Of a stretch of 64,000 nt of DNA, positions 1 through 64,000 are shown piece after piece; position 1 is the stretch's first letter; the number at the start of each line of letters is the position of its first letter. This DNA comes from Rhodanobacteraceae bacterium (GTDB lineage Bacteria > Pseudomonadota > Gammaproteobacteria > Xanthomonadales > Rhodanobacteraceae), in NCBI GenBank assembly GCA_009996615.1, contig JAACZU010000005.1:62001-126000 (forward strand), read 5' to 3'. The translations under genes and the position numbers were made by a program. Under the pieces are notes generated by a model. That model was not told where the DNA came from. It saw only the letters and a program-made list of their open reading frames with translations, and did not search any database.

Positions 1-53
1 GTCGACGACGACCGTGGCGGCCCGAGCAGAAGAACGACAGGAGCAACATCGTG

Positions 54-2396
54 ATGAACGCAAGCGACGCAGACACATATTACGAATGGCGCATCGGCCT
101 GGGGCCCATCCAGCACAGCGACATGACCGCCAAGCGCATCGACGCGACGATTTCCGACCTGGTGAGCCAGGGTCTTGTCGATCGCACGAAGGCCTACGAA
201 TTGCTGGCCGCGGCCGATCGCCTGACTTGCGTGGGGATGAACGTGGTCGCGCACATGACCTACGCCCAGCGCATCGACCTGTCCGGTACCTTCCTGGCCG
301 CCGACGACTTCAAGGCCACGCCCGAAGGCCATACCGGTGGCTCGCTGAACATGGTGCCGGCTTTCGTGGGCTACCTGCTCGCCAACGCCCTGACGGGGCA
401 CACGCGCGGATGGCTGATGGGGCAAGGGCATTGCGTTGCCGCCATCGAAGCCATCAATGCGCTCACGGGCGACGTCTCACCGGCGCAGCGCGGTCGCTAC
501 GACCGCAGCGAAGCCGGCCTGTCGCGGCTGTGCGCCGATTTCTACTCCTACGCCATCGATCCACAGGGCCGCCCCGCCGTGCCGCTGGGCAGCCACGCCG
601 GCCCAAACACCGCAGGCGCGGTGTCGGAAGGCGGCTACCTCGGCTTCGCCGGCCTGCAATACGTGCACATGCCCCTGCCCGGCGAAAGCCTGGTGGCCTT
701 CCTGAGCGATGGCGCCTTCGAGGAACAGCGTGGCTCGGACTGGGCTCCCCGCTGGTGGCGTGCCGAGGACTGCGGCTACGCGATACCCGTGATGATCCTC
801 AATGGCCGCCGCATCGAGCAGCGCACCCAGATCGTCCAGGAAGGTGGCGCGCCATGGCTGGCCGAAGACCTGCGCCACAACGGATTCGATCCCATGACCG
901 TCGATGGCCGCGATCCGGCCGCCATCGCCTGGGGCATCATCTCGGCGGAACAGGCCCTGCAACGGTTCGCGGCGGACCCGGATCGCCGCTATCCGATGCG
1001 CCTGCCCTACGTGATCGCGGAGACCGAAAAGGGCTTCGGCTTTGCCGGCGCGGGCACCAATGCCGCGCACAACTTGCCCCTGTCGGGCAATCCGCACAAC
1101 GATGCTGCCGCGCGCGAGGCATTCAACGCCAGCGCCGCCGCCTTGCATGTGCCGCCATCCGAACTCGACGCGGCGCTGGCCGCCTTGGCCACGCATGCCG
1201 GCCAGCAACGCCCGCTGGAAAGTGGCCACCCGATGGCGCATCGCCGTCCCAACGCCCCTGTGCTGCCCGAGCCGGTCTGGCAAGCCGAGGGCGAGAGCGG
1301 CAGCGCGATGGCGGCGCTCGACCGCTGGTTCGTCGATCTGGTCCGGGCCAACCCGGATCTGCGCGTGCGGGTCGGCAACCCGGATGAACTGGCAAGCAAC
1401 AAGATGGGGGGCACGCTGGCGCTGCTCAAGCACCGCGTCAACGCGCCTGAGCCCGGTGTCCCGGAAGACCTGCACGGCGCAGTGATCACTGCGCTCAACG
1501 AGGAAGCCGTGGCGGCAGCAGCGTTGGGCAACAAGGCGGGGCTGAACCTGATCGTGAGCTACGAAGCCTTCGCCGTGAAGATGCTGGGCCTGCTCCGCCA
1601 GGAGATCATCTTCGCGCGCCGGCAAAAGGAGCTCGGACAAACGCCGGGCTGGCTGCCGGTGCCCTTGATCGTCACCTCCCACACCTGGGAAAACAGCAAG
1701 AACGAGCAATCGCACCAGGATCCGACCATCGCAGAGGCCTTGCTGGGCGAGATGTCCGACACCGCGCGCGTGCTGTTTCCGGTGGATGGCAATACAGCGG
1801 TGGCCGCCTTGCGCGAGGCATACGCCGGGCGCGGGCAACTGGCCTGCATCGTGGTCTCCAAGCGCGACATGCCCATCCGCTTCGACGCAGATCGTGCCCA
1901 GGCGTTGGTGCGCGACGGTGCGGCGCACATCGCGGGAGATGTCTCGACAGCCGGCATGCAATTCGTCGCCGTCGGTGCGTATCAGTTGGAACAGGCGCTC
2001 CAGGCCCATGCCTTTCTTGAACGGCATGGTTTTGCGACCTGCGTGACGGCCGTGATCGAGCCGGGCCGCCTGCGTGTCCCGCGCGACGACTTGGAGGCCG
2101 CCTTCGTGCTCGGTGACGAAGCACTGAGGGCGCTTTTCCCGCCGGAACTGCCCCGTGTGCTGCTCTGCCACACCCGACCGGAGCCGATGCTCGGTGTCTT
2201 GCGGCGCATCGATGGAGGCCACGCCAAGATGCGGGCGCTGGGCTACATCAACCGCGGCGGCACGCTCGACGTGACCGGCATGCTGCGCGCCAACCGCTGT
2301 TTCTGGCGGGATGCGATCAATGCCGCCGCCGACGTCACCGGCTGGAGCGATACGAGCAGCCCCTCATCCAAGGTGCGACGGCGCCAGAGCACGTGA
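54..2396 (+). CDS. xfp: Phosphoketolase family protein (xylulose-5-phosphate/fructose-6-phosphate phosphoketolase), divergent
   Basis: Thiamine-diphosphate enzyme family that splits xylulose 5-phosphate (or fructose 6-phosphate) with phosphate into acetyl phosphate and glyceraldehyde 3-phosphate (or erythrose 4-phosphate). About 780 residues, close to the usual ~790. Recognisable blocks are HTGGSLNMVPAFVGYLLAN (about residue 95), MGQGHC, EGGYLGFAG (about 192), IPVMILNGRRI (about 245), HTWENSKNEQSHQDPTI (about 545) and the C-terminal GHAKMRALGYINRGGTLD. Two signatures differ from textbook enzymes: EGGYLGF replaces EGGELGY, and LSDGAFEEQRGSDW stands where GDGEAETGP is usual. This is a divergent subfamily whose substrate is uncertain. 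An AGGAG at 39-43 precedes both GTG 51 and ATG 54; ATG is preferred. It is the first gene in view of a three-gene operon. Confidence 0.88.
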   Translation: MNASDADTYYEWRIGLGPIQHSDMTAKRIDATISDLVSQGLVDRTKAYELLAAADRLTCVGMNVVAHMTYAQRIDLSGTFLAADDFKATPEGHTGGSLNMVPAFVGYLLANALTGHTRGWLMGQGHCVAAIEAINALTGDVSPAQRGRYDRSEAGLSRLCADFYSYAIDPQGRPAVPLGSHAGPNTAGAVSEGGYLGFAGLQYVHMPLPGESLVAFLSDGAFEEQRGSDWAPRWWRAEDCGYAIPVMILNGRRIEQRTQIVQEGGAPWLAEDLRHNGFDPMTVDGRDPAAIAWGIISAEQALQRFAADPDRRYPMRLPYVIAETEKGFGFAGAGTNAAHNLPLSGNPHNDAAAREAFNASAAALHVPPSELDAALAALATHAGQQRPLESGHPMAHRRPNAPVLPEPVWQAEGESGSAMAALDRWFVDLVRANPDLRVRVGNPDELASNKMGGTLALLKHRVNAPEPGVPEDLHGAVITALNEEAVAAAALGNKAGLNLIVSYEAFAVKMLGLLRQEIIFARRQKELGQTPGWLPVPLIVTSHTWENSKNEQSHQDPTIAEALLGEMSDTARVLFPVDGNTAVAALREAYAGRGQLACIVVSKRDMPIRFDADRAQALVRDGAAHIAGDVSTAGMQFVAVGAYQLEQALQAHAFLERHGFATCVTAVIEPGRLRVPRDDLEAAFVLGDEALRALFPPELPRVLLCHTRPEPMLGVLRRIDGGHAKMRALGYINRGGTLDVTGMLRANRCFWRDAINAAADVTGWSDTSSPSSKVRRRQST

Positions 2397-2452
2397 GGTC
2401 ACGCTGTGCCTCGAACGATCAAGAACACAAACAACACAAGGACAGCGACCCA

Positions 2453-3811
2453 ATGGCTTCATTGACCAGCCTTGGCGGTGCAGGCACCGTCACCGGCTCC
2501 AAACACCTTCTCACCCACGGCAACACCCGGATTCTCGTCGACTGCGGACTGTTTCAAGGGTTCAAGAACCTGCGCGAACTCAACTGGCAGCGTCTGGAGG
2601 TCGATCCCGCGCAGATCGACGCCGTGGTGCTCACCCACGCCCACCTGGACCATTGCGGCTATCTCCCACGCCTGATGCTCGATGGCTTCAAGGGCAAGGT
2701 GTTCTGCACCCATGCGACGCGCGACGTGGCCGAGTTGATCCTGCTCGACAGCGCCTGGCTACAGGAAAAGGACGCCGAGTTCGCTAACCGCAAAGGCTTC
2801 TCCAAGCACAAGCCCGCCATGCCGCTGTACAGGGTGCGCGACGCGGAGCGTGTTTTGCGGCAGTTCCACCCGGTGCCCTTGCACCGCGACGTCGAACTGC
2901 CGGGCGGTGCGCGGCTGCTGTTGCGCCGCGCCGGGCACATCCTCGGTGCGTCCACCGCGCAGATCGACATCGGCGGCGTGCGCATCGTTTTCTCTGGCGA
3001 CCTCGGGCGTTATGACGATCCGGTGATGTACGACCCGGAGCCGGTACCCGAGGCGGACTACGTCGTGACCGAATCGACCTATGGCAACCGGCGCCATGAT
3101 CGTGGAGATGCCGTCGAGGCGCTCGGCAAGATCATCAACAGAACCGTCCTGCGCGGCGGTACCGTAGTGATCCCCGCCTTCGCAGTGGGGCGGGCACAGT
3201 CCCTAATCCATGATCTCTGGCTATTGCGCCAAAGCGGCGGCCTGCGCAACGTGCCGGTCTACCTCGACAGCCCGATGGCGACCAATGCGACCGCACTCCT
3301 GCACAAGCATCACCAGGACCACAGGCTCGCTTCGCACGATTTCGAGTCGGCATTCGCTGACGTCACCTACGTGCGCGAAGTCGAGGAGTCCAAGGCCCTG
3401 TCGGCCAACCGCTACCCGAAGGTGATCATCTCGGCCAGCGGCATGGCCACGGGCGGCCGGGTGCTGCACCACATTGCCGCTTTCGCGCCCGATCATCGCA
3501 ATACGCTGCTCTTCTCGGGTTTCCAGGCCGCAGGCACACGGGGGCGAAAGCTGCTGGAGGGCGCGCGCGAGGTCAAGGCCTACGGGCAATGGATACCGGT
3601 CAACGCCGAGGTCACGGAACTACCCATGCTGTCGGCCCATGCGGACAGCGACGAATTGCTGCACTGGCTATCGGGTTTTCAGCAGCCGCCCAAGCGGGTA
3701 TTCATCGTACATGGAGAGCCCGAGGCATCAGAGGCCCTGCGCGAGCGGGTGAAGCGCGAGCTGAACTGGTCGGCCTCGGTTCCGCTGCAAGGGCAGGTAT
3801 TCGAGCTATGA
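2453..3811 (+). CDS. MBL-fold beta-CASP ribonuclease-like metallohydrolase
   Basis: Predicted zinc-dependent nuclease of the CPSF73/RNase J-like beta-CASP group (about 452 residues). The HAHLDHCG metal motif lies near residue 66 and a second metal histidine sits in GHILGAS. The beta-CASP part has STYGNR, SPMATNATALL and ASGMATGGRVLHH, and the C-terminal RMMBL part has LSAHADSDELL and FIVHGEPEA. The start is ATG 2453, because AAGGA lies 9-10 bases upstream; an upstream GTG at 2393 would add 20 poorly structured residues. It begins 56 bases after the phosphoketolase and its TGA overlaps the next ATG, so it is co-translated with the phosphorylase. Activity on RNA is the family expectation and is not proven for this bacterial branch. 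Confidence 0.85.
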   Translation: MASLTSLGGAGTVTGSKHLLTHGNTRILVDCGLFQGFKNLRELNWQRLEVDPAQIDAVVLTHAHLDHCGYLPRLMLDGFKGKVFCTHATRDVAELILLDSAWLQEKDAEFANRKGFSKHKPAMPLYRVRDAERVLRQFHPVPLHRDVELPGGARLLLRRAGHILGASTAQIDIGGVRIVFSGDLGRYDDPVMYDPEPVPEADYVVTESTYGNRRHDRGDAVEALGKIINRTVLRGGTVVIPAFAVGRAQSLIHDLWLLRQSGGLRNVPVYLDSPMATNATALLHKHHQDHRLASHDFESAFADVTYVREVEESKALSANRYPKVIISASGMATGGRVLHHIAAFAPDHRNTLLFSGFQAAGTRGRKLLEGAREVKAYGQWIPVNAEVTELPMLSAHADSDELLHWLSGFQQPPKRVFIVHGEPEASEALRERVKRELNWSASVPLQGQVFEL

Positions 3812-5328
3812 GCGGTGTACCTACCCCCACAGCTTCGCCAGCTCTGCGCGCGATGCGCATGCAGTTGCACACGCAAAACCAGGCTATCGTGCTCATGCAT
3901 GTCGATTGCCATGTCTGTCATTCGGAGGGGCTGGCGTCACGATCGCAGGTGCTGGTGACCGGGGGCAACCGCGAAGTTCAGGCGCTGCTTTATCAGACCA
4001 ATAGCCCGCTCTTCGCACTGGATCGCGTGGTGCTTTCTGAAGCTGCCTGGCAAGCTCTGGGCATTGAGGACGGGGACACCGTGCTGGTACGCCACGCGCC
4101 CGTGCTGCATTCACTGGCCGGCGTGCGCCGCCGTATCCATGGCCAGCGCCTGGACGGTCCGGGACTGGCCGCGATCGTCCACGACGTTGTCCACGGCAGA
4201 TTCACCGACGTGCAGTTGTCCGCCTTCCTTACAGCCACCGCCACGCTGCCGCTGGATGAGCAGGAGACAACACACCTCACCCGCGCCATGGTCGAGGTGG
4301 GCGAGCGACTGTCCTGGCCGTCTCCGGTAGTGGTGGACAAGCACTGCGTCGGCGGCCTGCCTGGCAACCGCACCACACCCATCGTGGTAGCCATCGCCGC
4401 TGCCAATGGCTTGGTGATGCCCAAAACCTCCTCACGCGCGATCACTTCTCCAGCCGGCACTGCCGACACGATGGAGACTCTAGCCCCCGTGGAACTGGAT
4501 CTCGGTAGTCTTCGCCGCGTGGTCGAGGCAGAGGGTGGCTGTCTGGCCTGGGGTGGTGCAATGCACCTCTCGCCGGCCGACGACATCTTCGTGCGTATCG
4601 AGCGCGAACTTGACATCGACACTGAGGGGCAACTCATTGCCTCGGTGTTGTCCAAGAAGATCGCCGCCGGTGCCACCCATGTCGTCATCGACATCCCCGT
4701 CGGCCCCACGGCCAAGGTGCGTAGCCCGGAAGTGGCCCAGCACCTCGCGGCACGTCTCACAGCCACCGCCGAGCACTTCGGTCTGACCCTACGCTGTCTT
4801 ATCACCGATGGCAGTCAGCCGATTGGACACGGCATAGGCCCAGCACTGGAGGCGCGCGACGTGCTGGCAGTACTACGCAACACCCCTGACGCGCCGGAAG
4901 ACCTGCGCGAACGTGCGGCGATGGTTGCAGGCGCAGTGCTGGAGCTAGGCGGGGTCGCGACTGATGGCGATGGAATGCGACTGGCTCTGGAAACCCTCCG
5001 AGATGGCCGTGCCTGGCACCGCTTCGAGCGAATCTGCACCGCCCAGGGGGGCCTGCGCGAACCGCCCCGCGCTGCTCATGTCCGTCCGCTGGCAGCCGAG
5101 TGCTCCGGGCGTATCGTGCATATCGACAACCGCAAGTTATCCAGGCTGGCCAAACTCGCCGGCGCCCCTGAGCGAAAAGCGGCGGGTGTCCACCTGCAAC
5201 TGCGCCTGGGAGATGTCGTCTCTCAGGGACAGACCTTGATGGAACTGCATGCCCAGACGCCGGGCGAGATGGCCTACGCCCTGCAGTACGCGGTCGACGC
5301 CGGCCCAATCGTCCATATCGAGGCCTGA
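3808..5328 (+). CDS. Thymidine phosphorylase, type 2 (AMP-phosphorylase-like)
   Basis: Pyrimidine-nucleoside phosphorylase superfamily; about 506 residues, the length of the 'putative thymidine phosphorylase' / archaeal AMP phosphorylase branch rather than the ~440-residue DeoA branch. Residues 1-80 form an extra N-terminal beta domain. The catalytic core shows DKHCVGGLPGNRTTP (about 175) and KTSSRAITSPAGTADTME (about 205), where DeoA proteins carry a SGRGLGHTGGT-type motif. The C-terminal part has a biotinyl-like phosphorylase domain. Substrate could be thymidine, another nucleoside or a nucleoside monophosphate, giving ribose 1-phosphate or ribose 1,5-bisphosphate. The ATG overlaps the upstream stop in ATGA, which fixes the start and implies translational coupling. 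Confidence 0.85.
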   Translation: MSGVPTPTASPALRAMRMQLHTQNQAIVLMHVDCHVCHSEGLASRSQVLVTGGNREVQALLYQTNSPLFALDRVVLSEAAWQALGIEDGDTVLVRHAPVLHSLAGVRRRIHGQRLDGPGLAAIVHDVVHGRFTDVQLSAFLTATATLPLDEQETTHLTRAMVEVGERLSWPSPVVVDKHCVGGLPGNRTTPIVVAIAAANGLVMPKTSSRAITSPAGTADTMETLAPVELDLGSLRRVVEAEGGCLAWGGAMHLSPADDIFVRIERELDIDTEGQLIASVLSKKIAAGATHVVIDIPVGPTAKVRSPEVAQHLAARLTATAEHFGLTLRCLITDGSQPIGHGIGPALEARDVLAVLRNTPDAPEDLRERAAMVAGAVLELGGVATDGDGMRLALETLRDGRAWHRFERICTAQGGLREPPRAAHVRPLAAECSGRIVHIDNRKLSRLAKLAGAPERKAAGVHLQLRLGDVVSQGQTLMELHAQTPGEMAYALQYAVDAGPIVHIEA

Positions 5329-5335
5329 GCACCGC

Positions 5336-5515
5336 ATGCGCACTCTGCTTCCTACACCACCGCACTACTTGCACCAGTGGATGAAACGTTCTTCCGAGAC
5401 CACGCGGGGCAGTGCGCATGCCGCATCCATCCGCGCATCCTCATCGGAGGTCAACGCCATCGAGCAAGCCATCGATATTGCCGGCTCGCACTTCCAGCTT
5501 CACTGGGGAAAATAA
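5336..5515 (+). CDS. Small open frame, hypothetical (59 aa)
   Basis: The frame begins 7 bases after the phosphorylase stop and ends 3 bases before the LysR gene. It encodes MRTLLPTPPHYLHQW and then Ser/Ala-rich sequence. I recognise no domain and see no strong ribosome binding site. It may be a decayed remnant of a gene that once followed the phosphorylase, or it may be non-coding spacer. Listed so the gap is accounted for. Confidence 0.22.
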   Translation: MRTLLPTPPHYLHQWMKRSSETTRGSAHAASIRASSSEVNAIEQAIDIAGSHFQLHWGK

Positions 5516-5518
5516 CCG

Positions 5519-6409
5519 ATGGAACTGCGACACCTTCGCTGCTTTGTGGTTCTGGCCGAGGAACTGCATTTCACGCGAGCTGCCGAGCGCCTGCATATTG
5601 AACAACCACCTCTATCACGCGCGATCAAAGAGTTGGAAGACGAACTGGGGGTTGTGCTCTTCGATCGAGATCGCAGGGGCACCCGGCTAACCGCTGCCGG
5701 TACTGCCTTCTTGCAGGATACCCGTCGACTGTTCACCGTCCTGGAGCAGGCCAGGGAGAACGCCAAAGCCGTCGCATCGGGCTTGCGAGGCAGCCTGCGG
5801 ATCGCGGTGTCCGATGGCGCGATTGATCCTCGGCTATCGGCATTCTTGGCGCGTTGTCGCGCAGAAGAGCCGGAGATCGAAATACGCCTGTCCGAAGTAC
5901 CGTTAGCCGAGCAAGTTCGCGGCTTGCGGTCGGGCGACTTCATGATCGGGTTCGCACACACGGCCGATGTTGGTGATGGCATTGTTGCCGAACCCGTCTG
6001 GCGAGACCCCCTGGTAATCGCAGTACCAGCCCGGCACGCACTGCTTGCCCACAAGAAGGTTCCACTTCACGAACTCCGGGGCCACCCGCTTGTCTTGTGC
6101 GATCCGCAGGTGTGCGAGGGTTATTGCCGTGAGCTGACCCGGCTCCTACAGGTGCTGGAGCACAAGTTGAACGTCGTTGAGGAAGTGTCCTCGCTGGACA
6201 TGATGCTCACCCTGGTTGGAGCAGGCTACGGCATCGGCTTCATGACGGCGACAAAGATTCCGGTGAGCCAACGACCGGACGTGGTAGTCCGTCCTTTGGA
6301 CTTGGATTCAGCGGTGATGACTACTTACCTGCTTCGTCCCGAGAGCGACAACCCGGCGGCTTCGTTGGAGCGATTTATCGATCGCCTACGTGGCCCTTTG
6401 TGCGACTAA
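5519..6409 (+). CDS. LysR-family transcriptional regulator
   Basis: 296 residues, normal LTTR length. The N-terminal winged HTH is clear: MELRHLRCFVVLAEELHFTR, then AAERLHIEQPPLSRAIKELE (about residues 20-40) and VVLFDRDRRGTRLTAAG. The remainder is a periplasmic-binding-protein-like effector domain with the GYGIGFMT motif near residue 240. Ligand unknown. It lies on the same strand as the metabolic operon, directly downstream, so it may read an intermediate of that operon. This is inference from position only. It converges with the XRE gene, with 8 bases between the two stops. Confidence 0.9.
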   Translation: MELRHLRCFVVLAEELHFTRAAERLHIEQPPLSRAIKELEDELGVVLFDRDRRGTRLTAAGTAFLQDTRRLFTVLEQARENAKAVASGLRGSLRIAVSDGAIDPRLSAFLARCRAEEPEIEIRLSEVPLAEQVRGLRSGDFMIGFAHTADVGDGIVAEPVWRDPLVIAVPARHALLAHKKVPLHELRGHPLVLCDPQVCEGYCRELTRLLQVLEHKLNVVEEVSSLDMMLTLVGAGYGIGFMTATKIPVSQRPDVVVRPLDLDSAVMTTYLLRPESDNPAASLERFIDRLRGPLCD

Positions 6410-6417
6410 CACGGCCC

Positions 6418-6723
6418 TCAGACGCCGCCTGAAGTCTCGGTGTCGGTACGGAGATTGCGTTCAGTGGCCCCCATCAGCTCTGCCGCACTTATTCCGAGCG
6501 CGCTGGAGATCTTCAGTATCAGGGCAAGCGTTGGCATGTGCTCTCCGCGCTCGATCTTGCCCATGTGCGAGCGCTCAACCTCGGCCAGAGAGGCAAGCTC
6601 TTCTTGTGCAATTCCTTGCTCCGTGCGAACGGCACGCACCGCCTGCCCGAACGCCATTGCTGGCTTGGCCGCATATCTGGTTGTGCCATGGGGACGACCC
6701 CGTTGAACGCTACGCTTCTGCAT
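6418..6723 (-). CDS. XRE-family transcriptional regulator
   Basis: Small cytoplasmic DNA-binding protein of about 101 residues. The HTH_3 domain spans roughly residues 28-85: FGQAVRAVRTEQGIAQEELA, then ERSHMGKIERGEHMPTLALI. The basic N-terminus MQKRSVQRGRPHGTTRY is typical of XRE regulators I associate with integrative elements of this type. ATG 6723 is preferred over an upstream TTG at 6750. It is divergent from the LysR-effector-domain gene at 6830, and the shared spacer holds TTAAC/GTTAA half-sites that are a plausible operator. Confidence 0.85.
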   Translation of the reverse strand: MQKRSVQRGRPHGTTRYAAKPAMAFGQAVRAVRTEQGIAQEELASLAEVERSHMGKIERGEHMPTLALILKISSALGISAAELMGATERNLRTDTETSGGV

Positions 6724-6752
6724 CCCCAGAAGCGTCAAGCAGTCAATCAAAC

Positions 6753-6772
6753 TTAACCACGTTAAATTTAAC
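6753..6772. promoter_or_regulatory. Candidate operator: overlapping TTAAC/GTTAA half-sites
   Basis: The divergent spacer contains TTAAC at 6753-6757, GTTAA at 6761-6765 and TTAAC at 6768-6772. Positions 6761-6772 form the perfect 12-base palindrome GTTAAATTTAAC. This AT-rich cluster stands out in a GC-rich region and lies 30-50 bases upstream of the XRE start. That placement is what autorepression by the XRE protein would need. No binding data exist. Confidence 0.5.
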
Positions 6773-6829
6773 TCATTCGACTATCATTTGGGCTCGCCTT
6801 TTCGACCCGATCGTTTCTTGGGGGCTCTC

Positions 6830-7474
6830 ATGCACGACGCCACCAGCCACTTCCCCGTTTTCAGGCTTGCCATAGCGCCCGGCGTGCCGTCACCGCATCT
6901 TTCGGCATTGCTCGCGCTGCACCGTGCAGAAGAGCCGGAAACCACCATCACATTCCATGAGGTCACGAGCGAGGCTCTGGTTGCCGGGCTGCTGCACGAA
7001 GGTCGCTACGACGCAGGTCTATCGCTTGACAACCCGACCCATGTGTCCCTGAAAAGCCAAGCGCTCTGGACCGAAAGCATGGCCGTTGTCATGCCCGTGC
7101 GGTTTCCCCTGCTTGACCAGGCGATGCTCACCATCGCCGACCTTCGGAACTACCCCGTCTATCGTTGGCAGGTGGAGGCTTGCAGCCTGCTAGATGAAAG
7201 GCTGGCGTCCCTTACGCCGGTGGGCCAAGAAAACATCCAGCGGGTGACTTCATTCGAGATGATGGCGCTATGGATTGCGGCCGGCTACGGGGTTGGGCTA
7301 TCCGCGCAATCGCGCATCAGGCCTGTCCCTGAGTGGGGGCTCAGCATGCGACCGCTCGCCGACGGCCCCTACGACGTCGTGACGTACCTGCAGCGGCCCC
7401 ACGCGCAAGCCGATTCCGCTGCAGAGCGGTTCGAGCGCAGAGCGCTGCAAATTGCGAGGGCAGACGCCGCGTAG
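6830..7474 (+). CDS. LysR effector-binding-domain protein lacking the DNA-binding domain
   Basis: About 214 residues aligning with the C-terminal two thirds of LysR regulators, with no N-terminal winged HTH. The sequence FRLAIAPGVPSPHLSALLAL, RAEEPE and the GYGVGLS motif closely match the effector domain of the full LysR protein at 5519-6409 (AVSDGAIDPRLSAFLA, RAEEPE, GYGIGF). The start is ATG 6830 (MHDATSHF). The region upstream holds the operator and stops, so this is not a simple frameshifted LysR. It is divergent from the XRE gene and close to the integrase. A role as a ligand-sensing partner or heterodimerising modulator is speculation. Confidence 0.8.
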   Translation: MHDATSHFPVFRLAIAPGVPSPHLSALLALHRAEEPETTITFHEVTSEALVAGLLHEGRYDAGLSLDNPTHVSLKSQALWTESMAVVMPVRFPLLDQAMLTIADLRNYPVYRWQVEACSLLDERLASLTPVGQENIQRVTSFEMMALWIAAGYGVGLSAQSRIRPVPEWGLSMRPLADGPYDVVTYLQRPHAQADSAAERFERRALQIARADAA

Positions 7475-7535
7475 TGGGCGCCCGCCCTCAATGGCCAGGG
7501 CCATCTCACCCCGGCCATAGGTTGCAGCATGGGGA

Positions 7536-9479
7536 CTAGCCCCCCTCAAGTGCCGCTGCGCTATCCACCAGCCGACGGACGCTCTGCCGCACTTCCTCGG
7601 GGATAGGCCGCAGGGCAACTGCCTCGGGCACACCCGCATGGTGCTGGTAGTCGCCCATGATGACCCGGATGATGGCAGGCACATTGGTCGGCGTGACCGC
7701 ATCAATCGCCGCGCGATCGCCCAGGTCCGGGTGCGGCTGGGTCAGCATGCGGTACAAATCCCACGAATCCGCGTGCGGGCACTGGTTCATGAGCACCTGG
7801 GCCAGCTTGTGCTTGAGCGGCACCAGTTGCCAGTCGGGAACGCGCTGCCCCCGATTGCCCAGGCTGATGGACAGCAGCTTGCCCGCTTTCAACTCGCGGT
7901 TGATCTGGTCCTTGGACTTCCCGGCCAGCTTGCCGAACAGCGGGACCGGCAGGTTGTTCGGCGACTCGTACATGGCCAGCATTTCTTCGCGCTCGCGCTG
8001 GATGGCGAAGACTTCCGCCTCCGGCGCGTGCGTCGGAGGCGGCGGCACCTGCGACAGCCGCTGGAACGTGATCCCACCGCTGCTCGGCGTTACGACAATG
8101 GGCGTGGCCACGACAGGCGGGACGCCGGGGGGAGCGGGCTGGGCCACCGTGGGGGCAGCATCCACCGCATTCCCCAATTCCGCCATCGCCGGCACGCCGT
8201 CGATGCGGATGGTCAGGTGCGCGCTCGCGGCTTCCACTTCGCCCTGTTCGAGCAAGTCGAGGCGATCGGCCCAATCCTGCATCATGCGGCGGCGCGGCTC
8301 CACGTACTTGGCGTGATTGTAGGCCGAACTCACCTTGTTGGGGTCGGAGTGCGAAAGCTGCGCATCCACCCAAATCTTCGGATAGCCGATCTCGTTGAGC
8401 GCCGTCGAGATGGTACCGCGGATGCCGTGGCCGGTCAGGCGCCTCTCATAGCCCATGAGCTGTACGGCCTTGTTGAGGGTGTTCTCGCTGATGCGCTTCT
8501 TGAGTTCGCTACGGTGCGACAGCAGGTACTTCTGCGCCGGCCGCATCACACCCAAGAGATAGCGCACGACCTCGATGGCCTGCAAGGACAGCGGCACGAT
8601 GTAGGGCGGCACGTCTTGCGGCCGCTTGCCGGCCTTGCGCATCTCGTCCTGAAGCTGCTTGACGACCTGTGGCGGAATGATCCACAAGCCCCGGTCGAGG
8701 TCGAACTGTTCAGGTTCGGCCAACCGCAGTTCGCCCGTGCGCACCCCCGTCAGGAACAGCAGCCGGATGCCAAGCTGTGTCTGCCAGCCACGGGGGTTGT
8801 AGAGCCGGAGCTTCTGGAGGAACTCGGGCAGCTCGGGCAGGTGCAGGTAGGGGTTGTGGGCCACGGGTGGCTTGGGCTCGGCCACCACGTCCAGGTCCGC
8901 GGCCGGGTTGACTTCCATCCCCTCGGCGATGACCAGGGCATAGCGGAACATCTGGTTGAACCAAGTGCGGACCTTCTCGGCAGTGGTGAACGCCTTGCGT
9001 TTCTCGATCGCTGCCAGGACACCCAGGAGCTGGGGGCGGCGAATGTCGTAGATCGACATCTTTCCCAGGGTCGGCAGCACGTCCTTGTTGAAGACGCGCA
9101 GGATCTGCGAAAGCGTGCTCTGACGGCCTTCCTTGAGTTCCTTGCGGCGATGCTCGACCCAGGCATCGAAGACGTTCTTGAAGGTATGTTCACCTGCCAG
9201 CTTGGCCGCGTGCCGCTTCCGGTCGCGCTCGACCTGGGGATCGATCCCCCTGGCAAGCAGGGCTTGGGCCTTGTCCCGCTCGGCGCGGGCCTCGCGCAGG
9301 CTGAGGGCGGGATAGCCGCCCAGGGACATGCGCTTCTGCTTGCCCAGCCAGTAGTAGCGGAATAGCCACGACTTGCCGCCTGCGGCAGATACCAGCAGAC
9401 CCAGGCAGTCGTTGTCAGAGATGGTGTAGCGCTTTCCGGTGGTCCTTGCCTGCCGGACGGTCAGATCAGAGAGTGCCAT
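7536..9479 (-). CDS. int: Tyrosine-recombinase integrase, ICEclc IntB13-type
   Basis: Site-specific recombinase, 647 residues, much longer than P4-type integrases and close to the ~657 residues I recall for IntB13. The N-terminal arm-binding domain (DUF4102 type) covers residues 1-90, followed by a SAM-like core-binding domain. The catalytic domain shows GVRTGELR (first Arg), TGHGIRGTIS (His-x-x-Arg), LSHSD and the nucleophile region SSAYNHAKY. After about residue 420 there is a Pro-rich linker and a 200-residue C-terminal extension of unknown role. ATG 9479 has AGGAG 8 bases upstream, better than the ATG at 9521. It lies directly downstream of, and co-oriented with, tRNA-Gly, the known target of this integrase group. 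Confidence 0.92.
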   Translation of the reverse strand: MALSDLTVRQARTTGKRYTISDNDCLGLLVSAAGGKSWLFRYYWLGKQKRMSLGGYPALSLREARAERDKAQALLARGIDPQVERDRKRHAAKLAGEHTFKNVFDAWVEHRRKELKEGRQSTLSQILRVFNKDVLPTLGKMSIYDIRRPQLLGVLAAIEKRKAFTTAEKVRTWFNQMFRYALVIAEGMEVNPAADLDVVAEPKPPVAHNPYLHLPELPEFLQKLRLYNPRGWQTQLGIRLLFLTGVRTGELRLAEPEQFDLDRGLWIIPPQVVKQLQDEMRKAGKRPQDVPPYIVPLSLQAIEVVRYLLGVMRPAQKYLLSHRSELKKRISENTLNKAVQLMGYERRLTGHGIRGTISTALNEIGYPKIWVDAQLSHSDPNKVSSAYNHAKYVEPRRRMMQDWADRLDLLEQGEVEAASAHLTIRIDGVPAMAELGNAVDAAPTVAQPAPPGVPPVVATPIVVTPSSGGITFQRLSQVPPPPTHAPEAEVFAIQREREEMLAMYESPNNLPVPLFGKLAGKSKDQINRELKAGKLLSISLGNRGQRVPDWQLVPLKHKLAQVLMNQCPHADSWDLYRMLTQPHPDLGDRAAIDAVTPTNVPAIIRVIMGDYQHHAGVPEAVALRPIPEEVRQSVRRLVDSAAALEGG

Positions 9480-9637
9480 TTCGAGGCTCCTAAGTGATGA
9501 CTTAGGCCCTATGCTCGTCATGGTCCCCGCTCAGCCCCAGCAATTATCCGGTAGCCGACCCGCCCGCATTCTTGTGCCTCATTTGGCGCCTCAAAAACGC
9601 TGGCTGTAGGTGGATTTCCGTGGCACTCGCTGGAATG

Positions 9638-9658
9638 AAAAAAGGGGCCGAAGCCCCT
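9638..9658 (-). terminator. Rho-independent terminator after tRNA-Gly
   Basis: Read on the minus strand, AGGGGC and GCCCCT arms enclose a TTCG tetraloop and are followed by six T. It sits about 48 bases past the tRNA-Gly 3' end, between the tRNA and the integrase start. It would stop most read-through from the tRNA promoter into the integrase gene. Confidence 0.85.
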
Positions 9659-9705
9659 CTTTTCAACGACTTACAGACGTCAGTGGAAGTCTGTAGATCA
9701 TAACT

Positions 9706-9781
<76 letters not shown>

Positions 9782-9856
9782 ATTGTAGGTATCACGTGGC
9801 GCGAGGAGCGGACCCGTCGTCGATCCGGACGCGCTGCGCGCGGCCGTGAGCGGCGA

Positions 9857-9930
9857 TGGAGGCCTGGGTCGGAATCGAACCGGCGTACGCGGATTTGCAG
9901 TCCGCTGCATGACCACTCTGCCACCAGGCC
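9857..9930 (-). tRNA. tRNA-Cys (GCA)
   Basis: 74 bases with encoded CCA. Acceptor GGCCTGG pairs with CCAGGCC. The anticodon stem-loop GCGGACTGCAAATCCGC gives anticodon GCA. It lies between the two tRNA-Gly genes on the same strand and is probably co-transcribed with the downstream tRNA-Gly. Confidence 0.97.
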
Positions 9931-9980
9931 CGGTGACGCTTGCTTCTCACACCTTCACCCGGCCATCACGATGGCGGGCT

Positions 9981-10012
9981 TAAAAACGAAACCCCGGCGA
10001 ACCGGGGTTTCG
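9981..10012 (-). terminator. Rho-independent terminator after the upstream tRNA-Gly
   Basis: An 11-base stem (CGAAACCCCGG with its complement) and a 4-base loop are followed on the minus strand by five T. It starts 9 bases past the 3' end of the tRNA-Gly at 10022-10097. This suggests that copy is a separate transcription unit from tRNA-Cys and the second tRNA-Gly. Confidence 0.85.
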
Positions 10013-10021
10013 TCGGCAAAC

Positions 10022-10097
<76 letters not shown>

Positions 10098-10188
10098 GTG
10101 GGACGCGAATCATACGTCATGACGGACAGGTGTCAAGCGTTGTTTGCGTCGTTTTTTTCAGTGCGCGTGCATGCACGGCACGCTGCGC

Positions 10189-10749
10189 TCACCGCTGCTG
10201 CCGCAACACCGGCCACGCCGCGCGCACGTACTGCAGGCCGGACCAGATCGTCAGCACCGCGGCGATCACCAGCAGCGTCTCACCGACGTAGAACGCGCGC
10301 AGGCTGACCAGGTCGTGCTGGTACAGCAGCACCACGATCGCGACGATCTGCATCACGGTCTTGATCTTGCCGATCATCGCCACGCGCACGGTCGCGCGCT
10401 GGCCGATCTCGGCCATCCATTCGCGCAGCGCGGAGATGCTGATCTCGCGGCCGACGATGACCGCGCTGGTCACCGCCAGCAGCGGCGTCGGGTTTTCCTG
10501 CACGAGCAGGAACAGCGTCACCGCGACCATCAGCTTGTCGGCGACCGGGTCGAGGAACGCACCGAACGCCGAGCCCATGTCGTAGCGGCGCGCGACCCAG
10601 CCGTCGAGCCAGTCGGTCACCGCGGCCGCAATGAAGATCGCCGCGGCGGCGACGTTCGCCCCGCGGAACGGCGCGTAGAAAACGACCACCATGACCGGCA
10701 GCAGCAGGATGCGGAACAGGGTCAGTGCAGTCGGGATCGTCAGGTGCAT
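10189..10749 (-). CDS. pgsA: CDP-diacylglycerol-glycerol-3-phosphate 3-phosphatidyltransferase
   Basis: Inner-membrane enzyme making phosphatidylglycerol phosphate from CDP-diacylglycerol and glycerol 3-phosphate, the committed step to phosphatidylglycerol and cardiolipin. 186 residues, normal size. The CDP-alcohol phosphatidyltransferase signature D-x2-D-G-x2-A-R-x8-G-x3-D-x3-D is complete (DWLDGWVARRYDMGSAFGAF followed by LDPVADK, about residues 40-66). Several hydrophobic helices surround it. The start MHLTIPTALTLFRILLLPV at ATG 10749 lies 7 bases after the uvrC stop, which fixes the order uvrC-pgsA as in other gammaproteobacteria. Upstream in-frame codons overlap uvrC and are not used. 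Confidence 0.95.
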   Translation of the reverse strand: MHLTIPTALTLFRILLLPVMVVVFYAPFRGANVAAAAIFIAAAVTDWLDGWVARRYDMGSAFGAFLDPVADKLMVAVTLFLLVQENPTPLLAVTSAVIVGREISISALREWMAEIGQRATVRVAMIGKIKTVMQIVAIVVLLYQHDLVSLRAFYVGETLLVIAAVLTIWSGLQYVRAAWPVLRQQR

Positions 10750-10756
10750 CGATGCA

Positions 10757-12583
10757 TCATCCGTGGAATGTCGCGTAGATTCGTTCGGCAAGTTCACGAC
10801 TGATGCCTTTGACCTGCATGAGTTCCTCGACGCCCGCCTTGGAAAGCCCACCGAGGCCGCCGAAGTGCCGCAGCAACGCCGCGCGCCGGCGCGCGCCGAC
10901 GCCGGCGATCTGCTCCAGCGTACTCGTCTCGCGCGCCTTCTCGCGGCGCCCGCGATGGCCGGTGATCGCGAACCGGTGCGCCTCGTCGCGCACGGCCTGG
11001 ATCAGGTGCGACGCCGGCGATTCCGGTCCCGGCCACAGGGTGCGGCCGGAATCGCCCAGGATCAAGGTCTCGTCGCCGGCGCGGCGCGCCTCGCCCTTGG
11101 CCACGCCGACGATCGGCACGCCCTCGACGCCGAGCTCGTGCAGCACGTCGACCGCCTGCCGTACCTGGCCCGGGCCGCCATCGATCAGCAGGATGTCCGG
11201 CAGGCGTCCCTCGCCGCCCTGGATGCGCCGGTAGCGCCGCTCCAGCGCCTGGCGCATCGCCGCGTAGTCGTCGCCGGGCGTGATGCCGGTGATGTTGAAG
11301 CGCCGGTACTGCGCCTTTTCCGGGCCTTCCGGTCCGAACACGACGCACGAGGCGACCGTCGCCTCGCCCATCGTGTGGCTGATGTCGAAGCACTCGATGC
11401 GCTGCGGCGTCTCCTCCATGCCGAGCAGGTCGCGCAGCGCCTCGAAGCGCGCCAGCAGCGTCTGCCGACTGGCCAGGCGCGAGGCCAGCGCGGCCTCGGC
11501 GTTGCGCTGCGCGAGGTCGCGGAAGCGCGCGCGGTCGGCACGCACGTTGGCCTTGATCTCGACGCCGTGGCCGGCGCGTTCGGCGAGTGCCTCGGCCAGC
11601 GGCACGGCATCCTCGACCGCGTGGCTGACGATCAACTCGGCCGGCACCGGCCGTTCGAGGTAGTACTGCGCGACGAACGAGCCGAGGATCGCCGCCTCGT
11701 CGGCGTCGATCGGCAGGCGCGGGAAGAAGTCGCGCGAACCGAGGCTGACGCCGTTGCGGAAGAACAGCACGCTGACGCAGGCGACGCCGCCGCGGATCGC
11801 GCAGGCGATCACGTCCATGTCGGCGCTGGCGCCGTGCACGTAGTGGTGCGCCTGCACGCGCTTGACCGCGGCGATCTGGTCGCGGATCTGCGCGGCACGC
11901 TCGAACGCGAGGTCGGCGGCGGCGCGCTCCATCGTCGCTACCAGCTCGTCCATCACCGCGCCGGCGCGGCCGTCGAGGAACATCTCCGCGTGGCGCACGT
12001 TCCCGGCATAGTCGGCGGGCGCGACCAGGCCGACGCACGGCGCCGTGCAGCGCCGGATCTGGTACTGCAGGCACGGCCGCGAGCGGTTCCTGAAGTAGCT
12101 GTCCTCGCAGTTGCGGATCTTGAACAGCTTCTGGATCAGGTCGAGCGTCTCGCGCACCGCGCCGGCGCTCGGGAACGGCCCGAAGTAGCGCCCCGCCTCG
12201 TTGCGCGCGCCGCGGTGGAACGCCAGTCTTGGAAAGTCGCCGGCGGTCAGGTGGATGTACGGATAACTCTTGTCGTCGCGCAGGACGATGTTGTAGCGCG
12301 GCTTGAGCGACTTGATCAGCTGCGCCTCGAGCAGCAGCGCCTCGCCCTCGGTGCGCGTGACGGTGGTCTCGATGCGAGCAACCTGCGCGATCATCGAGGC
12401 GATGCGCGGCTGCAGCGTGGGCTTGAGGAAATAGCTGCCGACGCGCTTCTTCAGGCTGCCGGCCTTGCCGACGTAGAGAAGCTCGTCGTCGGCACCGAAC
12501 ATGCGGTAGACGCCCGGCGCGCCGGTCAGCGTGCGGACGAAGGCCTTGCCGTCGAACGGCGGCGGGGAGAGGGATTCCGGCAT
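10757..12583 (-). CDS. uvrC: Excinuclease ABC subunit C
   Basis: Nucleotide-excision-repair nuclease that makes both incisions around a lesion after UvrAB loading. 608 residues, matching the family. The N-terminal GIY-YIG domain starts at PGVYRMFGADDELLYVGKAG (about residues 22-41). A UVR motif follows (FERAAQIRDQIAAVKRVQ, about 205). The second, RNase H-like nuclease has CFDISHTMGEATVASCVVF (about 395) and LLIDGGPGQVRQAVDVL (about 465). Two helix-hairpin-helix repeats (IAGVGARRRAALL and VKGISRELAERIY) close the protein. The start is ATG 12583, 10-15 residues before the GIY-YIG domain. It is the first gene of uvrC-pgsA. Confidence 0.96.
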   Translation of the reverse strand: MPESLSPPPFDGKAFVRTLTGAPGVYRMFGADDELLYVGKAGSLKKRVGSYFLKPTLQPRIASMIAQVARIETTVTRTEGEALLLEAQLIKSLKPRYNIVLRDDKSYPYIHLTAGDFPRLAFHRGARNEAGRYFGPFPSAGAVRETLDLIQKLFKIRNCEDSYFRNRSRPCLQYQIRRCTAPCVGLVAPADYAGNVRHAEMFLDGRAGAVMDELVATMERAAADLAFERAAQIRDQIAAVKRVQAHHYVHGASADMDVIACAIRGGVACVSVLFFRNGVSLGSRDFFPRLPIDADEAAILGSFVAQYYLERPVPAELIVSHAVEDAVPLAEALAERAGHGVEIKANVRADRARFRDLAQRNAEAALASRLASRQTLLARFEALRDLLGMEETPQRIECFDISHTMGEATVASCVVFGPEGPEKAQYRRFNITGITPGDDYAAMRQALERRYRRIQGGEGRLPDILLIDGGPGQVRQAVDVLHELGVEGVPIVGVAKGEARRAGDETLILGDSGRTLWPGPESPASHLIQAVRDEAHRFAITGHRGRREKARETSTLEQIAGVGARRRAALLRHFGGLGGLSKAGVEELMQVKGISRELAERIYATFHG

Positions 12584-12650
12584 GCGTGCATGGTACGCGA
12601 GGCGTGCGTGAATGCCGCGCGGCATTGCCGAGGGCCGAAGGCGGAAAACG

Positions 12651-12727
12651 CATCGCGGCTGCCGCCGCTCCCACTCGCCTGATCGGAGTGTCCAGATTGT
12701 CTTGTGGGAGCGCCGGAAGGCGCGATG
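12651..12727. repeat. REP-like inverted pair
   Basis: Two 24-base units in opposite orientation lie at 12651-12674 and 12704-12727 with a 29-base spacer. The outward ends read CATCGCG and GTGGGAG. The second unit has its own small hairpin, CGCC-ggaa-GGCG. Single copies of the same unit occur at 46881-46904 and 62935-62958. The arrangement resembles REP/BIME elements of Pseudomonas and xanthomonads. No RAYT transposase is present in the window. Confidence 0.75.
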
Positions 12728-12868
12728 CTCCTCTAAGAACAGCGCTGTATGGCGGCGACGCGATCGTGTACGGTGGCGCCACCACGACGGACGCCAGGTC
12801 CAGCGATCGACCCTGAGCGCGGCGCGGCGGCTGTCGAGTCGCCGCGGACGCATGACGCGGAACCCAGC

Positions 12869-13270
12869 ATGACGAGCGCCAACTTCAGCGACGAGCTGTG
12901 CAGCGCTGGTGGCTTGTTGGGTACGAAAGTGTTCATCAGCCTCGAACGCGGCACGGTGCACGTCGTCTCCGAGGATCTGGAGCTGGACGAAGATGTGCCC
13001 GAAGACATCGAGTCCGGGCCCTACCTCGCCCTGCCCGACAGGATCGAACTGGGACTGGGACGGGAACTCGTGATGGACTTCGTCAGGCAGCAGCTGCCCG
13101 ATGAATGGCATGCCGTGTCGGCGATCTTCAGCCGGCGCGGCGCGTACGGCCGCTTCAAGGACCTGCTCGACCGCAAGGGCAAATTGCAGGCCTGGTTCGA
13201 CTTCGAGGAATCGGAAAAGGAAGCCCGCCTGCGCGAATGGTGCGCGGCCAACGGCATCCAGCTGACGTAA
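12869..13270 (+). CDS. UPF0158 family protein
   Basis: 133-residue soluble protein matching my recollection of UPF0158, a family of unknown function. It has VFISLERGTVHVV near the N-terminus, an acidic stretch ELDEDVPEDIE, then LPDRIEL, SRRGAYGRFKDLLDR and a C-terminal LREWCAANGIQLT. The RRGAYGRFKDLL and AxWFxFxxxxxxxRLxEWC pattern is the family hallmark. ATG 12869 is chosen because the frame upstream runs through the repeat-bearing spacer. It is transcribed alone, divergent from uvrC. Confidence 0.75.
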   Translation: MTSANFSDELCSAGGLLGTKVFISLERGTVHVVSEDLELDEDVPEDIESGPYLALPDRIELGLGRELVMDFVRQQLPDEWHAVSAIFSRRGAYGRFKDLLDRKGKLQAWFDFEESEKEARLREWCAANGIQLT

Positions 13271-13294
13271 GGCCGTCCGGAACGTCGCAAGCAC

Positions 13295-13542
13295 GCAGGG
13301 TGGGACAACAGCGCCGAAGGCGCGCGTCCCACCATCGCGCGAACGGTGGGACTCGCCGCTACGCGGCTGCGTCTCACCCTACGAGCCGAACCCTGCAGGG
13401 TGGGCCACAGCCGCGCGTCAACGCACGTCGAAGGGCAAACCTTCGGCGGCGAGTTCCACCATTGTCGAGGCGCCTCGGTGGGACTCGCGCTCATGGCGCT
13501 GCGCTTCATCCGACGCCTCCTCGGCGCTGCGTCCCACCCTGC
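13295..13542. repeat. Palindromic intergenic repeat with 12-base terminal inverted repeats
   Basis: GCAGGGTGGGAC at 13295-13306 is exactly complementary to GTCCCACCCTGC at 13531-13542. Internal GTCCCACC and GGTGGGAC modules occur at about 13327-13351, with another GCAGGGTGGG at 13395. The 248-base block has no convincing frame and folds into nested hairpins. It looks like a non-autonomous, MITE-like element, or a cluster of small palindromes, in the gap between two genes. Confidence 0.65.
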
Positions 13543-13560
13543 GAGGGGGGGCCCGTAGGC

Positions 13561-13644
13561 TGCAGCCCGGGCAAGCGAAGCGCCCCCCGGGGTCCGTGTG
13601 CACGCGAATCCCCGGGTGCGGCCTGCGGCCTCACCCGGGCTGCA
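13561..13644. repeat. Second inverted repeat (TGCAGCCCGGG)
   Basis: TGCAGCCCGGG at 13561-13571 pairs exactly with CCCGGGCTGCA at 13634-13644. Together with the previous block it fills most of the 396-base spacer 13271-13666. It ends 22 bases from the stop of the NHL-protein gene and could act as its 3' hairpin, but no T-tract follows. Confidence 0.55.
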
Positions 13645-13666
13645 TCTCCCCTTGCTTCCGCCGCAC

Positions 13667-15097
13667 TCAGTCCTCGCCCACCGGCACGCGCGTCACCGCG
13701 CCGTCTGCGAGTTCGACGCGGACGATCTCGTGGCGGTTCGTGTTCGCGATCCACAGCCGCTCGCCAGCCAGCGCCAGCGCGGCCGGTTCGTGCAGCGGGT
13801 ATGCGAGGCGCAGCGCCTGCGTCGCGCCACTGCGGCAGTCGACGCGCTTGATCGCATGGTTGTAGCTGTCGGCCACCCAGGCAACGCCATGCGGGTCGAC
13901 CGCGACGGCGAGCGGGTTCTGCAGGCGCACGCCATCGCGCGCGCCGCTCACGTCGCCGAACTCGTACAGGCCGCGGCCGACCACGGTGCGCATCTGGCGA
14001 TGGTCGAGGTCGAGCAGGCGCAACGCCGAGCTGGCCGCATCGGCAACCAGCAGGTGGCGGCCAAGGACGGCAAGGCCGCTCGGCTGCGCCAGGCGCGCCA
14101 CCGCCAGCGCGCCGTCGGCGAGAGCGGGCTCGCCGCCGCCGGCGAACACCGACACGGTGCCGGCAGCGAGGTCGAGGCGCCACAGCTGGTGCTGGCCGGC
14201 GACCGCGACGAACAGGTCGTCGCCGGCCACGGCGAGGGCGAGCGGCGTGTTCAGCGCTGTCGCGCGCGGATCGGCCGCCTGCGGGCGCGAGCGGCCGGCG
14301 CGGCCGGTGCCGAGCACGGTGTCGACCCGGCCGCGGCGCAAATCGATGCGGCGCACCGCATGGTTGCCGCGGTCGGCCACGTACAGCGCGTCGCCGCGCC
14401 GCGCCAGGCCACGCGGATCATGGAAGCAGGCCACGCCGGCCTCGCCGTCGACGAACGCCGCGCTGCCGCTGCCAAAGCGGCGCCGCACGCGGCCGTCGAG
14501 GTCGCATTCGAGCACGCAATGGTGGCCGCTGTCGGCCACGTACAGCGTCTGCGCATCGACGAGCAGGCCGGCCGGGAACGCCAGAGCCTGCGGCGGCTCC
14601 GGGCGTGCCACTTGCGGCGCCGGCGCGAACACGCGCAGGTCGCGCGCGGCCGCCTCGTCGAGTAGTTGCGCGATGCAGGCATCGATCTCGGCCTGACGAC
14701 CTTCGCCCGCGAACACGGCGGCGAGGCCACCCTCGGCATCGATCAAGGCGACGCTCGGCCAGGCCTCGATGCGGTAGTCCTGCCACGTGCGGAAGGCCGG
14801 GTCGCTGGCAACCGGATGGCGCAGGCCATGGCGGTTCACCGCGCGCAGCAGCGCACCGGGTTCGCACTGCGCCGGGTACTTCGGGCAGTGCACGCCGAAC
14901 ACGCTGAGGCCGTCGTGGTACTTGTCCTCGAGCTGGCGCAGCGCCGGCATCAGGTTCCAGCAGTTGACCGCGTCGTAGCTCCAGAACCACAGCAGCACGA
15001 CGCGGCCGCGCAGCTCGGCAAGGCGCGGCGGCGCATCGACATTGACCCAATCCAGATCGGCCGGGAACTCCGCCGCCGCGGTGCGCACGGCGCTCAT
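13667..15097 (-). CDS. Thioredoxin-like / NHL-repeat protein (NHLRC2-like)
   Basis: 476 residues. Residues 15-165 form a thioredoxin-like domain: LAELRGRVVLLWFWSYDAVN, then CWNLMPALRQLE, then a VASDPAFRTWQDYRIEAWPS block. The rest is an NHL-type propeller with repeated blades such as LYVADSGHHCVLECD, LYVADRGNHAVRRIDL and VAWVADSYNHAIKRVD. The architecture matches NHLRC2-type proteins. The usual CxxC (CINC) is here AVNC, so only the resolving cysteine remains and classical disulfide exchange is unlikely. No signal peptide. ATG 15097 overlaps the stop of the phosphatase gene in ATGA, so the two are translationally coupled. Confidence 0.85.
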   Translation of the reverse strand: MSAVRTAAAEFPADLDWVNVDAPPRLAELRGRVVLLWFWSYDAVNCWNLMPALRQLEDKYHDGLSVFGVHCPKYPAQCEPGALLRAVNRHGLRHPVASDPAFRTWQDYRIEAWPSVALIDAEGGLAAVFAGEGRQAEIDACIAQLLDEAAARDLRVFAPAPQVARPEPPQALAFPAGLLVDAQTLYVADSGHHCVLECDLDGRVRRRFGSGSAAFVDGEAGVACFHDPRGLARRGDALYVADRGNHAVRRIDLRRGRVDTVLGTGRAGRSRPQAADPRATALNTPLALAVAGDDLFVAVAGQHQLWRLDLAAGTVSVFAGGGEPALADGALAVARLAQPSGLAVLGRHLLVADAASSALRLLDLDHRQMRTVVGRGLYEFGDVSGARDGVRLQNPLAVAVDPHGVAWVADSYNHAIKRVDCRSGATQALRLAYPLHEPAALALAGERLWIANTNRHEIVRVELADGAVTRVPVGED

Positions 15098-15543
15098 CGC
15101 CCGGCCTCGGCGGAACGGCGCAGGCGCGCGATCCACGCCTCCACGCCGCCGCGTGCAAGCGCGATCACGTCCTCGAAGTCGGCGTCGCCGCCGTAGTACG
15201 GATCGGGCACCTCGGCCTCGTCGAGGAACAGCGCCGGCATCGCGCCCGCCGGCGCGATGCGCCGCAGGTCGCGCAGGTTGGCGCGGTCCATCGCCAGCAC
15301 GTGGTCGAACGCGGCGAAATCGGCCGCGTGGAACTGGCGCGCGCGATGCGCGGCGAGATCGTAGCCGTGCGCCGCGGCGATGCGGATCGAGCGCGGATCG
15401 GCGCCGCGGCCGACGTGGTAGTCGGCGGTGCCGGCCGAGGCGACCTCCACGCGCAGGCCGGCGCGCGCGAACTCGCTGCGCGCGACCGCCTCGACGGTCG
15501 GCGAGCGGCAGATGTTGCCGAGGCAGACGAACAGGATGCGCAT
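15094..15543 (-). CDS. Low-molecular-weight protein tyrosine phosphatase
   Basis: 149-residue cytosolic phosphatase. The P-loop CLGNICRSP (Cys7, Arg13 of the C-x5-R-S motif) lies at the N-terminus and the general-acid loop DPYYGGD near residue 114. Length and motifs are normal for LMW-PTP/YfkJ-type enzymes. Targets are unknown. It is the first gene of a pair with the thioredoxin/NHL protein, with a 4-base overlap. No tyrosine-kinase or capsule genes adjoin it, so a Wzb-like role is not indicated. Confidence 0.93.
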   Translation of the reverse strand: MRILFVCLGNICRSPTVEAVARSEFARAGLRVEVASAGTADYHVGRGADPRSIRIAAAHGYDLAAHRARQFHAADFAAFDHVLAMDRANLRDLRRIAPAGAMPALFLDEAEVPDPYYGGDADFEDVIALARGGVEAWIARLRRSAEAGR

Positions 15544-15704
15544 GGGACCTCGAACCGGGACCTCGAACGACGTGGCGCAAGGATAGGCGATCGTGCCGGC
15601 GCCCGCGCGGCGCCGGCGTCCCGGCCTTCGTGTAATCGCGCGGGCGTTCCGTGGAAACCCAGGGTCGTGCGCCGATCGCGCGCCCTGCCCCGGGAGTCTT
15701 CGCC

Positions 15705-16346
15705 ATGCCGACCACCTTCAAGATCGAGCCGCAACGCTCCGTCGTCGCGCTGGACCTGTCGCCCGCGCAGTCGGGCATCTTCACGCCGGGCCTGGAGGCC
15801 ATCGTGCTGGCCGACGACCAGCTCGCCCGCTTCAACGCGCTGGCGCAGCTGCTCGACCCGGCGATGCCGCCGTTGTCCGGCGAGCAGATCGCCGGCGTCG
15901 CCCGCCGCGTCCTGCGCACCGCGGCCGCCGGCGGCCAGTCGCCGTTCATCGCCTCGCGCCTGCGCCGCGCGACGGAGATGCGCGCGATGGCTGCCGACCC
16001 GGCCTGGCCACTCGCGGCCGACCATGCGACGCGCATCGGCGCGCTGCTCGCCTACCTCGACGATCCCAACGACCTGATCCGCGACGACGTGCCGGTGGTC
16101 GGCCGCCTCGACGACGCGCTGCTGGTCGACATCGCGATGGACGGCCTGCGCGACGAGCTGGACGACTATGCCGAGTTCTGCCGCCATCGCAGCGCCGAGG
16201 CGGCGCGCGGCGGCGACGCCGGCATCGACCGCGCCGCGTGGGAGCAGGTGCGCGCCGACGAGTTGCGCCTAGAGCAGCAATTGCGCCGCGCGCGCGGCGG
16301 CAGCTACGGCGGCGGTGCCGTCGAGCGCATGTTCCGCATCTGCTGA
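15705..16346 (+). CDS. DUF1232 (YkvA-like) protein
   Basis: 213 residues. The central segment YLDDPNDLIRDDVPVVGRLD followed by DALLVDIAM (about residues 118-146) matches the DUF1232 pattern Y-x3-P-x-D-L-I-P-D-x2-P-x-G-x2-D-D, though with fewer hydrophobic residues than usual. The C-terminus is helical and charged. ATG 15705 has GGGAG 8-9 bases upstream. Function is unknown. It directly precedes the sigma-kinase locus on the same strand, 52 bases away, and could be its first gene. That spacer holds a palindrome, so I treat it as separate. Confidence 0.7.
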   Translation: MPTTFKIEPQRSVVALDLSPAQSGIFTPGLEAIVLADDQLARFNALAQLLDPAMPPLSGEQIAGVARRVLRTAAAGGQSPFIASRLRRATEMRAMAADPAWPLAADHATRIGALLAYLDDPNDLIRDDVPVVGRLDDALLVDIAMDGLRDELDDYAEFCRHRSAEAARGGDAGIDRAAWEQVRADELRLEQQLRRARGGSYGGGAVERMFRIC

Positions 16347-16360
16347 GGCCCGTACGGGCC
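16347..16360. promoter_or_regulatory. Perfect palindrome upstream of the sigma-factor operon
   Basis: GGCCCGTACGGGCC is a 14-base perfect palindrome immediately after the DUF1232 stop, followed by CATAATGG (a -10-like hexamer at 16360-16365). It lies about 40 bases upstream of the first sigma gene. It could be an operator or part of an autoregulated promoter; chance is not excluded at this GC content. Confidence 0.35.
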
Positions 16361-16398
16361 ATAATGGGCGCCGGCAGCTCCACCCTCGGGGAATGGTG

Positions 16399-17103
16399 AT
16401 GAGCCGATTCGAGACCACGCGCTGGAGCCTCGTGCTGACCGCCTCGGGTGGAGCGCAGGAAGCGCGTGCGGCGCTGGAAGCCCTGTGCCGCACCTACCGG
16501 GCGCCGGTCCTTGCCTATATCCGCCGCCACGTCCGCCACGGCGACGGCGCCGAGGACCTGACCCAGGCGTTCTTCCTCGAATTCCTCGAACACGCCTGGC
16601 ACGCCGGCGCCGATCCGGCGCGCGGGCGCTTCCGCGCCTACCTGCTGACCGCGGTGAAGCGCTTCCTGATCGACCAGCACGTGCTGGCGCAGCGCCTCAA
16701 GCGCGGCGGCGGCATCGTGTTCGAGCCGATCGCCACGGACGACGGCATCGACGTCGCCGGCGGCGACGACCCGGAGGCCGCGTTCGAACGCGACTGGGCG
16801 CTGGCGGCACTCGACGCCGCCCTCGCCCGGCTGCGCGCCGAAGCCGACGCGGCCGGCAAGCTGGCGCTGTTCGAACGGCTGCGCGAGTTCCTGACCGAAC
16901 GCCCCGCCGACGCCGACTACGCGCGCGCCGCGGCCGCATTGAATCTGCGCCGCAACACGCTGGCGGTGGCGGTGCATCGCCTGCGCCATCGCCTGCGCGA
17001 GCTGGTGCGGGCGGAGATCGGCGAGACCACCGGCGACCGCGACGCGCTGCAGCAGGAATTGCGCGGGCTGCGCAGCGCGCTCGGCGCGGCCTTGCCCGAA
17101 TGA
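16399..17103 (+). CDS. ECF-like RNA polymerase sigma factor
   Basis: About 234 residues. FETTRWSLVLTA and LCRTYRAPVLAYIRRHVRHG, then DGAEDLTQAFFLEFLEH (sigma region 2, about residues 30-65), RGRFRAYLLTAVKRFLIDQ, and a region-4 helix LNLRRNTLAVAVHRLRHRLR (about 180-200). This FxTTRWSLV type is the group of ECF-like sigmas I know from planctomycetes, acidobacteria and some gammaproteobacteria, often next to Ser/Thr kinases. ATG 16399 has GGGGA about 7 bases upstream. The next gene is 41 bases away. It would direct RNA polymerase to its own regulon, possibly controlled by phosphorylation from the downstream kinase (inference). Confidence 0.82.
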   Translation: MSRFETTRWSLVLTASGGAQEARAALEALCRTYRAPVLAYIRRHVRHGDGAEDLTQAFFLEFLEHAWHAGADPARGRFRAYLLTAVKRFLIDQHVLAQRLKRGGGIVFEPIATDDGIDVAGGDDPEAAFERDWALAALDAALARLRAEADAAGKLALFERLREFLTERPADADYARAAAALNLRRNTLAVAVHRLRHRLRELVRAEIGETTGDRDALQQELRGLRSALGAALPE

Positions 17104-17144
17104 AGCCAGGGGACGCGCCAGCGGCCGGCAACGAGGGGTAACCC

Positions 17145-17873
17145 ATGATGATGTCCGTGTCGAGCCAGTCGTCGCCGGGATTGCCGACCACCTGCTGGTC
17201 GCTGGTCGTGCACTGCGATCCGTCCCACGACACACGCGCCGCCGCGCTCGGCGAGCTGTGCCAGCGCTACTGGTATCCGGTCTATGCCTACCTGCGCCAC
17301 AGCGGCCACGCGCCGGAGATCGCGCAGGACATCACGCGCGCCTTCCTCGCCGACCTGCTGCGCGAGCCGCCCGCCGCCACATCCCAGCTGCCACGCCCGC
17401 GCTTCCGCGACTTCCTGCTCGAACGCCTGCGTGGCTTCCTCGCCGCCGACTGGCGCGACCTGCCCGTGGCGGACGCCACGCTGCCGGAGCCGGCCGTCGC
17501 CGAGCTCGAGGCGCGCAACCGGCTCGACCATGCCCAAGGCACCGCGCCGGTGGATGCGTACCAGCGCAGCTTCGCCGCCGAGATCATTGCGCGCGCACTG
17601 GCGCGACTGCACGACGAGGCGCGCCAAAGCGACCATCTGGACATGCTCGACGCGTTGCTGCCGTACCTGACCGCGCAGCCGGCGCCGGGCGACTACGAGG
17701 CGATTGCCCGGCGGCTGGGCCAGCGGCCGCTGGCGCTGATCGTCGCGCTCAAGCGCCTGCGCCAGCGCTTTCGCGAGCTGGTCGGGCGCGAGCTGTCCGA
17801 CACCGTCGATTCGCCCGCCGACCTGATCGAGGAACAAAGGACGCTGCATGGCATCCTCAGCGCCAAGGCCTGA
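17145..17873 (+). CDS. Second ECF-like sigma factor, diverged paralogue
   Basis: About 242 residues, aligned end to end with the upstream gene: TTCWSLVVHC, LCQRYWYPVYAYLRHSGHAP, EIAQDITRAFLADLLRE, PRFRDFLLERLRGFLAADWRD and a C-terminal LALIVALKRLRQRFRELVG. Region 2 has ITRAF where LTQAFF is usual, and the polymerase-contacting and DNA-reading segments look less conserved. It could be an alternative sigma, an anti-sigma-like decoy or a dimer partner. A good SD (AGGGG) precedes ATG 17145. The last 26 bases overlap the kinase gene in another frame, implying coupled expression. Confidence 0.78.
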   Translation: MMMSVSSQSSPGLPTTCWSLVVHCDPSHDTRAAALGELCQRYWYPVYAYLRHSGHAPEIAQDITRAFLADLLREPPAATSQLPRPRFRDFLLERLRGFLAADWRDLPVADATLPEPAVAELEARNRLDHAQGTAPVDAYQRSFAAEIIARALARLHDEARQSDHLDMLDALLPYLTAQPAPGDYEAIARRLGQRPLALIVALKRLRQRFRELVGRELSDTVDSPADLIEEQRTLHGILSAKA

Positions 17874-20800
17874 CGTGCCGCCCGCTGCCGGGCCCCTGCC
17901 AGCGGGCGCGGCACCGGCTGCGCGCGCCGCGCTGGCCGAGCTCGCGTTCGGCGGCCTGTCCGGTTCGGCGCCGGCGGCGGGCGCGGTCGCGCCGCTCGCG
18001 CTGCTGCCGAGCGACGCGCTGGAACTGGACCTGTCCGATCCGCTGCAGCGCCAGTTCGGCGCCTACGAACTGCTCGAGCGCATCGGCGAAGGCGGCATGG
18101 GCGTGGTCTACCGCGCGCGCCAACTCGACCTGGACCGCGAGGTGGCGATCAAGCTGCTCGCCGCAGGGCCGTGGGCGTCGCGCGCGTTCGTCGCGCGCTT
18201 CCTCGACGAGGCGCGCCACACGGCGCGCATGCAGCATCCGAACATCGTCACCGTGTACGAGGTCGGCACCGCCGAGGACCTGCATTTCTTCAGCATGCGC
18301 CTCGTGCGCGGCCGCAGCCTCGCCGACGCGCTGCACGCCGACGGCCCGTTCGAGCCGCGCCGCGCCGCCGCCCTGCTGCGCACCGTCGCCGAGGCGGTGG
18401 CGTATGCGCACAGCCTCAACGTGCTGCACCTGGACCTCAAGCCCGCCAACGTGCTGCTCGACGAGGAGGGCGTGCCGCACGTGGCCGACTTCGGCCTGGC
18501 GCGCAAGTTCGACCCGCTGCGCGCGCTGGACAACACCGAGATATCCGGCACGCCGAGCTACATGGCGCCGGAGCAGGCCGAAGTCGGCGCACAGCCGCTG
18601 ACGCCGGCCACCGACATCTGGGGCCTCGGCGCGATCCTGTACGACCTCGTCACCGGCGAGCCGCCGTTCCGCGCCGATACCGCCAAGTCGACGCTGGACC
18701 TGCTGCGCTTGGGCGAAGTGCGCCGGCCACGCCGCCGGCGGCCGCAGCTGCCGCTCGACCTCGAGGCGATCATCCTGCGCTGCCTGGCGCGCGATCCGCG
18801 GCAGCGCTACGGCAGTGCGCGCGCCCTCGCCGACGACCTCGCGCGCTTCGTCGAAGGACGCCCGGTGCAGGCGCGGCCGTTGAACCCGGCGCAACGCGTC
18901 GGCCGCTGGGCGCTGCGCGAGCCCAGGCTCGCCGGCGCGGTCCTGCTCGCGCTCGGCGCACTGGTCATCGGCCTGGTCGCCACCACCCAGCAATGGCGGC
19001 GCGCCGACGCCAACGCCGCGCGGGCCGAAGCGAACGCGAGCCGGGCGAAGGAAAGCGCGGCGCAGGCCAACGAGCGCCTGTGGACCGGCCGGCGCGAGGC
19101 CGCGCTGCGCCTGATGCAGGACGGCCAGGGCTTCGCCGCGCTCGTGCCGCTGCTCGACAACCTCGGCGAGCAGGAGCGCGACGGCCGCATCGATCCGCAC
19201 GCCATCGAACGACGCGAGATCGGCATGATCCTGACGCAGGGCGTGACCCTGGTCGACCGCATGATCGTGCCCGACGCGACGCCGCTGGCGAGCGCGCTGA
19301 GCGCCGACGGGACCCTGCTTGCAGTCGCGCTGAGCGACTTCAGCGTGCGCTGGTACGACACCGCCACGCTCGCCGAGCGCGGCCGCGTCGACGTCTCCGG
19401 GCTGCCGACGTCCGATGGCGACGTGCGCCTGCCGCGCCGGCTGCGCTTCATCGACGGCCACCGGCTGGCGGTGACGCTGGACTGGTTCGACTACCTCGCC
19501 AGTCCGTCGTACAACGACACGTACCTGGTCGACCTGGATCGCGCGCGCGTGCTCGCGTTCCCGCCCGCCTTCGCCGACCCGGCCGAGGCCGTGTTCAGCG
19601 ACGACGGCCGTCACGCGCTGCTGCGCAACCGCCGTGACGAGGTGCAGTTGTGGCAGGTCGAGCCATGGCGGCCGCTGTCCAGGCCACTGCGCAAGCCGCG
19701 TTCGAACGTCTGGGCGGCGCTGCTCGGCCGTTCCGGTCGCTTCGTGGCGGAAAAGGAGGAGGAGACCAACGGCTTCCTGACCCTGCGCGATCCGCGCGGC
19801 GACGCGCCGCCGCAGGCGGTCGGCATCCACGCCGCGCCGACCGCCTGGGCCGAGAGCGGCGACGGCGCGCGGCTCGCGGTCGGCGATTCGCGCGGCCACG
19901 TCTACCTCGTCGATACGGCCACGCGCGCGCTGCGCCAGTTGCCGACGCCGGCCGGCCGCGAGGTGACGTGGGTCGCGTTCAGCGAGGACGACGCCTGGCT
20001 GGCCGCCGTGCGCTGGGACGGCGCGGTGTTCGCGTTCAACGTCGCCAGCGGCGATCCGCTCAATGCCGGCCAGATGCAGGTCGACTTCGAACCGCACGAG
20101 GTCGCGATCGACCGTGCCGAGCGCCTGCTGGTCGTGAGCGGCCTCGGCCAGACGGCGCTGTGGCGCCTGCCGGAGGAGAGCCCGAACGCGCTGGAGGCGA
20201 CGCGCCTGATCGCCTCGCCCACGCGCGCCGAGCGCGCCGGCACGAACGCGCTCGGCATCGCACTGCGCGCGCGCCTGCTCGCCAGCGCCGACATGAGCGG
20301 CGAGGTGCGGCTGTGGCGCATCGCGCCGCCGGCGCAGATGGCCGCGCAGGCCGGCGCCGACGGCCAGATGGCCGGCAACCTGCACTTCGACGGCGCGCAC
20401 CTGCCGGACGTGGCCTGGAACCACGTGCGCGTGGTCGGCATCGACGGCGCGCCGCTGACGCCGTGGCGGACGCTGCCGCAGCCGCCGATGTTCGCCGAAC
20501 TCGCCGATGCCGGCCGGCTGCTGGTCGCGACCTCGGGACCGGCGCTGCACGTGCTGGACGCCGCCACGCTCGACGACCGCATCGAGCCGCTGCCGCTGCA
20601 GGCGAACCCGCAGCACCTGAGCGTGACCGCCGACGGCGCGCTGGCCGTGCTCGGCTACGGCCGCAACGGCCTGGCCGGATTCGAGATCGACGTCGAGGCG
20701 ATCGACCTGCGCTTCGGCGCGCGGCTGGCCCGCACGCGCGTGCGCGGCCCGTTGCGCCAGTTCGAGCTGGCGCCGGACGGCACGCGCCTGCTCACGACCG

Positions 20801-22215
20801 GCCCGGCCGACGGCGCCACCGAGGTGTTCGCCAGCGCCAGCCTGCAGCGCCTGGGCGCGTTCCCGCACGACCGCGCGCGGCCGGTCACCTGGGCCACGTT
20901 CGTGCCGGGCTCGGACTCGCTCTGGCTGCTCGCGCGCGACGCCGACGACGGCCTCGCCGACGATGCCGACCTGCTCGCCTGGGATCCGCGCAGCGGCCGG
21001 ATCGGCGAGCGTCGCCACGTGGCCGGCCTGTTCCCGGTCGGCGTGACCGCGCTCGGTGGCAAGCCGCTGCTCGCCGCGCGCGACCGCGACCTGCTCGATG
21101 CCGGCGCGAGCGGCGAGGTCGCCTCCGCTCCCTTTACGCACGTCGAGGCCTCAGCCGTGTTCGCGCACAGCCACGACGGCCGCCTGCTCGCACATGCCAT
21201 CGGCCGCGACGTGCAGCTCTACGACACCGCCACGCTCGCGCCGGTCGGGCCGCCGCTGCGCTCGAACGCCGGCCCGTACGCGCTGCCGTTCCAGCTCGCG
21301 TTCTCGCCCGACGACCGCCTGCTGCTCGGCGGCCTGCGGCCGTGGCTGCTGTGGCCGATCGCGGCCGACACGCGCCCGCTGGCGGAACTGCGCGCGCGCA
21401 CGCGCCTGCTGCTGCCGGCCAGCGGCAGCCGCCGCATGCTGGAGGCAACCGACGCGGCGCAGAGCGCGGCCTTGCGCCGCGACGATCCGGGCGCGCCGGC
21501 CGCCGCGGAAGCGCGCCCGACGTTCGCCGCCGCGCGCCAGGTGCGCGGCCTGCCGATTCCGCAGCGCGATGCCGCCGCCACGCGGCTGCAGCTCGACCTG
21601 ACGCCGGCCTACAACCGGCCGGTGGACCTGCGTACCGACATCATCTCGAGCGCGATCCCCGGCTACGTCGGCCTGCGCTTCGGCCTCGCCCGCATCGACG
21701 GCGTGGACTACGACCTGCGCGGCGCGATCGAGCTGCGCCGGCACGGCGCCAGGGGTTTCGACCGCATGAATGACATCGCCGTGCCCGACCTGCCGATCGC
21801 CGCGTTCCATGTACTGCTGTTCGCGCCGCTGGCGACGCCGACGCCGGGCGTACGCGACTACGCCTACGTGCGCCTGCGCTACGCCGACGGCTCCAGCGCG
21901 CGCCTGCCGATCCGCACCCAGATGGAGGTCGCCGGACTGGCAGGGCAGGACCGAATAGTCCCGATCGGCTGGGTGCGCGGCGATTTCCTGCGTCTGATCG
22001 GCCTGACCCGGCTGCAGGCGGTCAACAACCCGCGCCTGGCCAATCCGTATCCGGAGCGGCGCATCGCCTCGCTCGACCTCGAGACATCGCCGGATGGCTG
22101 GTCCAACCCGGTGTTCCTCGCCATCACGGCCGAAGCGGCCAGCGCCGCCGCGGCAACGCCGCGCATCGATGCGTCACGTCACTCAACGGAGGGGGATCAT
22201 GGGAAGAGCGAGTAA
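17848..22215 (+). CDS. Transmembrane Ser/Thr protein kinase with large beta-propeller-like C-terminal region
   Basis: 1455 residues. After a 65-residue Ala/Pro-rich leader the PknB/Hanks kinase domain spans about 72-340: P-loop GEGGMG (80-85), Lys102, catalytic loop HLDLKPAN (194-201), DFG (214-216), GTPSYMAPEQ (234-243). The HRD arginine is Leu195, so this is a non-RD kinase. One membrane segment (about 362-380) and a short Ala-rich coiled coil (384-410) follow. Residues 440-1200 form repeated WD40/propeller-like blades. The last ~200 residues are an unknown domain. Topology implies a cytoplasmic kinase and an extracytoplasmic sensor. It overlaps the upstream sigma gene (26 bases) and the downstream barrel gene (17 bases). 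Confidence 0.9.
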   Translation: MASSAPRPDVPPAAGPLPAGAAPAARAALAELAFGGLSGSAPAAGAVAPLALLPSDALELDLSDPLQRQFGAYELLERIGEGGMGVVYRARQLDLDREVAIKLLAAGPWASRAFVARFLDEARHTARMQHPNIVTVYEVGTAEDLHFFSMRLVRGRSLADALHADGPFEPRRAAALLRTVAEAVAYAHSLNVLHLDLKPANVLLDEEGVPHVADFGLARKFDPLRALDNTEISGTPSYMAPEQAEVGAQPLTPATDIWGLGAILYDLVTGEPPFRADTAKSTLDLLRLGEVRRPRRRRPQLPLDLEAIILRCLARDPRQRYGSARALADDLARFVEGRPVQARPLNPAQRVGRWALREPRLAGAVLLALGALVIGLVATTQQWRRADANAARAEANASRAKESAAQANERLWTGRREAALRLMQDGQGFAALVPLLDNLGEQERDGRIDPHAIERREIGMILTQGVTLVDRMIVPDATPLASALSADGTLLAVALSDFSVRWYDTATLAERGRVDVSGLPTSDGDVRLPRRLRFIDGHRLAVTLDWFDYLASPSYNDTYLVDLDRARVLAFPPAFADPAEAVFSDDGRHALLRNRRDEVQLWQVEPWRPLSRPLRKPRSNVWAALLGRSGRFVAEKEEETNGFLTLRDPRGDAPPQAVGIHAAPTAWAESGDGARLAVGDSRGHVYLVDTATRALRQLPTPAGREVTWVAFSEDDAWLAAVRWDGAVFAFNVASGDPLNAGQMQVDFEPHEVAIDRAERLLVVSGLGQTALWRLPEESPNALEATRLIASPTRAERAGTNALGIALRARLLASADMSGEVRLWRIAPPAQMAAQAGADGQMAGNLHFDGAHLPDVAWNHVRVVGIDGAPLTPWRTLPQPPMFAELADAGRLLVATSGPALHVLDAATLDDRIEPLPLQANPQHLSVTADGALAVLGYGRNGLAGFEIDVEAIDLRFGARLARTRVRGPLRQFELAPDGTRLLTTGPADGATEVFASASLQRLGAFPHDRARPVTWATFVPGSDSLWLLARDADDGLADDADLLAWDPRSGRIGERRHVAGLFPVGVTALGGKPLLAARDRDLLDAGASGEVASAPFTHVEASAVFAHSHDGRLLAHAIGRDVQLYDTATLAPVGPPLRSNAGPYALPFQLAFSPDDRLLLGGLRPWLLWPIAADTRPLAELRARTRLLLPASGSRRMLEATDAAQSAALRRDDPGAPAAAEARPTFAAARQVRGLPIPQRDAAATRLQLDLTPAYNRPVDLRTDIISSAIPGYVGLRFGLARIDGVDYDLRGAIELRRHGARGFDRMNDIAVPDLPIAAFHVLLFAPLATPTPGVRDYAYVRLRYADGSSARLPIRTQMEVAGLAGQDRIVPIGWVRGDFLRLIGLTRLQAVNNPRLANPYPERRIASLDLETSPDGWSNPVFLAITAEAASAAAATPRIDASRHSTEGDHGKSE

Positions 22216-23200
22216 CGCGAAACGCCACGGCAAGCTTTGTGCAGCCGCCTTGCTGGTTGCCGCCGGCCTCGCTGCCGGCATCGCGCAGGCAGGCGTCCGC
22301 AGCGACGCCGAGACGGCCGAGCAGGCGCTACACCCTTCGGCCAAGGGCCACGGCTGGATCTCGATCGGCTACCAGAACACCTACGTCAACGGCCTGCGCA
22401 CCACCGACAGCACCGTGCTCGACGTCGGCGAAGGCACGATGCGCGCGCTGCACTTCGACCTGGAGTATTTCTTCACCGACGCGTGGTCGGTGCAGGTGGG
22501 CATCCCGTACGTGTCCAAGGTGTTCCACGGCTCGCCGCACTGCCCGACCAGCGAGCCGCCGCAGTGCCGGGGCGCGCCGGCGCTGAATCCGCCGCATCCG
22601 GAGTCGCGCTTCCAGGACGACGGGCACTACCACGGCACCTGGCAGGACTGGAACATCGGCGCAGCCTGGCACGCGACGGTGCACGGCAACTACCTTCTGA
22701 CGCCGTCGCTGACGTTGTGGATCCCGAGCCACGACTACGTGTTCTTCTCCAACGCTGCCGCCGGGCAGCGCATCTGGAAGGTGGAGCCGTCGATCGAGCT
22801 GGCGCATCAGTTCGATTTCACCAACCTGTACTACCGCGCCCGCTACAGCTACGTCTACACCGAAAAGGTGCTCGACACGCGCCTCAACCACCACCGGCTG
22901 GAGCTGGAGCTGGGGTATTTCTTCAACGAGCGCTTCACGCTGCGCGGCTTCACGATCGGCAAGAAGGGCCAGGGCTACACGCTGCAGGAACTCGGCCCGC
23001 TGACCGCCGGCCGGACCAACGACTACTGGTACCACCACGACCAGCTCGCCAAGCACAACTTCGCCGAGATCGGCGTCGGCGCGGACTACCACCTGGCCGG
23101 TCCGTACACGGTCTCCGCCGCGTACCACAAGATGATCTGGGGCCAGTCGGTGATCAACTTCCGCCATGCGTTCGAGATGCGGCTGACGCGGGATTTCTAG
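22199..23200 (+). CDS. Predicted outer-membrane beta-barrel protein
   Basis: 333 residues with an N-terminal signal peptide (AALLVAAGLAAGIAQAG, cleavage near residue 27). The mature part alternates aromatic and polar residues as in barrel strands: WISIGYQNTYVNGL, HFDLEYFFTDAWSVQVGIPY, YYRARYSYVYTEK, LELELGYFFNE, VGADYHLAGPYTVSAAYHK, ending in Phe (LTRDF), the usual barrel C-terminus. Similar to transporter-like or MetA-pathway barrel families, without firm assignment. ATG 22199 follows GGAGGGGG. It overlaps the end of the kinase gene, so it belongs to that operon. Confidence 0.8.
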   Translation: MGRASNAKRHGKLCAAALLVAAGLAAGIAQAGVRSDAETAEQALHPSAKGHGWISIGYQNTYVNGLRTTDSTVLDVGEGTMRALHFDLEYFFTDAWSVQVGIPYVSKVFHGSPHCPTSEPPQCRGAPALNPPHPESRFQDDGHYHGTWQDWNIGAAWHATVHGNYLLTPSLTLWIPSHDYVFFSNAAAGQRIWKVEPSIELAHQFDFTNLYYRARYSYVYTEKVLDTRLNHHRLELELGYFFNERFTLRGFTIGKKGQGYTLQELGPLTAGRTNDYWYHHDQLAKHNFAEIGVGADYHLAGPYTVSAAYHKMIWGQSVINFRHAFEMRLTRDF

Positions 23201-23315
23201 CGCCGGCGCTCCGGGCGTACCATGGGGGCGCCGCCGTAATCGGCCGCGCCCGACGTGGAAGCCTCATCCGAGTCCCGGCGCCATGGACCGGGGAATCCGA
23301 TTGCAGGAGGACACC

Positions 23316-23816
23316 ATGCACATACCGTCCAGACTCATGCTCGGCGCCCTGCTGCTCGCCGGCGCAGTCGGCACCGACCCCGCGCAGGCCTGCGGCGAGG
23401 TCATGTACCGCATGGGCGGCGCGCTGCGCTACCAGGCGTTCGTCTCGCGCCATCCGGCGCAGATCCTGCTCTACGGCGACAGCGCCGTGGCGCAGGCCAG
23501 GGGCCTGGACCGCGACGGCTTCCGTCGCAGTCTGGAAAAGGCGGGCCACAAGATCACCGTCGCCGAGGATCCGGCCGCGCTCGAACAGGCCCTCGCGGCC
23601 CACGCGTACGACATCGTCATCGCCAGCGCGGACGACCTGTCGGCGGTCCAGGCCGCACTGGCACAGGCCACGCGCGGGCCGGCGCTGATTCCGGTGCTCG
23701 ATCGCGCCAACGAGGCGACGCTGCGCCGGCAGTACCCGCAGGCGCTCACGGCGAGCGCCGGCCTGAACCGCTTCCTCAAGACGATCGAGCGCACGATGGA
23801 AACGCGCGGCAGCTAG
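23316..23816 (+). CDS. Small exported protein, unknown function
   Basis: 166 residues. Signal peptide MHIPSRLMLGALLLAGAVG followed by TDPAQACGEV, with mature Cys just after the likely cleavage site. The mature part looks like an alpha/beta (receiver-like or Rossmann-like) fold: HPAQILLYGDSAVAQ, LEKAGHKITVAEDPAALEQA, YDIVIASADDLSAVQ, PALIPVLDRAN. It lacks the phospho-acceptor pattern needed for a two-component receiver. AGGAGGA stands 5 bases before ATG 23316. It is the last gene of the sigma-kinase operon, 115 bases after the barrel gene. Confidence 0.7.
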   Translation: MHIPSRLMLGALLLAGAVGTDPAQACGEVMYRMGGALRYQAFVSRHPAQILLYGDSAVAQARGLDRDGFRRSLEKAGHKITVAEDPAALEQALAAHAYDIVIASADDLSAVQAALAQATRGPALIPVLDRANEATLRRQYPQALTASAGLNRFLKTIERTMETRGS

Positions 23817-23839
23817 TCGCCGCGCGGCAGCTAGTCGCC
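23804..23839. repeat. Exact 18-base tandem duplication across two convergent stop codons
   Basis: GCGCGGCAGCTAGTCGCC occurs twice in direct succession (23804-23821 and 23822-23839). Because the unit contains CTAG, the first copy supplies the stop of the exported-protein gene and the second supplies the stop of the opposing kdsB gene. The duplication separated two reading frames that would otherwise share their stop region. Confidence 0.9.
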
Positions 23840-24601
23840 GCGCAGTAGCCGCTCCACGCGCGCCAGGTCCTCGGCGGTGTCGACGCCGGCCGGGAACGGC
23901 TCCGGCGCGAGGCGCACCGCGATCGCATGGCCGTGCTCGAGCGCGCGCAGCTGCTCGAGCGACTCGGCCTGCTCCAGCGGCGTCGGCGGCAGCGCGGTGA
24001 AGCGGCGCAGGAAACCGGCGCGGTAGGCGTAGATGCCGATGTGGCGCAGGAACGGAACGCCGGCCGGCAGGCGGCTGCGGTCGTGCGCGAACGCGTCGCG
24101 CGGCCACGGCAGCGGCGCGCGGCTGAAGTACAGCGCGCGGCCGTCGGCGGCGCGCACGAGCTTGACGCAGGCCGGGTCGAACAACTCCTCGACCGTCGCC
24201 AGCGGCGTCGCCAGCGTCGCCATCGGCGCATCGTCCTCGGCCAGCGCGGCCGCGACCGCGCGGATGCCGCTGGCCGGCGCGAGCGGCTCGTCACCCTGCA
24301 GGTTCACCACGATCGCATCGTCCGGCCAGCCGAACTGCTCGACGCACTCGGCCAGGCGGTCGCTGCCGGAGGCGTGGTCGGCGCGCGTCAGCGCAACCTG
24401 CACGCCGCTGCCGGCCAGCGCGTCGGCGATGCGCGCATCGTCGGTCGCGACGACGACCGTGCCCGCGCCGGCGGCGAGCGCACGCCGCGCCACGTGCACG
24501 ACCATCGGCACGCCGGCGATCGGCCGCAGCGGCTTGCCGGGCAACCGGGTCGAGCCATGGCGCGCGGGAATGGCGACGATGAAGGGAGGCGCTGCGGTCA
24601 T
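23831..24601 (-). CDS. kdsB: 3-deoxy-manno-octulosonate cytidylyltransferase
   Basis: Activates KDO with CTP to CMP-KDO for lipopolysaccharide inner-core synthesis in the cytoplasm. 256 residues, normal. N-terminal nucleotide-binding motif [15 protein letters not shown] (about residues 10-24), then [28 protein letters not shown] (about 100) and the C-terminal [15 protein letters not shown]. The start at ATG 24601 agrees with family N-termini. No kdsA or lpxK lies beside it here. It converges with the sigma-kinase operon. Confidence 0.95.
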
Positions 24602-24755
24602 GCGGGAGGGACTCGGACGGGATCGATCGAGCGTACCGGAGGTGTCGACGCCGCGCCAACGCGGCCACCCTGCGCGCCGTCCCGTGACCGCGCGCGCGGA
24701 GCCACGCGCGCGGCGGTGGTAGGATGCGCTCCGCCTTGTCCTGCCCCGACCTCCC

Positions 24756-25691
24756 GTGAGCCCTCCTGCTGCCGCGACCGCGGCCCGCTCCGCGTCGCTG
24801 CCGCTGCGCGCGGTGCTGATGATGACCGCCAGTGCCTGCCTGTTCGGCCTGATGGCGATCCTGATCCGCCATGCCTCGCAGCAGATGCATCCGTTCCAGA
24901 TCGCGTTCTTCCGCAGCTTCTTCGGCGCGCTGGCCGCGCTGCCGCTGCTGCTGTACGGCGGGCCACGCCTGCTGCACACCGACCGGCTGGGCTTCTACGT
25001 GCTGCGCTGCGCGATCGGCGCGCTGTCGATGCTGGCCGGGTTCTGGTCGATCGCGCACCTGCCGCTGGCGCAGGCGATCGCGCTGTCGTACGCGTCGCCG
25101 CTGTTCGTGACGATCGGCGCGGTGCTGTTCCTCGGCGAAGTCGTGCGCCTGCGCCGCTGGAGCGCGGTCATCGCCGGCTTCATCGGCGTGCTGGTGATCG
25201 TGCGCCCAGGCACCGACGGCTTCACCGCGGCGAGCCTGGTCGCACTGCTCGCCGCCGCGCTGACCGGCACGGTCACGATCAGCATCAAGTTCCTCTCGCG
25301 CAGCGACCCGGCCAACACGATCGTGCTGCTGACGACGCTGCTGTGGGTGCCGCTGTCGCTGCCGGCCGCGCTGCTGGTCTGGAAGACGCCGGACGCCTCG
25401 CTGTGGCCGTGGCTGGTGCTGATCGGCGCGCTCGGCACCGGCGGCCAGTACACCTGGACGCATGCGCTGCGCCTGGCCGAGGCCTCGTCGCTGGCGCCGT
25501 TCAGCTACCTGCAGCTGGTGATCGTGGCGGTGCTGGCGTGGTTCGCGTTCGGCGAGACGCCCGATCGCTACACCGCGCTCGGCGCCGCGATCGTGATCGG
25601 CGCCAGCCTGTACATCGCGCGGCGCGAGGCGTTGCTGGCGCGCCAGGCGCGGCGCGAAGCGCTCGTCGGCAAGGCCGAGCCGCAGGTGTAG
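24756..25691 (+). CDS. EamA/DMT-superfamily transporter
   Basis: 311-residue inner-membrane protein with about ten hydrophobic helices in two EamA halves, e.g. [20 protein letters not shown] (about 21-40), [20 protein letters not shown] (about 108-127) and, in the second half, [19 protein letters not shown]. The C-terminus is basic and cytoplasmic. Family members move metabolites, amino acids or purines; the substrate cannot be read from sequence. Start GTG 24756 gives an N-terminus of normal length; no strong SD is seen. Its stop lies in the left arm of a small inverted repeat. Confidence 0.88.
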
Positions 25692-25762
25692 GCTGGACGG
25701 CGGAGCCGGCCGGCGCTCCTGCTCGCCGATTGATGCCGGTCGCGCAAGCGCGCCCAGCCTAC
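25688..25762. repeat. Inverted repeat GTAGGCTGG / CCAGCCTAC between convergent genes
   Basis: Nine-base arms at 25688-25696 and 25754-25762 enclose GC-rich sequence with a secondary GCGCAAGCGCGC hairpin. It fills almost the whole spacer between the transporter and ispG stops. It may serve as a shared 3'-end structure, although no T-tracts follow. Confidence 0.5.
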
Positions 25763-25768
25763 GAGGAA

Positions 25769-27022
25769 TCAGCCGCGCGCGGCGTAACGGCGCGCGACGT
25801 AGTCCTCGACGATGCCGACGAACTCGCTCGCGATGTTGTCGCCGCGCAGCGTCATCGCCTTCTGCCCGTCGATGAACACCGGCGCGGCCGGCGCCTCGCC
25901 GGTGCCGGGCAGCGAGATGCCGATGTCGGCGTGCTTGGATTCGCCCGGGCCGTTGACCACGCAGCCCATCACCGCGAGGGTCAGGTTCTCGACGCCGTCG
26001 TACTGCAGGCGCCACTCGGGCATCTTCGCGCGCACGTGATCCTGCACGGTCTTGGCCAGTTCCTGGAACAGCGTGCTGGTGGTGCGGCCGCAGCCGGGGC
26101 AGGCGGTGACCAGCGGCGTGAACGCGCGCAGGCCCATCGTCTGCAGCAGCTCCTGCGCGACGATCACCTCGCGCGAGCGCGACTCGCCGGGCTCCGGCGT
26201 CAGCGAGATGCGGATGGTGTCGCCGATGCCTTCCTGCAGCAGCACCGCCAGCGCCGCGGTCGAGGCGACGATGCCCTTCGAACCCATGCCGGCCTCGGTC
26301 AGGCCCAGGTGCAGCGCGTAGTCGCCGCGCGCGGCGAGGTCGCGGTAGACCGCGATCAGTTCCTGCACGCCGGAGACCTTGCACGACAGCACGATGCGTT
26401 CGCGCGGCAGACCCAGTTCCTCGGCGCGCGCGGCCGAATCGAGCGCCGAGCGGATCAACGCCTCGCGGCCGACGCGCGCGGCGTCCCACGGTTCGGCGCG
26501 CGCGTGGTTCTCGTCCATCAGCGCGGCGACCATGCTCTGGTCGAGCGAGCCCCAGTTCGCGCCGATGCGCACGGGCTTGGCGTACTTCAGCGCGAACTCG
26601 ATGATCGCGGCGAACTGCGTGTCCTTCTTCTTGCCGAAGCCGACGTTGCCGGGATTGATGCGGTACTTGGCCAGCGCCTCGGCACAAGCCGGCTCGCGTT
26701 CGAGCAGCTGGTGGCCGTTGTAGTGGAAGTCGCCGATCAGCGGCACCGACACGCCCATCATGTCGAGCCGCTCGCGGATGCGCGGCACCGCGGCGGCAGC
26801 CTCGGGCGTGTTGACCGTGATGCGCACCAGCTCGGAACCGGCGCGCGCGAGTTCGGCGACCTGCCTGGTGGTGCCGGCGACATCGGCGGTATCGGTGTTG
26901 GTCATCGACTGCACGACCACGGGCGCCTGGTTGGGCGCGGCGCCGCCGATCGCGACCGTGCCGACCACGACCGGCACGCTGGGGCGACGCGCGCTGGCGT
27001 CGGACGGAAACTCGCGGGACAT
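25769..27022 (-). CDS. ispG: 4-hydroxy-3-methylbut-2-en-1-yl diphosphate synthase (flavodoxin/ferredoxin)
   Basis: MEP isoprenoid pathway enzyme converting MEcPP to HMBPP with a [4Fe-4S] cluster. 417 residues. Motifs include [15 protein letters not shown] (about 38-52), [35 protein letters not shown], the cluster cysteines in [10 protein letters not shown] (about 303-306), [10 protein letters not shown] (about 350) and the C-terminal DIGISLPG. It resembles the bacterial two-domain type without the plant insert. ATG 27022 lies 8 bases after the stop of the upstream gene (27031), so the two are co-transcribed. Confidence 0.96.
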
Positions 27023-27030
27023 AAAGGGGA

Positions 27031-28731
27031 TCAGGCTCCGGAAGTAGCGGTCGCCGCCGCGCTGGCGCGCGGCGAGCAGGAAAAATGCTGGTACAGGCCG
27101 TTTGCTTCAAGCAGGCGCAACGGTGCGGCGTGCAACGTGCGCGCCGGCTGCGGCATGCCATGCAGGTCGGCCGGCACGGACAGCTCCAGCGCCGGCGTCT
27201 CGCGCGCGATCTCGGTCGGCGTCAGCACGGCGTCATGGGCAGCGCCGGGGTCGCCATCGAGCGGCGCCAGCAGCAGCGCGCGCAGCGCCATGCGGTCGCG
27301 AGCGCCCTCCGGCGCACGCGCGCCGGCCGGCAACGCCCGGCGTGCCAGCAGTTCGATGCCGGCGTCGACGCGGCCGTGCTCGTCGATGCGCAGCCAGCGG
27401 ATCACGCCGACCAGCCAGTCTGCCCCCGCATCGCCATCCGGCAAGCCCAGGCCGACCAGCTCGGACACGCGCGCCCGCACGCCGGCGCCCTGTTCCCACA
27501 GCACGCGGTAGCCGCCCAGTCCCTGGTCGAGCACGCGCGCCGGCAGGCGCACGGCACGGCCCGGATCGGCCATACCGGTGCGCCAGTTCGCGCGCCGGTC
27601 CGCTTCGCTGAGGCTGATCGCCTCGCCGCGCACGCGGCCGAGGAACGTGGCGAAATCCTCCTCGCCGGCAAGCACGAAATGCAGGTCCTGCAGGCCGAAT
27701 ACGCTGTCGAGCAGGTAGCCGCCGCCCAAGCGCGCATGGCCGCGCTCGGTGCGGGCGCCCCACGCGCCGGCGAGGCGGCGCAGGAGGTCGAGGTCGACGT
27801 GCAGGGCCGGCGCGCCGCGCCGGCGGATCGGCAGCGCGCGCGCGCCGGGCGGAGCCGCCGCCAGTTGCTCGTCGAGGAGCGCCAGCAGGCCGTCCAGGTG
27901 CAGGCAGGTCAGGTCGCGCTGGCCGTCGACGCGCTCCTCGGGCAGGTAGCCAGGACCGCGGTCGGCCGCGGTGTCGATGCGCACGTCGTGCGGGCCGCCA
28001 TTGCGCTCGCGCAGCGGTACGTGCGGCGCCAGCGCCGCTACCAGCGCGGCGACCTCGCCCTGTTCGCGCTGCGTGTAACGGTACGGGTTGGCGAGCGCGA
28101 ACAGCAGGGCCTGCACGTAAACCGTGCGCGCATCGAACGTGGCATCCGGCTGCAGCGGGTCGTCGACCTCGCGCGTGTCCAGGCGCAGCGATGCGGCGAA
28201 CGCATGCGTCGCGTGCAGCGCCTGCCAGCTGCCGGCGGGCGGCATGCGGTAGAGCAGGTACGCACGCGCCAGATGCTCGCCGCCATGCTGCAGCGCGCGC
28301 ACCGCGGCCAGCGCAACCTGCTTGCTGCGCAGGAACGGCACGCTGCCGGCCGGCGCGCACAGTTCGGCCAGCGCGGCGCGGTAGCCGGTCGCGAACGCGT
28401 GCTGGAACGCCAGTGCCAGCTCGCCGAGATCGGCCTTGGCCGGCGGCAGCGGGAAGCTCGCTCCGACGATCTGCCGATCGGTTGCCGCGATCAACGGCGC
28501 GGCCGCGCCGCGCAGGATCTCCAGCACCTCCAGCCGCTGCATGCCCTCGAGCTGACGTGCATTGAACTCGTCCAGCGCATCCAGAAGGCGCCGCACCGCC
28601 GCCGCGAAGTTCGCCATCGGCAGCGCCGCGACCCAGGCGCGCAACGCGCGCGGCTCGCAGGCGAGTCCGCCGGCCGGCGCCGCGCGGCGCGCCGGCACGC
28701 CCTCGCAGAGGCGACGGTAGGGAGTGGTCAT
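27031..28731 (-). CDS. Conserved protein of unknown function upstream of ispG
   Basis: 566 residues, no signal peptide or clear membrane helices. The N-terminal half is helical ([40 protein letters not shown]), a pattern I recall from conserved gammaproteobacterial proteins loosely labelled as chaperone- or PilZ-related. The C-terminal part contains [20 protein letters not shown] followed by IELLARRA, which resembles a PilZ-like beta-barrel segment; RxxxR and DxSxxG c-di-GMP motifs are not obvious. ATG 28731 ([11 protein letters not shown]) is chosen over upstream codons near the terminator. It forms a two-gene operon with ispG. Confidence 0.6.
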
Positions 28732-28810
28732 GCGGGAATTATAGGGGCCGCGCCGCGGGGCAGCACGATGGGCCAAGCCATGCCGCGGGCGACATCCCGG
28801 CCGCCATGAC

Positions 28811-28842
28811 AAAAAAAAGAAGGCCCCCACATGGGGGGCCTT
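28811..28842 (-). terminator. Rho-independent terminator of the subtilase gene
   Basis: The stem AAGGCCCCC / GGGGGCCTT (28820-28828 and 28834-28842) is followed on the minus strand by eight T (28811-28818). It lies 28 bases past the subtilase stop. Confidence 0.93.
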
Positions 28843-28869
28843 CCGATCCCTCGCAGCGCTGGGGACAGG

Positions 28870-31800
28870 CTACTGCGAAAGATTCTTCCCTGACCTGCTG
28901 CCAAGCGTCACGCCATCGATGAGAACGCTGCCGTCGTGACCACCGAAGGAGACGTACTCGAAGTGAATCGTGTGCACCTGGTCATCCGCGTAACCGTCAA
29001 TGTCGAGTGACTGCAGGGTCCAGCCCGCATCCGCCCCCTGTGCGACGAGGTCGGTACTGGCGACGAGATGGGCGTCGACATACACGTTCAGCGTGGCCGT
29101 TCCAGTCGGGGCAACCAGCACATTGCGCCGGTACTGGAGCTGCTGCGCACGCCCCTTGGGCAACACCACCTGCTGCGAAAAGGCCTGCCGACCCGAGGAC
29201 GCGCCCCAACCACCGAGCCATGCGGCCCCTTCGCGTACGCGAACACTGCTGTCGAACGCGGACGCCAGGTAGAACGGCGTGCCGCCGTTCGCTGCATTGG
29301 TGTCGCTGCCGGACCAGTACGGGTTCGCGCCGCCGTTGCCGGTCGTCCTGGCGAAGTTCGGATCGAGCAACAGGCTCTGGCCTTCCCCGAGCTCGAATCC
29401 ACTGGCAAAGAGGCGGTCAGCCGGGACCACCGTGAATGTCAGCGGGATCTCGAAGCGCGGATGCAGCGGGTCGTTGGTGTTCAGGCAGATCAGACCACGA
29501 TGCGCGCCGGCCGACAGGTCCGCCGCATTGGCATTCACCGCGATGGCGGCGCTTCCGACCCCCTCGATGCGCCCCGAGGCAGGGCTGATGCTGAGCCACG
29601 GCAGGATGCTGGCCGCATCGCAACCCAGCGCCGGGTCCCCGATCTCGCTCACATCGAGCACGAAGATCAGGTGCGAGCCGGCGAGTCCGAGCGTTTCCGT
29701 GCTGACCGGCTGCGTCAGGCCGCAGGCGGCCGACGAAAGGAACGATTGATGCGTCTGCGGCGAACCGTTTGCGCCCGGCAGGAACAGGTTGAACGGCGAG
29801 CCATCGATGTGGTACTCGACGACGACATCGTTCGCCGCCGTGTCGACGACGACCGTGTTGTACAGCCGGATCGTCGATGTCGCCAGGTTGCCGCCGACCA
29901 TGCCGCTGCCGGTCCCGATCAGCGTCAGCTGCGAGGTCGGAATCGTCTCCGGCTGGACGCCGTGCGGAACGGTGTACACGTTGATCGTGACCGGGATCGG
30001 CTCACCCTGCTCCGACGCCACCGTGACCGCGTTGATCTGCGCATGGGCGCCCACCGACGGGTGCTCATTGAAGTAGAACCGACGCCACCAGCTGTTGTCC
30101 GCCGTCGCCTGGTCGCCGATCGTGCATGCCACTCCATAGCCGGCGCGCGGCGTGTTGTCGGCCATCTGCGAGATCTGCGAATCGCCCAGCACGAACGCGG
30201 GAGCCTCGGTGCCCGACGCGGCATCGGTCAGGCGCGTGATCTTGCCGCGCCCATCCGCCGCGGACGCGAAGGACGCACGACGCTCGGCCGCCTGCTTGGT
30301 CACCAGCAGATGCTGCGCGTGCGCCGCCAGTGCGGTGTCGATGTCGAACTGCAGGGCACCGACCGCCTGGTTGTTGATCACCAGGCCACCGCTTGCACTG
30401 CCGCCTTCGACCGCCTGCAGATTCAGGATCGTGGGCGTGATGGACGCCTGCGGGTACGGCGACACGTTGTCGACCTGGATCGTGTAGTCCTCGGCCTGTC
30501 CCGCACCCGTCTGCGTGCACGCGGCTGCCATGATGTTGAAATTGCTGATCACGCGCATGCGCGTCGGTCCAGGCGGCGTGCCGACCGGCACCTGGATTTC
30601 GCGGCGCGCGAACTGGCCGTCCAGGCCCGTCGAATTGTTCAGGTGGCCGATCAGGTATCCCTCGTCCTCGGAGAAGACGCCGTCCTGGTTCCAGTCGAAG
30701 TACGCACCGACGCGATGCGTCGCCAGCGGATTGCTCGAGACCAGCGTCCTTGCCGTCACGGTCAGCTCGTACTTGCCTCCGGCCGAGACGTTCGCGCCCG
30801 GGACGGACAGGAAGTCCTCGTGCGGCACGGTCGAGGCCACATCGCTCTCGTTGAAGAGGCCGGCGAACCGCACGCTCGTGATCGGATCGACCTCGTACTG
30901 GAAGAACGCGGCGCAGTAGGGCGCGGGGAACGTGTAGCTGCTGCTCACGCGGAAGACGGCCGACGCCGGCATGCGGTTCTCGCCCATGTCGGTCTTCAGG
31001 TCACCCGCGTCGATCAGCACCGTGTAGTCGCCGGCGGTCGGCGAGCTCAGGCTGGCGACGATCTCGCACGCGCCCGCGGCCGGGATCGAGGAGCCGGCGG
31101 CCAGCGTGATGGTGCCTCCGGCGAAGGTGACCGATCCGGGACACGTCGTTGCGGCCGAAACCGCCTGGAGCCCGGCCGGGAGCGTCAGCACGTTCGCCGC
31201 GGTGAACGTGGCAGGCACCGGATTCACGTTGCGCAGCGTGATGCGCGCGGTCGTCGTGCCGTTCACGAGGCTCATCGCGGGCGTCAGGCTCAGCTCGACA
31301 CGCGGAGGGGCGGTGCCTGGTATCACGATCACCGTGTAGTCCTCGCCCTGCCCCAGGCCGTCCCCGTTCGAATCGCACGCGTCGATGGGCGTGATCGGGT
31401 TCCTCATCACGCGCATGCGCGTCGGCCCGAGCTTGGCGTTAAGCGGAACCGGGATGGCGGCGGTCGCGTGCTTGCCGTCGTTGCCGGTCGAGTCGGCGAC
31501 GCCACCGATCTGCACGCTCTCGTCCGCGTCGAACACGTTGTCGTGGTTCCAGTCGAAGAACGCGGTGATGATGGCCGGGAACGGGCCTTCCATCACGGTC
31601 TCGACGCGCATCGGCAGGTAGTCGCCGGTCACGACCGTCGCGCTCATCGCGGTGAAATTCTCCAGCGGCGGCTCGGAATACGACGCGCTCGTGCGATTGT
31701 CGATCGTGTCGAACTTGACGCGCGTGATCGGCTGGACGCCCGTGTAGTACTTCGGGTAGCAGTAGGGCTCGGGAAAGTCGAGGCCGACCTTCAGCGTCGC

Positions 31801-34644
31801 CGTCGCCGCCACCGAGTTTTCGCCGAGCGACGTCTTCAACGCACCGGCCGGGATCGTGTTGTAGTAGCGGCCCGCCGTCGCGGAGACGACATCCACGGAA
31901 ATCGCGCACGTCGCGTTCGGCGCGATCGACACCGCACCGGACAGGCCGATGGTCGTGCCGCCAGGCGTCGCCTGGAGGCTTGCATTGGCGCACGTCGTCG
32001 AGGCGTTCGCCGGCGTCGCGATGACGACACCGGACGGCAGCTCGTCGACCAGTGCGCTGCTCAGGACCGCCGCGTCGGTCGGATGACGATTGGCCAGGCT
32101 GATCGACAGGACGCTCCTGGCATTGGGTTCCAGCAGGCTTGGGGTGAACTTCTTCGACAACGTCGGCGTCGTGTCCGACGGGCCGACGAGCACGGTGTAG
32201 TCCTCGGCCTGGCCCCAGCCGGAATCCTGGCACGCGATCGGCGCGCCGCCGTAGCGCTTGACCACGCGCATGCGCGTCGGTCCGGGCAGCGCGTCGTCCG
32301 GGATCCTGACCTGCGCCTCGACCTCCTGGCCGTCCACCCCCGTCGAGTCGAACAGGTCACCGACGAACACGCGCTCGTCGGCGTCGAACACGTTGTTCTG
32401 GTTCCAGTCGAAGTAGGCGGTCACGCCTTCCAGCCACGGGCCGTCCGTGTTTCCCTGGACACGCAGCCGCATCGTGTTGCCGGGCACCACGGTCACCACG
32501 GTGCCGGTGAAGTCCTCGTGGTTGTCCGGCGTGTACATCTCGGCGCTCGTGATGTTGTCGATGCTGCCGAAGCGAACGCGCGAGATGGGACTCGTGCCCT
32601 CCGGGAAATCGGCCCGGCAGTAGGGCTCCGGGAAGATGTAGCCGGTCTGCAGCTTGGCGCGCGCCATGTAGGCATTGTTGCCGAACGTCGTTTGCAGCGT
32701 GTTCGGTGCGACGACGAGCGAGTGGATCGCGTGCTGCGACGACGTCACGTCCACGGAAAGCTTGCAGGTACTGCCCTGGGTCGGGATCTTTGCCGTGCGC
32801 GACAGGCTGAACGAGCCGGCGCCGGGCACCGCGGTGACGACGCCTCCGGGGCAGGTGGTCGCTGCATTCGGCGTCGCCGCGATCTTCAGGCCGGCCGGCA
32901 GGGCCTGCGAGAACTCCGCCGACAACTGGGCGGGAACGGCCGCATAGCTGGCGAAGGTGATCGTCAGCGTGGAGGGCACGTCGAGCATGACCTTGGCGGG
33001 CGCGAAAGCGACCGTGATGCTCGGCGGTGCGCCATTGAGGCAATAGTTCTGGGCGGCCTGGACGGCCGCGAGCGCGTTGACCTCGCCCCATCCGGTCGCC
33101 TGGTTGGGGATGTTGCCCGGGCCATCGGAAGGACTGCCCGTGTAACGCGCGATCCGCGTGGCCGACTGCATCAGCAGCGTGTTGGTGCGCGCGACATTGC
33201 CTCTCAGGCACGGCGCCGCCTGCCACATGAGCCCGATGACGCCCGCGACCATCGGCGTCGACATCGACGTGCCGGTGGCATTCCCGTAGACGGCGTCGCC
33301 GGTCGACATCGCCGAACGAATCGCCACGCCCGGGGCGACCAGGTTCGGTTTCAGGTCGGGATAGCCGAAGGTTTCCGCGTACTGCGGCAACCCCGGCGCG
33401 GGATCGGTCGTCGGCCCCTTGTTGGAGTGGCTGGCGTACGCGCCGTTGGTCGTGCCCGTCGAACCGACGCCGAGTGCCTTGCCGGAACTGGCGGGCGTAC
33501 CGACGGTACCCAGTGGCGGATTGATGTCGTAGCCGCAATTGACGTTGTTGCCGTTGGCGAACGCCGAGGCGATTCCGGCGGCGGTCCACGCCTCGATCAT
33601 GGCGTCGTAGATGTCGCTGTGGCGCGTCGTGCAGGCGGTCCAGGAATTGCTGACGACATGCGGCCGCTTGGACGGATCCGCCGTCGCGGGATTGCCGCTC
33701 GGAAGCGTCGGCGCGATCATCCATTGCCCGCAGGCGAGGATCCCCGCGGTGGTGGCATAGCCGTCAGCCAGGCCGAAGCCGATGCAGTTGACCCACTTCG
33801 CGTCGGGAGCGACGCCGATCTGCTCGGCGCCGCCGTTGTCTCCGACCATGGTTCCCATCGTGTGGCTTCCATGCCAGCCGGTGAAACGCGGCGTGGCATT
33901 GAGGGCGTAGGGGTCGAACCAGTTGTAGTCGTGGTTGTAGACGCCGGCGGAGACCGTGCCGCGGTACTTCCCGACCAGCGCCTCATGGGTATGGAGCACA
34001 CCGGTGTCGATGTTGGCGACGACGATGCCGGAACCCTTGTAGCCTAGCGCCCAGACATCGGGCACCTTGATCCTGCCAAGGCTGCCGATGACGGCATCGA
34101 TCCCGGGGGCGAAGCTGATCTCGTGCTCCTCCTCGGGCTGCGGGATCCTGTCCTGGAGCTGGATCCGCTCGACGTCGGGCGAGGACTCGAGGTCCGCCAG
34201 CATCGCCTCGGTGAGTGACTCGATCGCGATGGCATTGACGATCCACAGCCGGCGCAAACCATTGGCTTCGGTCAACGAATGCGCGCTGCGCAGCGCCTGC
34301 AGCGTCCGCCGCTGCGCGCCCTCGGCGAAACGGTTCAGCGTTTCATAGACATACGCACCCTGTGCATCGCGGTCGGCGATGCCGGCGGCGGCGGAAAGAT
34401 CGGCCTTGCCGCGGAAGCGCACGATTACGGAAGGATTCTCCTTGCGCGCAAGCGCGTCGAGCACCGCACGATCGGTGATCGCGCTGGCAGCACCGACCGG
34501 CCGGGCCGCCCCGCGCTGCCCGGTCGCGCTCCAGGCGGGTCCGGCAGACGCGCCGCACCCGATGGCCGCGACCAGCGCGGCCGCAAGGACGATGGCTTCC
34601 GGACGTCCATACCGCCGACGCCGGGCCAGATGATTTGGTGACAT
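28870..34644 (-). CDS. Secreted S8 (subtilisin-like) peptidase with three GEVED modules
   Basis: 1924 residues. Signal-peptide-like N-terminus (about 15-40), an I9-type propeptide region (about 50-165), then the peptidase S8 domain with Asp213 (NIDTGV), His258 (WHGSHTMGTM) and Ser460 (GTSMSTPMVAG). Asn355-369 region AFANGNN supplies the oxyanion site. From about residue 545, three repeats alternate an immunoglobulin-like segment with a GEVED module, each with YFDWNQNNVFDADE-like and PGPTRMRV sequence ending in GQ(A/G)EDYT. A RLFASGFELG motif stands about 170 residues from the end, before a jelly-roll-like terminal domain. Probably an extracellular protease anchored or directed by its C-terminal modules. 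Single gene with its own terminator, divergent from the CadC-like regulator. Confidence 0.93.
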   Translation of the reverse strand: MSPNHLARRRRYGRPEAIVLAAALVAAIGCGASAGPAWSATGQRGAARPVGAASAITDRAVLDALARKENPSVIVRFRGKADLSAAAGIADRDAQGAYVYETLNRFAEGAQRRTLQALRSAHSLTEANGLRRLWIVNAIAIESLTEAMLADLESSPDVERIQLQDRIPQPEEEHEISFAPGIDAVIGSLGRIKVPDVWALGYKGSGIVVANIDTGVLHTHEALVGKYRGTVSAGVYNHDYNWFDPYALNATPRFTGWHGSHTMGTMVGDNGGAEQIGVAPDAKWVNCIGFGLADGYATTAGILACGQWMIAPTLPSGNPATADPSKRPHVVSNSWTACTTRHSDIYDAMIEAWTAAGIASAFANGNNVNCGYDINPPLGTVGTPASSGKALGVGSTGTTNGAYASHSNKGPTTDPAPGLPQYAETFGYPDLKPNLVAPGVAIRSAMSTGDAVYGNATGTSMSTPMVAGVIGLMWQAAPCLRGNVARTNTLLMQSATRIARYTGSPSDGPGNIPNQATGWGEVNALAAVQAAQNYCLNGAPPSITVAFAPAKVMLDVPSTLTITFASYAAVPAQLSAEFSQALPAGLKIAATPNAATTCPGGVVTAVPGAGSFSLSRTAKIPTQGSTCKLSVDVTSSQHAIHSLVVAPNTLQTTFGNNAYMARAKLQTGYIFPEPYCRADFPEGTSPISRVRFGSIDNITSAEMYTPDNHEDFTGTVVTVVPGNTMRLRVQGNTDGPWLEGVTAYFDWNQNNVFDADERVFVGDLFDSTGVDGQEVEAQVRIPDDALPGPTRMRVVKRYGGAPIACQDSGWGQAEDYTVLVGPSDTTPTLSKKFTPSLLEPNARSVLSISLANRHPTDAAVLSSALVDELPSGVVIATPANASTTCANASLQATPGGTTIGLSGAVSIAPNATCAISVDVVSATAGRYYNTIPAGALKTSLGENSVAATATLKVGLDFPEPYCYPKYYTGVQPITRVKFDTIDNRTSASYSEPPLENFTAMSATVVTGDYLPMRVETVMEGPFPAIITAFFDWNHDNVFDADESVQIGGVADSTGNDGKHATAAIPVPLNAKLGPTRMRVMRNPITPIDACDSNGDGLGQGEDYTVIVIPGTAPPRVELSLTPAMSLVNGTTTARITLRNVNPVPATFTAANVLTLPAGLQAVSAATTCPGSVTFAGGTITLAAGSSIPAAGACEIVASLSSPTAGDYTVLIDAGDLKTDMGENRMPASAVFRVSSSYTFPAPYCAAFFQYEVDPITSVRFAGLFNESDVASTVPHEDFLSVPGANVSAGGKYELTVTARTLVSSNPLATHRVGAYFDWNQDGVFSEDEGYLIGHLNNSTGLDGQFARREIQVPVGTPPGPTRMRVISNFNIMAAACTQTGAGQAEDYTIQVDNVSPYPQASITPTILNLQAVEGGSASGGLVINNQAVGALQFDIDTALAAHAQHLLVTKQAAERRASFASAADGRGKITRLTDAASGTEAPAFVLGDSQISQMADNTPRAGYGVACTIGDQATADNSWWRRFYFNEHPSVGAHAQINAVTVASEQGEPIPVTINVYTVPHGVQPETIPTSQLTLIGTGSGMVGGNLATSTIRLYNTVVVDTAANDVVVEYHIDGSPFNLFLPGANGSPQTHQSFLSSAACGLTQPVSTETLGLAGSHLIFVLDVSEIGDPALGCDAASILPWLSISPASGRIEGVGSAAIAVNANAADLSAGAHRGLICLNTNDPLHPRFEIPLTFTVVPADRLFASGFELGEGQSLLLDPNFARTTGNGGANPYWSGSDTNAANGGTPFYLASAFDSSVRVREGAAWLGGWGASSGRQAFSQQVVLPKGRAQQLQYRRNVLVAPTGTATLNVYVDAHLVASTDLVAQGADAGWTLQSLDIDGYADDQVHTIHFEYVSFGGHDGSVLIDGVTLGSRSGKNLSQ

Positions 34645-34847
34645 GGAACACTACCCCCGAATTTGATTTCGACTGGACATCGTCAGGCTACAGGTGCAAC
34701 GCTCGACTGCAGGGCAATCCATCGCGGGCCCCGGCCATCAGAAACCGGCCGGCAGCGCGCCCCATCGGCAAGGATGCCGCGCGCTACACTGCTCGTGGCC
34801 GGGACGAAGAACCTAAATTTCAGCTCAAATTTCGATCAAACGGGTAC

Positions 34848-37037
34848 ATGAGCCAGCAGAAACAAAACAGAAACAAAGGCTTGTACCTTTTCCCGCCATT
34901 CACGCTCGACCCCTGCGAACGGAGCCTCCTGCGCGATGGCGAGCCCGTGCGGCTGCGCGCGAAGGCGTTCGATCTGCTGCTGAACCTGGTGGAGTCCGCC
35001 GGTACGCTGCGCACCCGCGACGAGCTCATCGAGGCGATCTGGCCCGACACCGTCGTCGAGGAGCACGGCCTCACGGTCGGCATGAGCGCCCTGCGCAAGG
35101 CGCTCGGCGACGAGGACAACCCGCCCCGCTTCATCAAGACGGTGCGCGGATACGGGTACGCCTTCGTCGCCCCGGTCACCTTCCAGCCCGCGCAGCCGGA
35201 GCAGCCCCCTGCGCCGCCCGCGCAGCCACCGCCGGCTCCGGCGACCTCGCGGTCACGCCCGCGCGGCTTGCCGGCGATGCTCGGCGTGCTGGTCGCGTGC
35301 GTCGTCGCCGGCGGCCTCTACCTCCGCGAGGGCAGGCACGCCGAGACGGCGCCGACGCGCGACGACGTCGTCGCGCCGGCGGCGCCCTCGATCGCAGTGC
35401 TGCCGTTCGAGTTCATCGGCGAGGACCACGGCAACACGTTCTTCGCCAAGGGCATGCGGCAGACCATCCTGGCCAGGCTCGCCCGGATCGGCGGCCTGCG
35501 CGTGATGTCGCGCTCGTCGAGCGACGACTATCCGAGCCACCCCGAGGACCTTGGCGCGGTCGCCGAGGAGCTCAGCGTGTCGAACGTGCTCGAAGGCAAC
35601 GTGCAGATCGCGGGCCAGCAGGTGCTGATCAACCTGCGGCTGATCGACGCGCGCTCCGGCCGGCACCTGTGGGCGGGAAGCTATACGCGAACGCTCAGCG
35701 ACATGATCGAAGTGGAGAACGATGTCGCCGCGCACGTCGCGACCGCCCTCGAGACGCGGCTGCTGCCGGCCGACACGATGCGGATCGCGCGCACGCCGAC
35801 CGGCGATTCCGAAGCCTATGTCGCCTTCCTCAAGGCAAGCTACTTCGAGGACCAGGTCACCAACCGCAACAACGCGGTGTCTCCGGACGCGGCGGTCGAG
35901 CAGGCCGCCGCGCTCTACCGGAAAGCGATCGAGCGCGATCCGGGGTTCGCCCTCGCCTACGCCCGGCTCTCGATGCTGGAAAGCTACGCGTACTGGTCGA
36001 GCATCACCCGCACCGCCCAGTCCATCCCGTCGGCGCGCAGTGCCGCCAATCGCGCGGTCGAACTGGACCCGTCGCTGCCCGAGGCATGGCTGGCGAAGGG
36101 TTATGTCCATTACTACGGCGAGCGCGACTACGCGGCCGCGCTGGCCGCGTTCGAGCACGCTGCCGACCAGGTTCCCAACGACGTCAACGCCAAGGTCGCC
36201 ATCGCCTACGTCCAGCGACGCCAGGGCAAGCTCGCCGAGGCCATCGAGGGCATGCGCCAGGCCAGCGTGATGGACCCGCGCAATCCGCGCTGGCCCTACG
36301 AAATGGCGCTCAGCCTGATGGCCCAGCGCAACTATGCCGAGGCCGATCATCAGTTCGTGCGCGCGCTTGCCCTCGAACCGCACAACTTCGCGTGCATCAC
36401 CAACCGCGTGTACGCACTGCTGCTGGCGGGCGAAGCGCAGCGTGCCGTGGCCGTCCTCGACGAGGTCGGGTCGGTCGCGGATCCGCTTGGCCAGATCTCC
36501 GCACTCCGCTTCGAGATCGCGCGACAAGCGCGCGATCCGGACCAGGCGTTCGCCAGTCTGGTCACGCAGCTCGATTGGGTCCAGGCGCCCGACATGGGCG
36601 GCAATACCCCGCGCAGCATGATGGAGGCGGAGGCATGGACCATGCGCGGCGACTCGGTGCGTGCGCAGGCCGCATTGCGGAACGCCGAGCAGTTGCTGAA
36701 GGCGCAGTTGGCCGCCGAACCGCACAACCCGGATACGTGGAGCGCGCTGGCGCTGGTGTATGCAGGGCTCGGCGTGCACGACGCCGCGGTGGAGGCAGGA
36801 CGGCGCGCGACGGAGATCGTCCCGATTTCGCTGGACCTGATCGACGGCGTGATCTACACGACCGTGCTGGCGCGAGTGTATGCGCGCCTCGGCGACGCCG
36901 ACATGGCCGTCAAGCTGCTGCGCGCGCTGCTCGACATGCCGGGCGGCCAATTCCTTTCGGTCGCCCTGCTGAAGACCGATCCCAGCTGGGACCGGATTCG
37001 TGACGATCCCGGCTTCCAGTCACTGCTGAAAGACTGA
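34848..37037 (+). CDS. CadC-type transmembrane regulator with TPR repeats
   Basis: 729 residues. An OmpR-type winged helix covers about 10-108: LFPPFTLDPCERSLLRDGEP, VRLRAKAFDLLLNLVES, ending in RFIKTVRGYGYAF. A Pro-rich linker and one membrane helix (about 145-165, MLGVLVACVVAGGLYL) follow. Then comes a TolB-N/adenylate-cyclase-associated segment (SIAVLPFEFIGEDHGNTFFA, LRVMSRSS) and about eight TPR units (ALYRKAIERDPGFALAYARL and so on). It is a one-component regulator with cytoplasmic DNA binding and periplasmic sensing. ATG 34848 has no strong SD. Two AAATTT elements 12 bases apart lie 20-33 bases upstream. The divergent subtilase gene, 203 bases away, is a likely target. Confidence 0.88.
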   Translation: MSQQKQNRNKGLYLFPPFTLDPCERSLLRDGEPVRLRAKAFDLLLNLVESAGTLRTRDELIEAIWPDTVVEEHGLTVGMSALRKALGDEDNPPRFIKTVRGYGYAFVAPVTFQPAQPEQPPAPPAQPPPAPATSRSRPRGLPAMLGVLVACVVAGGLYLREGRHAETAPTRDDVVAPAAPSIAVLPFEFIGEDHGNTFFAKGMRQTILARLARIGGLRVMSRSSSDDYPSHPEDLGAVAEELSVSNVLEGNVQIAGQQVLINLRLIDARSGRHLWAGSYTRTLSDMIEVENDVAAHVATALETRLLPADTMRIARTPTGDSEAYVAFLKASYFEDQVTNRNNAVSPDAAVEQAAALYRKAIERDPGFALAYARLSMLESYAYWSSITRTAQSIPSARSAANRAVELDPSLPEAWLAKGYVHYYGERDYAAALAAFEHAADQVPNDVNAKVAIAYVQRRQGKLAEAIEGMRQASVMDPRNPRWPYEMALSLMAQRNYAEADHQFVRALALEPHNFACITNRVYALLLAGEAQRAVAVLDEVGSVADPLGQISALRFEIARQARDPDQAFASLVTQLDWVQAPDMGGNTPRSMMEAEAWTMRGDSVRAQAALRNAEQLLKAQLAAEPHNPDTWSALALVYAGLGVHDAAVEAGRRATEIVPISLDLIDGVIYTTVLARVYARLGDADMAVKLLRALLDMPGGQFLSVALLKTDPSWDRIRDDPGFQSLLKD

Positions 37038-37235
37038 TCAAACCCAGGCGATCGGCGGCGCCGCGTCGCACGAGGGCGAGCCAGGCGCCCCCGCGCCGCG
37101 CCGGCGGGCACGCGTGGGTTACGCGACGGCGGCCCCACAACGAGCCTTCGGCGAATGGACCTGGCCGACCGCCTCGCCGTCCGGCCAGGCCTCGCCGTGG
37201 GCGCGACGGTCCGGAACGCGCGGCCAGTTCGAACC

Positions 37236-37262
37236 AAAAAAAGCCGGCCCCGAAGGGCCGGC
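37236..37262 (-). terminator. Rho-independent terminator
   Basis: GCCGGCCC-CGAA-GGGCCGGC (37243-37262) is followed on the minus strand by seven T (37236-37242). It lies 28 bases past the stop of the exported-protein gene at 37290. The rest of the 252-base spacer 37038-37289 shows no gene. Confidence 0.92.
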
Positions 37263-37289
37263 CCGAAACCGGTGGCATCTGCCGAGTGG

Positions 37290-40142
37290 CTACGGCGCGC
37301 CGTCGAAGCCGTCCTGGAAGATGATGTCGATCGGCGCGTTCACGCATGCCACGCGCACGTCGCTCACGTTCGCGCTGCCGATCGTGCCGCTGCCGTTGCT
37401 GACGGTGCAGGTCTGCGCCGGGTTGGCCGGCTGCGTGGCGACCGTCACGTCGTAGCTCGCACCGCTCGGCAAGCCGGCGGTGAACACGAACAGGCCGTTC
37501 GCGCTCATCGACAGAGTCGCCGCGCCGTTGAGCTGCAGCGTCAGGCCGCTGCCGGCAAGGCCGCTGACGCGGCCGCCGACCGTGTAGGTCGGCGGCGGAT
37601 CGCCGGCGCAGGTCACCAGCACGTTGGTGACGTCGCTGCCGCCGATCGTGCCGCTGGCGTTGGCGACCGTGCAGGTCTGCGTCGGGCTCGACGGCTGCGT
37701 GGCGACCGTGACCATGTAGGCCGTGCCGGTGGCGAGGCCGCCCGGGAACGTGAACGCGCCGTTCGCAGCGATCGCCAGGTCATTGCCGCCGTTCAGCCTG
37801 AGCTTGAGGCCGCTGCCGGCCAGTCCGCTGACCGTGCCGCCGACGGTCTGCGTGGTGACCGCGTTGACGGTGAGCGACACCGGCACCTCGAAGCTCGGAT
37901 GCGCCGGATCGTTGGTGCCGATGCAAAGCACGGCCGAATGATTGCCGGCTGCCAGGCCGACGCTGTTGGCCGTGACGGTGATCGGCGCCGCGCCACCGCT
38001 GGAGACGCTGCCGCTGGTCGGCGCCGCGCTCAGCCAGGCCACGTCGGACGGACTGGCGCAGCTCGTGGGGGCCTCGCTGATCGTGTAGGCCAGCGAGCTG
38101 CCGAGGCCGCCGGCGTTGCCGATCGACAGCGTGCCGTTGACGCTGCTGCCCTGGTTGACCGCGAGGCTGAGCGAGATCGGTGACACCGATCCCACCGGAT
38201 CGGGCACGACCGCGCCGGAAGGCGCCAGCGTCGCCACCGTGTACCCGGACGGCGAGCCGGCCTCCGCCACGCGCAACTCGCCGAGCGAGTCGAGCGGCGC
38301 CTTGTTGACGGTGAACGAGAACGAGAACAGCGTGCCCCAGTCCAGCGTGTTGCCGCTGGCCGGCGCGGTCCAGCTGACCTGGCCGCCGCTGGTATCGACG
38401 GTCCAGTCGTTGGCGGCGTTCACGTCGCCGTCGCTGAACCAGGTCGCGCTGACGACCGCGCCCTCGGGCAGCGGCACGCTGAAGCGGTCGAAGCCCTTGT
38501 TGCTGCGCACGCGGATGTTCGGCGCATTGCCTTCGGTGACGGCACGCGCATAGTCGAGGTTCATCACCGCGTAGTCGTAGCGCCAGGTCCCGTCGCCCAG
38601 ATCCTTGACCTTCACTGCGAGCTTGGTGTTGCCATCGCGCGTGGCGAGCTCCTGGTTGCGCGCCAGCGCGCCCGGGTTGGCCGGATCGACCCAGCGGTCG
38701 ATCGCCGGACCCAGCTTGTAGTTGGTACCACCACCCGGTGCCCAGGCGCTGCCCGACCAGTTCGGCGCACCAGTCACGGTCGCCATCGAGTTGTAGATGT
38801 TGACGTCCTCGCGCGCGAGGTACCACGACTCGAACAGGTAGGTCGCGCCCGGATTGACCGTCGCGCTGACCTGCTGCTCGCGCACGACCAGGCGCTGGTC
38901 GTAGCTGCCGTTCGGACTGGCCGTCTGCGAGCCGACGCAGTTGGGATCGTAGATCGAGCCGCAGCGGCCCCAGATGCCGGTCGCGGGCACGATCTCCGAG
39001 CGCGGCCCGAGGTCCGAACTGGTGTCGTTGTTGCCGGTGCCGTAGGTGTCGGTGCAGCCGCGGCCGAGGATGTGCGAATCATGGTCGGCCGGATCCAGGC
39101 AACTGCCGTTGGTGGTCAGCCAGGCATGCTTCACGCCTGAGCGGCCGATCTGTTCAAGGCGGCCATCGGCATTGGTGCGGTAGAGGTTCCAGATCAGGTA
39201 CGGATGCTGGTCGTTGCCGTACGGTGCGAAGTTGCCGGTGAACTTCTGGTTCCACGGAATGCTCGCAGCCCACTTCGCGTTGCTGGTGCCGAGCGCTCCC
39301 TGGCCCGAGATCGTCACGGCCAGGCTGCCGGCGTTGACGTTGTTCTGCAGGGTCGAACTCGGCGTGAACACGATGCTGCCGGTGCCGGACGGGCCGGTGC
39401 AGCCCTGGCAGCGCGTGTACGACATCGTGAACGTCTTCATGAACAGGTCGGCTTCGTAGATGCCGCCGTCCGGTGCCGCCGAACCGTGCCAGTGCGGATT
39501 GGACGCCAGCGGGATCATGCCGTTGCCGGTCACCTGCACCTCGGTGGTCAGGGCAAGGTCCGCGATCGGCCAGCCGGCGGCTTCCGGATGGCCGATGCGT
39601 TCGGCCAGCGCCGTGCTGATGCGCATGTCCATCGCGCCGACCGCCAGCGTGCGGTTGTCGTCGACCAGCTCGTACATCAGGCGGTCGATGTAGAACCAGG
39701 CCACGCCGTCGCTGCCGACGAAGTCGAGGATCAGCGTGTCCTGCGGGCTGCGGCGCAGGCGGAATTCGGACAGGTCGATGCGCTCGCCGTTGGCGAGGTC
39801 GATCGTGTAGCCGCCATTGGCCTGCAGCGAGCCGCCGTCGAAGCCGCGGAAATAGCCGCCTTCCACATGGAACTCGAGGCTGCCGCTGCGACGCAGCTCG
39901 AAGCGGTCGCGATCGCGCATGCTCAGGCCGGGCAGTGCCTGGCGCGCGGCCGAGATGCGCATGCCCAGGTCGCCGGCAAGGTCACGGTTCCAGCGCACCT
40001 CGACGGTGCCGCCCCAGGCCGCCCACAGGCCGGGCGCGGAGGTCTGCGCGGGCGCCGACGGCGTGGCGGAGAATGATTCGGAAAACCCCGCCGCCGGCGC
40101 GAGGCCGAGTGCGAGCGCCAGGACGAGTACACGAGATTTCAT
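37290..40142 (-). CDS. Large exported protein, paralogue A of a family flanking a multiheme cytochrome
   Basis: 950 residues with a signal peptide (MKSRVLVLALALGLAPAAGF, cleavage near 20-25). Residues 40-650 align with the product of 42620-44569, sharing SDQHPYLIWNLYR, the Cys-containing block RGCTDTYGTGNNDTSSDLGP with IWGRCGSIYDPNC, WRYDYAVMNLDYAR and DWGTLFSFSFTVN. After that come an Ig-like segment with the LCIGTNDPAHPSFEVPVSLT blade, then two copies of a ~75-residue module with GTVSGLAGSGL...L.LNG and QTCTV.N.SGTIG. The extreme C-terminus is IIFQDGFDGAP. Function unknown. The gene is monocistronic, with a 331-base upstream gap and its own terminator. Confidence 0.8.
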   Translation of the reverse strand: MKSRVLVLALALGLAPAAGFSESFSATPSAPAQTSAPGLWAAWGGTVEVRWNRDLAGDLGMRISAARQALPGLSMRDRDRFELRRSGSLEFHVEGGYFRGFDGGSLQANGGYTIDLANGERIDLSEFRLRRSPQDTLILDFVGSDGVAWFYIDRLMYELVDDNRTLAVGAMDMRISTALAERIGHPEAAGWPIADLALTTEVQVTGNGMIPLASNPHWHGSAAPDGGIYEADLFMKTFTMSYTRCQGCTGPSGTGSIVFTPSSTLQNNVNAGSLAVTISGQGALGTSNAKWAASIPWNQKFTGNFAPYGNDQHPYLIWNLYRTNADGRLEQIGRSGVKHAWLTTNGSCLDPADHDSHILGRGCTDTYGTGNNDTSSDLGPRSEIVPATGIWGRCGSIYDPNCVGSQTASPNGSYDQRLVVREQQVSATVNPGATYLFESWYLAREDVNIYNSMATVTGAPNWSGSAWAPGGGTNYKLGPAIDRWVDPANPGALARNQELATRDGNTKLAVKVKDLGDGTWRYDYAVMNLDYARAVTEGNAPNIRVRSNKGFDRFSVPLPEGAVVSATWFSDGDVNAANDWTVDTSGGQVSWTAPASGNTLDWGTLFSFSFTVNKAPLDSLGELRVAEAGSPSGYTVATLAPSGAVVPDPVGSVSPISLSLAVNQGSSVNGTLSIGNAGGLGSSLAYTISEAPTSCASPSDVAWLSAAPTSGSVSSGGAAPITVTANSVGLAAGNHSAVLCIGTNDPAHPSFEVPVSLTVNAVTTQTVGGTVSGLAGSGLKLRLNGGNDLAIAANGAFTFPGGLATGTAYMVTVATQPSSPTQTCTVANASGTIGGSDVTNVLVTCAGDPPPTYTVGGRVSGLAGSGLTLQLNGAATLSMSANGLFVFTAGLPSGASYDVTVATQPANPAQTCTVSNGSGTIGSANVSDVRVACVNAPIDIIFQDGFDGAP

Positions 40143-40473
40143 TGATGCCTACCCCAAGAATCAACGATGAGTTACGACCAACCCATCCTTGGGGAAGCTC
40201 CCCGTCCGGCGACTCCGACCAGACGCAAGGTGTCACCGCGGCCGGGCACGGCTTGCGGTATCGCTCTCCAGCGAGTGATGCATGCCCTCCCCTGCGTCTG
40301 GACGCGCGGGCAATTGTGGAAACTAACATGTCCCCGCGCGCCCCGTTTCCGCAGCGCACCAATTACACGCTCTCCGCTCGCCGCATCCGGCAGGGAGCGG
40401 CAGGCCCCTCGCAACAGGCGCGCGATGCCGCACCAAAGGCATCGCACCTGCCGCGCCTCCCGCGGGCCAGGAC
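40143..40473. other. Intergenic region without a gene
   Basis: 331 bases between the cytochrome stop and the start of paralogue A. GGGGTAGG just before 40142 on the minus strand is the ribosome binding site of paralogue A. Less GC-rich patches around 40310-40370 could hold its promoter. No hairpin with a T-tract for the cytochrome gene, no RNA gene and no credible frame were seen. Confidence 0.6.
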
Positions 40474-42456
40474 CTACGGCGCCGTCGTCGCGCTGCCGAA
40501 CTGCATCAGTTCCGGCGGCGACTTGCCGTAGCCGGTCGGCGCACGCACGCCATCGAACGCGTCGGCGAAGACGCGCTCGGCCGGCGTCGGGTCGTTCCAC
40601 AGCTCGAACAGGTACTGCCCGCGCGTGCGCTCCTTCGGCCCGACCACGAACGGCCGGTTCGATTCGCCACTGCACATCTGGTTCTCGCCCTGGAAACTGT
40701 TCGCCACGGCCTCGTTGCGCAGGAACTCGACGTAGTCCCTGCTCGCGGTCTGATAGTAAAGGCGCGCCGTCGCTGTGAACGGTCCGACCTTGCCGGCCGG
40801 AATCGTGAAGCTGTAGGCGGCCTGGTCGTAATTGACCAGCACGCCCGAGCCCGGCGTGGTTTCCGGATACAGGCCCTGTGGCACCGGGCGCACCTCGTAG
40901 CCCTGCGGATCGTCGGCCGTGGCCGGCTTGAAGCCCAGCGGCGGGATGCGGTTGTCCTTGGCCACGCAGTCGTTCAGCGCGAAGTGGAACATCGGCTTGC
41001 CGGCGCCGTCGACGATGTCGCAGGTGTTGCTGCCATTGTGGTTCCAGATTCCCTGCAGCACCTCGTAGACGCGCGCCTGCGGATCGGCGGCCAGCACGCC
41101 GCTGCCGGCATCGTAGGCGGCGCTCTCGGCGACCAGCGCGCCGCTGGCATCCTTGACCTGCACGTTCAGCCACATGCGCCGGCCCTCGCCGTAGCCGGTC
41201 GGCAGCTTGTGGCCGCTGACGTTGGTGACCTTGACGTTGAGCGCGAGCGAACCGGCGCTGCCGGCGGTCGGCGCGGTGTACGCGGTGACCGTGGTCGCGA
41301 CCGTGGCGGCCGACTGCAGCATCTGGCGCGCCCACTCGACGGTCTGGTCGTACGAATCCTGCCGGCCGACACCCCATGCCGAGCCGGGAATCGCACTGGT
41401 ATCGCTGAACTCGCCCTTGATGACGCCGGGCATCCACGTGTTGCCGCCGGCGAACGCGTGCGTGGGCAGGTTGCCGCTGCGGTTCGGATAGCCGCCGAGC
41501 GAGCAGGCGGTCGCCTGCGGGTCAGTGCTGGTCGGCATGTGACATGCCTGGCAGCTCTTGCCGCCGGGCGAGGCCGAGAACGAGCTGCGCGTCCACTCGG
41601 TGAAGGTTCGCTCGATCGGGAACGGCAGGCCGGTGTCGCTGCCATCGGCGAGCTTGAGCGTCTTCAGCGGGCCGGCGGAGGTGTCGGGCGTGCTGACGTC
41701 ATGGCATTGGCCGCACATCGCGCTGTCCTCGTGGAACGGCGACTTGGCCCATGCGTGCGGCGGCTGGCCTCCGCTGTAGGTGTAGGGTCCGCGCCGGCAC
41801 GGCTCGCCGCGGCCGTTGCAGTCGGTATCGTCGAGCCACACCGCCCCGTTGCGCGGCAACGGCTCGCCGCCGGGTCCCTGCGGCATGTTGCGATGGCAGA
41901 AATGGCAACCCAGACCGCTGTAATCATTGTAGTTGTCGGGCGCGTCGGGACTGCCTTGCAGCAGGCAGCCGGCCGCGCCCTTTCCCACGTCGTTGTCGGG
42001 CAGGCCAAAGCCCTGCTTGACCACGCGGCCGCCGTACCAACCATCCGAGGTATGGCAACGCAGGCAGAAGTCGCCGACGCCGGGCACGTCGTGGTTGGCG
42101 ACGTCCAGCGCGGCCCAGAACAGCGGATCGCGCGTGCTGTTGGCCATCATCGAGCCGGCCCAGGTCGGGTGCGGCCGGAACGCCTGCGTATTGCCGGCGC
42201 CACCGGCACCGTGGCAACTGATGCAGTCGCCGTCGGAGGGCAGGAATGAATACAGCAATCCCGGCTGGCTGCCATGCGGCGTGAAGTCGATCGCGGCGCC
42301 GCTCGTGCGCGCAAGCTCCTGCGCGACGCCGAGCCAGCCGTCTGCCGCGAACGCGGAGCCGGCGGCGGCGAACATGGAAAAGGCAACAACGACACGAACC
42401 AGCAGGCACATCGGACGCATGGGCAAATCGCTCGTCGGAATCCGTGGGCAAGACAT
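40474..42456 (-). CDS. Exported pentaheme cytochrome c-type protein
   Basis: About 660 residues with a signal peptide (MCLLVRVVVAFSMFAAAGSA, then FAADG). Five CxxCH heme-binding motifs are visible: CISCH, CLRCH, CHFCH, CGQCH and CQACH, all in the first half, with spare histidines (HPTW, NHDVPG, HAWAKSPFHED) as possible axial ligands. The second half is a beta-rich domain (VKVTNVSGHKLPTGYGEGRR) typical of multiheme cytochrome-associated domains. A VFADAFDG motif lies near the C-terminus. ATG 42456 is chosen for its GGGAGGGG upstream; ATG 42420 or 42411 would give a shorter signal n-region. A periplasmic or surface electron carrier is likely; partner unknown. Confidence 0.88.
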   Translation of the reverse strand: MSCPRIPTSDLPMRPMCLLVRVVVAFSMFAAAGSAFAADGWLGVAQELARTSGAAIDFTPHGSQPGLLYSFLPSDGDCISCHGAGGAGNTQAFRPHPTWAGSMMANSTRDPLFWAALDVANHDVPGVGDFCLRCHTSDGWYGGRVVKQGFGLPDNDVGKGAAGCLLQGSPDAPDNYNDYSGLGCHFCHRNMPQGPGGEPLPRNGAVWLDDTDCNGRGEPCRRGPYTYSGGQPPHAWAKSPFHEDSAMCGQCHDVSTPDTSAGPLKTLKLADGSDTGLPFPIERTFTEWTRSSFSASPGGKSCQACHMPTSTDPQATACSLGGYPNRSGNLPTHAFAGGNTWMPGVIKGEFSDTSAIPGSAWGVGRQDSYDQTVEWARQMLQSAATVATTVTAYTAPTAGSAGSLALNVKVTNVSGHKLPTGYGEGRRMWLNVQVKDASGALVAESAAYDAGSGVLAADPQARVYEVLQGIWNHNGSNTCDIVDGAGKPMFHFALNDCVAKDNRIPPLGFKPATADDPQGYEVRPVPQGLYPETTPGSGVLVNYDQAAYSFTIPAGKVGPFTATARLYYQTASRDYVEFLRNEAVANSFQGENQMCSGESNRPFVVGPKERTRGQYLFELWNDPTPAERVFADAFDGVRAPTGYGKSPPELMQFGSATTAP

Positions 42457-42619
42457 GCCCCGCCCCTCCCGGGCGAGGCCAGCAGCGGAAGCGAGGTCGG
42501 CGTTGGCGACGCACGGCAGCATCGAAGGTCCGCCCCCTGCAGGCGATGCCGGCGTTCTGGACCCCGCTGACCCGAGTGTATTGCCCATGCCGGCGACCGT
42601 CCACGCCGCGTGCAGCTCC

Positions 42620-44569
42620 TCATCCCGGGCCGGGCAGCGCCAACGTGTAGGGCAACTCCGCCTCGGCCGGCGTCGGCGCGCCGGTCAGCGTGACCTGCGC
42701 CGCCGGCCGCGGCGGCGCGTTCACGGTGAACTCGAACTGGAACAGCGTGCCCCAGTCGAGCGTCGGGCCCGCCGCCGGCGCCGACCAGGTGACCGCATCC
42801 GCGCCGACCCGCGCCGACCAGTCGACGCCGGGATCGCTGCCGGCGCCGGCAAAGCGCAGATCGCCCACGCGCACGCCGCGCGGCAGGCGCACGCCGAAGC
42901 GGTGGAAGCCGCGGCTCGCCAGCAGCCTCAGGTCCGGCTCGCGCGGATGCGCCGGATCGACCTGCACGTGCGCATAGTCGAGGTTCATCACCGCATATGT
43001 GTAGCGCCAGCGGCCGTCGCCGAGGTCGGTCGCGCGCACCGCGACGCGCGCGCGGCCGAGCGGCGTGGCCAGCTCGCGGTTGGCCGCGTGCGCCGGCGGC
43101 GCGGCCGGATCGACCCAGCGGTTGATCACCGGGCCGAGGAAGAAGCCGCGCTGCGGCGTGTTCGCGCCGACGATCTCGACGCGCCAGTTCGCGCCGTGCT
43201 TGCGCAGGCGGATCGGCCGGTAGCCCATCGTGTTGTAGATGTCGGCGTCGTCGCGCACGACGTACCCGTATTCGAAGAAGTACTCGGCGCCATCGGCCAG
43301 CGGCGGCAGCAGGTCGCGCTCGGCGGCCAGCAGGCGGTACTGGTACAGGTCGCGCGCGCCGCTGCCCGGATCCATGCGGCCGTCGCAGTCGGCGTCCCAC
43401 ACCGAGCCGCAGCGCGCCCACTGGCCGGTGAACGGGATGATCTCGGCGCGCGGCGCCAGGTGCTGTTCGTCGACGCTGCCGCCGTTGTCGTTGTTGCTGC
43501 CCGAGTAGATGTCCTCGCAGCCGGGCCAGAACGTGTTGCTGCCGACGCAGCCGCAGTTCTTGTTGATCGAATAGAACGCGTGCTTGGCCGCCGACACGCC
43601 GATCTGGCGGATGCGCCCGTCGCGGTCGATGCGGTACAGGTTCCAGACCAGGTACGGATGCTGGTCGCTGCCATGCGGCGGATGCGCGCCGCTGAACGGG
43701 GCGTACCACGGCACCGCGGTCTGGCCGATGTTGCGCATGCTGGCATCGCCGCTCAGCACGAGCCGGCCGTTGGTGCTGGTCGCGGTGCAGGCGCCGCCGT
43801 GCGGCAGCGGCGGCAGGCCGCAACGCGGCGCGTAGATCGAATCCTGGAAGCCGCTCAGGTCCGACACCATCAGCTGGATGTCGGTGCGCAGGCCCGGCCC
43901 CGGCCACGGCGCGCGGCAGGCGCCGTCGCCACGCGCGGCGTCCGGCGCATCGCCGCGCACGAACGCTTCGAACGCGAGGCCGCCGACCGCCGTGCCGGTC
44001 AGTTGCGGCCGCCCGAGCGCCTGCGCGAAGCGCGACGACAGGCGCAGGTTCATGTGGCGCATCGAGAACGTCGCCGGCGCAGCGTCGGAAAAGCTGTAGT
44101 GCGCACGCTCGGCGCTCAGCCAGACCACGCCGCGCGCATCGACCAGGTCGATGCCGAACGACGTGCCGGCACCAGCGCGCAGCGCGAACTCGTGCAGGTC
44201 GACGCGACCGCCCGGCCACGCCAGCGCGAAGCCGCCAAGGTAGCGCAGCGCGCCGTCGCCGATGCCGACCACTTCGCCGTCGCGGCGCAGGATCGCCAGC
44301 GTGTTGTCCGCGCGCGCGGCGAACGTCGTCGTCGCATGGCGCACACCCGGCGCGCCCGGCGTCTGCACGACGGCCTGCTCGACCGCTTCGAGGCGCAAGC
44401 CGAGCGCGGCCAGCGCGTCCGGATTGAAGCTGATGTCGGACGTGCCGCCGGCCACCGGCACGCTGGCGGGCAGCGTCGGCGTGCCCTGCCCCGCCGCCAG
44501 ACCCGCCGCGGCAAGGCACAGCGCCATTGCAAAGACACCAGTCAGCGCCCTGGCCGATCTGCCGATCAT
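42620..44569 (-). CDS. Exported protein, paralogue B of the cytochrome-flanking family
   Basis: About 649 residues with a signal peptide (ALTGVFAMALCLAAAGLAAG). It is homologous along its length to residues 40-650 of the 37290-40142 product, with SDQHPYLVWNLYRIDRDGRI, conserved cysteines in NCGCVGSNTFWPGCEDIYSG and WARCGSVWDADCDG, WRYTYAVMNLDYAH and DWGTLFQFEFTVN. It lacks the C-terminal Ig-like and repeated modules of paralogue A. Start 44569 has GGGAA 7 bases upstream; 44587 is an alternative. The WDADCDGRMDPGSG stretch could bind calcium. It lies 163 bases upstream of the pentaheme cytochrome gene on the same strand. Function unknown. Confidence 0.78.
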   Translation of the reverse strand: MIGRSARALTGVFAMALCLAAAGLAAGQGTPTLPASVPVAGGTSDISFNPDALAALGLRLEAVEQAVVQTPGAPGVRHATTTFAARADNTLAILRRDGEVVGIGDGALRYLGGFALAWPGGRVDLHEFALRAGAGTSFGIDLVDARGVVWLSAERAHYSFSDAAPATFSMRHMNLRLSSRFAQALGRPQLTGTAVGGLAFEAFVRGDAPDAARGDGACRAPWPGPGLRTDIQLMVSDLSGFQDSIYAPRCGLPPLPHGGACTATSTNGRLVLSGDASMRNIGQTAVPWYAPFSGAHPPHGSDQHPYLVWNLYRIDRDGRIRQIGVSAAKHAFYSINKNCGCVGSNTFWPGCEDIYSGSNNDNGGSVDEQHLAPRAEIIPFTGQWARCGSVWDADCDGRMDPGSGARDLYQYRLLAAERDLLPPLADGAEYFFEYGYVVRDDADIYNTMGYRPIRLRKHGANWRVEIVGANTPQRGFFLGPVINRWVDPAAPPAHAANRELATPLGRARVAVRATDLGDGRWRYTYAVMNLDYAHVQVDPAHPREPDLRLLASRGFHRFGVRLPRGVRVGDLRFAGAGSDPGVDWSARVGADAVTWSAPAAGPTLDWGTLFQFEFTVNAPPRPAAQVTLTGAPTPAEAELPYTLALPGPG

Positions 44570-44670
44570 CGATTCGTTCCCGCCCATTCAAGCGGCGCAG
44601 TGTGCCATGCGCGGGCAGGGCGAGCGGGCAGCGCTGGCACTGCCGGCGGCTTCCGCGCTAGCGTGTGCGG

Positions 44671-46761
44671 ATGACCGACCCGCATCTGCACGCCGCGATC
44701 GAGCGCCTGCTCCAGCTGTTCGACGGAGGCCGTCCCGACCTCGCCGCGGCCGAAGCCGCCGCGCTGCGCGCGCGCCACCCGCGCGAGCCAGAACCGGCGC
44801 GCCTGCACGGTATCGCGCTGTTCCAGCTTGGCCGCCTCGGCGATGCGCGCGCCGCGCTCGAGGCCGCGCATGCGCTGGCGCCGCAGTCGGTCGAGGTGCT
44901 GTGCAACCTTGGCAGCGTGCGGCTCGCCGAGGGTGACCCGACGGCCGCGCTCGCAGTGCTCGAGCATGCAGTGAAGCTGGCGCCGACGCACCCGGCTGCG
45001 CTGAGCAGCCTCGGCAATGCATACCGCGCGCACGGTGATGTCGGTGCGGCACGCGATGCGTATCGCGCTGCGACGCGCTCCGCTCCCGGCTACGTCGGCG
45101 CCTGGTTGAACCTGGCTGCCGCCGAACTCGCGCTGGGCGAGCAGGCTGCCGCCGACCGCACCCTGCGCCACGCGCTGGCGCTCGCGCCGGGCCATCCGGA
45201 AGGCCTTCTGCTGCTCGGCCACCTGCTCGCCGCGCAGCAGCGCCACGCCGAGGCCGAGGCGGCCTACCGCGCCGGCGCGCGCGCGGCGCCACGCGATGTA
45301 CGTTTTCCGTATCAGATCGGCCTGATGGCAGAAGAGCAGAAGCGCATCGGCGACGCGGCCGCGGCGCACGCGCAGGCGCTGGCACTCGATCCGCAGCTCG
45401 ACGCCGCACTGGCCCAGCTCGTGTTCGCGCGCCGCCAACTGTGCGACTGGCGCGAACTCGATGCGCTGTCCACGCGCCTGCGCGCGCGCGTCGCCGCCGG
45501 CGGGCGGGGCATCACCCCGTTCGGTTTCCTCGCCGAGCCAGCCAGCGCCGCCGAGCAACTGGCCTGCGCGCGCACGTTCGCCGCCGGCATCGAGGCGCAG
45601 GCGGCAATCACGCGCGCACGGCAGCCGTTCGCGCACACGCCGCGCGCCGCCAACGCGCCGCTGCGCGTCGGCTTCGTCTCGAACGGCTTCGGCAACCATC
45701 CGACCGGCCTGCTCACGGTCGCGCTGTTCGAGGCGCTGCGCGCGCAGGTCGAGCTGCACCTGTTCGCCACCAGCGCCGACGATGGCAGCGCGATCCGCAC
45801 GCGCCTGCGCGCCGCCGCGCACGGCTGGCACGAAGTCGCCGGCCTCGCGCCGGCCGCGCTCGCGGCACGGATCCACGCGGCCGACGTCGAGATCCTGGTC
45901 GACCTGCGCGGCTACGGCGGCGGCAGCGTGGCCGAGGCGCTGGCGCTGCGGCCAGCGCCGCTGCAGGTCGGCTGGCTGGCCTATCCGGGCACCTCCGGCG
46001 CGCCGTGGCTGGACTACTACATCGCCGACCGCGTCGTGCTGCCGGACGCGCTGCGCGCGCAGTTCTCCGAGCAGGTGGCGTGGCTGCCACGCTGCTTCCA
46101 GCCGTCCGACCCGACCCGCACGATCGGCGAACCGCCCTCGCGCGCAGCCTGCGGCCTGCCGGACGAAGGCATCGTGTTCGCCTGCTTCAACAACAGCTAC
46201 AAGCTCAATCCGGCCACGTTCGAGCGCCTGCTCGCGGTGCTGCGCGCGCTGCCGCAGTCGGTGCTGTGGCTGCTGTCCGGCCCCGAGGACGCCGACCAGC
46301 GCCTGGCCGCGGAGGCCGAGCGCCGCGGCGTCGCGGCGCAGCGGCTGGTGTTCATGCCCAAGCAGCCGCACCTGGATTACCTGGCGCGCTACCGGCACGC
46401 CGACCTGTTCCTCGACTGCGCGCCGTACAACGCGCACACCACCGCCTCGGACGCGATCTGGGCCGGCTGCCCGGTGTTGACCGTGCCCGGCGAGCCGTTT
46501 GCCGCGCGCGTCGCGGCCAGCCTCAACCACCACCTCGGCCTGCCGCAGATGAACGTGGCGGACGATGCCGCGTTCGTCGACACCGCCGTGCGGCTCGGCC
46601 GCGACCCGGCCGCGCGGGCGGCACTGCGCGCCGAGCTGGCCGAACGGCACCAGCGCAGCGGCCTGTTCGACATGCACGGCTTCGCCGCCGACTTCGCCGC
46701 GCTGCTGCTGGCGATGGCCCAACGCCAGCGCGCCGGGCTGGCGCCGGGGGCGCTGGGGTGA
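44671..46761 (+). CDS. TPR / GT41 O-GlcNAc-transferase-like protein (SPINDLY type)
   Basis: About 696 residues. Residues 1-270 are TPR units (ARLHGIALFQLGRLGDARAA, VLCNLGSVRLAEGDPTAALA, AWLNLAAAELALGEQAAADR). The rest matches the catalytic region of GT41 proteins: LRVGFVSNGFGNHPTGLLTV (about 332), ILVDLRGYGGGSVAEALALR, PLQVGWLAYPGTSGAPWLDY, FACFNNSYKLNP, RLVFMPKQPHLDYLARYRHA and DLFLDCAPYNAHTTASDAIW. Bacterial members add sugar to proteins, often adhesins or flagellins; acceptor unknown here. ATG 44671 is preferred over GTG 44665. It is divergent from the exported-protein/cytochrome genes, so glycosylation of those products is conceivable but unproven. Confidence 0.9.
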   Translation: MTDPHLHAAIERLLQLFDGGRPDLAAAEAAALRARHPREPEPARLHGIALFQLGRLGDARAALEAAHALAPQSVEVLCNLGSVRLAEGDPTAALAVLEHAVKLAPTHPAALSSLGNAYRAHGDVGAARDAYRAATRSAPGYVGAWLNLAAAELALGEQAAADRTLRHALALAPGHPEGLLLLGHLLAAQQRHAEAEAAYRAGARAAPRDVRFPYQIGLMAEEQKRIGDAAAAHAQALALDPQLDAALAQLVFARRQLCDWRELDALSTRLRARVAAGGRGITPFGFLAEPASAAEQLACARTFAAGIEAQAAITRARQPFAHTPRAANAPLRVGFVSNGFGNHPTGLLTVALFEALRAQVELHLFATSADDGSAIRTRLRAAAHGWHEVAGLAPAALAARIHAADVEILVDLRGYGGGSVAEALALRPAPLQVGWLAYPGTSGAPWLDYYIADRVVLPDALRAQFSEQVAWLPRCFQPSDPTRTIGEPPSRAACGLPDEGIVFACFNNSYKLNPATFERLLAVLRALPQSVLWLLSGPEDADQRLAAEAERRGVAAQRLVFMPKQPHLDYLARYRHADLFLDCAPYNAHTTASDAIWAGCPVLTVPGEPFAARVAASLNHHLGLPQMNVADDAAFVDTAVRLGRDPAARAALRAELAERHQRSGLFDMHGFAADFAALLLAMAQRQRAGLAPGALG

Positions 46762-46823
46762 GCGATAGAGGAGCGGCCTGGATGCAGGTTAGTGGAAGTG
46801 GCGGAAGCCGCGAGGCCCTGTAG

Positions 46824-46844
46824 CCCTCCCCTTCAAGGGGAGGG
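46824..46844. repeat. Short hairpin repeat (CCCTCCCCTT / AAGGGGAGGG)
   Basis: Perfect 10-base arms with a single-base loop are followed by TTGGGTGGGGATGG. This unit is a familiar dispersed intergenic element of xanthomonads. It lies 63 bases after the GT41 gene and may act as its transcript end. The 212-base gap otherwise holds one REP-like unit. Confidence 0.65.
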
Positions 46845-46880
46845 TTGGGTGGGGATGGTGTTTCGACGCGCGCGCCATAG

Positions 46881-46904
46881 CATCGCGCCTGCCGGCGCTC
46901 CCAC
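46881..46904. repeat. REP-like unit, single copy
   Basis: A 24-base unit starting CATCGCGCCTG and ending GCGCTCCCAC, with an internal palindrome. It differs at only a few positions from the units at 12651-12727 and 62935-62958. It sits between the GT41 gene and moaB. Confidence 0.75.
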
Positions 46905-46973
46905 AGGTGCTGCCCGCCGGGATGGGAGCGGCCCACGCTTTGCGCCGTCGCCGCCGCGCGCTACGCTGGCGGC

Positions 46974-47495
46974 ATGACCGCACAAGCCGACTTCGTTCCG
47001 CTCAACCTCTGCGTGCTGACCGTGTCGGACACGCGCAGCGCCGCCGACGACACCTCCGGCGACTACCTCGTGCTCGCGCTCGGCCAGGCCGGGCACCGCC
47101 TGCATGACCGGCGCATCCTCAAGGACAACCGCTACGCGGTGCGCGCGCTGGTGGCGCAGTGGATCGCCGACGAGGCCGTGCACGGCGTGCTCGTCACCGG
47201 CGGCACCGGCTTCACCGGGCGCGACTCGACGCCGGAGGCGATCGGTCCGCTGCTGGACAAGGAGATGCCCGGCTTCGGCGAGATGTTCCGCGTGCTCAGC
47301 TTCGACGAGATCGGCACCTCGACGCTGCAGTCGCGCGCGTTCGCCGGGCTGTCGAACAACACGTTCGTGTTCTGCCTGCCCGGCTCGACGTCGGCCTGCC
47401 GCACGGCGTGGGAGAAGCTGATCCGCGCGCAGCTCGACGCGACGACGCGGCCATGCAACCTGGTCGGCCTGATGCCGCGGCTGCGCGAGGCGTAG
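46974..47495 (+). CDS. moaB: Molybdopterin adenylyltransferase-family protein MoaB
   Basis: 173-residue MoaB/Mog-type protein of molybdenum-cofactor synthesis (adenylylation of molybdopterin in this branch). Motifs: LCVLTVSDTRSAADDTSGDY (about 12-31), GVLVTGGTGFTGRDSTPEA (about 72-90) with the catalytic Asp, and FCLPGSTSACRTAWEKLI (about 134-151). Length is typical. ATG 46974 follows a GC-rich spacer with no obvious SD. No other moa or moe genes are nearby. The ppk2 gene follows 70 bases later and may be co-transcribed. Confidence 0.93.
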   Translation: MTAQADFVPLNLCVLTVSDTRSAADDTSGDYLVLALGQAGHRLHDRRILKDNRYAVRALVAQWIADEAVHGVLVTGGTGFTGRDSTPEAIGPLLDKEMPGFGEMFRVLSFDEIGTSTLQSRAFAGLSNNTFVFCLPGSTSACRTAWEKLIRAQLDATTRPCNLVGLMPRLREA

Positions 47496-47565
47496 GCACG
47501 CCGCGCCGCCGGTCGCGCTCGCGCTCGCGCCCAGCCCACGATCCGCCCCAGCCCTCGGTCAACGC

Positions 47566-48342
47566 ATGAAGGACCTGAAGAAGAAGCCGTACAACCACGA
47601 CCTGCAGCACCTGTACGACGACCTGCTCGACCTGCAGCGCTGGATCATCGCGCATGGCAAGCGCGTGGTGATCGTGTTCGAGGGCCGCGACGCGGCCGGC
47701 AAGGGCGGCGTGATCAAGGCGATCAGCGAGCCGCTGAACTCGCGCTACACGCGCATCGTCGCGCTGCCCAGGCCGGACGAGCGCGAAGCGACGCAGTGGT
47801 ACTTCCAGCGCTACATCGAGCACCTGCCCGCCGCCGGCGAGCTCGTGCTGTTCGACCGCAGCTGGTACAACCGCGCCGGCGTCGAGCACGTGATGGGCTT
47901 CTGCAGCGACGCGCAGTACCGGCGCTTCCTCGCCGACTGCCCGGTGTTCGAGAAGCTGATCACCGACGACGGCATCATCCTCCTCAAGTACTGGCTCGCA
48001 GTCGACCAGGCCGAGCAGGAACAGCGCTTCACCGAACGCGCGACCAATCCGCTCAAGCGCTTCAAGATCTCGCCGGTCGATCTCGCCGCGCGCGACCAGT
48101 ACGCCGCCTATGGCAAGGCGCGCGACGCGATGCTGCGCGCCACGCACACGAAGTGGGCGCCGTGGTTCGTGGCGAACTTCAACGACCAGAAGCGCGGTCG
48201 CCTGAACGTGATCGCGCACCTGCTCGAGCGCCTGCCCGAACGCGTGCCGCCGGACAAGCCGCTGCAGTTGCCGCCGCTGAAGGACAAGCCGGGGCGCGAA
48301 AAGCTGGCCGACCAGGCGCTGTGGATCGACGAGCGGTTTTGA
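47566..48342 (+). CDS. ppk2: Polyphosphate kinase 2 family protein
   Basis: 258 residues, one-domain PPK2 that transfers phosphate between polyphosphate and nucleotides. Walker A is EGRDAAGKGG (about 39-48), Walker B/lid region VLFDRSWYNRAGVEHVMGF (about 95-113), then RFTERATNPLKRFKISPVD and KWAPWFVANFNDQKRGRLNV. The sequence resembles PPK2 class I enzymes (nucleoside-diphosphate phosphorylation); direction and nucleotide preference are not readable. ATG 47566. Convergent with secF across a spacer holding a large imperfect inverted repeat. Confidence 0.93.
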   Translation: MKDLKKKPYNHDLQHLYDDLLDLQRWIIAHGKRVVIVFEGRDAAGKGGVIKAISEPLNSRYTRIVALPRPDEREATQWYFQRYIEHLPAAGELVLFDRSWYNRAGVEHVMGFCSDAQYRRFLADCPVFEKLITDDGIILLKYWLAVDQAEQEQRFTERATNPLKRFKISPVDLAARDQYAAYGKARDAMLRATHTKWAPWFVANFNDQKRGRLNVIAHLLERLPERVPPDKPLQLPPLKDKPGREKLADQALWIDERF

Positions 48343-48372
48343 GCGTGCCGCCCGGCGCGGCAAAAAACAGAA

Positions 48373-48445
48373 AAGCCTGAACCACGAAGGACACGAAGAA
48401 GAAGCGATTGACGCTTTCCTTCGTGCCCTGCGTGTTTCAGGCCTT
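48373..48445. repeat. 27-base imperfect inverted repeat between convergent ppk2 and secF
   Basis: The arms 48373-48399 and 48419-48445 pair with a few mismatches; both contain AAGCCTGAA/AGGCCTGAA and CACGAAG elements. The sequence type ACCACGAAGGACACGAAG is a dispersed intergenic repeat seen in many proteobacteria. The large hairpin probably doubles as a bidirectional 3'-end structure. Confidence 0.7.
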
Positions 48446-48492
48446 GCCTAGTCCAGCCATGGGCAGCGCCGGCATCACGCCGGCGCCACGGT

Positions 48493-49431
48493 TCACGGAC
48501 GGCGCGCCAGCTCCGGGCTTTCCTTGGAAACCGGCATCAGGTCGGTCTTGGACACGCCCAGCCAGTACAGGATCGGGTTGGCGAAGAAGATCGACGACAG
48601 GGTGCCGATCACGATGCCGACCAGCATCGTCAGCGCGAAGCCGTGCACGGCCGGGCCGCCCCAGAAGTACAGCGCGAACATGGCCAGCGCGGTTGTCAGC
48701 GAGGTCATGATCGTGCGCGACAGGGTCTGGTTGATCGACTTGTTGAGGATCTCGTACGGCTCGGCCTTGCGGCTGAGGCGGAACAGCTCGCGCACGCGGT
48801 CGAACACGACGACCTTGTCGTTGATCGAGTAGCCAATGACCGCCAGCAGCGAGGCCAGCACGGTCAGGTCGAACTCCATGTGCGTGAGGGCGAAGAAGCC
48901 GACGGTCAGGATCGTGTCGTGGATCTCGCTGGCGATCGCGGCGATCGCGAAGCGCTTCTCGAAGCGGATGCCGATGTAGACCATGATGCCGAGCATGACG
49001 AAGATCGCCGCGACGATGCCGTCGCTGCGCAGCTCGGCGCCGACCGAGGAGCCGACGAAGTCATGGCGCTTGAGCACCACGTCGGCGCGCTTGGCCTTCA
49101 ACGCGGAGAGCACGTCGGAGGCGACCTTGTCGGCGTTCTTCTGGTCTTCCTGCGCCTGCAGGCGGATCGACACGTCGCGCGTGCCGCCCAGGCTCTGCAC
49201 CTGCGCGTTGTGGAGGCCGCCGGCGTCGAGCGCTTCGCGCACCTGGTCGATCTCGACCGACTCGGCGTACTGCACCTCGACCAGCACGCCGCCGGTGAAG
49301 TCCAGCGCGTAGTTGAGGCCGCGCGTGGCGACCAGCACGATCGAGATCAGCATCAGCGCGACCGAGATCGCGATGCTGACCTTGCGGCCGCCGAGGAAGT
49401 CGATGTTGCTGGTGGATTTGAAGAGTTCCAT
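48493..49431 (-). CDS. secF: Protein translocase subunit SecF
   Basis: Inner-membrane SecDF component that uses proton motive force to complete preprotein export. 312 residues, normal. First membrane helix VSIAISVALMLISIVLVATR (about 18-37), the DFTGG motif (about 44-48), a periplasmic P4 domain, then five C-terminal helices with SEIHDTILTVGFFAL, LLAVIGYSINDKVVVFDRVR and SINQTLSRTIMTSLTT. ATG 49431 lies 12 bases after secD. Last gene of queA-tgt-yajC-secD-secF. Confidence 0.97.
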   Translation of the reverse strand: MELFKSTSNIDFLGGRKVSIAISVALMLISIVLVATRGLNYALDFTGGVLVEVQYAESVEIDQVREALDAGGLHNAQVQSLGGTRDVSIRLQAQEDQKNADKVASDVLSALKAKRADVVLKRHDFVGSSVGAELRSDGIVAAIFVMLGIMVYIGIRFEKRFAIAAIASEIHDTILTVGFFALTHMEFDLTVLASLLAVIGYSINDKVVVFDRVRELFRLSRKAEPYEILNKSINQTLSRTIMTSLTTALAMFALYFWGGPAVHGFALTMLVGIVIGTLSSIFFANPILYWLGVSKTDLMPVSKESPELARRP

Positions 49432-49443
49432 GAGTCGCTTCCG

Positions 49444-51360
49444 TCAGGCCGTGGCGCTGCGCGTGTAACCGCTGCCGATCGACAAGCCCTTGAGCTTCTT
49501 GCCGCGGCCGTGCACGAGGTTGGTGATGGCATGGGTCACCGTGACCGAGGTGAACATCGAGGTCAGGATGCCGATGAACAGGGTGACGCCGAAGCCGCGG
49601 ATCGCGCCGGAGCCGAGCGTCATCAGCGCGAGCGCGGCCAGCAGGTGCGTCACGTTCGCGTCGAGGATCGTCGCCCACGCCTTGTCGTAGCCGGCGCGGA
49701 TCGAGGCCAGCGGGGTCGAGCCGTTGCGCAGCTCCTCGCGGATGCGCTCGCAGATCAGCACGTTCGCGTCGATCGCCATGCCGAGCGTCAGCACGATGCC
49801 GGCGATGCCGGGCATGGTCAGCGTGACGCCGATCGCGGACATGATCGCGAGCAGCAGCACGAGGTTGAAGAACAGCGCGACGTCGGCGATCAGGCCGAAC
49901 AGCCAGTAGTAGAACGCCATGAACACGAGCACCGCGGCGAGGCCGAGCAGGACCGCCTTGATGCCCTTCTCGATGTTGTCCTTGCCCATGCTCGGGCCGA
50001 TCACGCGCTCCTCGACGATGTCGACCGGCGCGGCGAGCGAACCGGAGCGCAGCATCAGCGCGAGGTCGGAGGCTTCCTTGTTGCTGCCCAGGCCGGTGGT
50101 CTGGAACTTGTTGGAGAACACGCCGCGGATGTTGGCGACCGAGATCACCTCCTCGGTGATCTTGGCGGTGCGCACTTCCTTGCCGTCGACGATCTTCACT
50201 TCCGGCGTGCGCTCGATGTAGACGACCGCCATCGGCTTGCCGACGCTCTGCGTCGTGAAGTCGAGCATCTTGCGGCCGCCGGTCGCGTTCAGCGTGACCG
50301 ACACGGCCGGCGTGCCGCTCTGCGGGTCCGGCGCGCTCGACGCGTCGACCATCTCGTCGCCGCTGACGATGACCTTCTTCTTCAGCAGGATCGGCACCGG
50401 CTTGCCGTCCGGGCCGACTTCGCGGCGGTAGTAGAGCTTGTCGTCCGGCGGCACCTGGCCGCTGCGCGCGACCTCGTATGGGTTCGCGTTCTCGTCGACC
50501 GCGTGGTACTCGAGCGTCGCCGTGGCGCCGAGGATCTTCTTCGCCTCGGCCGTGTCCTGCACGCCCGGCAGCTCGACCGCGATGCGCGAGTTGCCCTGCT
50601 GCTGGATCAAGGGCTCGGCCACGCCGAGCGCGTTGATGCGGTTGCCGAGCGTGGCGACGTTCTGGCGGATCGTGTTCTGCGCGATCTCGGTGATCTTCTC
50701 CGGCTTGACGCTGGCGTTGAGCGTGTACGCCTCGCCGACCTGCGCGCCGTTGGCGACGGTGAGGTCGGGCACCTTGACCTGGATCGCGGCCAGCGCGGCG
50801 GCGCGATCCTCGGCGCTGCGCAGCTGCACGACGATGCCCTGCGGGCCGCGGCCGACCGACTGGTAGCGGATGTTCTTGTCGCGCAGCACGCCGCGGATGT
50901 CGTCGGCATAGCGCTGCAGCTGCTTCTCCATCACGTCCTTGTCGTCCACCTCCATCAGGAAGTGCACGCCGCCCTGCAGGTCCAGGCCCTTGGGCATCTC
51001 GCGCGCGCCGATCGCGCGCATCCAGCCCGGCACGGTCGAGGCGAGGTTCAGCGCGACGATGTACTGCTCGCCGAGGCTGTCCTTCAGGACTTCCTGTGCC
51101 TTGGCCTGCTGCTCGGCCTCGCCGACAGGCAGGCGCACCAGCACGTTGCTGGGGCCGAGATCGATGCTCTGGAAGGGAATCTTGTCCTTTTCCAGCACGC
51201 CCTGGACCTTCTCCTTGAGCGCCTCGTCGACAGCCGCGCCGCGATTGGCGCTGATCTGCACCGCCGGCTGCTGCACGAACAGGTTCGGCACGCCATAGAG
51301 CACGCCGAGCAACAGGGCTACCACGACAATCGCGTATTTCCAGCGAGGAAAATCGTTCAT
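49444..51360 (-). CDS. secD: Protein translocase subunit SecD
   Basis: 638 residues. First membrane helix YAIVVVALLLGVLYGVPNLF (about 9-28), then the large periplasmic P1 region with GLDLQGGVHFLMEVD (about 126-140), EPLIQQQGNSRIAVELPGVQD (within region 2) and the C-terminal membrane domain with AAVLVFMAFYYWLFG, LTLGMAIDANVLICERIREE and FGVTLFIGILTSMFTSV. The Asp in AIDANV is the proton-path residue of the family. The length agrees with gammaproteobacterial SecD. Co-transcribed with secF. Confidence 0.97.
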   Translation of the reverse strand: MNDFPRWKYAIVVVALLLGVLYGVPNLFVQQPAVQISANRGAAVDEALKEKVQGVLEKDKIPFQSIDLGPSNVLVRLPVGEAEQQAKAQEVLKDSLGEQYIVALNLASTVPGWMRAIGAREMPKGLDLQGGVHFLMEVDDKDVMEKQLQRYADDIRGVLRDKNIRYQSVGRGPQGIVVQLRSAEDRAAALAAIQVKVPDLTVANGAQVGEAYTLNASVKPEKITEIAQNTIRQNVATLGNRINALGVAEPLIQQQGNSRIAVELPGVQDTAEAKKILGATATLEYHAVDENANPYEVARSGQVPPDDKLYYRREVGPDGKPVPILLKKKVIVSGDEMVDASSAPDPQSGTPAVSVTLNATGGRKMLDFTTQSVGKPMAVVYIERTPEVKIVDGKEVRTAKITEEVISVANIRGVFSNKFQTTGLGSNKEASDLALMLRSGSLAAPVDIVEERVIGPSMGKDNIEKGIKAVLLGLAAVLVFMAFYYWLFGLIADVALFFNLVLLLAIMSAIGVTLTMPGIAGIVLTLGMAIDANVLICERIREELRNGSTPLASIRAGYDKAWATILDANVTHLLAALALMTLGSGAIRGFGVTLFIGILTSMFTSVTVTHAITNLVHGRGKKLKGLSIGSGYTRSATA

Positions 51361-51429
51361 CTTCAGATCCAGTGCGTCACATCGTCATGCCGGCCGAGGG
51401 CGGCCGGGAACCATTCCCGGGAGCAGGCC

Positions 51430-51762
51430 TTACGAGGCTTTCAGCGTGCCCTTCGGCAGCACCGCGGTGATCGCCTGCTTCTGCAGCTTGACGGAGACAC
51501 CGGCGGCGATCTCGAGCGTGACGAACTGGTCGGCGATGTCCTCGACGCGACCGAGCAGACCACCGTTGGTCAGCACCTCGTCGCCCTTGCTCAAGGCCCC
51601 GATCATCGCACGCTGTTCCTTCGCGCGCTTCATCTGCGGGCGGATCAGCATGAAATAGAACACGCCGAACAGGACGATCAACGGCAGGAACTGCACCAGC
51701 GGGTTGGCTGCCGGCGGGGCGCCGGCGGCCTGGGCGTAGGCGTTGGAGATGAAGAAATCCAT
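51430..51762 (-). CDS. yajC: Sec translocon accessory protein YajC
   Basis: 110-residue single-span inner-membrane protein. Helix PLVQFLPLIVLFGVFYFMLI (about 21-40), followed by RPQMKRAKEQRAMIGALSKG and the conserved DEVLTNGGLLGRVEDI (about 60-75). It associates with SecDF. It lies 69 bases upstream of secD and 191 bases downstream of tgt. Confidence 0.96.
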   Translation of the reverse strand: MDFFISNAYAQAAGAPPAANPLVQFLPLIVLFGVFYFMLIRPQMKRAKEQRAMIGALSKGDEVLTNGGLLGRVEDIADQFVTLEIAAGVSVKLQKQAITAVLPKGTLKAS

Positions 51763-51953
51763 GTGGGCTCCAGTCGGATCAAGGAAGGCGCGAGGCTCGC
51801 GCCGGCCCCAAAAGGTCGCGGATTATGCCATGCGCTGTCCAGTGGTGTATTGCCGGCGAATCTGAACCCACGCTGACGCTGCGGGCCCGACGAGCGCAGG
51901 CCGGCCAGCCACCGGCTGGGACCGCCATGCCGGCCGCGCGGGGCGCGTCCTGC

Positions 51954-54193
<2,240 letters not shown>

Positions 54194-54194
54194 A

Positions 54195-54331
54195 GGCCGG
54201 GAATCGGGATTGGGGAGTCGGGAATGGTAAGAGCTAAGCGGGCGTCACGCACGGCGCGGTTCGCCACCGGACGGCCGGTGCCGCGGCGCCGGCTGTACCT
54301 ATTCCCGATTCCCCAATCCCGAATCCCGGCC
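54195..54331. repeat. 137-base element with 31-base imperfect terminal inverted repeats
   Basis: The arms 54195-54225 and 54301-54331 match at 29 of 31 positions when one is reversed (GGCCGGGAATCGGGATTGGG and so on). The 75-base centre has no gene. It occupies the whole divergence-free gap between the response-regulator stop and the queA start. It appears to be a small non-autonomous palindromic element. Confidence 0.85.
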
Positions 54332-54333
54332 CT

Positions 54334-54936
54334 TCACAACCACCCCTTCTGCCGCGCCAGCCGGTACGCCTCGATGCGGTTGCCGACGCCGAGCTTGCCG
54401 ATCGCCTCGGACAGGTAGTTGCGCACGGTGCCCTGCGACAGGTTCAGGCGCTCGGCGATCTCGCCGGCCGACAGGCCCTCGCCGGCCAGGCGCAGCGCCT
54501 GGCGCTCGCGGTCGTTGAGCGGGTCGGCGTCGGACCAGGCTTCGACCGCGAGTTGCGGGTCGATCGCGCGGCCGCCGCGGTGCACCTTGCGCAGCGCTTC
54601 GGCGAGCTGTTCGGCCGGCGCGTCCTTGAGCAGGTAGCCGCCGACGCCGGCCTCCAGCGCGCGGCGCAGGAAGCCGGGGCGCGCGAACGTGGTCACGATC
54701 ACAACCTTGCACGGGAGCTCGTGACGCTGCACGCGCTGCGCCAGCTCCAGGCCGGTCAGGCCCGGCATCTCGATGTCGGTGACGAGCAGGTCGGGCCTCG
54801 TCGCCTGCAGCAGGCGCCAGGCTTCCTCGCCGTCGGCCGCGCTGCCGACCACGTCGATGTCGGGCTCGAGCTTGAGCAGCGCCGACAGGGCGCCGCGCAC
54901 CATCGCCTGGTCTTCGGCCAGCAGGACACGGATCAC
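54334..54936 (-). CDS. NarL/LuxR-family response regulator (DesR-like)
   Basis: 200 residues. Receiver domain 1-118 with acidic pair E8-D9, phospho-acceptor Asp54 (LLVTDIEMPG), Thr82-83 (VIVTTFARPGF) and Lys104 (GYLLKDAP). The C-terminal LuxR-type HTH is LNDRERQALRLAGEGLSAGE followed by IAERLNLSQGTVRNYLSEAI. It most resembles DesR-type partners of DesK kinases. The probable cognate kinase is at 56350-57510 on the same strand, separated by an oppositely oriented glycosyltransferase gene. Confidence 0.93.
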   Translation of the reverse strand: MIRVLLAEDQAMVRGALSALLKLEPDIDVVGSAADGEEAWRLLQATRPDLLVTDIEMPGLTGLELAQRVQRHELPCKVVIVTTFARPGFLRRALEAGVGGYLLKDAPAEQLAEALRKVHRGGRAIDPQLAVEAWSDADPLNDRERQALRLAGEGLSAGEIAERLNLSQGTVRNYLSEAIGKLGVGNRIEAYRLARQKGWL

Positions 54937-55117
54937 GAGGCGAACACCCCCAAGGTCGCGGCATTGCGACCGCGAAACTGTAGCGTATTGCGCGGCGGGG
55001 CCGGGATTGCGTGGCGCATCCGCGCATCGCTACGATCGCCCGGCGCGGCGCTGCGCCGAGCAAGGGGGCTTCGATGGACGGTTCACTCCATGGTGCCGCG
55101 ACGGCGGCGGGCGCGTG

Positions 55118-56215
55118 ATGGCGCTGCCGTTCGCGCACCAGCTCTGCCTGAGCATGATCGTGAAGAACGAGGCGGCAGTGATCGGCCGCTGCCTCGAATC
55201 GGTGCGCCCCTGCATCGGCGCCTGGGCGATCGTCGACACCGGCTCGACCGACGACACGCAGGACCTGGTCCGCGCGCTGCTGGCGGACCTGCCCGGCACT
55301 TTGATTGAGCGGCCGTGGGTCGACTTCGCGACCAACCGCAACCAGGCGCTGGAGCTGGCCCGCGCGCACGGCGACTACGCGCTGATCATCGACGCCGACG
55401 AGATCCTCGAACACGATGCGGCCACGCCGTTCCCAACGCGCCTGGACGCGCCCGGCTACTACCTGCGCCAGACCATCCACGGCAGCGAGCTCGACTACGC
55501 CAACGCCAAGCTGCTGCGACACGACGCCGGCTGGCGCTGGGAAGGCGTGTTGCACGAATACCCCGCCGCTGAGCCGACGCCGCCGCTGGCGCACCTCGAC
55601 GGCCTGCGCATCCGCAGCTTTCCGGACGGTGCGCGCAGCCGGCGGCCGCAGCGCGACAAGTACCTCGACGATGCGCGCGTGCTCGAAGCCGCGCTGGCGC
55701 GCGAACCGGGCCATGCGCGCTACGCGTTCTACCTCGCGCAGAGCCTGCGCGACGCCGGCGAAACCGCGGCTGCGCTCGCGGCTTATGAGCGCCGCGTCGC
55801 GCTCGGCGGCTGGGCCGAGGAGGTCTGGTATGCGCGCTTCCAGGTCGCGGTGCTCGGCGAGCGGCTCGGCATGCCGGACGCGCAGGTGATCGACGCCTAC
55901 CTCGCCGCATGGGACGCGCGCCCCACGCGTGCCGAACCGCTGTGCGAGCTCGCGCGCTTCCTGCGCCAGCGCGGCCGCCACGCGAGCGCGTACGTGCACG
56001 CGCGCGCCGCCGCCCTGCTGCCGCTGCCGGCCGACCTGCTGTTCGTCGACCTGTCGACCTACCGCTGGCGCGCGCTCGACGAGCAGGCCGTGGCGGCGTT
56101 CTACGTCGGCCGCCGCGACGAATGCGCCGCACTGTGCCGGCGCCTGCTCGACGATCCGGCCCTGCCCGCCGGCGAACGCGCGCGCATCGCGGCGAACCTG
56201 GCGTTGTGTGGGTGA
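55118..56215 (+). CDS. Family 2 glycosyltransferase with C-terminal TPR-like region
   Basis: 365 residues. GT-A fold N-terminus: LCLSMIVKNEAAVIGRCLES (about 9-28), WAIVDTGSTDDTQDLV (about 36-51), NRNQALELARAHGDYALIID followed by ADEIL (the DxD-like metal site near 90). The second half is helical TPR-like sequence (ARYAFYLAQSLRDAGETAAA). Related to SunS/tetratricopeptide glycosyltransferases. Donor and acceptor unknown. ATG 55118 (or GTG 55115). It reads against both neighbours and splits a two-component pair. Confidence 0.86.
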   Translation: MALPFAHQLCLSMIVKNEAAVIGRCLESVRPCIGAWAIVDTGSTDDTQDLVRALLADLPGTLIERPWVDFATNRNQALELARAHGDYALIIDADEILEHDAATPFPTRLDAPGYYLRQTIHGSELDYANAKLLRHDAGWRWEGVLHEYPAAEPTPPLAHLDGLRIRSFPDGARSRRPQRDKYLDDARVLEAALAREPGHARYAFYLAQSLRDAGETAAALAAYERRVALGGWAEEVWYARFQVAVLGERLGMPDAQVIDAYLAAWDARPTRAEPLCELARFLRQRGRHASAYVHARAAALLPLPADLLFVDLSTYRWRALDEQAVAAFYVGRRDECAALCRRLLDDPALPAGERARIAANLALCG

Positions 56216-56237
56216 GGCCGGGATTGGGGATTGGGGA
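56216..56237. repeat. Single arm of the GGGAATC/GGGATTG repeat family
   Basis: GGCCGGGATTGGGGATTGGG directly follows the glycosyltransferase stop and matches the arms of the 54195-54331 element. No second arm is found within 120 bases. A different short inverted pair (CACCCTGTG about 56281, CACAGGGTG about 56329) lies between here and the kinase stop. Confidence 0.6.
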
Positions 56238-56349
56238 CGGCACGTCCCGACGGACCGTGCGAGCGCCTTTTGCGGGAGTCCACCCTGTGGGCGATCCAAA
56301 GGCCGGACGGGGTGGCGCCCCGGTCGCGCACAGGGTGCGCAGCCAGAGC

Positions 56350-57510
56350 CTAGGCGTGCGGCGGATTCCAGCCGAGCACGCCGGCGGCGGCGTCCGGCGG
56401 CAGCGGCAGTTCGGCGATCAGGCGCGTGCCCCTGCCGCGCTCCGACTCGATGCGCAACTGGCCGCCGAGCGCCTGCAGGCGCTCGCGCATGCCGTTGAGG
56501 CCGTTGCCGGGCACGATGCTCGCGCCGCGACCGTCATCGGCGACGCGGAGCCGCACGGCGCCATTCCCGGCCCAGACGTCGACGTGCGCGTGCGTGGCAT
56601 GCGCATGGCGCTGGATGTTGGTCACCGCCTCGCGCACGGTCAGCGCGAACACGGTCTCGATCTCCGGCGGCAGCGCATCCGCGGTCAGCGTGTAGTCGAG
56701 GCGGACGTCGCTCGACTCGAGCAACAGGCGCGCCGAGGCGAGTTCGGCGGCGAGCCCGGCGCTGCGGATGCCGGTGACCGCGCGGCGCACCTGGCCGAGC
56801 GCGTCACGCGCGACGCGCTCGACGTCGGCGATCTCGCGCCGCGCGGCGAGCGGGTCGCGGTCGAACAGGCGCATCGCCAGCTCCGACTTCAGCGTGATCA
56901 GCGACAGCGTGTGGCCGAGCAGGTCATGCAGGTCGCGGCCGATCCGCTCGCGCTCGGCCAGCGCGGCGAGCCGGCGCACCTCGTCGTGGCTGAGCTTGAG
57001 CTCGGCCTGGCGCAGGCGCTTCTCGCGATGGAAATGGTTGGCCGCACCGATCGCGGTCGCGACGATGCCGGTCACACCCACCACCACCACCACGTAGCGT
57101 AGCGGCCAGCCCAGCAGCACGGCTTCCAGGCCGATCAGGGCGATGCCGGCGGCGATCAATGCCATCGTGTTCGACAGGCGGATTCCGCTCAACGGCAGCA
57201 GCGCGGCGGCATAGATCAGGTAGGTATTCGCGCTCGTGTTGACCGGGATCAGCGCGAAGCCGAGCAAGGCGATCGCGGCCACATGCGCAAGCACGCGCGT
57301 GCGACCGCTGCTGCAGGCCACGGCGCGCAGATACAACGGCAGGAACACCGCAATGCTCAGCAACGTCGGTGGCAGCCAGACGTGTAGTGGCGCCCCGTTC
57401 CAGTTCATGAACAGGAAGCCGAGGTAGAGCAGGCTCCACAGCGGCGCCCACCCTCGTTCGTCGGGCAATGTCGCACGCAGGTTGCGAAGATGGGCCAGGA
57501 TCGAGGGCAT
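56350..57510 (-). CDS. Sensor histidine kinase, HisKA_3 (DesK-like)
   Basis: 386 residues. The N-terminal half has about five to six membrane helices (WSLLYLGFLFMNW, LLSIAVFLPLYLRAV, VLAHVAAIALLGFALIPV, YVVVVVGVTGIVATAIGA). The HisKA_3 dimerisation domain has the phospho-acceptor His in ERERIGRDLHDLLGHTLSLI (about 205-225). The ATPase domain shows VREAVTNIQRHAHATHA (N box), VADDGRGAS and GNGLNGMRERLQALGG. Like DesK, it may sense membrane state. It lies 102 bases downstream of the ABC permease gene, so the set ABC-kinase was probably one operon with the regulator. Confidence 0.93.
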   Translation of the reverse strand: MPSILAHLRNLRATLPDERGWAPLWSLLYLGFLFMNWNGAPLHVWLPPTLLSIAVFLPLYLRAVACSSGRTRVLAHVAAIALLGFALIPVNTSANTYLIYAAALLPLSGIRLSNTMALIAAGIALIGLEAVLLGWPLRYVVVVVGVTGIVATAIGAANHFHREKRLRQAELKLSHDEVRRLAALAERERIGRDLHDLLGHTLSLITLKSELAMRLFDRDPLAARREIADVERVARDALGQVRRAVTGIRSAGLAAELASARLLLESSDVRLDYTLTADALPPEIETVFALTVREAVTNIQRHAHATHAHVDVWAGNGAVRLRVADDGRGASIVPGNGLNGMRERLQALGGQLRIESERGRGTRLIAELPLPPDAAAGVLGWNPPHA

Positions 57511-57612
57511 GGGGTATGTTTCCGGCAGGCCGCCGCAGCGCGGCCATCATAGTGCGCGCGATGGGGCGCGCGGTGCGCGGACGACGCGTCGCCCGCCGCG
57601 GGCCGCCCGGAC

Positions 57613-58383
57613 TCATCCGCGCGCGAGGCGGCGCCGCGCCAGTGCGAGGAACACCAGCGTGCAGCCCGCCAGCACCAGCACATGCGGCAGCACGGCCTCG
57701 CCCGGCGCCTCGCCGACGACGCCGAGCGCGAGCCGGCCCAGGTGCCAGGCGGGCCACAACGGCGCGATCGTGGCAATGAAGCCGGGCAGCATCGCCAGCG
57801 GCATCCACAGTCCGGACAGGAACGCCATCGGCAGGTAGATCAGGTTGATCAGTGCCGGCGCGCCCTGCCCGCCGACCAGGCTGCCGACGAACAGGCCGAT
57901 CGCGCAGAACGGCAGCACGCCGAGCACGTCGACGACGAGCAGTTGCAGCCATGCGCCGGCCGGCAGGCGCACGCCGCCGAACGCGCTCGCCAGCAACGCG
58001 AGGATCGTGAAGATCAGCGTCGCGAACAGCATCGCCATCACGAGCTTGGCGGCGAGGTATGCGCCGGGCGGCATCGGCTGCGCGCGCTTGAGCGTCAGCA
58101 GGCCACGCTCGCGGTCCAGCGCCACGGTGACACCGAAGCCGAACAGGCCCGGCCCCATCACGCCGAACACGCCATACGTCGCAAGCAGGTAGATCTGGGC
58201 GTGGAAGTTGCCGCTGCGGCTGCCGAGCAGCAGCGCGAACAGCGTGTAGAACAGCGGCGGAAACAGCAGCGTCGGCACTGCGAACGAGGGCGTGCGCAGC
58301 AGGCGCAGGAACTCGTTGCGGCTCTCCAGCGCGTAGCAACGCACCAGGGCGGCGCGCGGCATCCGGGTGGCAATCGTGTTCAT
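57613..58383 (-). CDS. ABC-2 type transporter permease
   Basis: 256 residues with six hydrophobic segments, e.g. FAVPTLLFPPLFYTLFALLL (about 34-53), LVMAMLFATLIFTILALLAS (about 114-133), LLVVDVLGVLPFCAIGLFVG and INLIYLPMAFLSGLWMPLAM (about 181-200). The last is the usual ABC-2 signature helix. ATG 58383 overlaps the ATPase stop in ATGA, which fixes the start. It is the membrane half of the exporter controlled, by analogy with DesK/DesR-linked systems, by the adjacent kinase. Confidence 0.92.
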   Translation of the reverse strand: MNTIATRMPRAALVRCYALESRNEFLRLLRTPSFAVPTLLFPPLFYTLFALLLGSRSGNFHAQIYLLATYGVFGVMGPGLFGFGVTVALDRERGLLTLKRAQPMPPGAYLAAKLVMAMLFATLIFTILALLASAFGGVRLPAGAWLQLLVVDVLGVLPFCAIGLFVGSLVGGQGAPALINLIYLPMAFLSGLWMPLAMLPGFIATIAPLWPAWHLGRLALGVVGEAPGEAVLPHVLVLAGCTLVFLALARRRLARG

Positions 58384-59282
58384 CAGGCGGCCTCGCGGGT
58401 GATTTCGGTGAAGGCCTCGGCGAGGCCGGCGCGCTGCACTTCGAGCTCGCTCAGCGCGGAGTCTTCGAACAGCAGTTGGCGCACGACGATCTCGGCGGTG
58501 TCGGTGACGATCTCCAGGCGCTCGCCGTCGCGGCAGGCGCTGCGCACCTCCGGCCATGCGGCGACCGTGGCGACGTCCAGCGTGCTGAGGCAGCGGATGC
58601 GCCGCTGCGCGACGCGCGCACGAATCTGCGCGACGCTGCCGGCGGCGACCACGCGGCCATGCGCGAGCACCGCGACGCGGTCGGCCAGCGCCTCGGCCTC
58701 CTCCAGGTAATGCGTGGTCAGCACGACCGCGCAGCCATCGGCGACGAGCGTACGGATCGTCGCCCACAGCGCGGTGCGTGCGTCGAGGTCGAGGCCGACG
58801 GTCGGCTCGTCGAGGAACAGCAGCTGCGGCCGGCCGCAGACTGCCAGCGCGAACTGCACGCGGCGCTGCTGCCCGCCCGACAGGCGCCCGTAGCGACGAT
58901 CGCGCAGGTCCTCGAGACCGGCGAGGCGCACGCACTCGTCAGTGCCGAGCGGCTGCGGGTAGTAACTGCGCGTCTGCGCCAGCAGCTCGGCGACCGTCAG
59001 CGTGTCCGGCAGCAGCGCGCTCTGCAGCATCACGCCGACGCGGCGCCGCACCGCCAGGCGCAGCGGCGACTCGTCGAACAGACGCGCGCTGCCGCGATCG
59101 GGCTCGACCAGGCCGAGGCAGGTCGCGATCGCGGTGCTCTTGCCGGCGCCGTTCGGGCCGAGCACGGCGAGCAGTTCGCCCGGCGCGACGTGCAGGTCGA
59201 GGCCGTCCAGCGCGGCGAGCGTGCCGTAACGCTTGTGCACGCCGCGCAGTTCGGCGGCGGCCGGTTGAGGCTGACGAGGCAT
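58383..59282 (-). CDS. ABC transporter ATP-binding protein
   Basis: 299 residues. Walker A GPNGAGKST (about 43-51), Q-loop VMLQSALLPD, signature LSGGQQRRVQFALA (about 134), Walker B LLFLDEPTVGLDLDAR (about 158-173) and switch His in LTTHYLEEAEALADR. An 80-residue C-terminal domain follows, as in drug/lipid exporters. ATG 59282 has GGAG 8 bases upstream. First gene of the ATPase-permease-kinase run. Confidence 0.94.
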   Translation of the reverse strand: MPRQPQPAAAELRGVHKRYGTLAALDGLDLHVAPGELLAVLGPNGAGKSTAIATCLGLVEPDRGSARLFDESPLRLAVRRRVGVMLQSALLPDTLTVAELLAQTRSYYPQPLGTDECVRLAGLEDLRDRRYGRLSGGQQRRVQFALAVCGRPQLLFLDEPTVGLDLDARTALWATIRTLVADGCAVVLTTHYLEEAEALADRVAVLAHGRVVAAGSVAQIRARVAQRRIRCLSTLDVATVAAWPEVRSACRDGERLEIVTDTAEIVVRQLLFEDSALSELEVQRAGLAEAFTEITREAA

Positions 59283-59476
59283 GGGGCCACTCCATTGTGG
59301 ATTTGTCGGAGCCACTCTAGGCAAAGCGCCCCGCGCGCCCCAGAAACGCTCGTCAGGCAACGCGGATGACGCTTGTCATCCGCCTGCGGGCAACCGCTGC
59401 GGGGTACCGCCGCCACGGCCGCTGTGGTACATTGGATACGGCGATTTTTTCATTCCAATCAACGGGTAAAGTGCGC

Positions 59477-59505
59477 GTGCCCGCATCTTTCGTCGATGCG
59501 GGCAC
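59477..59505 (+). promoter_or_regulatory. Leader hairpin upstream of the class III aminotransferase
   Basis: A perfect 11-base stem, GTGCCCGCATC / GATGCGGGCAC, with a 7-base loop ends 22 bases before the start codon and is followed by GGCCGTTTTCGGGAG. The short T-run could make it an attenuator-type terminator; it also brackets the ribosome binding site region. The 167-base leader upstream holds a rare AT-rich patch (GATTTTTTCATTCCAATCAA) likely to be promoter. Confidence 0.5.
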
Positions 59506-59527
59506 GGCCGTTTTCGGGAGACATGCG

Positions 59528-61027
59528 ATGAATCCGATGCTGGCCAAACTCAAGGAAATGCGCGATTGCGAAGGCGCCGTGCGCTGCACCGGCCTGCCCG
59601 ACGAGGTGGTCGTGCGTTTCCTGGACAGCCATCCCGCGCTGGCCGAGACGATCGACGAGGCCTACGCCGCGCACCTGGCGCTGCGTTCGTGCATGGCCGA
59701 TTTCCTGCGCCTGGACGAGGTCGAGCAGATCCGCCGCGTGCAGGCCGACTTCGTCAACTTCTACCCCGATGACGGCGTCAATCCGTACGTCGCGCTGGCC
59801 GCGCACGGCCCGTGGATCGTCACGCTGAAGGGCGCGGTGATCTACGACGCCGGCGGCTACGGCATGCTCGGCCTCGGCCACGCGCCGAAGGCGGTGCTGG
59901 CGACGATGGCGCGTCCGCAGGTGATGGCGAACGTGATGACGCCGAACCTGTCGCAGCTCAAGTTCGGCCAGGCGCTGAAGAAGGAGATCGGCCAGAACCG
60001 CGGTGGCTGCCCGTACGCGAAGTTCATGTGCCTGAACTCCGGCTCCGAGTCGGTCTCGCTGGCGGCGCGCATCATCGACACCAACGCCAAGCTGATGACC
60101 GATCCGGGCGCTCGCCATGCCGGTCGCGCGATCAAGCGCGTCGCGGTCAGGGGCGCGTTCCACGGCCGCACCGAGGCGCCGGCGCTGTATTCGGATTCCT
60201 CGCGCAAGGCGTACGTGCAGAACCTCGCCAGCTACCGCAACGAGCACACGCTGCTGACGGTCGAGCCGTACAGCGTCGAGCAGCTCAAGCAGGTGTTCGC
60301 CGACGCCGACAGGAACGGCTGGTTCATCGAGGCGGTGTTCATCGAGCCGGTCATGGGCGAAGGCGACCCGGGCCGCTCGGTCACGGCGGAGTTCTACCGC
60401 ACCGCGCGCGAGCTGACCCAGGCGCACGGCAGCCTGCTGCTGATCGACTCGATCCAGGCCGGCCTGCGCGCGCACGGCGTGCTGTCGTTCGTCGACTACC
60501 CGGGCTTCGAGAACGTCGACGCACCGGACCTGGAAACATTCTCGAAGGCGCTCAACGCCGGCCAGTACCCGCTGTCGGTGCTGGCGGTGAACGAGCGCGC
60601 CGCGCAGCTGTACCGCAAGGGCACCTACGGCAACACGATGACCGCCAATCCGCGCGCGCTCGACGTCGCCTGCACGGTGCTCGAGGCGCTGACGCCGGAG
60701 CTGCGCGCGAACGTGCGCCAGCGCGGCGAGGAGTTCGTCGCCAAGCTCGGCAAGCTGAAGGCGGAACTGCCCGGCTACATCACCAAGGTGCAGGGCACCG
60801 GCCTGCTGTTCTCGTGCGAGCTGTCGGGCGAGTTCCTCTGCTACGGCGCCGGCAGCACCGAGGAATGGCTGCGCGAGCACGGCTATGGCGTGATCCACGG
60901 CGGCGCCAATTCGCTGCGCTTCACGCCGCACTTCGGCATCGGCGCCGACGAGGTCGACCTGCTCGTCGACGGCGTGCGCCGCGCGCTGGTCGAAGGCCCG
61001 CGCAAGCGCTGCGACGAGGCGGCCTGA
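59528..61027 (+). CDS. Class III PLP-dependent aminotransferase
   Basis: 499 residues, longer than the usual 420-460 because of a ~70-residue N-terminal extension. PLP-site features: LNSGSESVSLAARII (about 170-184), AFHGRTEAPALYSDSS, the cofactor Asp and Gln in LLLIDSIQAGLRAHG (about 305-319), the Schiff-base Lys in ETFSKALNAGQYP (about 340) and TYGNTMTANPRALDVA. SIQ in place of EVQ and FSKAL in place of xSKxx mark a distinct subfamily; substrate not assignable. ATG 59528 has GGGAG 9 bases upstream. Single gene with a structured leader. Confidence 0.85.
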   Translation: MNPMLAKLKEMRDCEGAVRCTGLPDEVVVRFLDSHPALAETIDEAYAAHLALRSCMADFLRLDEVEQIRRVQADFVNFYPDDGVNPYVALAAHGPWIVTLKGAVIYDAGGYGMLGLGHAPKAVLATMARPQVMANVMTPNLSQLKFGQALKKEIGQNRGGCPYAKFMCLNSGSESVSLAARIIDTNAKLMTDPGARHAGRAIKRVAVRGAFHGRTEAPALYSDSSRKAYVQNLASYRNEHTLLTVEPYSVEQLKQVFADADRNGWFIEAVFIEPVMGEGDPGRSVTAEFYRTARELTQAHGSLLLIDSIQAGLRAHGVLSFVDYPGFENVDAPDLETFSKALNAGQYPLSVLAVNERAAQLYRKGTYGNTMTANPRALDVACTVLEALTPELRANVRQRGEEFVAKLGKLKAELPGYITKVQGTGLLFSCELSGEFLCYGAGSTEEWLREHGYGVIHGGANSLRFTPHFGIGADEVDLLVDGVRRALVEGPRKRCDEAA

Positions 61028-61222
61028 GCCGACTCGCCCGGAGGAGCGGCCGCGAGGCCGCCCTCCCCGCCGGCGGCCACGCAACGCCGGCGCAGCGACT
61101 GAATCGTCGGCAACACGTCCGGCCACACTTCCAAATCGCTCCTCCTCCACGGTTCGCGCGCAGGCGTAGACTGCGCATGCCCGTGCCGAGCGGCCGGGTC
61201 ATCCACCGCAGAGGAACTTCAT

Positions 61223-61567
61223 ATGCAGCTGAAGACGATGTCGTCGCTGGCCCTGGCTTGCACGCTGGCACTCGGTTCGGGCTCGCTGTTCGCGCAGGAA
61301 GCGGCGCCCAAGGCCGGCAAGCCGATGACCGCGCAGCAGCAGCGCATGGTCGAGTGCAACAAGGAAGCGACCGGCAAGACCGGCGAGGAGCGCAAGACGT
61401 TCATGAGCGCCTGCCTCAAGGGCGAGCACGCGGCGCCGGCGAAGATGACGCAGCAGGAGAAGATGAAGGCCTGCAACGCCGACGCCACGGCGAAGTCGCT
61501 GAAGGGCGACGCACGCAAGACGTTCATGAGCACCTGCCTCAAGGGCGAGGGCGCGCCGGCGCACTGA
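61223..61567 (+). CDS. psiF: PsiF-repeat exported protein
   Basis: 114 residues. Signal peptide MSSLALACTLALGSGSLFAQ (within residues 6-25), then two PsiF repeats: QQQRMVECNKEATGKTGEER with KTFMSACLKG, and QQEKMKACNADATAKSLKGD with ARKTFMSTCLKG. Each carries a conserved Cys pair. PsiF is phosphate-starvation-inducible in E. coli with unknown biochemical role. Expressed alone with a strong terminator downstream. Confidence 0.9.
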   Translation: MQLKTMSSLALACTLALGSGSLFAQEAAPKAGKPMTAQQQRMVECNKEATGKTGEERKTFMSACLKGEHAAPAKMTQQEKMKACNADATAKSLKGDARKTFMSTCLKGEGAPAH

Positions 61568-61590
61568 GCGACGCGCACCGCATGAAACGC

Positions 61591-61624
61591 AACGGGCCCG
61601 CATCTGCGGGCCCGTTTCGTTTGC
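61591..61624 (+). terminator. Rho-independent terminator after psiF
   Basis: AACGGGCCCG and CGGGCCCGTT arms (61591-61600, 61607-61616, loop of six) are followed by TTCGTTTG. On the other strand it ends in CAACGTTGCGTTTC-like sequence, so it may also help end the convergent peptidase transcript. Confidence 0.85.
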
Positions 61625-61646
61625 GGCGCCGCGATGCCGCACGACG

Positions 61647-62648
<1,002 letters not shown>

Positions 62649-62792
62649 TCAGTTGAAGAGCGCTTCGGTCGAAGAGTGCTTCAATTGAAGAGTGCGCACA
62701 GGGATGTGCGCGTTGGACTATCACGAAGAATCGAGGGCGTCCGCTGCAAAGGAGCCACTCGAAACAGCTCGCACGGATGCGAGCAAAAACAT

Positions 62793-62869
62793 TGGTCGGG
62801 GCGGCGGGATTCGAACCCACGACCCCCTGCCCCCCAGGCAGGTGCGCTACCAGGCTGCGCTACGCCCCG
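62793..62869 (-). tRNA. tRNA-Pro (GGG)
   Basis: 77 bases with encoded CCA. Acceptor CGGGGCG pairs with CGCCCCG; the anticodon stem-loop CCTGCCTGGGGGGCAGG gives anticodon GGG; T-loop GTTCGAATC. It stands alone between the iminopeptidase and merR. Confidence 0.97.
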
Positions 62870-62934
62870 ACGTGTTGCGGTCCCCTCGAAAGGGCCGCGA
62901 AGTGTAGCAGATTGGTGCGGTGATTCGCGAAATG

Positions 62935-62958
62935 CATCGCGCCTCCCGGCGCTCCCAC
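62935..62958. repeat. REP-like unit, single copy
   Basis: 24 bases starting CATCGCGCCT and ending GCGCTCCCAC, same family as 12651-12727 and 46881-46904. It lies 20 bases past the merR stop and may form the 3' hairpin of the pheT-ihfA-merR transcript. Confidence 0.75.
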
Positions 62959-62977
62959 AGGCGCCGCGCCGACGCGC

Positions 62978-63334
62978 TCAGCGCCGCAGGATCTGCAGCA
63001 CTTCCTCCAGCTCCATGCGCACCTGGCGCACGATCTGGCTGGAGATGCTCGACTCGACGCGCGCCTGCGCGCCTTCCAGGCGCTGGCGCGCGCCGGTGAT
63101 CGTGAAGCCCTGGTCGTACAGCAGCGAGCGGATCTGCCGGATCATCAGCACGTCGTGGCGCTGGTAATAACGACGGTTGCCGCGGCGCTTGACCGGCTTG
63201 AGGTTCGGGAACTCCTGCTCCCAGTAGCGCAGCACATGCGGCTTCACGCCGCACAGCTCGCTGACCTCGCCGATCGTGAAATAACGCTTGGCCGGGATGA
63301 CCGGCAGTTCGTTATTGCTGCCCTGATCCAGCAT
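62978..63334 (-). CDS. MerR-family transcriptional regulator
   Basis: 118 residues. MerR-type winged helix: [20 protein letters not shown] followed by [20 protein letters not shown] (about 16-55), then [20 protein letters not shown] and a C-terminal coiled coil ending [14 protein letters not shown]. No metal-binding cysteines, so not a metal sensor. This short MerR next to ihfA is conserved in many gammaproteobacteria; target unknown. Its start overlaps the ihfA end by 23 bases, implying coupling. Confidence 0.92.
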
Positions 63335-63614
63335 AGGCTTCGACCCGGACCTTAAGTTTCTGGCCCGGACGGAACGTCACGACCCGTCGCGCGGAGATCG
63401 GAATCTCCACGCCGGTCTTGGGATTGCGTCCGGGTCGCTGGTTCTTGAATCGCAGGTCGAAATTGCCGAAACCCGACAGCTTCACCTGCTCCCCTTTCTC
63501 GAGCGCATCGCGCACGACTTCGAAGAACGCGTCGACGAATTCCTTGGCTTCCCGCTTGTTCAGGCCGACATCCAGGAACAGACGCTCGGCCATTTCCGCC
63601 TTGGTCAACGCCAT
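63312..63614 (-). CDS. ihfA: Integration host factor subunit alpha
   Basis: 100 residues. HU/IHF fold with [20 protein letters not shown] at the N-terminus, [20 protein letters not shown] (about 42-61), the DNA-intercalating Pro in [14 protein letters not shown] (Pro65 region) and [12 protein letters not shown]. Architectural protein that bends DNA with IHF-beta; it also assists many integrases of the kind found at the other end of this window. ATG 63614 is 1 base from the pheT stop. Confidence 0.97.
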
Positions 63615-63615
63615 C

Positions 63616-64000
63616 CTATCCTCGCAACTTTGCCTTGCATCCAGACTCCAGGGCAGCGACCGCGAGGGCCATGCAGCGATCCGCGTCCTGATCCGTTAGC
63701 GTGCGGTAACGGTCCTGCAAAATCAAGCCCATAGCGAGACTTTTGACGCCCGCCCCGAGATTGGCACCGGCGTAGCGGTCGAACAGCACCACGTCCGTGA
63801 GCGTCTCGCCGACCGCGGCGCGGACCGCCGCCTCGACCTGCGCGTACGGCACGTCCTCGGGCAGCTCGAACGACAGGTCGCGGCGCACCGACGGGAAGCG
63901 CGACAGCGGCGCGGCCTTCGGCAGCGGCCGCGGCGCGATCGCCGCGACCTCCAGTTCGAACGCGAACACGTCCTCGTCGAGGCCCAGTGCCGCGAGCAGG
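63616..64000 (-). CDS. pheT: Phenylalanyl-tRNA synthetase beta subunit, C-terminal part (cut by window end)
   Basis: The last ~128 residues of PheT. The frame stays open to the window edge. The visible part is the FDX-ACB (anticodon-binding) domain: [52 protein letters not shown] and the C-terminal alpha helix. It precedes ihfA by 1 base, the standard pheT-ihfA order. Confidence 0.95.

Follow-up and report, generated by a model that had tools for sequence, protein, structure and literature searches.

The closest described relatives of the gene set presented here are systems of the ECF43 type, EcfP-PknT of Vibrio parahaemolyticus and EcfK-PknS of Xanthomonas citri. In these systems a sigma gene lies beside the gene of a transmembrane Hanks kinase, which presumably activates the sigma factor. 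FecI-FecR-FecA combines an outer-membrane receptor, the membrane signal protein FecR, which is an anti-sigma factor, and an ECF sigma factor in one gene set. Single sigma factors of the FxTTRWSLV type paired with Ser/Thr kinases are found in Planctomycetes, Verrucomicrobia and Acidobacteria. In EcfP-type sigma factors, according to PMC8999054, the DAED motif is replaced and a phosphorylatable Ser/Thr occupies the site. PMC8999054 and PMC8103513 describe the PhyR sigma-mimic partner switch, in which a real sigma factor is controlled by a sigma-like protein.

Here we describe an operon in a window of 64,000 nucleotides of DNA from a Rhodanobacteraceae bacterium. All five genes of the block (region 16399-23816, + strand) were confirmed (Table 1). 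The operon shares with the ECF43 type a sigma gene beside a transmembrane Hanks kinase and the lack of an anti-sigma match among the six window proteins (Pfam, NCBIfam); a sigma gene adjoins a Ser/Thr kinase gene in 38/41 loci of the best 80 of 105 places. It differs in its second, diverged sigma gene, the propeller ectodomain, the linked outer-membrane module and the FxTTRWSLV sigma type, and in that the acidic pair of sig1 is intact, with no Ser/Thr at the site. With FecIRA it shares its logic, in which a receptor in the outer membrane, a signal protein in the inner envelope and an ECF sigma factor come together, and many relatives of the operon contain a TonB-dependent receptor. However, a kinase takes the place of the FecR anti-sigma factor, and the window operon encodes a barrel and an exported receiver-fold protein instead. 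No recognised TonB receptor was found in the window operon (Pfam) and no FecR-type anti-sigma factor among the six window proteins (Pfam, NCBIfam). The STN signalling domain was absent from 8/8 receptors examined (E 0.01), which comprise Plug and barrel only. The single-sigma pairs belong to the same sigma family: in the best 80 of 105 places they have a same-strand kinase at most 4 kb downstream in 24/38 loci and no second sigma match in the available DNA in any of the 38. With PhyR the operon would share a sigma-like protein as regulator of a real sigma factor, but no receiver domain is seen in sig2, and NepR-like matches (Pfam, NCBIfam) are absent from all six window proteins.

Table 1. Features of the operon and its upstream flank (positions in the window)
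Feature	Position	Strand	Basis or remark
'up', small DUF1232-like protein	15705..16346	+	sixth gene, recurrent neighbour ahead of sig1
CATAAT, -10-like box before sig1	16360..16365	+	recurrent
sig1, kinase-linked ECF-type sigma factor, FxTTRWSLV type	16399..17103	+	family-core residues present; Pfam and alignments
sig2, diverged sigma paralogue, putative non-canonical or pseudo-sigma	17145..17873	+	own clade, residue losses
kinase, transmembrane Hanks-type Ser/Thr, propeller ectodomain, non-RD (HLD)	17848..22215	+	
cytoplasmic kinase domain, residues 73-329	18064..18834	+	Pfam PF00069
membrane helix, residues 358-383	18919..18996	+	hydropathy; near changeover between the halves' histories
ectodomain: helical stalk, propeller region (probably two), C-terminal beta-rich domain	19042..22212	+	AlphaFold2, Foldseek, Pfam
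barrel, signal-peptide outer-membrane beta-barrel-like protein	22199..23200	+	weak Pfam, N-terminal hydrophobic stretch
exported protein with predicted receiver fold, mature start probably CGE	23316..23816	+	profile match, AlphaFold2

The coordinates bear out the layout given in an earlier note on this DNA, five same-strand genes with overlaps of 26 bases (sig2/kinase) and 17 bases (kinase/barrel) and short spacers of 41 bp (sig1-sig2) and 115 bp (barrel-exported protein, counted to ATG 23316). This ATG follows an AGGAGG-like site; an alternative in-frame ATG lies at 23283. The 'up' protein scores 22.9 bits against Pfam DUF1232, just under the cut-off of 23, and its gene was found in 16/41 named loci of the best 80 of 105 places. 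Together with the block it is located between lmwp and kdsB. Upstream of sig1, a short-word scan revealed two position-specific words, CATAAT 36-67 nt ahead of the start in 13/36 loci (background 0.0024 per 80 bp) and TGTGGCA in 9/36 loci. A consensus scan of 15500-24000 yielded no full sigma-70 promoter. An auto-regulatory ECF promoter was also considered and rejected, as a dyad scan before 36 sig1 genes returned GC-rich words only; the top word occurred in 19 loci, compared with 12-15 in shuffled sequence.

The kinase comprises 1455 residues and passes the Pfam Pkinase cut-off (E 1.8e-52). Its non-RD motif reads HLDLKPAN. In the two-sigma loci, the VAIK Lys, the catalytic Asp, DFG and APE are present in 20/20 kinases and HLD replaces HRD in all 20, so that by fold and motifs the protein is a Hanks-type Ser/Thr kinase. 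Apart from the single strong hydrophobic helix there is a weaker stretch at residues 1310-1329, within the ectodomain. The AlphaFold2 model of the ectodomain is propeller-rich (pLDDT 87, pTM 0.86) and resembles tandem WD-propeller proteins (Foldseek, E down to 1e-24), and propeller-type Pfam matches occur in 19/19 members. Pfam, hydropathy and AlphaFold2 thus agree with the non-RD Hanks kinase of this size that had been read from the sequence, with one membrane helix and a C-terminal propeller-like region.

By sequence the window barrel is matched weakly (E 0.03-0.06), its best homologues match OMP_b-brl/Phenol_MetA_deg at 1e-5 to 1e-6, and its profile found nothing in PDB below the best match at E 0.035. 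Its N-terminal hydrophobic stretch spans residues 10-33. The barrel is a recurrent partner of the exported protein, whose profile matches the RpfC receiver (E 1.2e-6). Over residues 45-166 the AlphaFold2 model of the exported protein (pLDDT 78) superimposes on PhoP (VIA-align Z 15.1, rmsd 2.3, 115 residues), and its best Foldseek match has an E of 1.8e-3; as modelled, the protein has a receiver fold. The phospho-acceptor Asp after the third strand is not conserved (2/10 members, alignment judged by eye).

The two sigma-like proteins had been taken for paralogous sigma factors. This holds for sig1, which matches Pfam Sigma70_r2 (E 1.7e-8), and for their kinship (36% identity), but not for sig2 as an ordinary sigma factor. 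Sig1 has the residues that mark a canonical ECF sigma factor of its own family, the region 2.2 Gln of DLTQ (41/41), the RG[GS] of the KRGG segment (37/41) and the recognition-helix His (42/43). Its acidic pair is intact in all 41 scorable rows, with Ser/Thr there in 0/41. Most likely sig1 is a functional ECF sigma factor. For sig2, Pfam gave no sigma match and NCBIfam a weak one (E 9.5e-5, far under the cut-off). Sig2 forms one clade of 22 in the sigma tree (support 100/99), from which S1_L101 was left out as an incomplete sequence. All three canonical determinants are missing in sig2: the DLTQ Gln is kept in 4/47, against 41/41 in sig1 and 38/38 outgroup sigma factors (best 80 of 105 places; RG[GS] in 36/38), the KRGG segment is lost (R102 column 0/47) and the recognition-helix His is found in 0/47. 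Among 37 family-core columns, 24 are kept (>=80%) and 6 lost (<20%), and sig2 has conserved residues of its own besides, which indicates that it is constrained and not decaying. Loss of the acidic pair was discarded as proof of a broken sig2; QD occurs in 13/38 outgroup sigma factors of the best 80 of 105 places, and the case therefore rests on the Gln, KRGG and the helix. A search of the sig2 profile against PDB (E 0.01) gave four RAP1 DNA-binding chains only (1e-5 to 5e-5), no sigma factor, and was set aside. Judged from its residues, sig2 keeps the family scaffold, yet is probably not an ordinary sigma factor. Since family-core residues are gone, the earlier reading of sig2 as a second ordinary sigma factor is unsupported.

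The whole block was found in 3/15 other genomes of the genus, in one of them broken by a contig end, and its core recurs widely. The gene block is therefore more than chance. The comparison covers 79 named loci, the best 80 of 105 places; several loci come from a single MAG, and the rows are not independent. Among these best 80 of 105 places, sig1 directly precedes sig2 in 38/41 proteobacterial loci (the remaining 3 are at contig ends), a kinase follows downstream in 38/41 (2 contig ends, 1 true absence), and an outer-membrane module comes next in 25/26 loci with room, a TonB-dependent receptor in 15 and an exported-protein/barrel pair in 10. Co-occurrence, which the earlier note had proposed to check in related genomes, thus extends well beyond the strain, and the sigma pair with an outer-membrane gene, held there to be unfamiliar, turns out to be the usual form where sig2 occurs. 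The set is found mainly or only in Lysobacterales; its carriers include the non-pathogenic Rhodanobacter sp. B05 (L126) and Pseudoxanthomonas daejeonensis DSM 17801 (L150). In one array the sigma pair is followed by two kinases from different ectodomain clades. Departures are a locus without a module within the 748 bp present (L156), kinases without such a module next (L107, L113), sig2 and kinase without an adjoining sig1 (L107), sigma pairs without an adjoining kinase (L123, L046) and lone sig1-like genes (L042, L043, L044). A 4-nt stop/start overlap is possible at 14/27 kinase-to-outer-membrane-gene junctions, with start codons picked as nearest to the overlap position. A candidate kinase-barrel fusion in G009 was rejected: its 1801-residue open frame covers both genes, yet the barrel is in another frame. 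In the literature searched, no title names an arrangement of sigma pair, kinase and TonB receptor; the 2021 ECF classification lay outside that search.

The two halves of the kinase have different histories. All barrel-linked kinases (11/11) fall into a single ectodomain clade (SH-aLRT 100), which also contains one contig-end row, and the ectodomain tree of 29 classified rows requires one change of module type. This clade is rejected by the cytoplasmic-domain data (AU p 0.0005, lnL difference 100) and by the sigma-pair data (AU p 4.7e-67, lnL difference 185); conversely, the cytoplasmic-tree clade is rejected by the ectodomain data (p 0.0002, difference 463). The two-label trees comprise 29/35 kinases, leaving aside L156_12819 and the contig-end, 'kin' and 'none' kinases, and the sigma-pair tree 24 rows, leaving aside the mixed loci L125 and L127 and loci without a classified module or sig1. 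An identity scan along the kinase places the changeover at residues about 360-430, around the membrane helix. Across 26 loci that have both sigmas and a full-length labelled kinase (L127 and L147 set aside), distances correlate at 0.78 for sig1-sig2, 0.80 for sig2-cytoplasmic domain and 0.66 for sig1-cytoplasmic domain, and at 0.33 for ectodomain and cytoplasmic domain. Module type correlates with the ectodomain at 0.41 (permutation p 0.0002); its correlations with cytoplasmic domain (0.21, p 0.007) and sig2 (0.16, p 0.02) are weak, and that with sig1 is lower still (0.11, p 0.065). Ectodomain and outer-membrane module behave as one exchangeable cassette, because the barrel-linked kinases share one ectodomain clade but are not united by their cytoplasmic domains or sigmas. 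It seems that lineages have exchanged the sensor half along with the outer-membrane partner belonging to it. As the ectodomain clade tracks the module, the membership of the envelope proteins in the unit, suggested earlier, is strengthened. A finer match of receptor and ectodomain within the TBDR-type loci was sought by partial Mantel (15/18 receptors, 3 left out as incomplete) and found no clear support; receptor distance correlates with both kinase halves, at a partial r of 0.56 for the cytoplasmic domain and a lower 0.36 for the ectodomain.

The recurrent architecture, the residue losses of sig2 and the differing histories of the kinase halves are computed directly. Apparently the set relays an outer-membrane signal via a giant, propeller-bearing kinase to a sigma factor and its changed twin. 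That it is an outer-membrane-to-transcription signalling operon made of two exchangeable halves is a reading to which we give even chances. The sensor half would comprise the large propeller ectodomain of the kinase in the periplasm and the outer-membrane module, which here is the barrel with the exported receiver-fold protein and in other loci a TonB-dependent receptor. Most likely the ectodomain senses the module's state, presumably by contact. The transduction half would consist of the cytoplasmic kinase domain, sig1 and sig2, with the kinase presumably phosphorylating a sigma. Sig2, a sigma-fold paralogue probably past acting as an ordinary sigma factor, would most likely serve as kinase-side regulator of sig1, be it a phosphorylation-controlled partner, an adaptor or a decoy.

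Sig1 and sig2 might instead both be ECF sigma factors of the ordinary kind, each activated by the kinase and recognising promoters of its own, after EcfP-PknT and EcfK-PknS. Both keep most of the sigma scaffold and the N-terminal T-x-W-S motif (sig1 41/41, sig2 45/46), a kinase is nearly always near, and direct phosphorylation of EcfK by PknS is described in PMC13147305. The missing Gln, KRGG and His of sig2 speak against it, as does the acidic pair, which is not replaced by Ser/Thr in sig1 and is so in only 1/47 sig2 proteins at the two acid columns; we regard this alternative as unlikely. From the earlier interpretation the kinase-linked ECF-type system is supported, and the EcfP-PknT residue switch is unsupported, as is the ordinary sig2. 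The near-invariable tandem pairing and the correlated sig1-sig2 distances could also point to one heteromeric composite sigma factor, as B. subtilis SigO-RsoA, two proteins acting together, reportedly is. Sig1, however, keeps the core residues of sigma-2 and sigma-4 and so does not seem to depend on a complement. In sig2, determinants of both halves are gone, and L107 has sig2 without an adjoining sig1, which leaves a composite sigma factor very improbable.

Another explanation concerns the sensor half. The outer-membrane genes might be cargo only, forming a regulated uptake system that travels with the operon; the kinase would then sense some other signal, and the shared history would reflect linkage, not contact. 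The part of the kinase gene that encodes the ectodomain borders directly on the outer-membrane gene, so a single crossover in the conserved kinase domain would move both. In other genomes the pair of exported protein and barrel is also seen with no sigma or kinase match nearby, in three loci adjoining TPR proteins. On the other hand, mismatched pairs (barrel-type ectodomain with TonB-dependent receptor, or the reverse) were found in 0/29 classified kinases, though the two genes could be parted just as easily by a crossover between them, and we hold the cargo explanation to be unlikely.

Under the signalling reading, these operons may form a new class, in which periplasmic kinase propellers would read the state of a receptor or barrel in the outer membrane, this being passed to an ECF sigma factor via a non-transcribing paralogue, and the sensor cassettes would be exchanged by recombination near the membrane helix; we put this forward tentatively. 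If true, it would be an outer-membrane signalling route independent of both FecR and the STN domain, and a sigma-fold protein would have turned regulator. The input of bacterial Ser/Thr kinases is a long-standing question. The natural swaps pair particular ectodomains with particular outer-membrane proteins, and ligand and partner are therefore testable via the same chimaeras. Through exchange of sensor cassettes, a conserved transduction core would be re-tuned to new surface inputs.

The window, part of a 3.91 Mb genome, carries a block of six + strand genes, in which the overlaps of 26 and 17 bases reported in the earlier note are exact. The kinase scores above the Pfam cut-off and carries VAIK, DFG and APE, with HLD where HRD is expected, and one strong membrane helix spans residues 358-383. 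Thirteen kinase matches over the Pfam cut-off were counted in this genome, which seems high for 3.9 Mb.

Features of the block and small exported-looking proteins from other loci
Feature	Source	Coordinates	Strand
DUF1232-like gene	window	15705-16346	+
sig1 (FxTTRWSLV-type ECF sigma)	window	16399-17103	+
sig2 (diverged sigma paralogue)	window	17145-17873	+
Kinase, 1455 residues	window	17848-22215	+
Barrel-like protein	window	22199-23200	+
Small exported protein	window	23316-23816	+
REIGMLFG-type protein	L044	11709-12688	
REIGMLFG-type protein	L102	5647-6090	
REIGMLFG-type protein	L103	12418-12942	
REIGMLFG-type protein	L123	2036-2605	
REIGMLFG-type protein	L147	7601-7999	

The block is located between a low-molecular-weight phosphatase gene and kdsB; among 15 other genomes of the genus, 10 have these two genes at most 170 bp apart (1.5 kb flanks). 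Three of these 15 carry the block, two labelled Dokdonella and one Lysobacterales; it is complete in G005 and G009, and in G014 it runs into the contig end past sig2. G005 has an intact phosphatase-kdsB-eamA order and the block on a different contig. In G009 the block adjoins an eamA orthologue, with kdsB and the phosphatase gene located on another contig, and because of this arrangement the history of the block is not one single insertion. An 18-bp direct repeat (two copies of gcgcggcagctagtcgcc, by eye) was seen at 23804-23839 on the right-hand edge of the block, spanning the stop of the exported-protein gene. A CATAAT box 36-67 nt 5' of sig1 in 13 of 36 loci, the window included, suggests by its position that transcription can begin between the DUF1232-like gene and sig1.

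A sig2 match at 1e-10 was found in 34 of 398 genomes of the order, single sigmas counted too, and at 1e-15 in 3 of 369 genomes of the class, all three members of the order; since the genus, order and class searches scored only few candidates per genome, absence from these samples is no proof. A scan of named genomes gave, for the best 80 of 105 matched places, 79 loci: 41 proteobacterial (L119-L158, L176) and 38 from Verrucomicrobia, Planctomycetes, Acidobacteria and similar. Among these 41, 21 are labelled Lysobacterales, L142, L146, L148 and L157 match genomes assigned to the same order, and 16 are labelled only Proteobacteria, Pseudomonadota or Gammaproteobacteria. Still within the best 80 of 105 places, sig1 stands immediately 5' of sig2 in 38 of the 41, the other three having 107, 15 and 2 bp of contig remaining, and the kinase follows in 38, with L122 and L141 at contig ends and L123 a true absence; no second sigma match was found in the locus DNA examined of the 38 non-proteobacterial loci. 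An outer-membrane gene follows the kinase in 25 of the 26 of these loci having more than 500 bp there (15 TonB-dependent receptors, 10 exported-protein/barrel pairs), L156 being the sole exception. Co-occurrence is thus conserved beyond the strain. The earlier note had proposed a five-gene operon as a candidate new signalling system; its observation stands, stronger than claimed, and the mechanism is partly revised. Incomplete arrangements also occur in loci outside these 79: sig2 and kinase lacking an adjoining sig1 (L107), a sigma pair lacking a kinase (L046) and kinases with no outer-membrane module next to them (L107, L113).

Eight TonB-dependent receptors were tested; each has a Plug and a barrel domain, and none has an STN domain. 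Of 27 junctions between kinase and module, 14 allow a 4-nt stop/start overlap, with starts picked nearest that position. The gene order of the exported-protein/barrel pair varies between loci, and in L127 the pair is placed after a second kinase. One MAG stacks two modules, sig1-sig2-kinase-kinase-exported-barrel and, one gene further, sig1-sig2-kinase-exported-barrel; its first two kinases belong to different ectodomain clades. At L039:4470-9872 (G009) the kinase frame lacks a stop at the usual place and reads on across the barrel gene, out of frame, for about 360 residues; either the stop has been lost or the sequence contains an error.

The kinase gene itself combines two histories. In a tree of 35 ectodomains, all 11 barrel-linked kinases group in a single clade (SH-aLRT 100) that also takes in one contig-end row without assigned module. 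Module labels change once on this tree (29 classified rows), five times on the cytoplasmic-domain tree and six times on the sigma-pair tree. The barrel clade is rejected by the cytoplasmic-domain data (approximately unbiased test, p 0.0005, lnL difference 100) and by the sigma data (p 4.7e-67, lnL difference 185); conversely, a clade of 10 rows from the cytoplasmic tree is rejected by the ectodomain data (p 0.0002, lnL difference 463), a softer value because this clade was picked after the tree was seen. An identity scan places the changeover in the membrane helix and the stretch following it, residues 360-430. Distances over 26 loci co-vary at 0.66-0.80 among sig1, sig2 and the cytoplasmic domain and weakly, at 0.23-0.33, between these and the ectodomain. 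For module type the correlation is 0.41 (p 0.0002) with the ectodomain, versus 0.21 (p 0.007) for the cytoplasmic domain, 0.16 (p 0.02) for sig2 and 0.11 (p 0.065) for sig1. Judged from these sequence comparisons, there are therefore two cassettes, one made up of ectodomain and outer-membrane module, the other of cytoplasmic kinase and sigma pair. Because the ectodomain-coding part and the module gene are neighbours, linkage alone could move them together. Not one mismatched ectodomain/module pair occurs among 29 kinases, which points to a functional match but does not prove it. Within the TonB-dependent receptor type, receptor distance is tied more closely to the cytoplasmic domain (partial correlation 0.56) than to the ectodomain (0.36).

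The AlphaFold2 model of the ectodomain (pLDDT 87, pTM 0.86) combines a helical stalk with a long region that is entirely beta and a beta-rich domain at the C terminus. Its best Foldseek matches are WD-propeller proteins, many of them tandem (E to 1e-24), with low TM-scores of 0.20-0.29 by query length among the matches listed; we read the predicted fold as two propellers, their blade count being inferred. For the exported protein, the family profile matches the RpfC receiver in the PDB (E 1.2e-6), and the AlphaFold2 model (mean pLDDT 78, with block means of 81-94 from residue 71 onward) superimposes on the PhoP receiver at Z 15.1, with an rmsd of 2.3 across 115 residues; Foldseek returned nothing passing 0.001 (best 1.8e-3). 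Asp occupies the phospho-Asp column in 2 of 10 family members (by eye), and all ten have Ala-Cys-Gly at the likely cleavage site. The exported-protein/barrel pair also occurs in genomes of family f8, with no sigma or kinase match in the stretch examined. At L114, L116 and L118 the pair, without kinase or sigma, adjoins a TPR protein whose N-terminal part is hydrophobic, and lies near a thioredoxin-like protein (by Pfam at L114, by eye at the other two).

The earlier note took both sigmas as ECF-like, which holds for sig1, where the family residues are kept, and probably does not for sig2. All 22 sig2 rows in a tree of 49 sigmas form one clade (100/99), separate from sig1 and single sigmas. An alignment of 43 sig1, 47 sig2 and 38 outgroup sigmas contains 37 columns with at least 80% conservation in sig1 and outgroup alike; sig2 keeps 24 of these at 80% or more, 7 are mixed and 6 fall below 20%, namely the Gln of DLTQ, four columns of the KRGG segment and one Trp. 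The DLTQ Gln is present in 41/41 sig1, 38/38 outgroup and 4/47 sig2 sequences, and the recognition-helix His in 42/43, 29/38 and 0/47, respectively. In sigma-70, Asp and Gln of the helix bearing the acidic residues and the DLTQ Gln touch the RNA polymerase clamp. As some residues are conserved specifically within sig2, e.g. Pro-Leu in the recognition helix, sig2 is under constraint; it is probably not an ordinary sigma. The acidic pair (sig1 41/41, sig2 4/47) is found in just 21/38 outgroup sigmas, and the case against sig2 is therefore not rested on it. Neither sigma shows the EcfP-type switch of acidic residues to Ser/Thr, as the motif is defined in PMC8999054: Ser/Thr occupies these two columns in 0/41 sig1 and 1/47 sig2. 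The Ser/Thr positions conserved in both sigmas, an N-terminal T-x-W-S and one C-terminal Thr, are candidate phosphorylation sites, nothing beyond that.

Many sig1 or lone sig1-like genes have, encoded nearby, small proteins that look exported and carry a REIGMLFG-type stretch and often a CTPPN motif; the two tested gave no Pfam match, and these proteins are possibly output of the sigma. In L044 (G000:C16), L043 (G023:C1) and L123 (VBNZ01000086) they accompany a second sig1-like gene without kinase just 5' of frr-like and uppS-like genes (by eye); in L123 this place holds a sig1-sig2 pair, with a pyrH-like gene upstream. Exported-looking proteins at L042:7433-10441, L051:12133-13854 and L052:9799-11490 finish at or near similar F-x-x-GF[ED] stretches (by eye), perhaps a sorting or anchoring signal.

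Overall, we file the system as a variant of kinase-linked ECF signalling: the operon is of that kind, but is set apart by what is new in it, a sensor cassette linked to the outer membrane and a diverged sigma partner.
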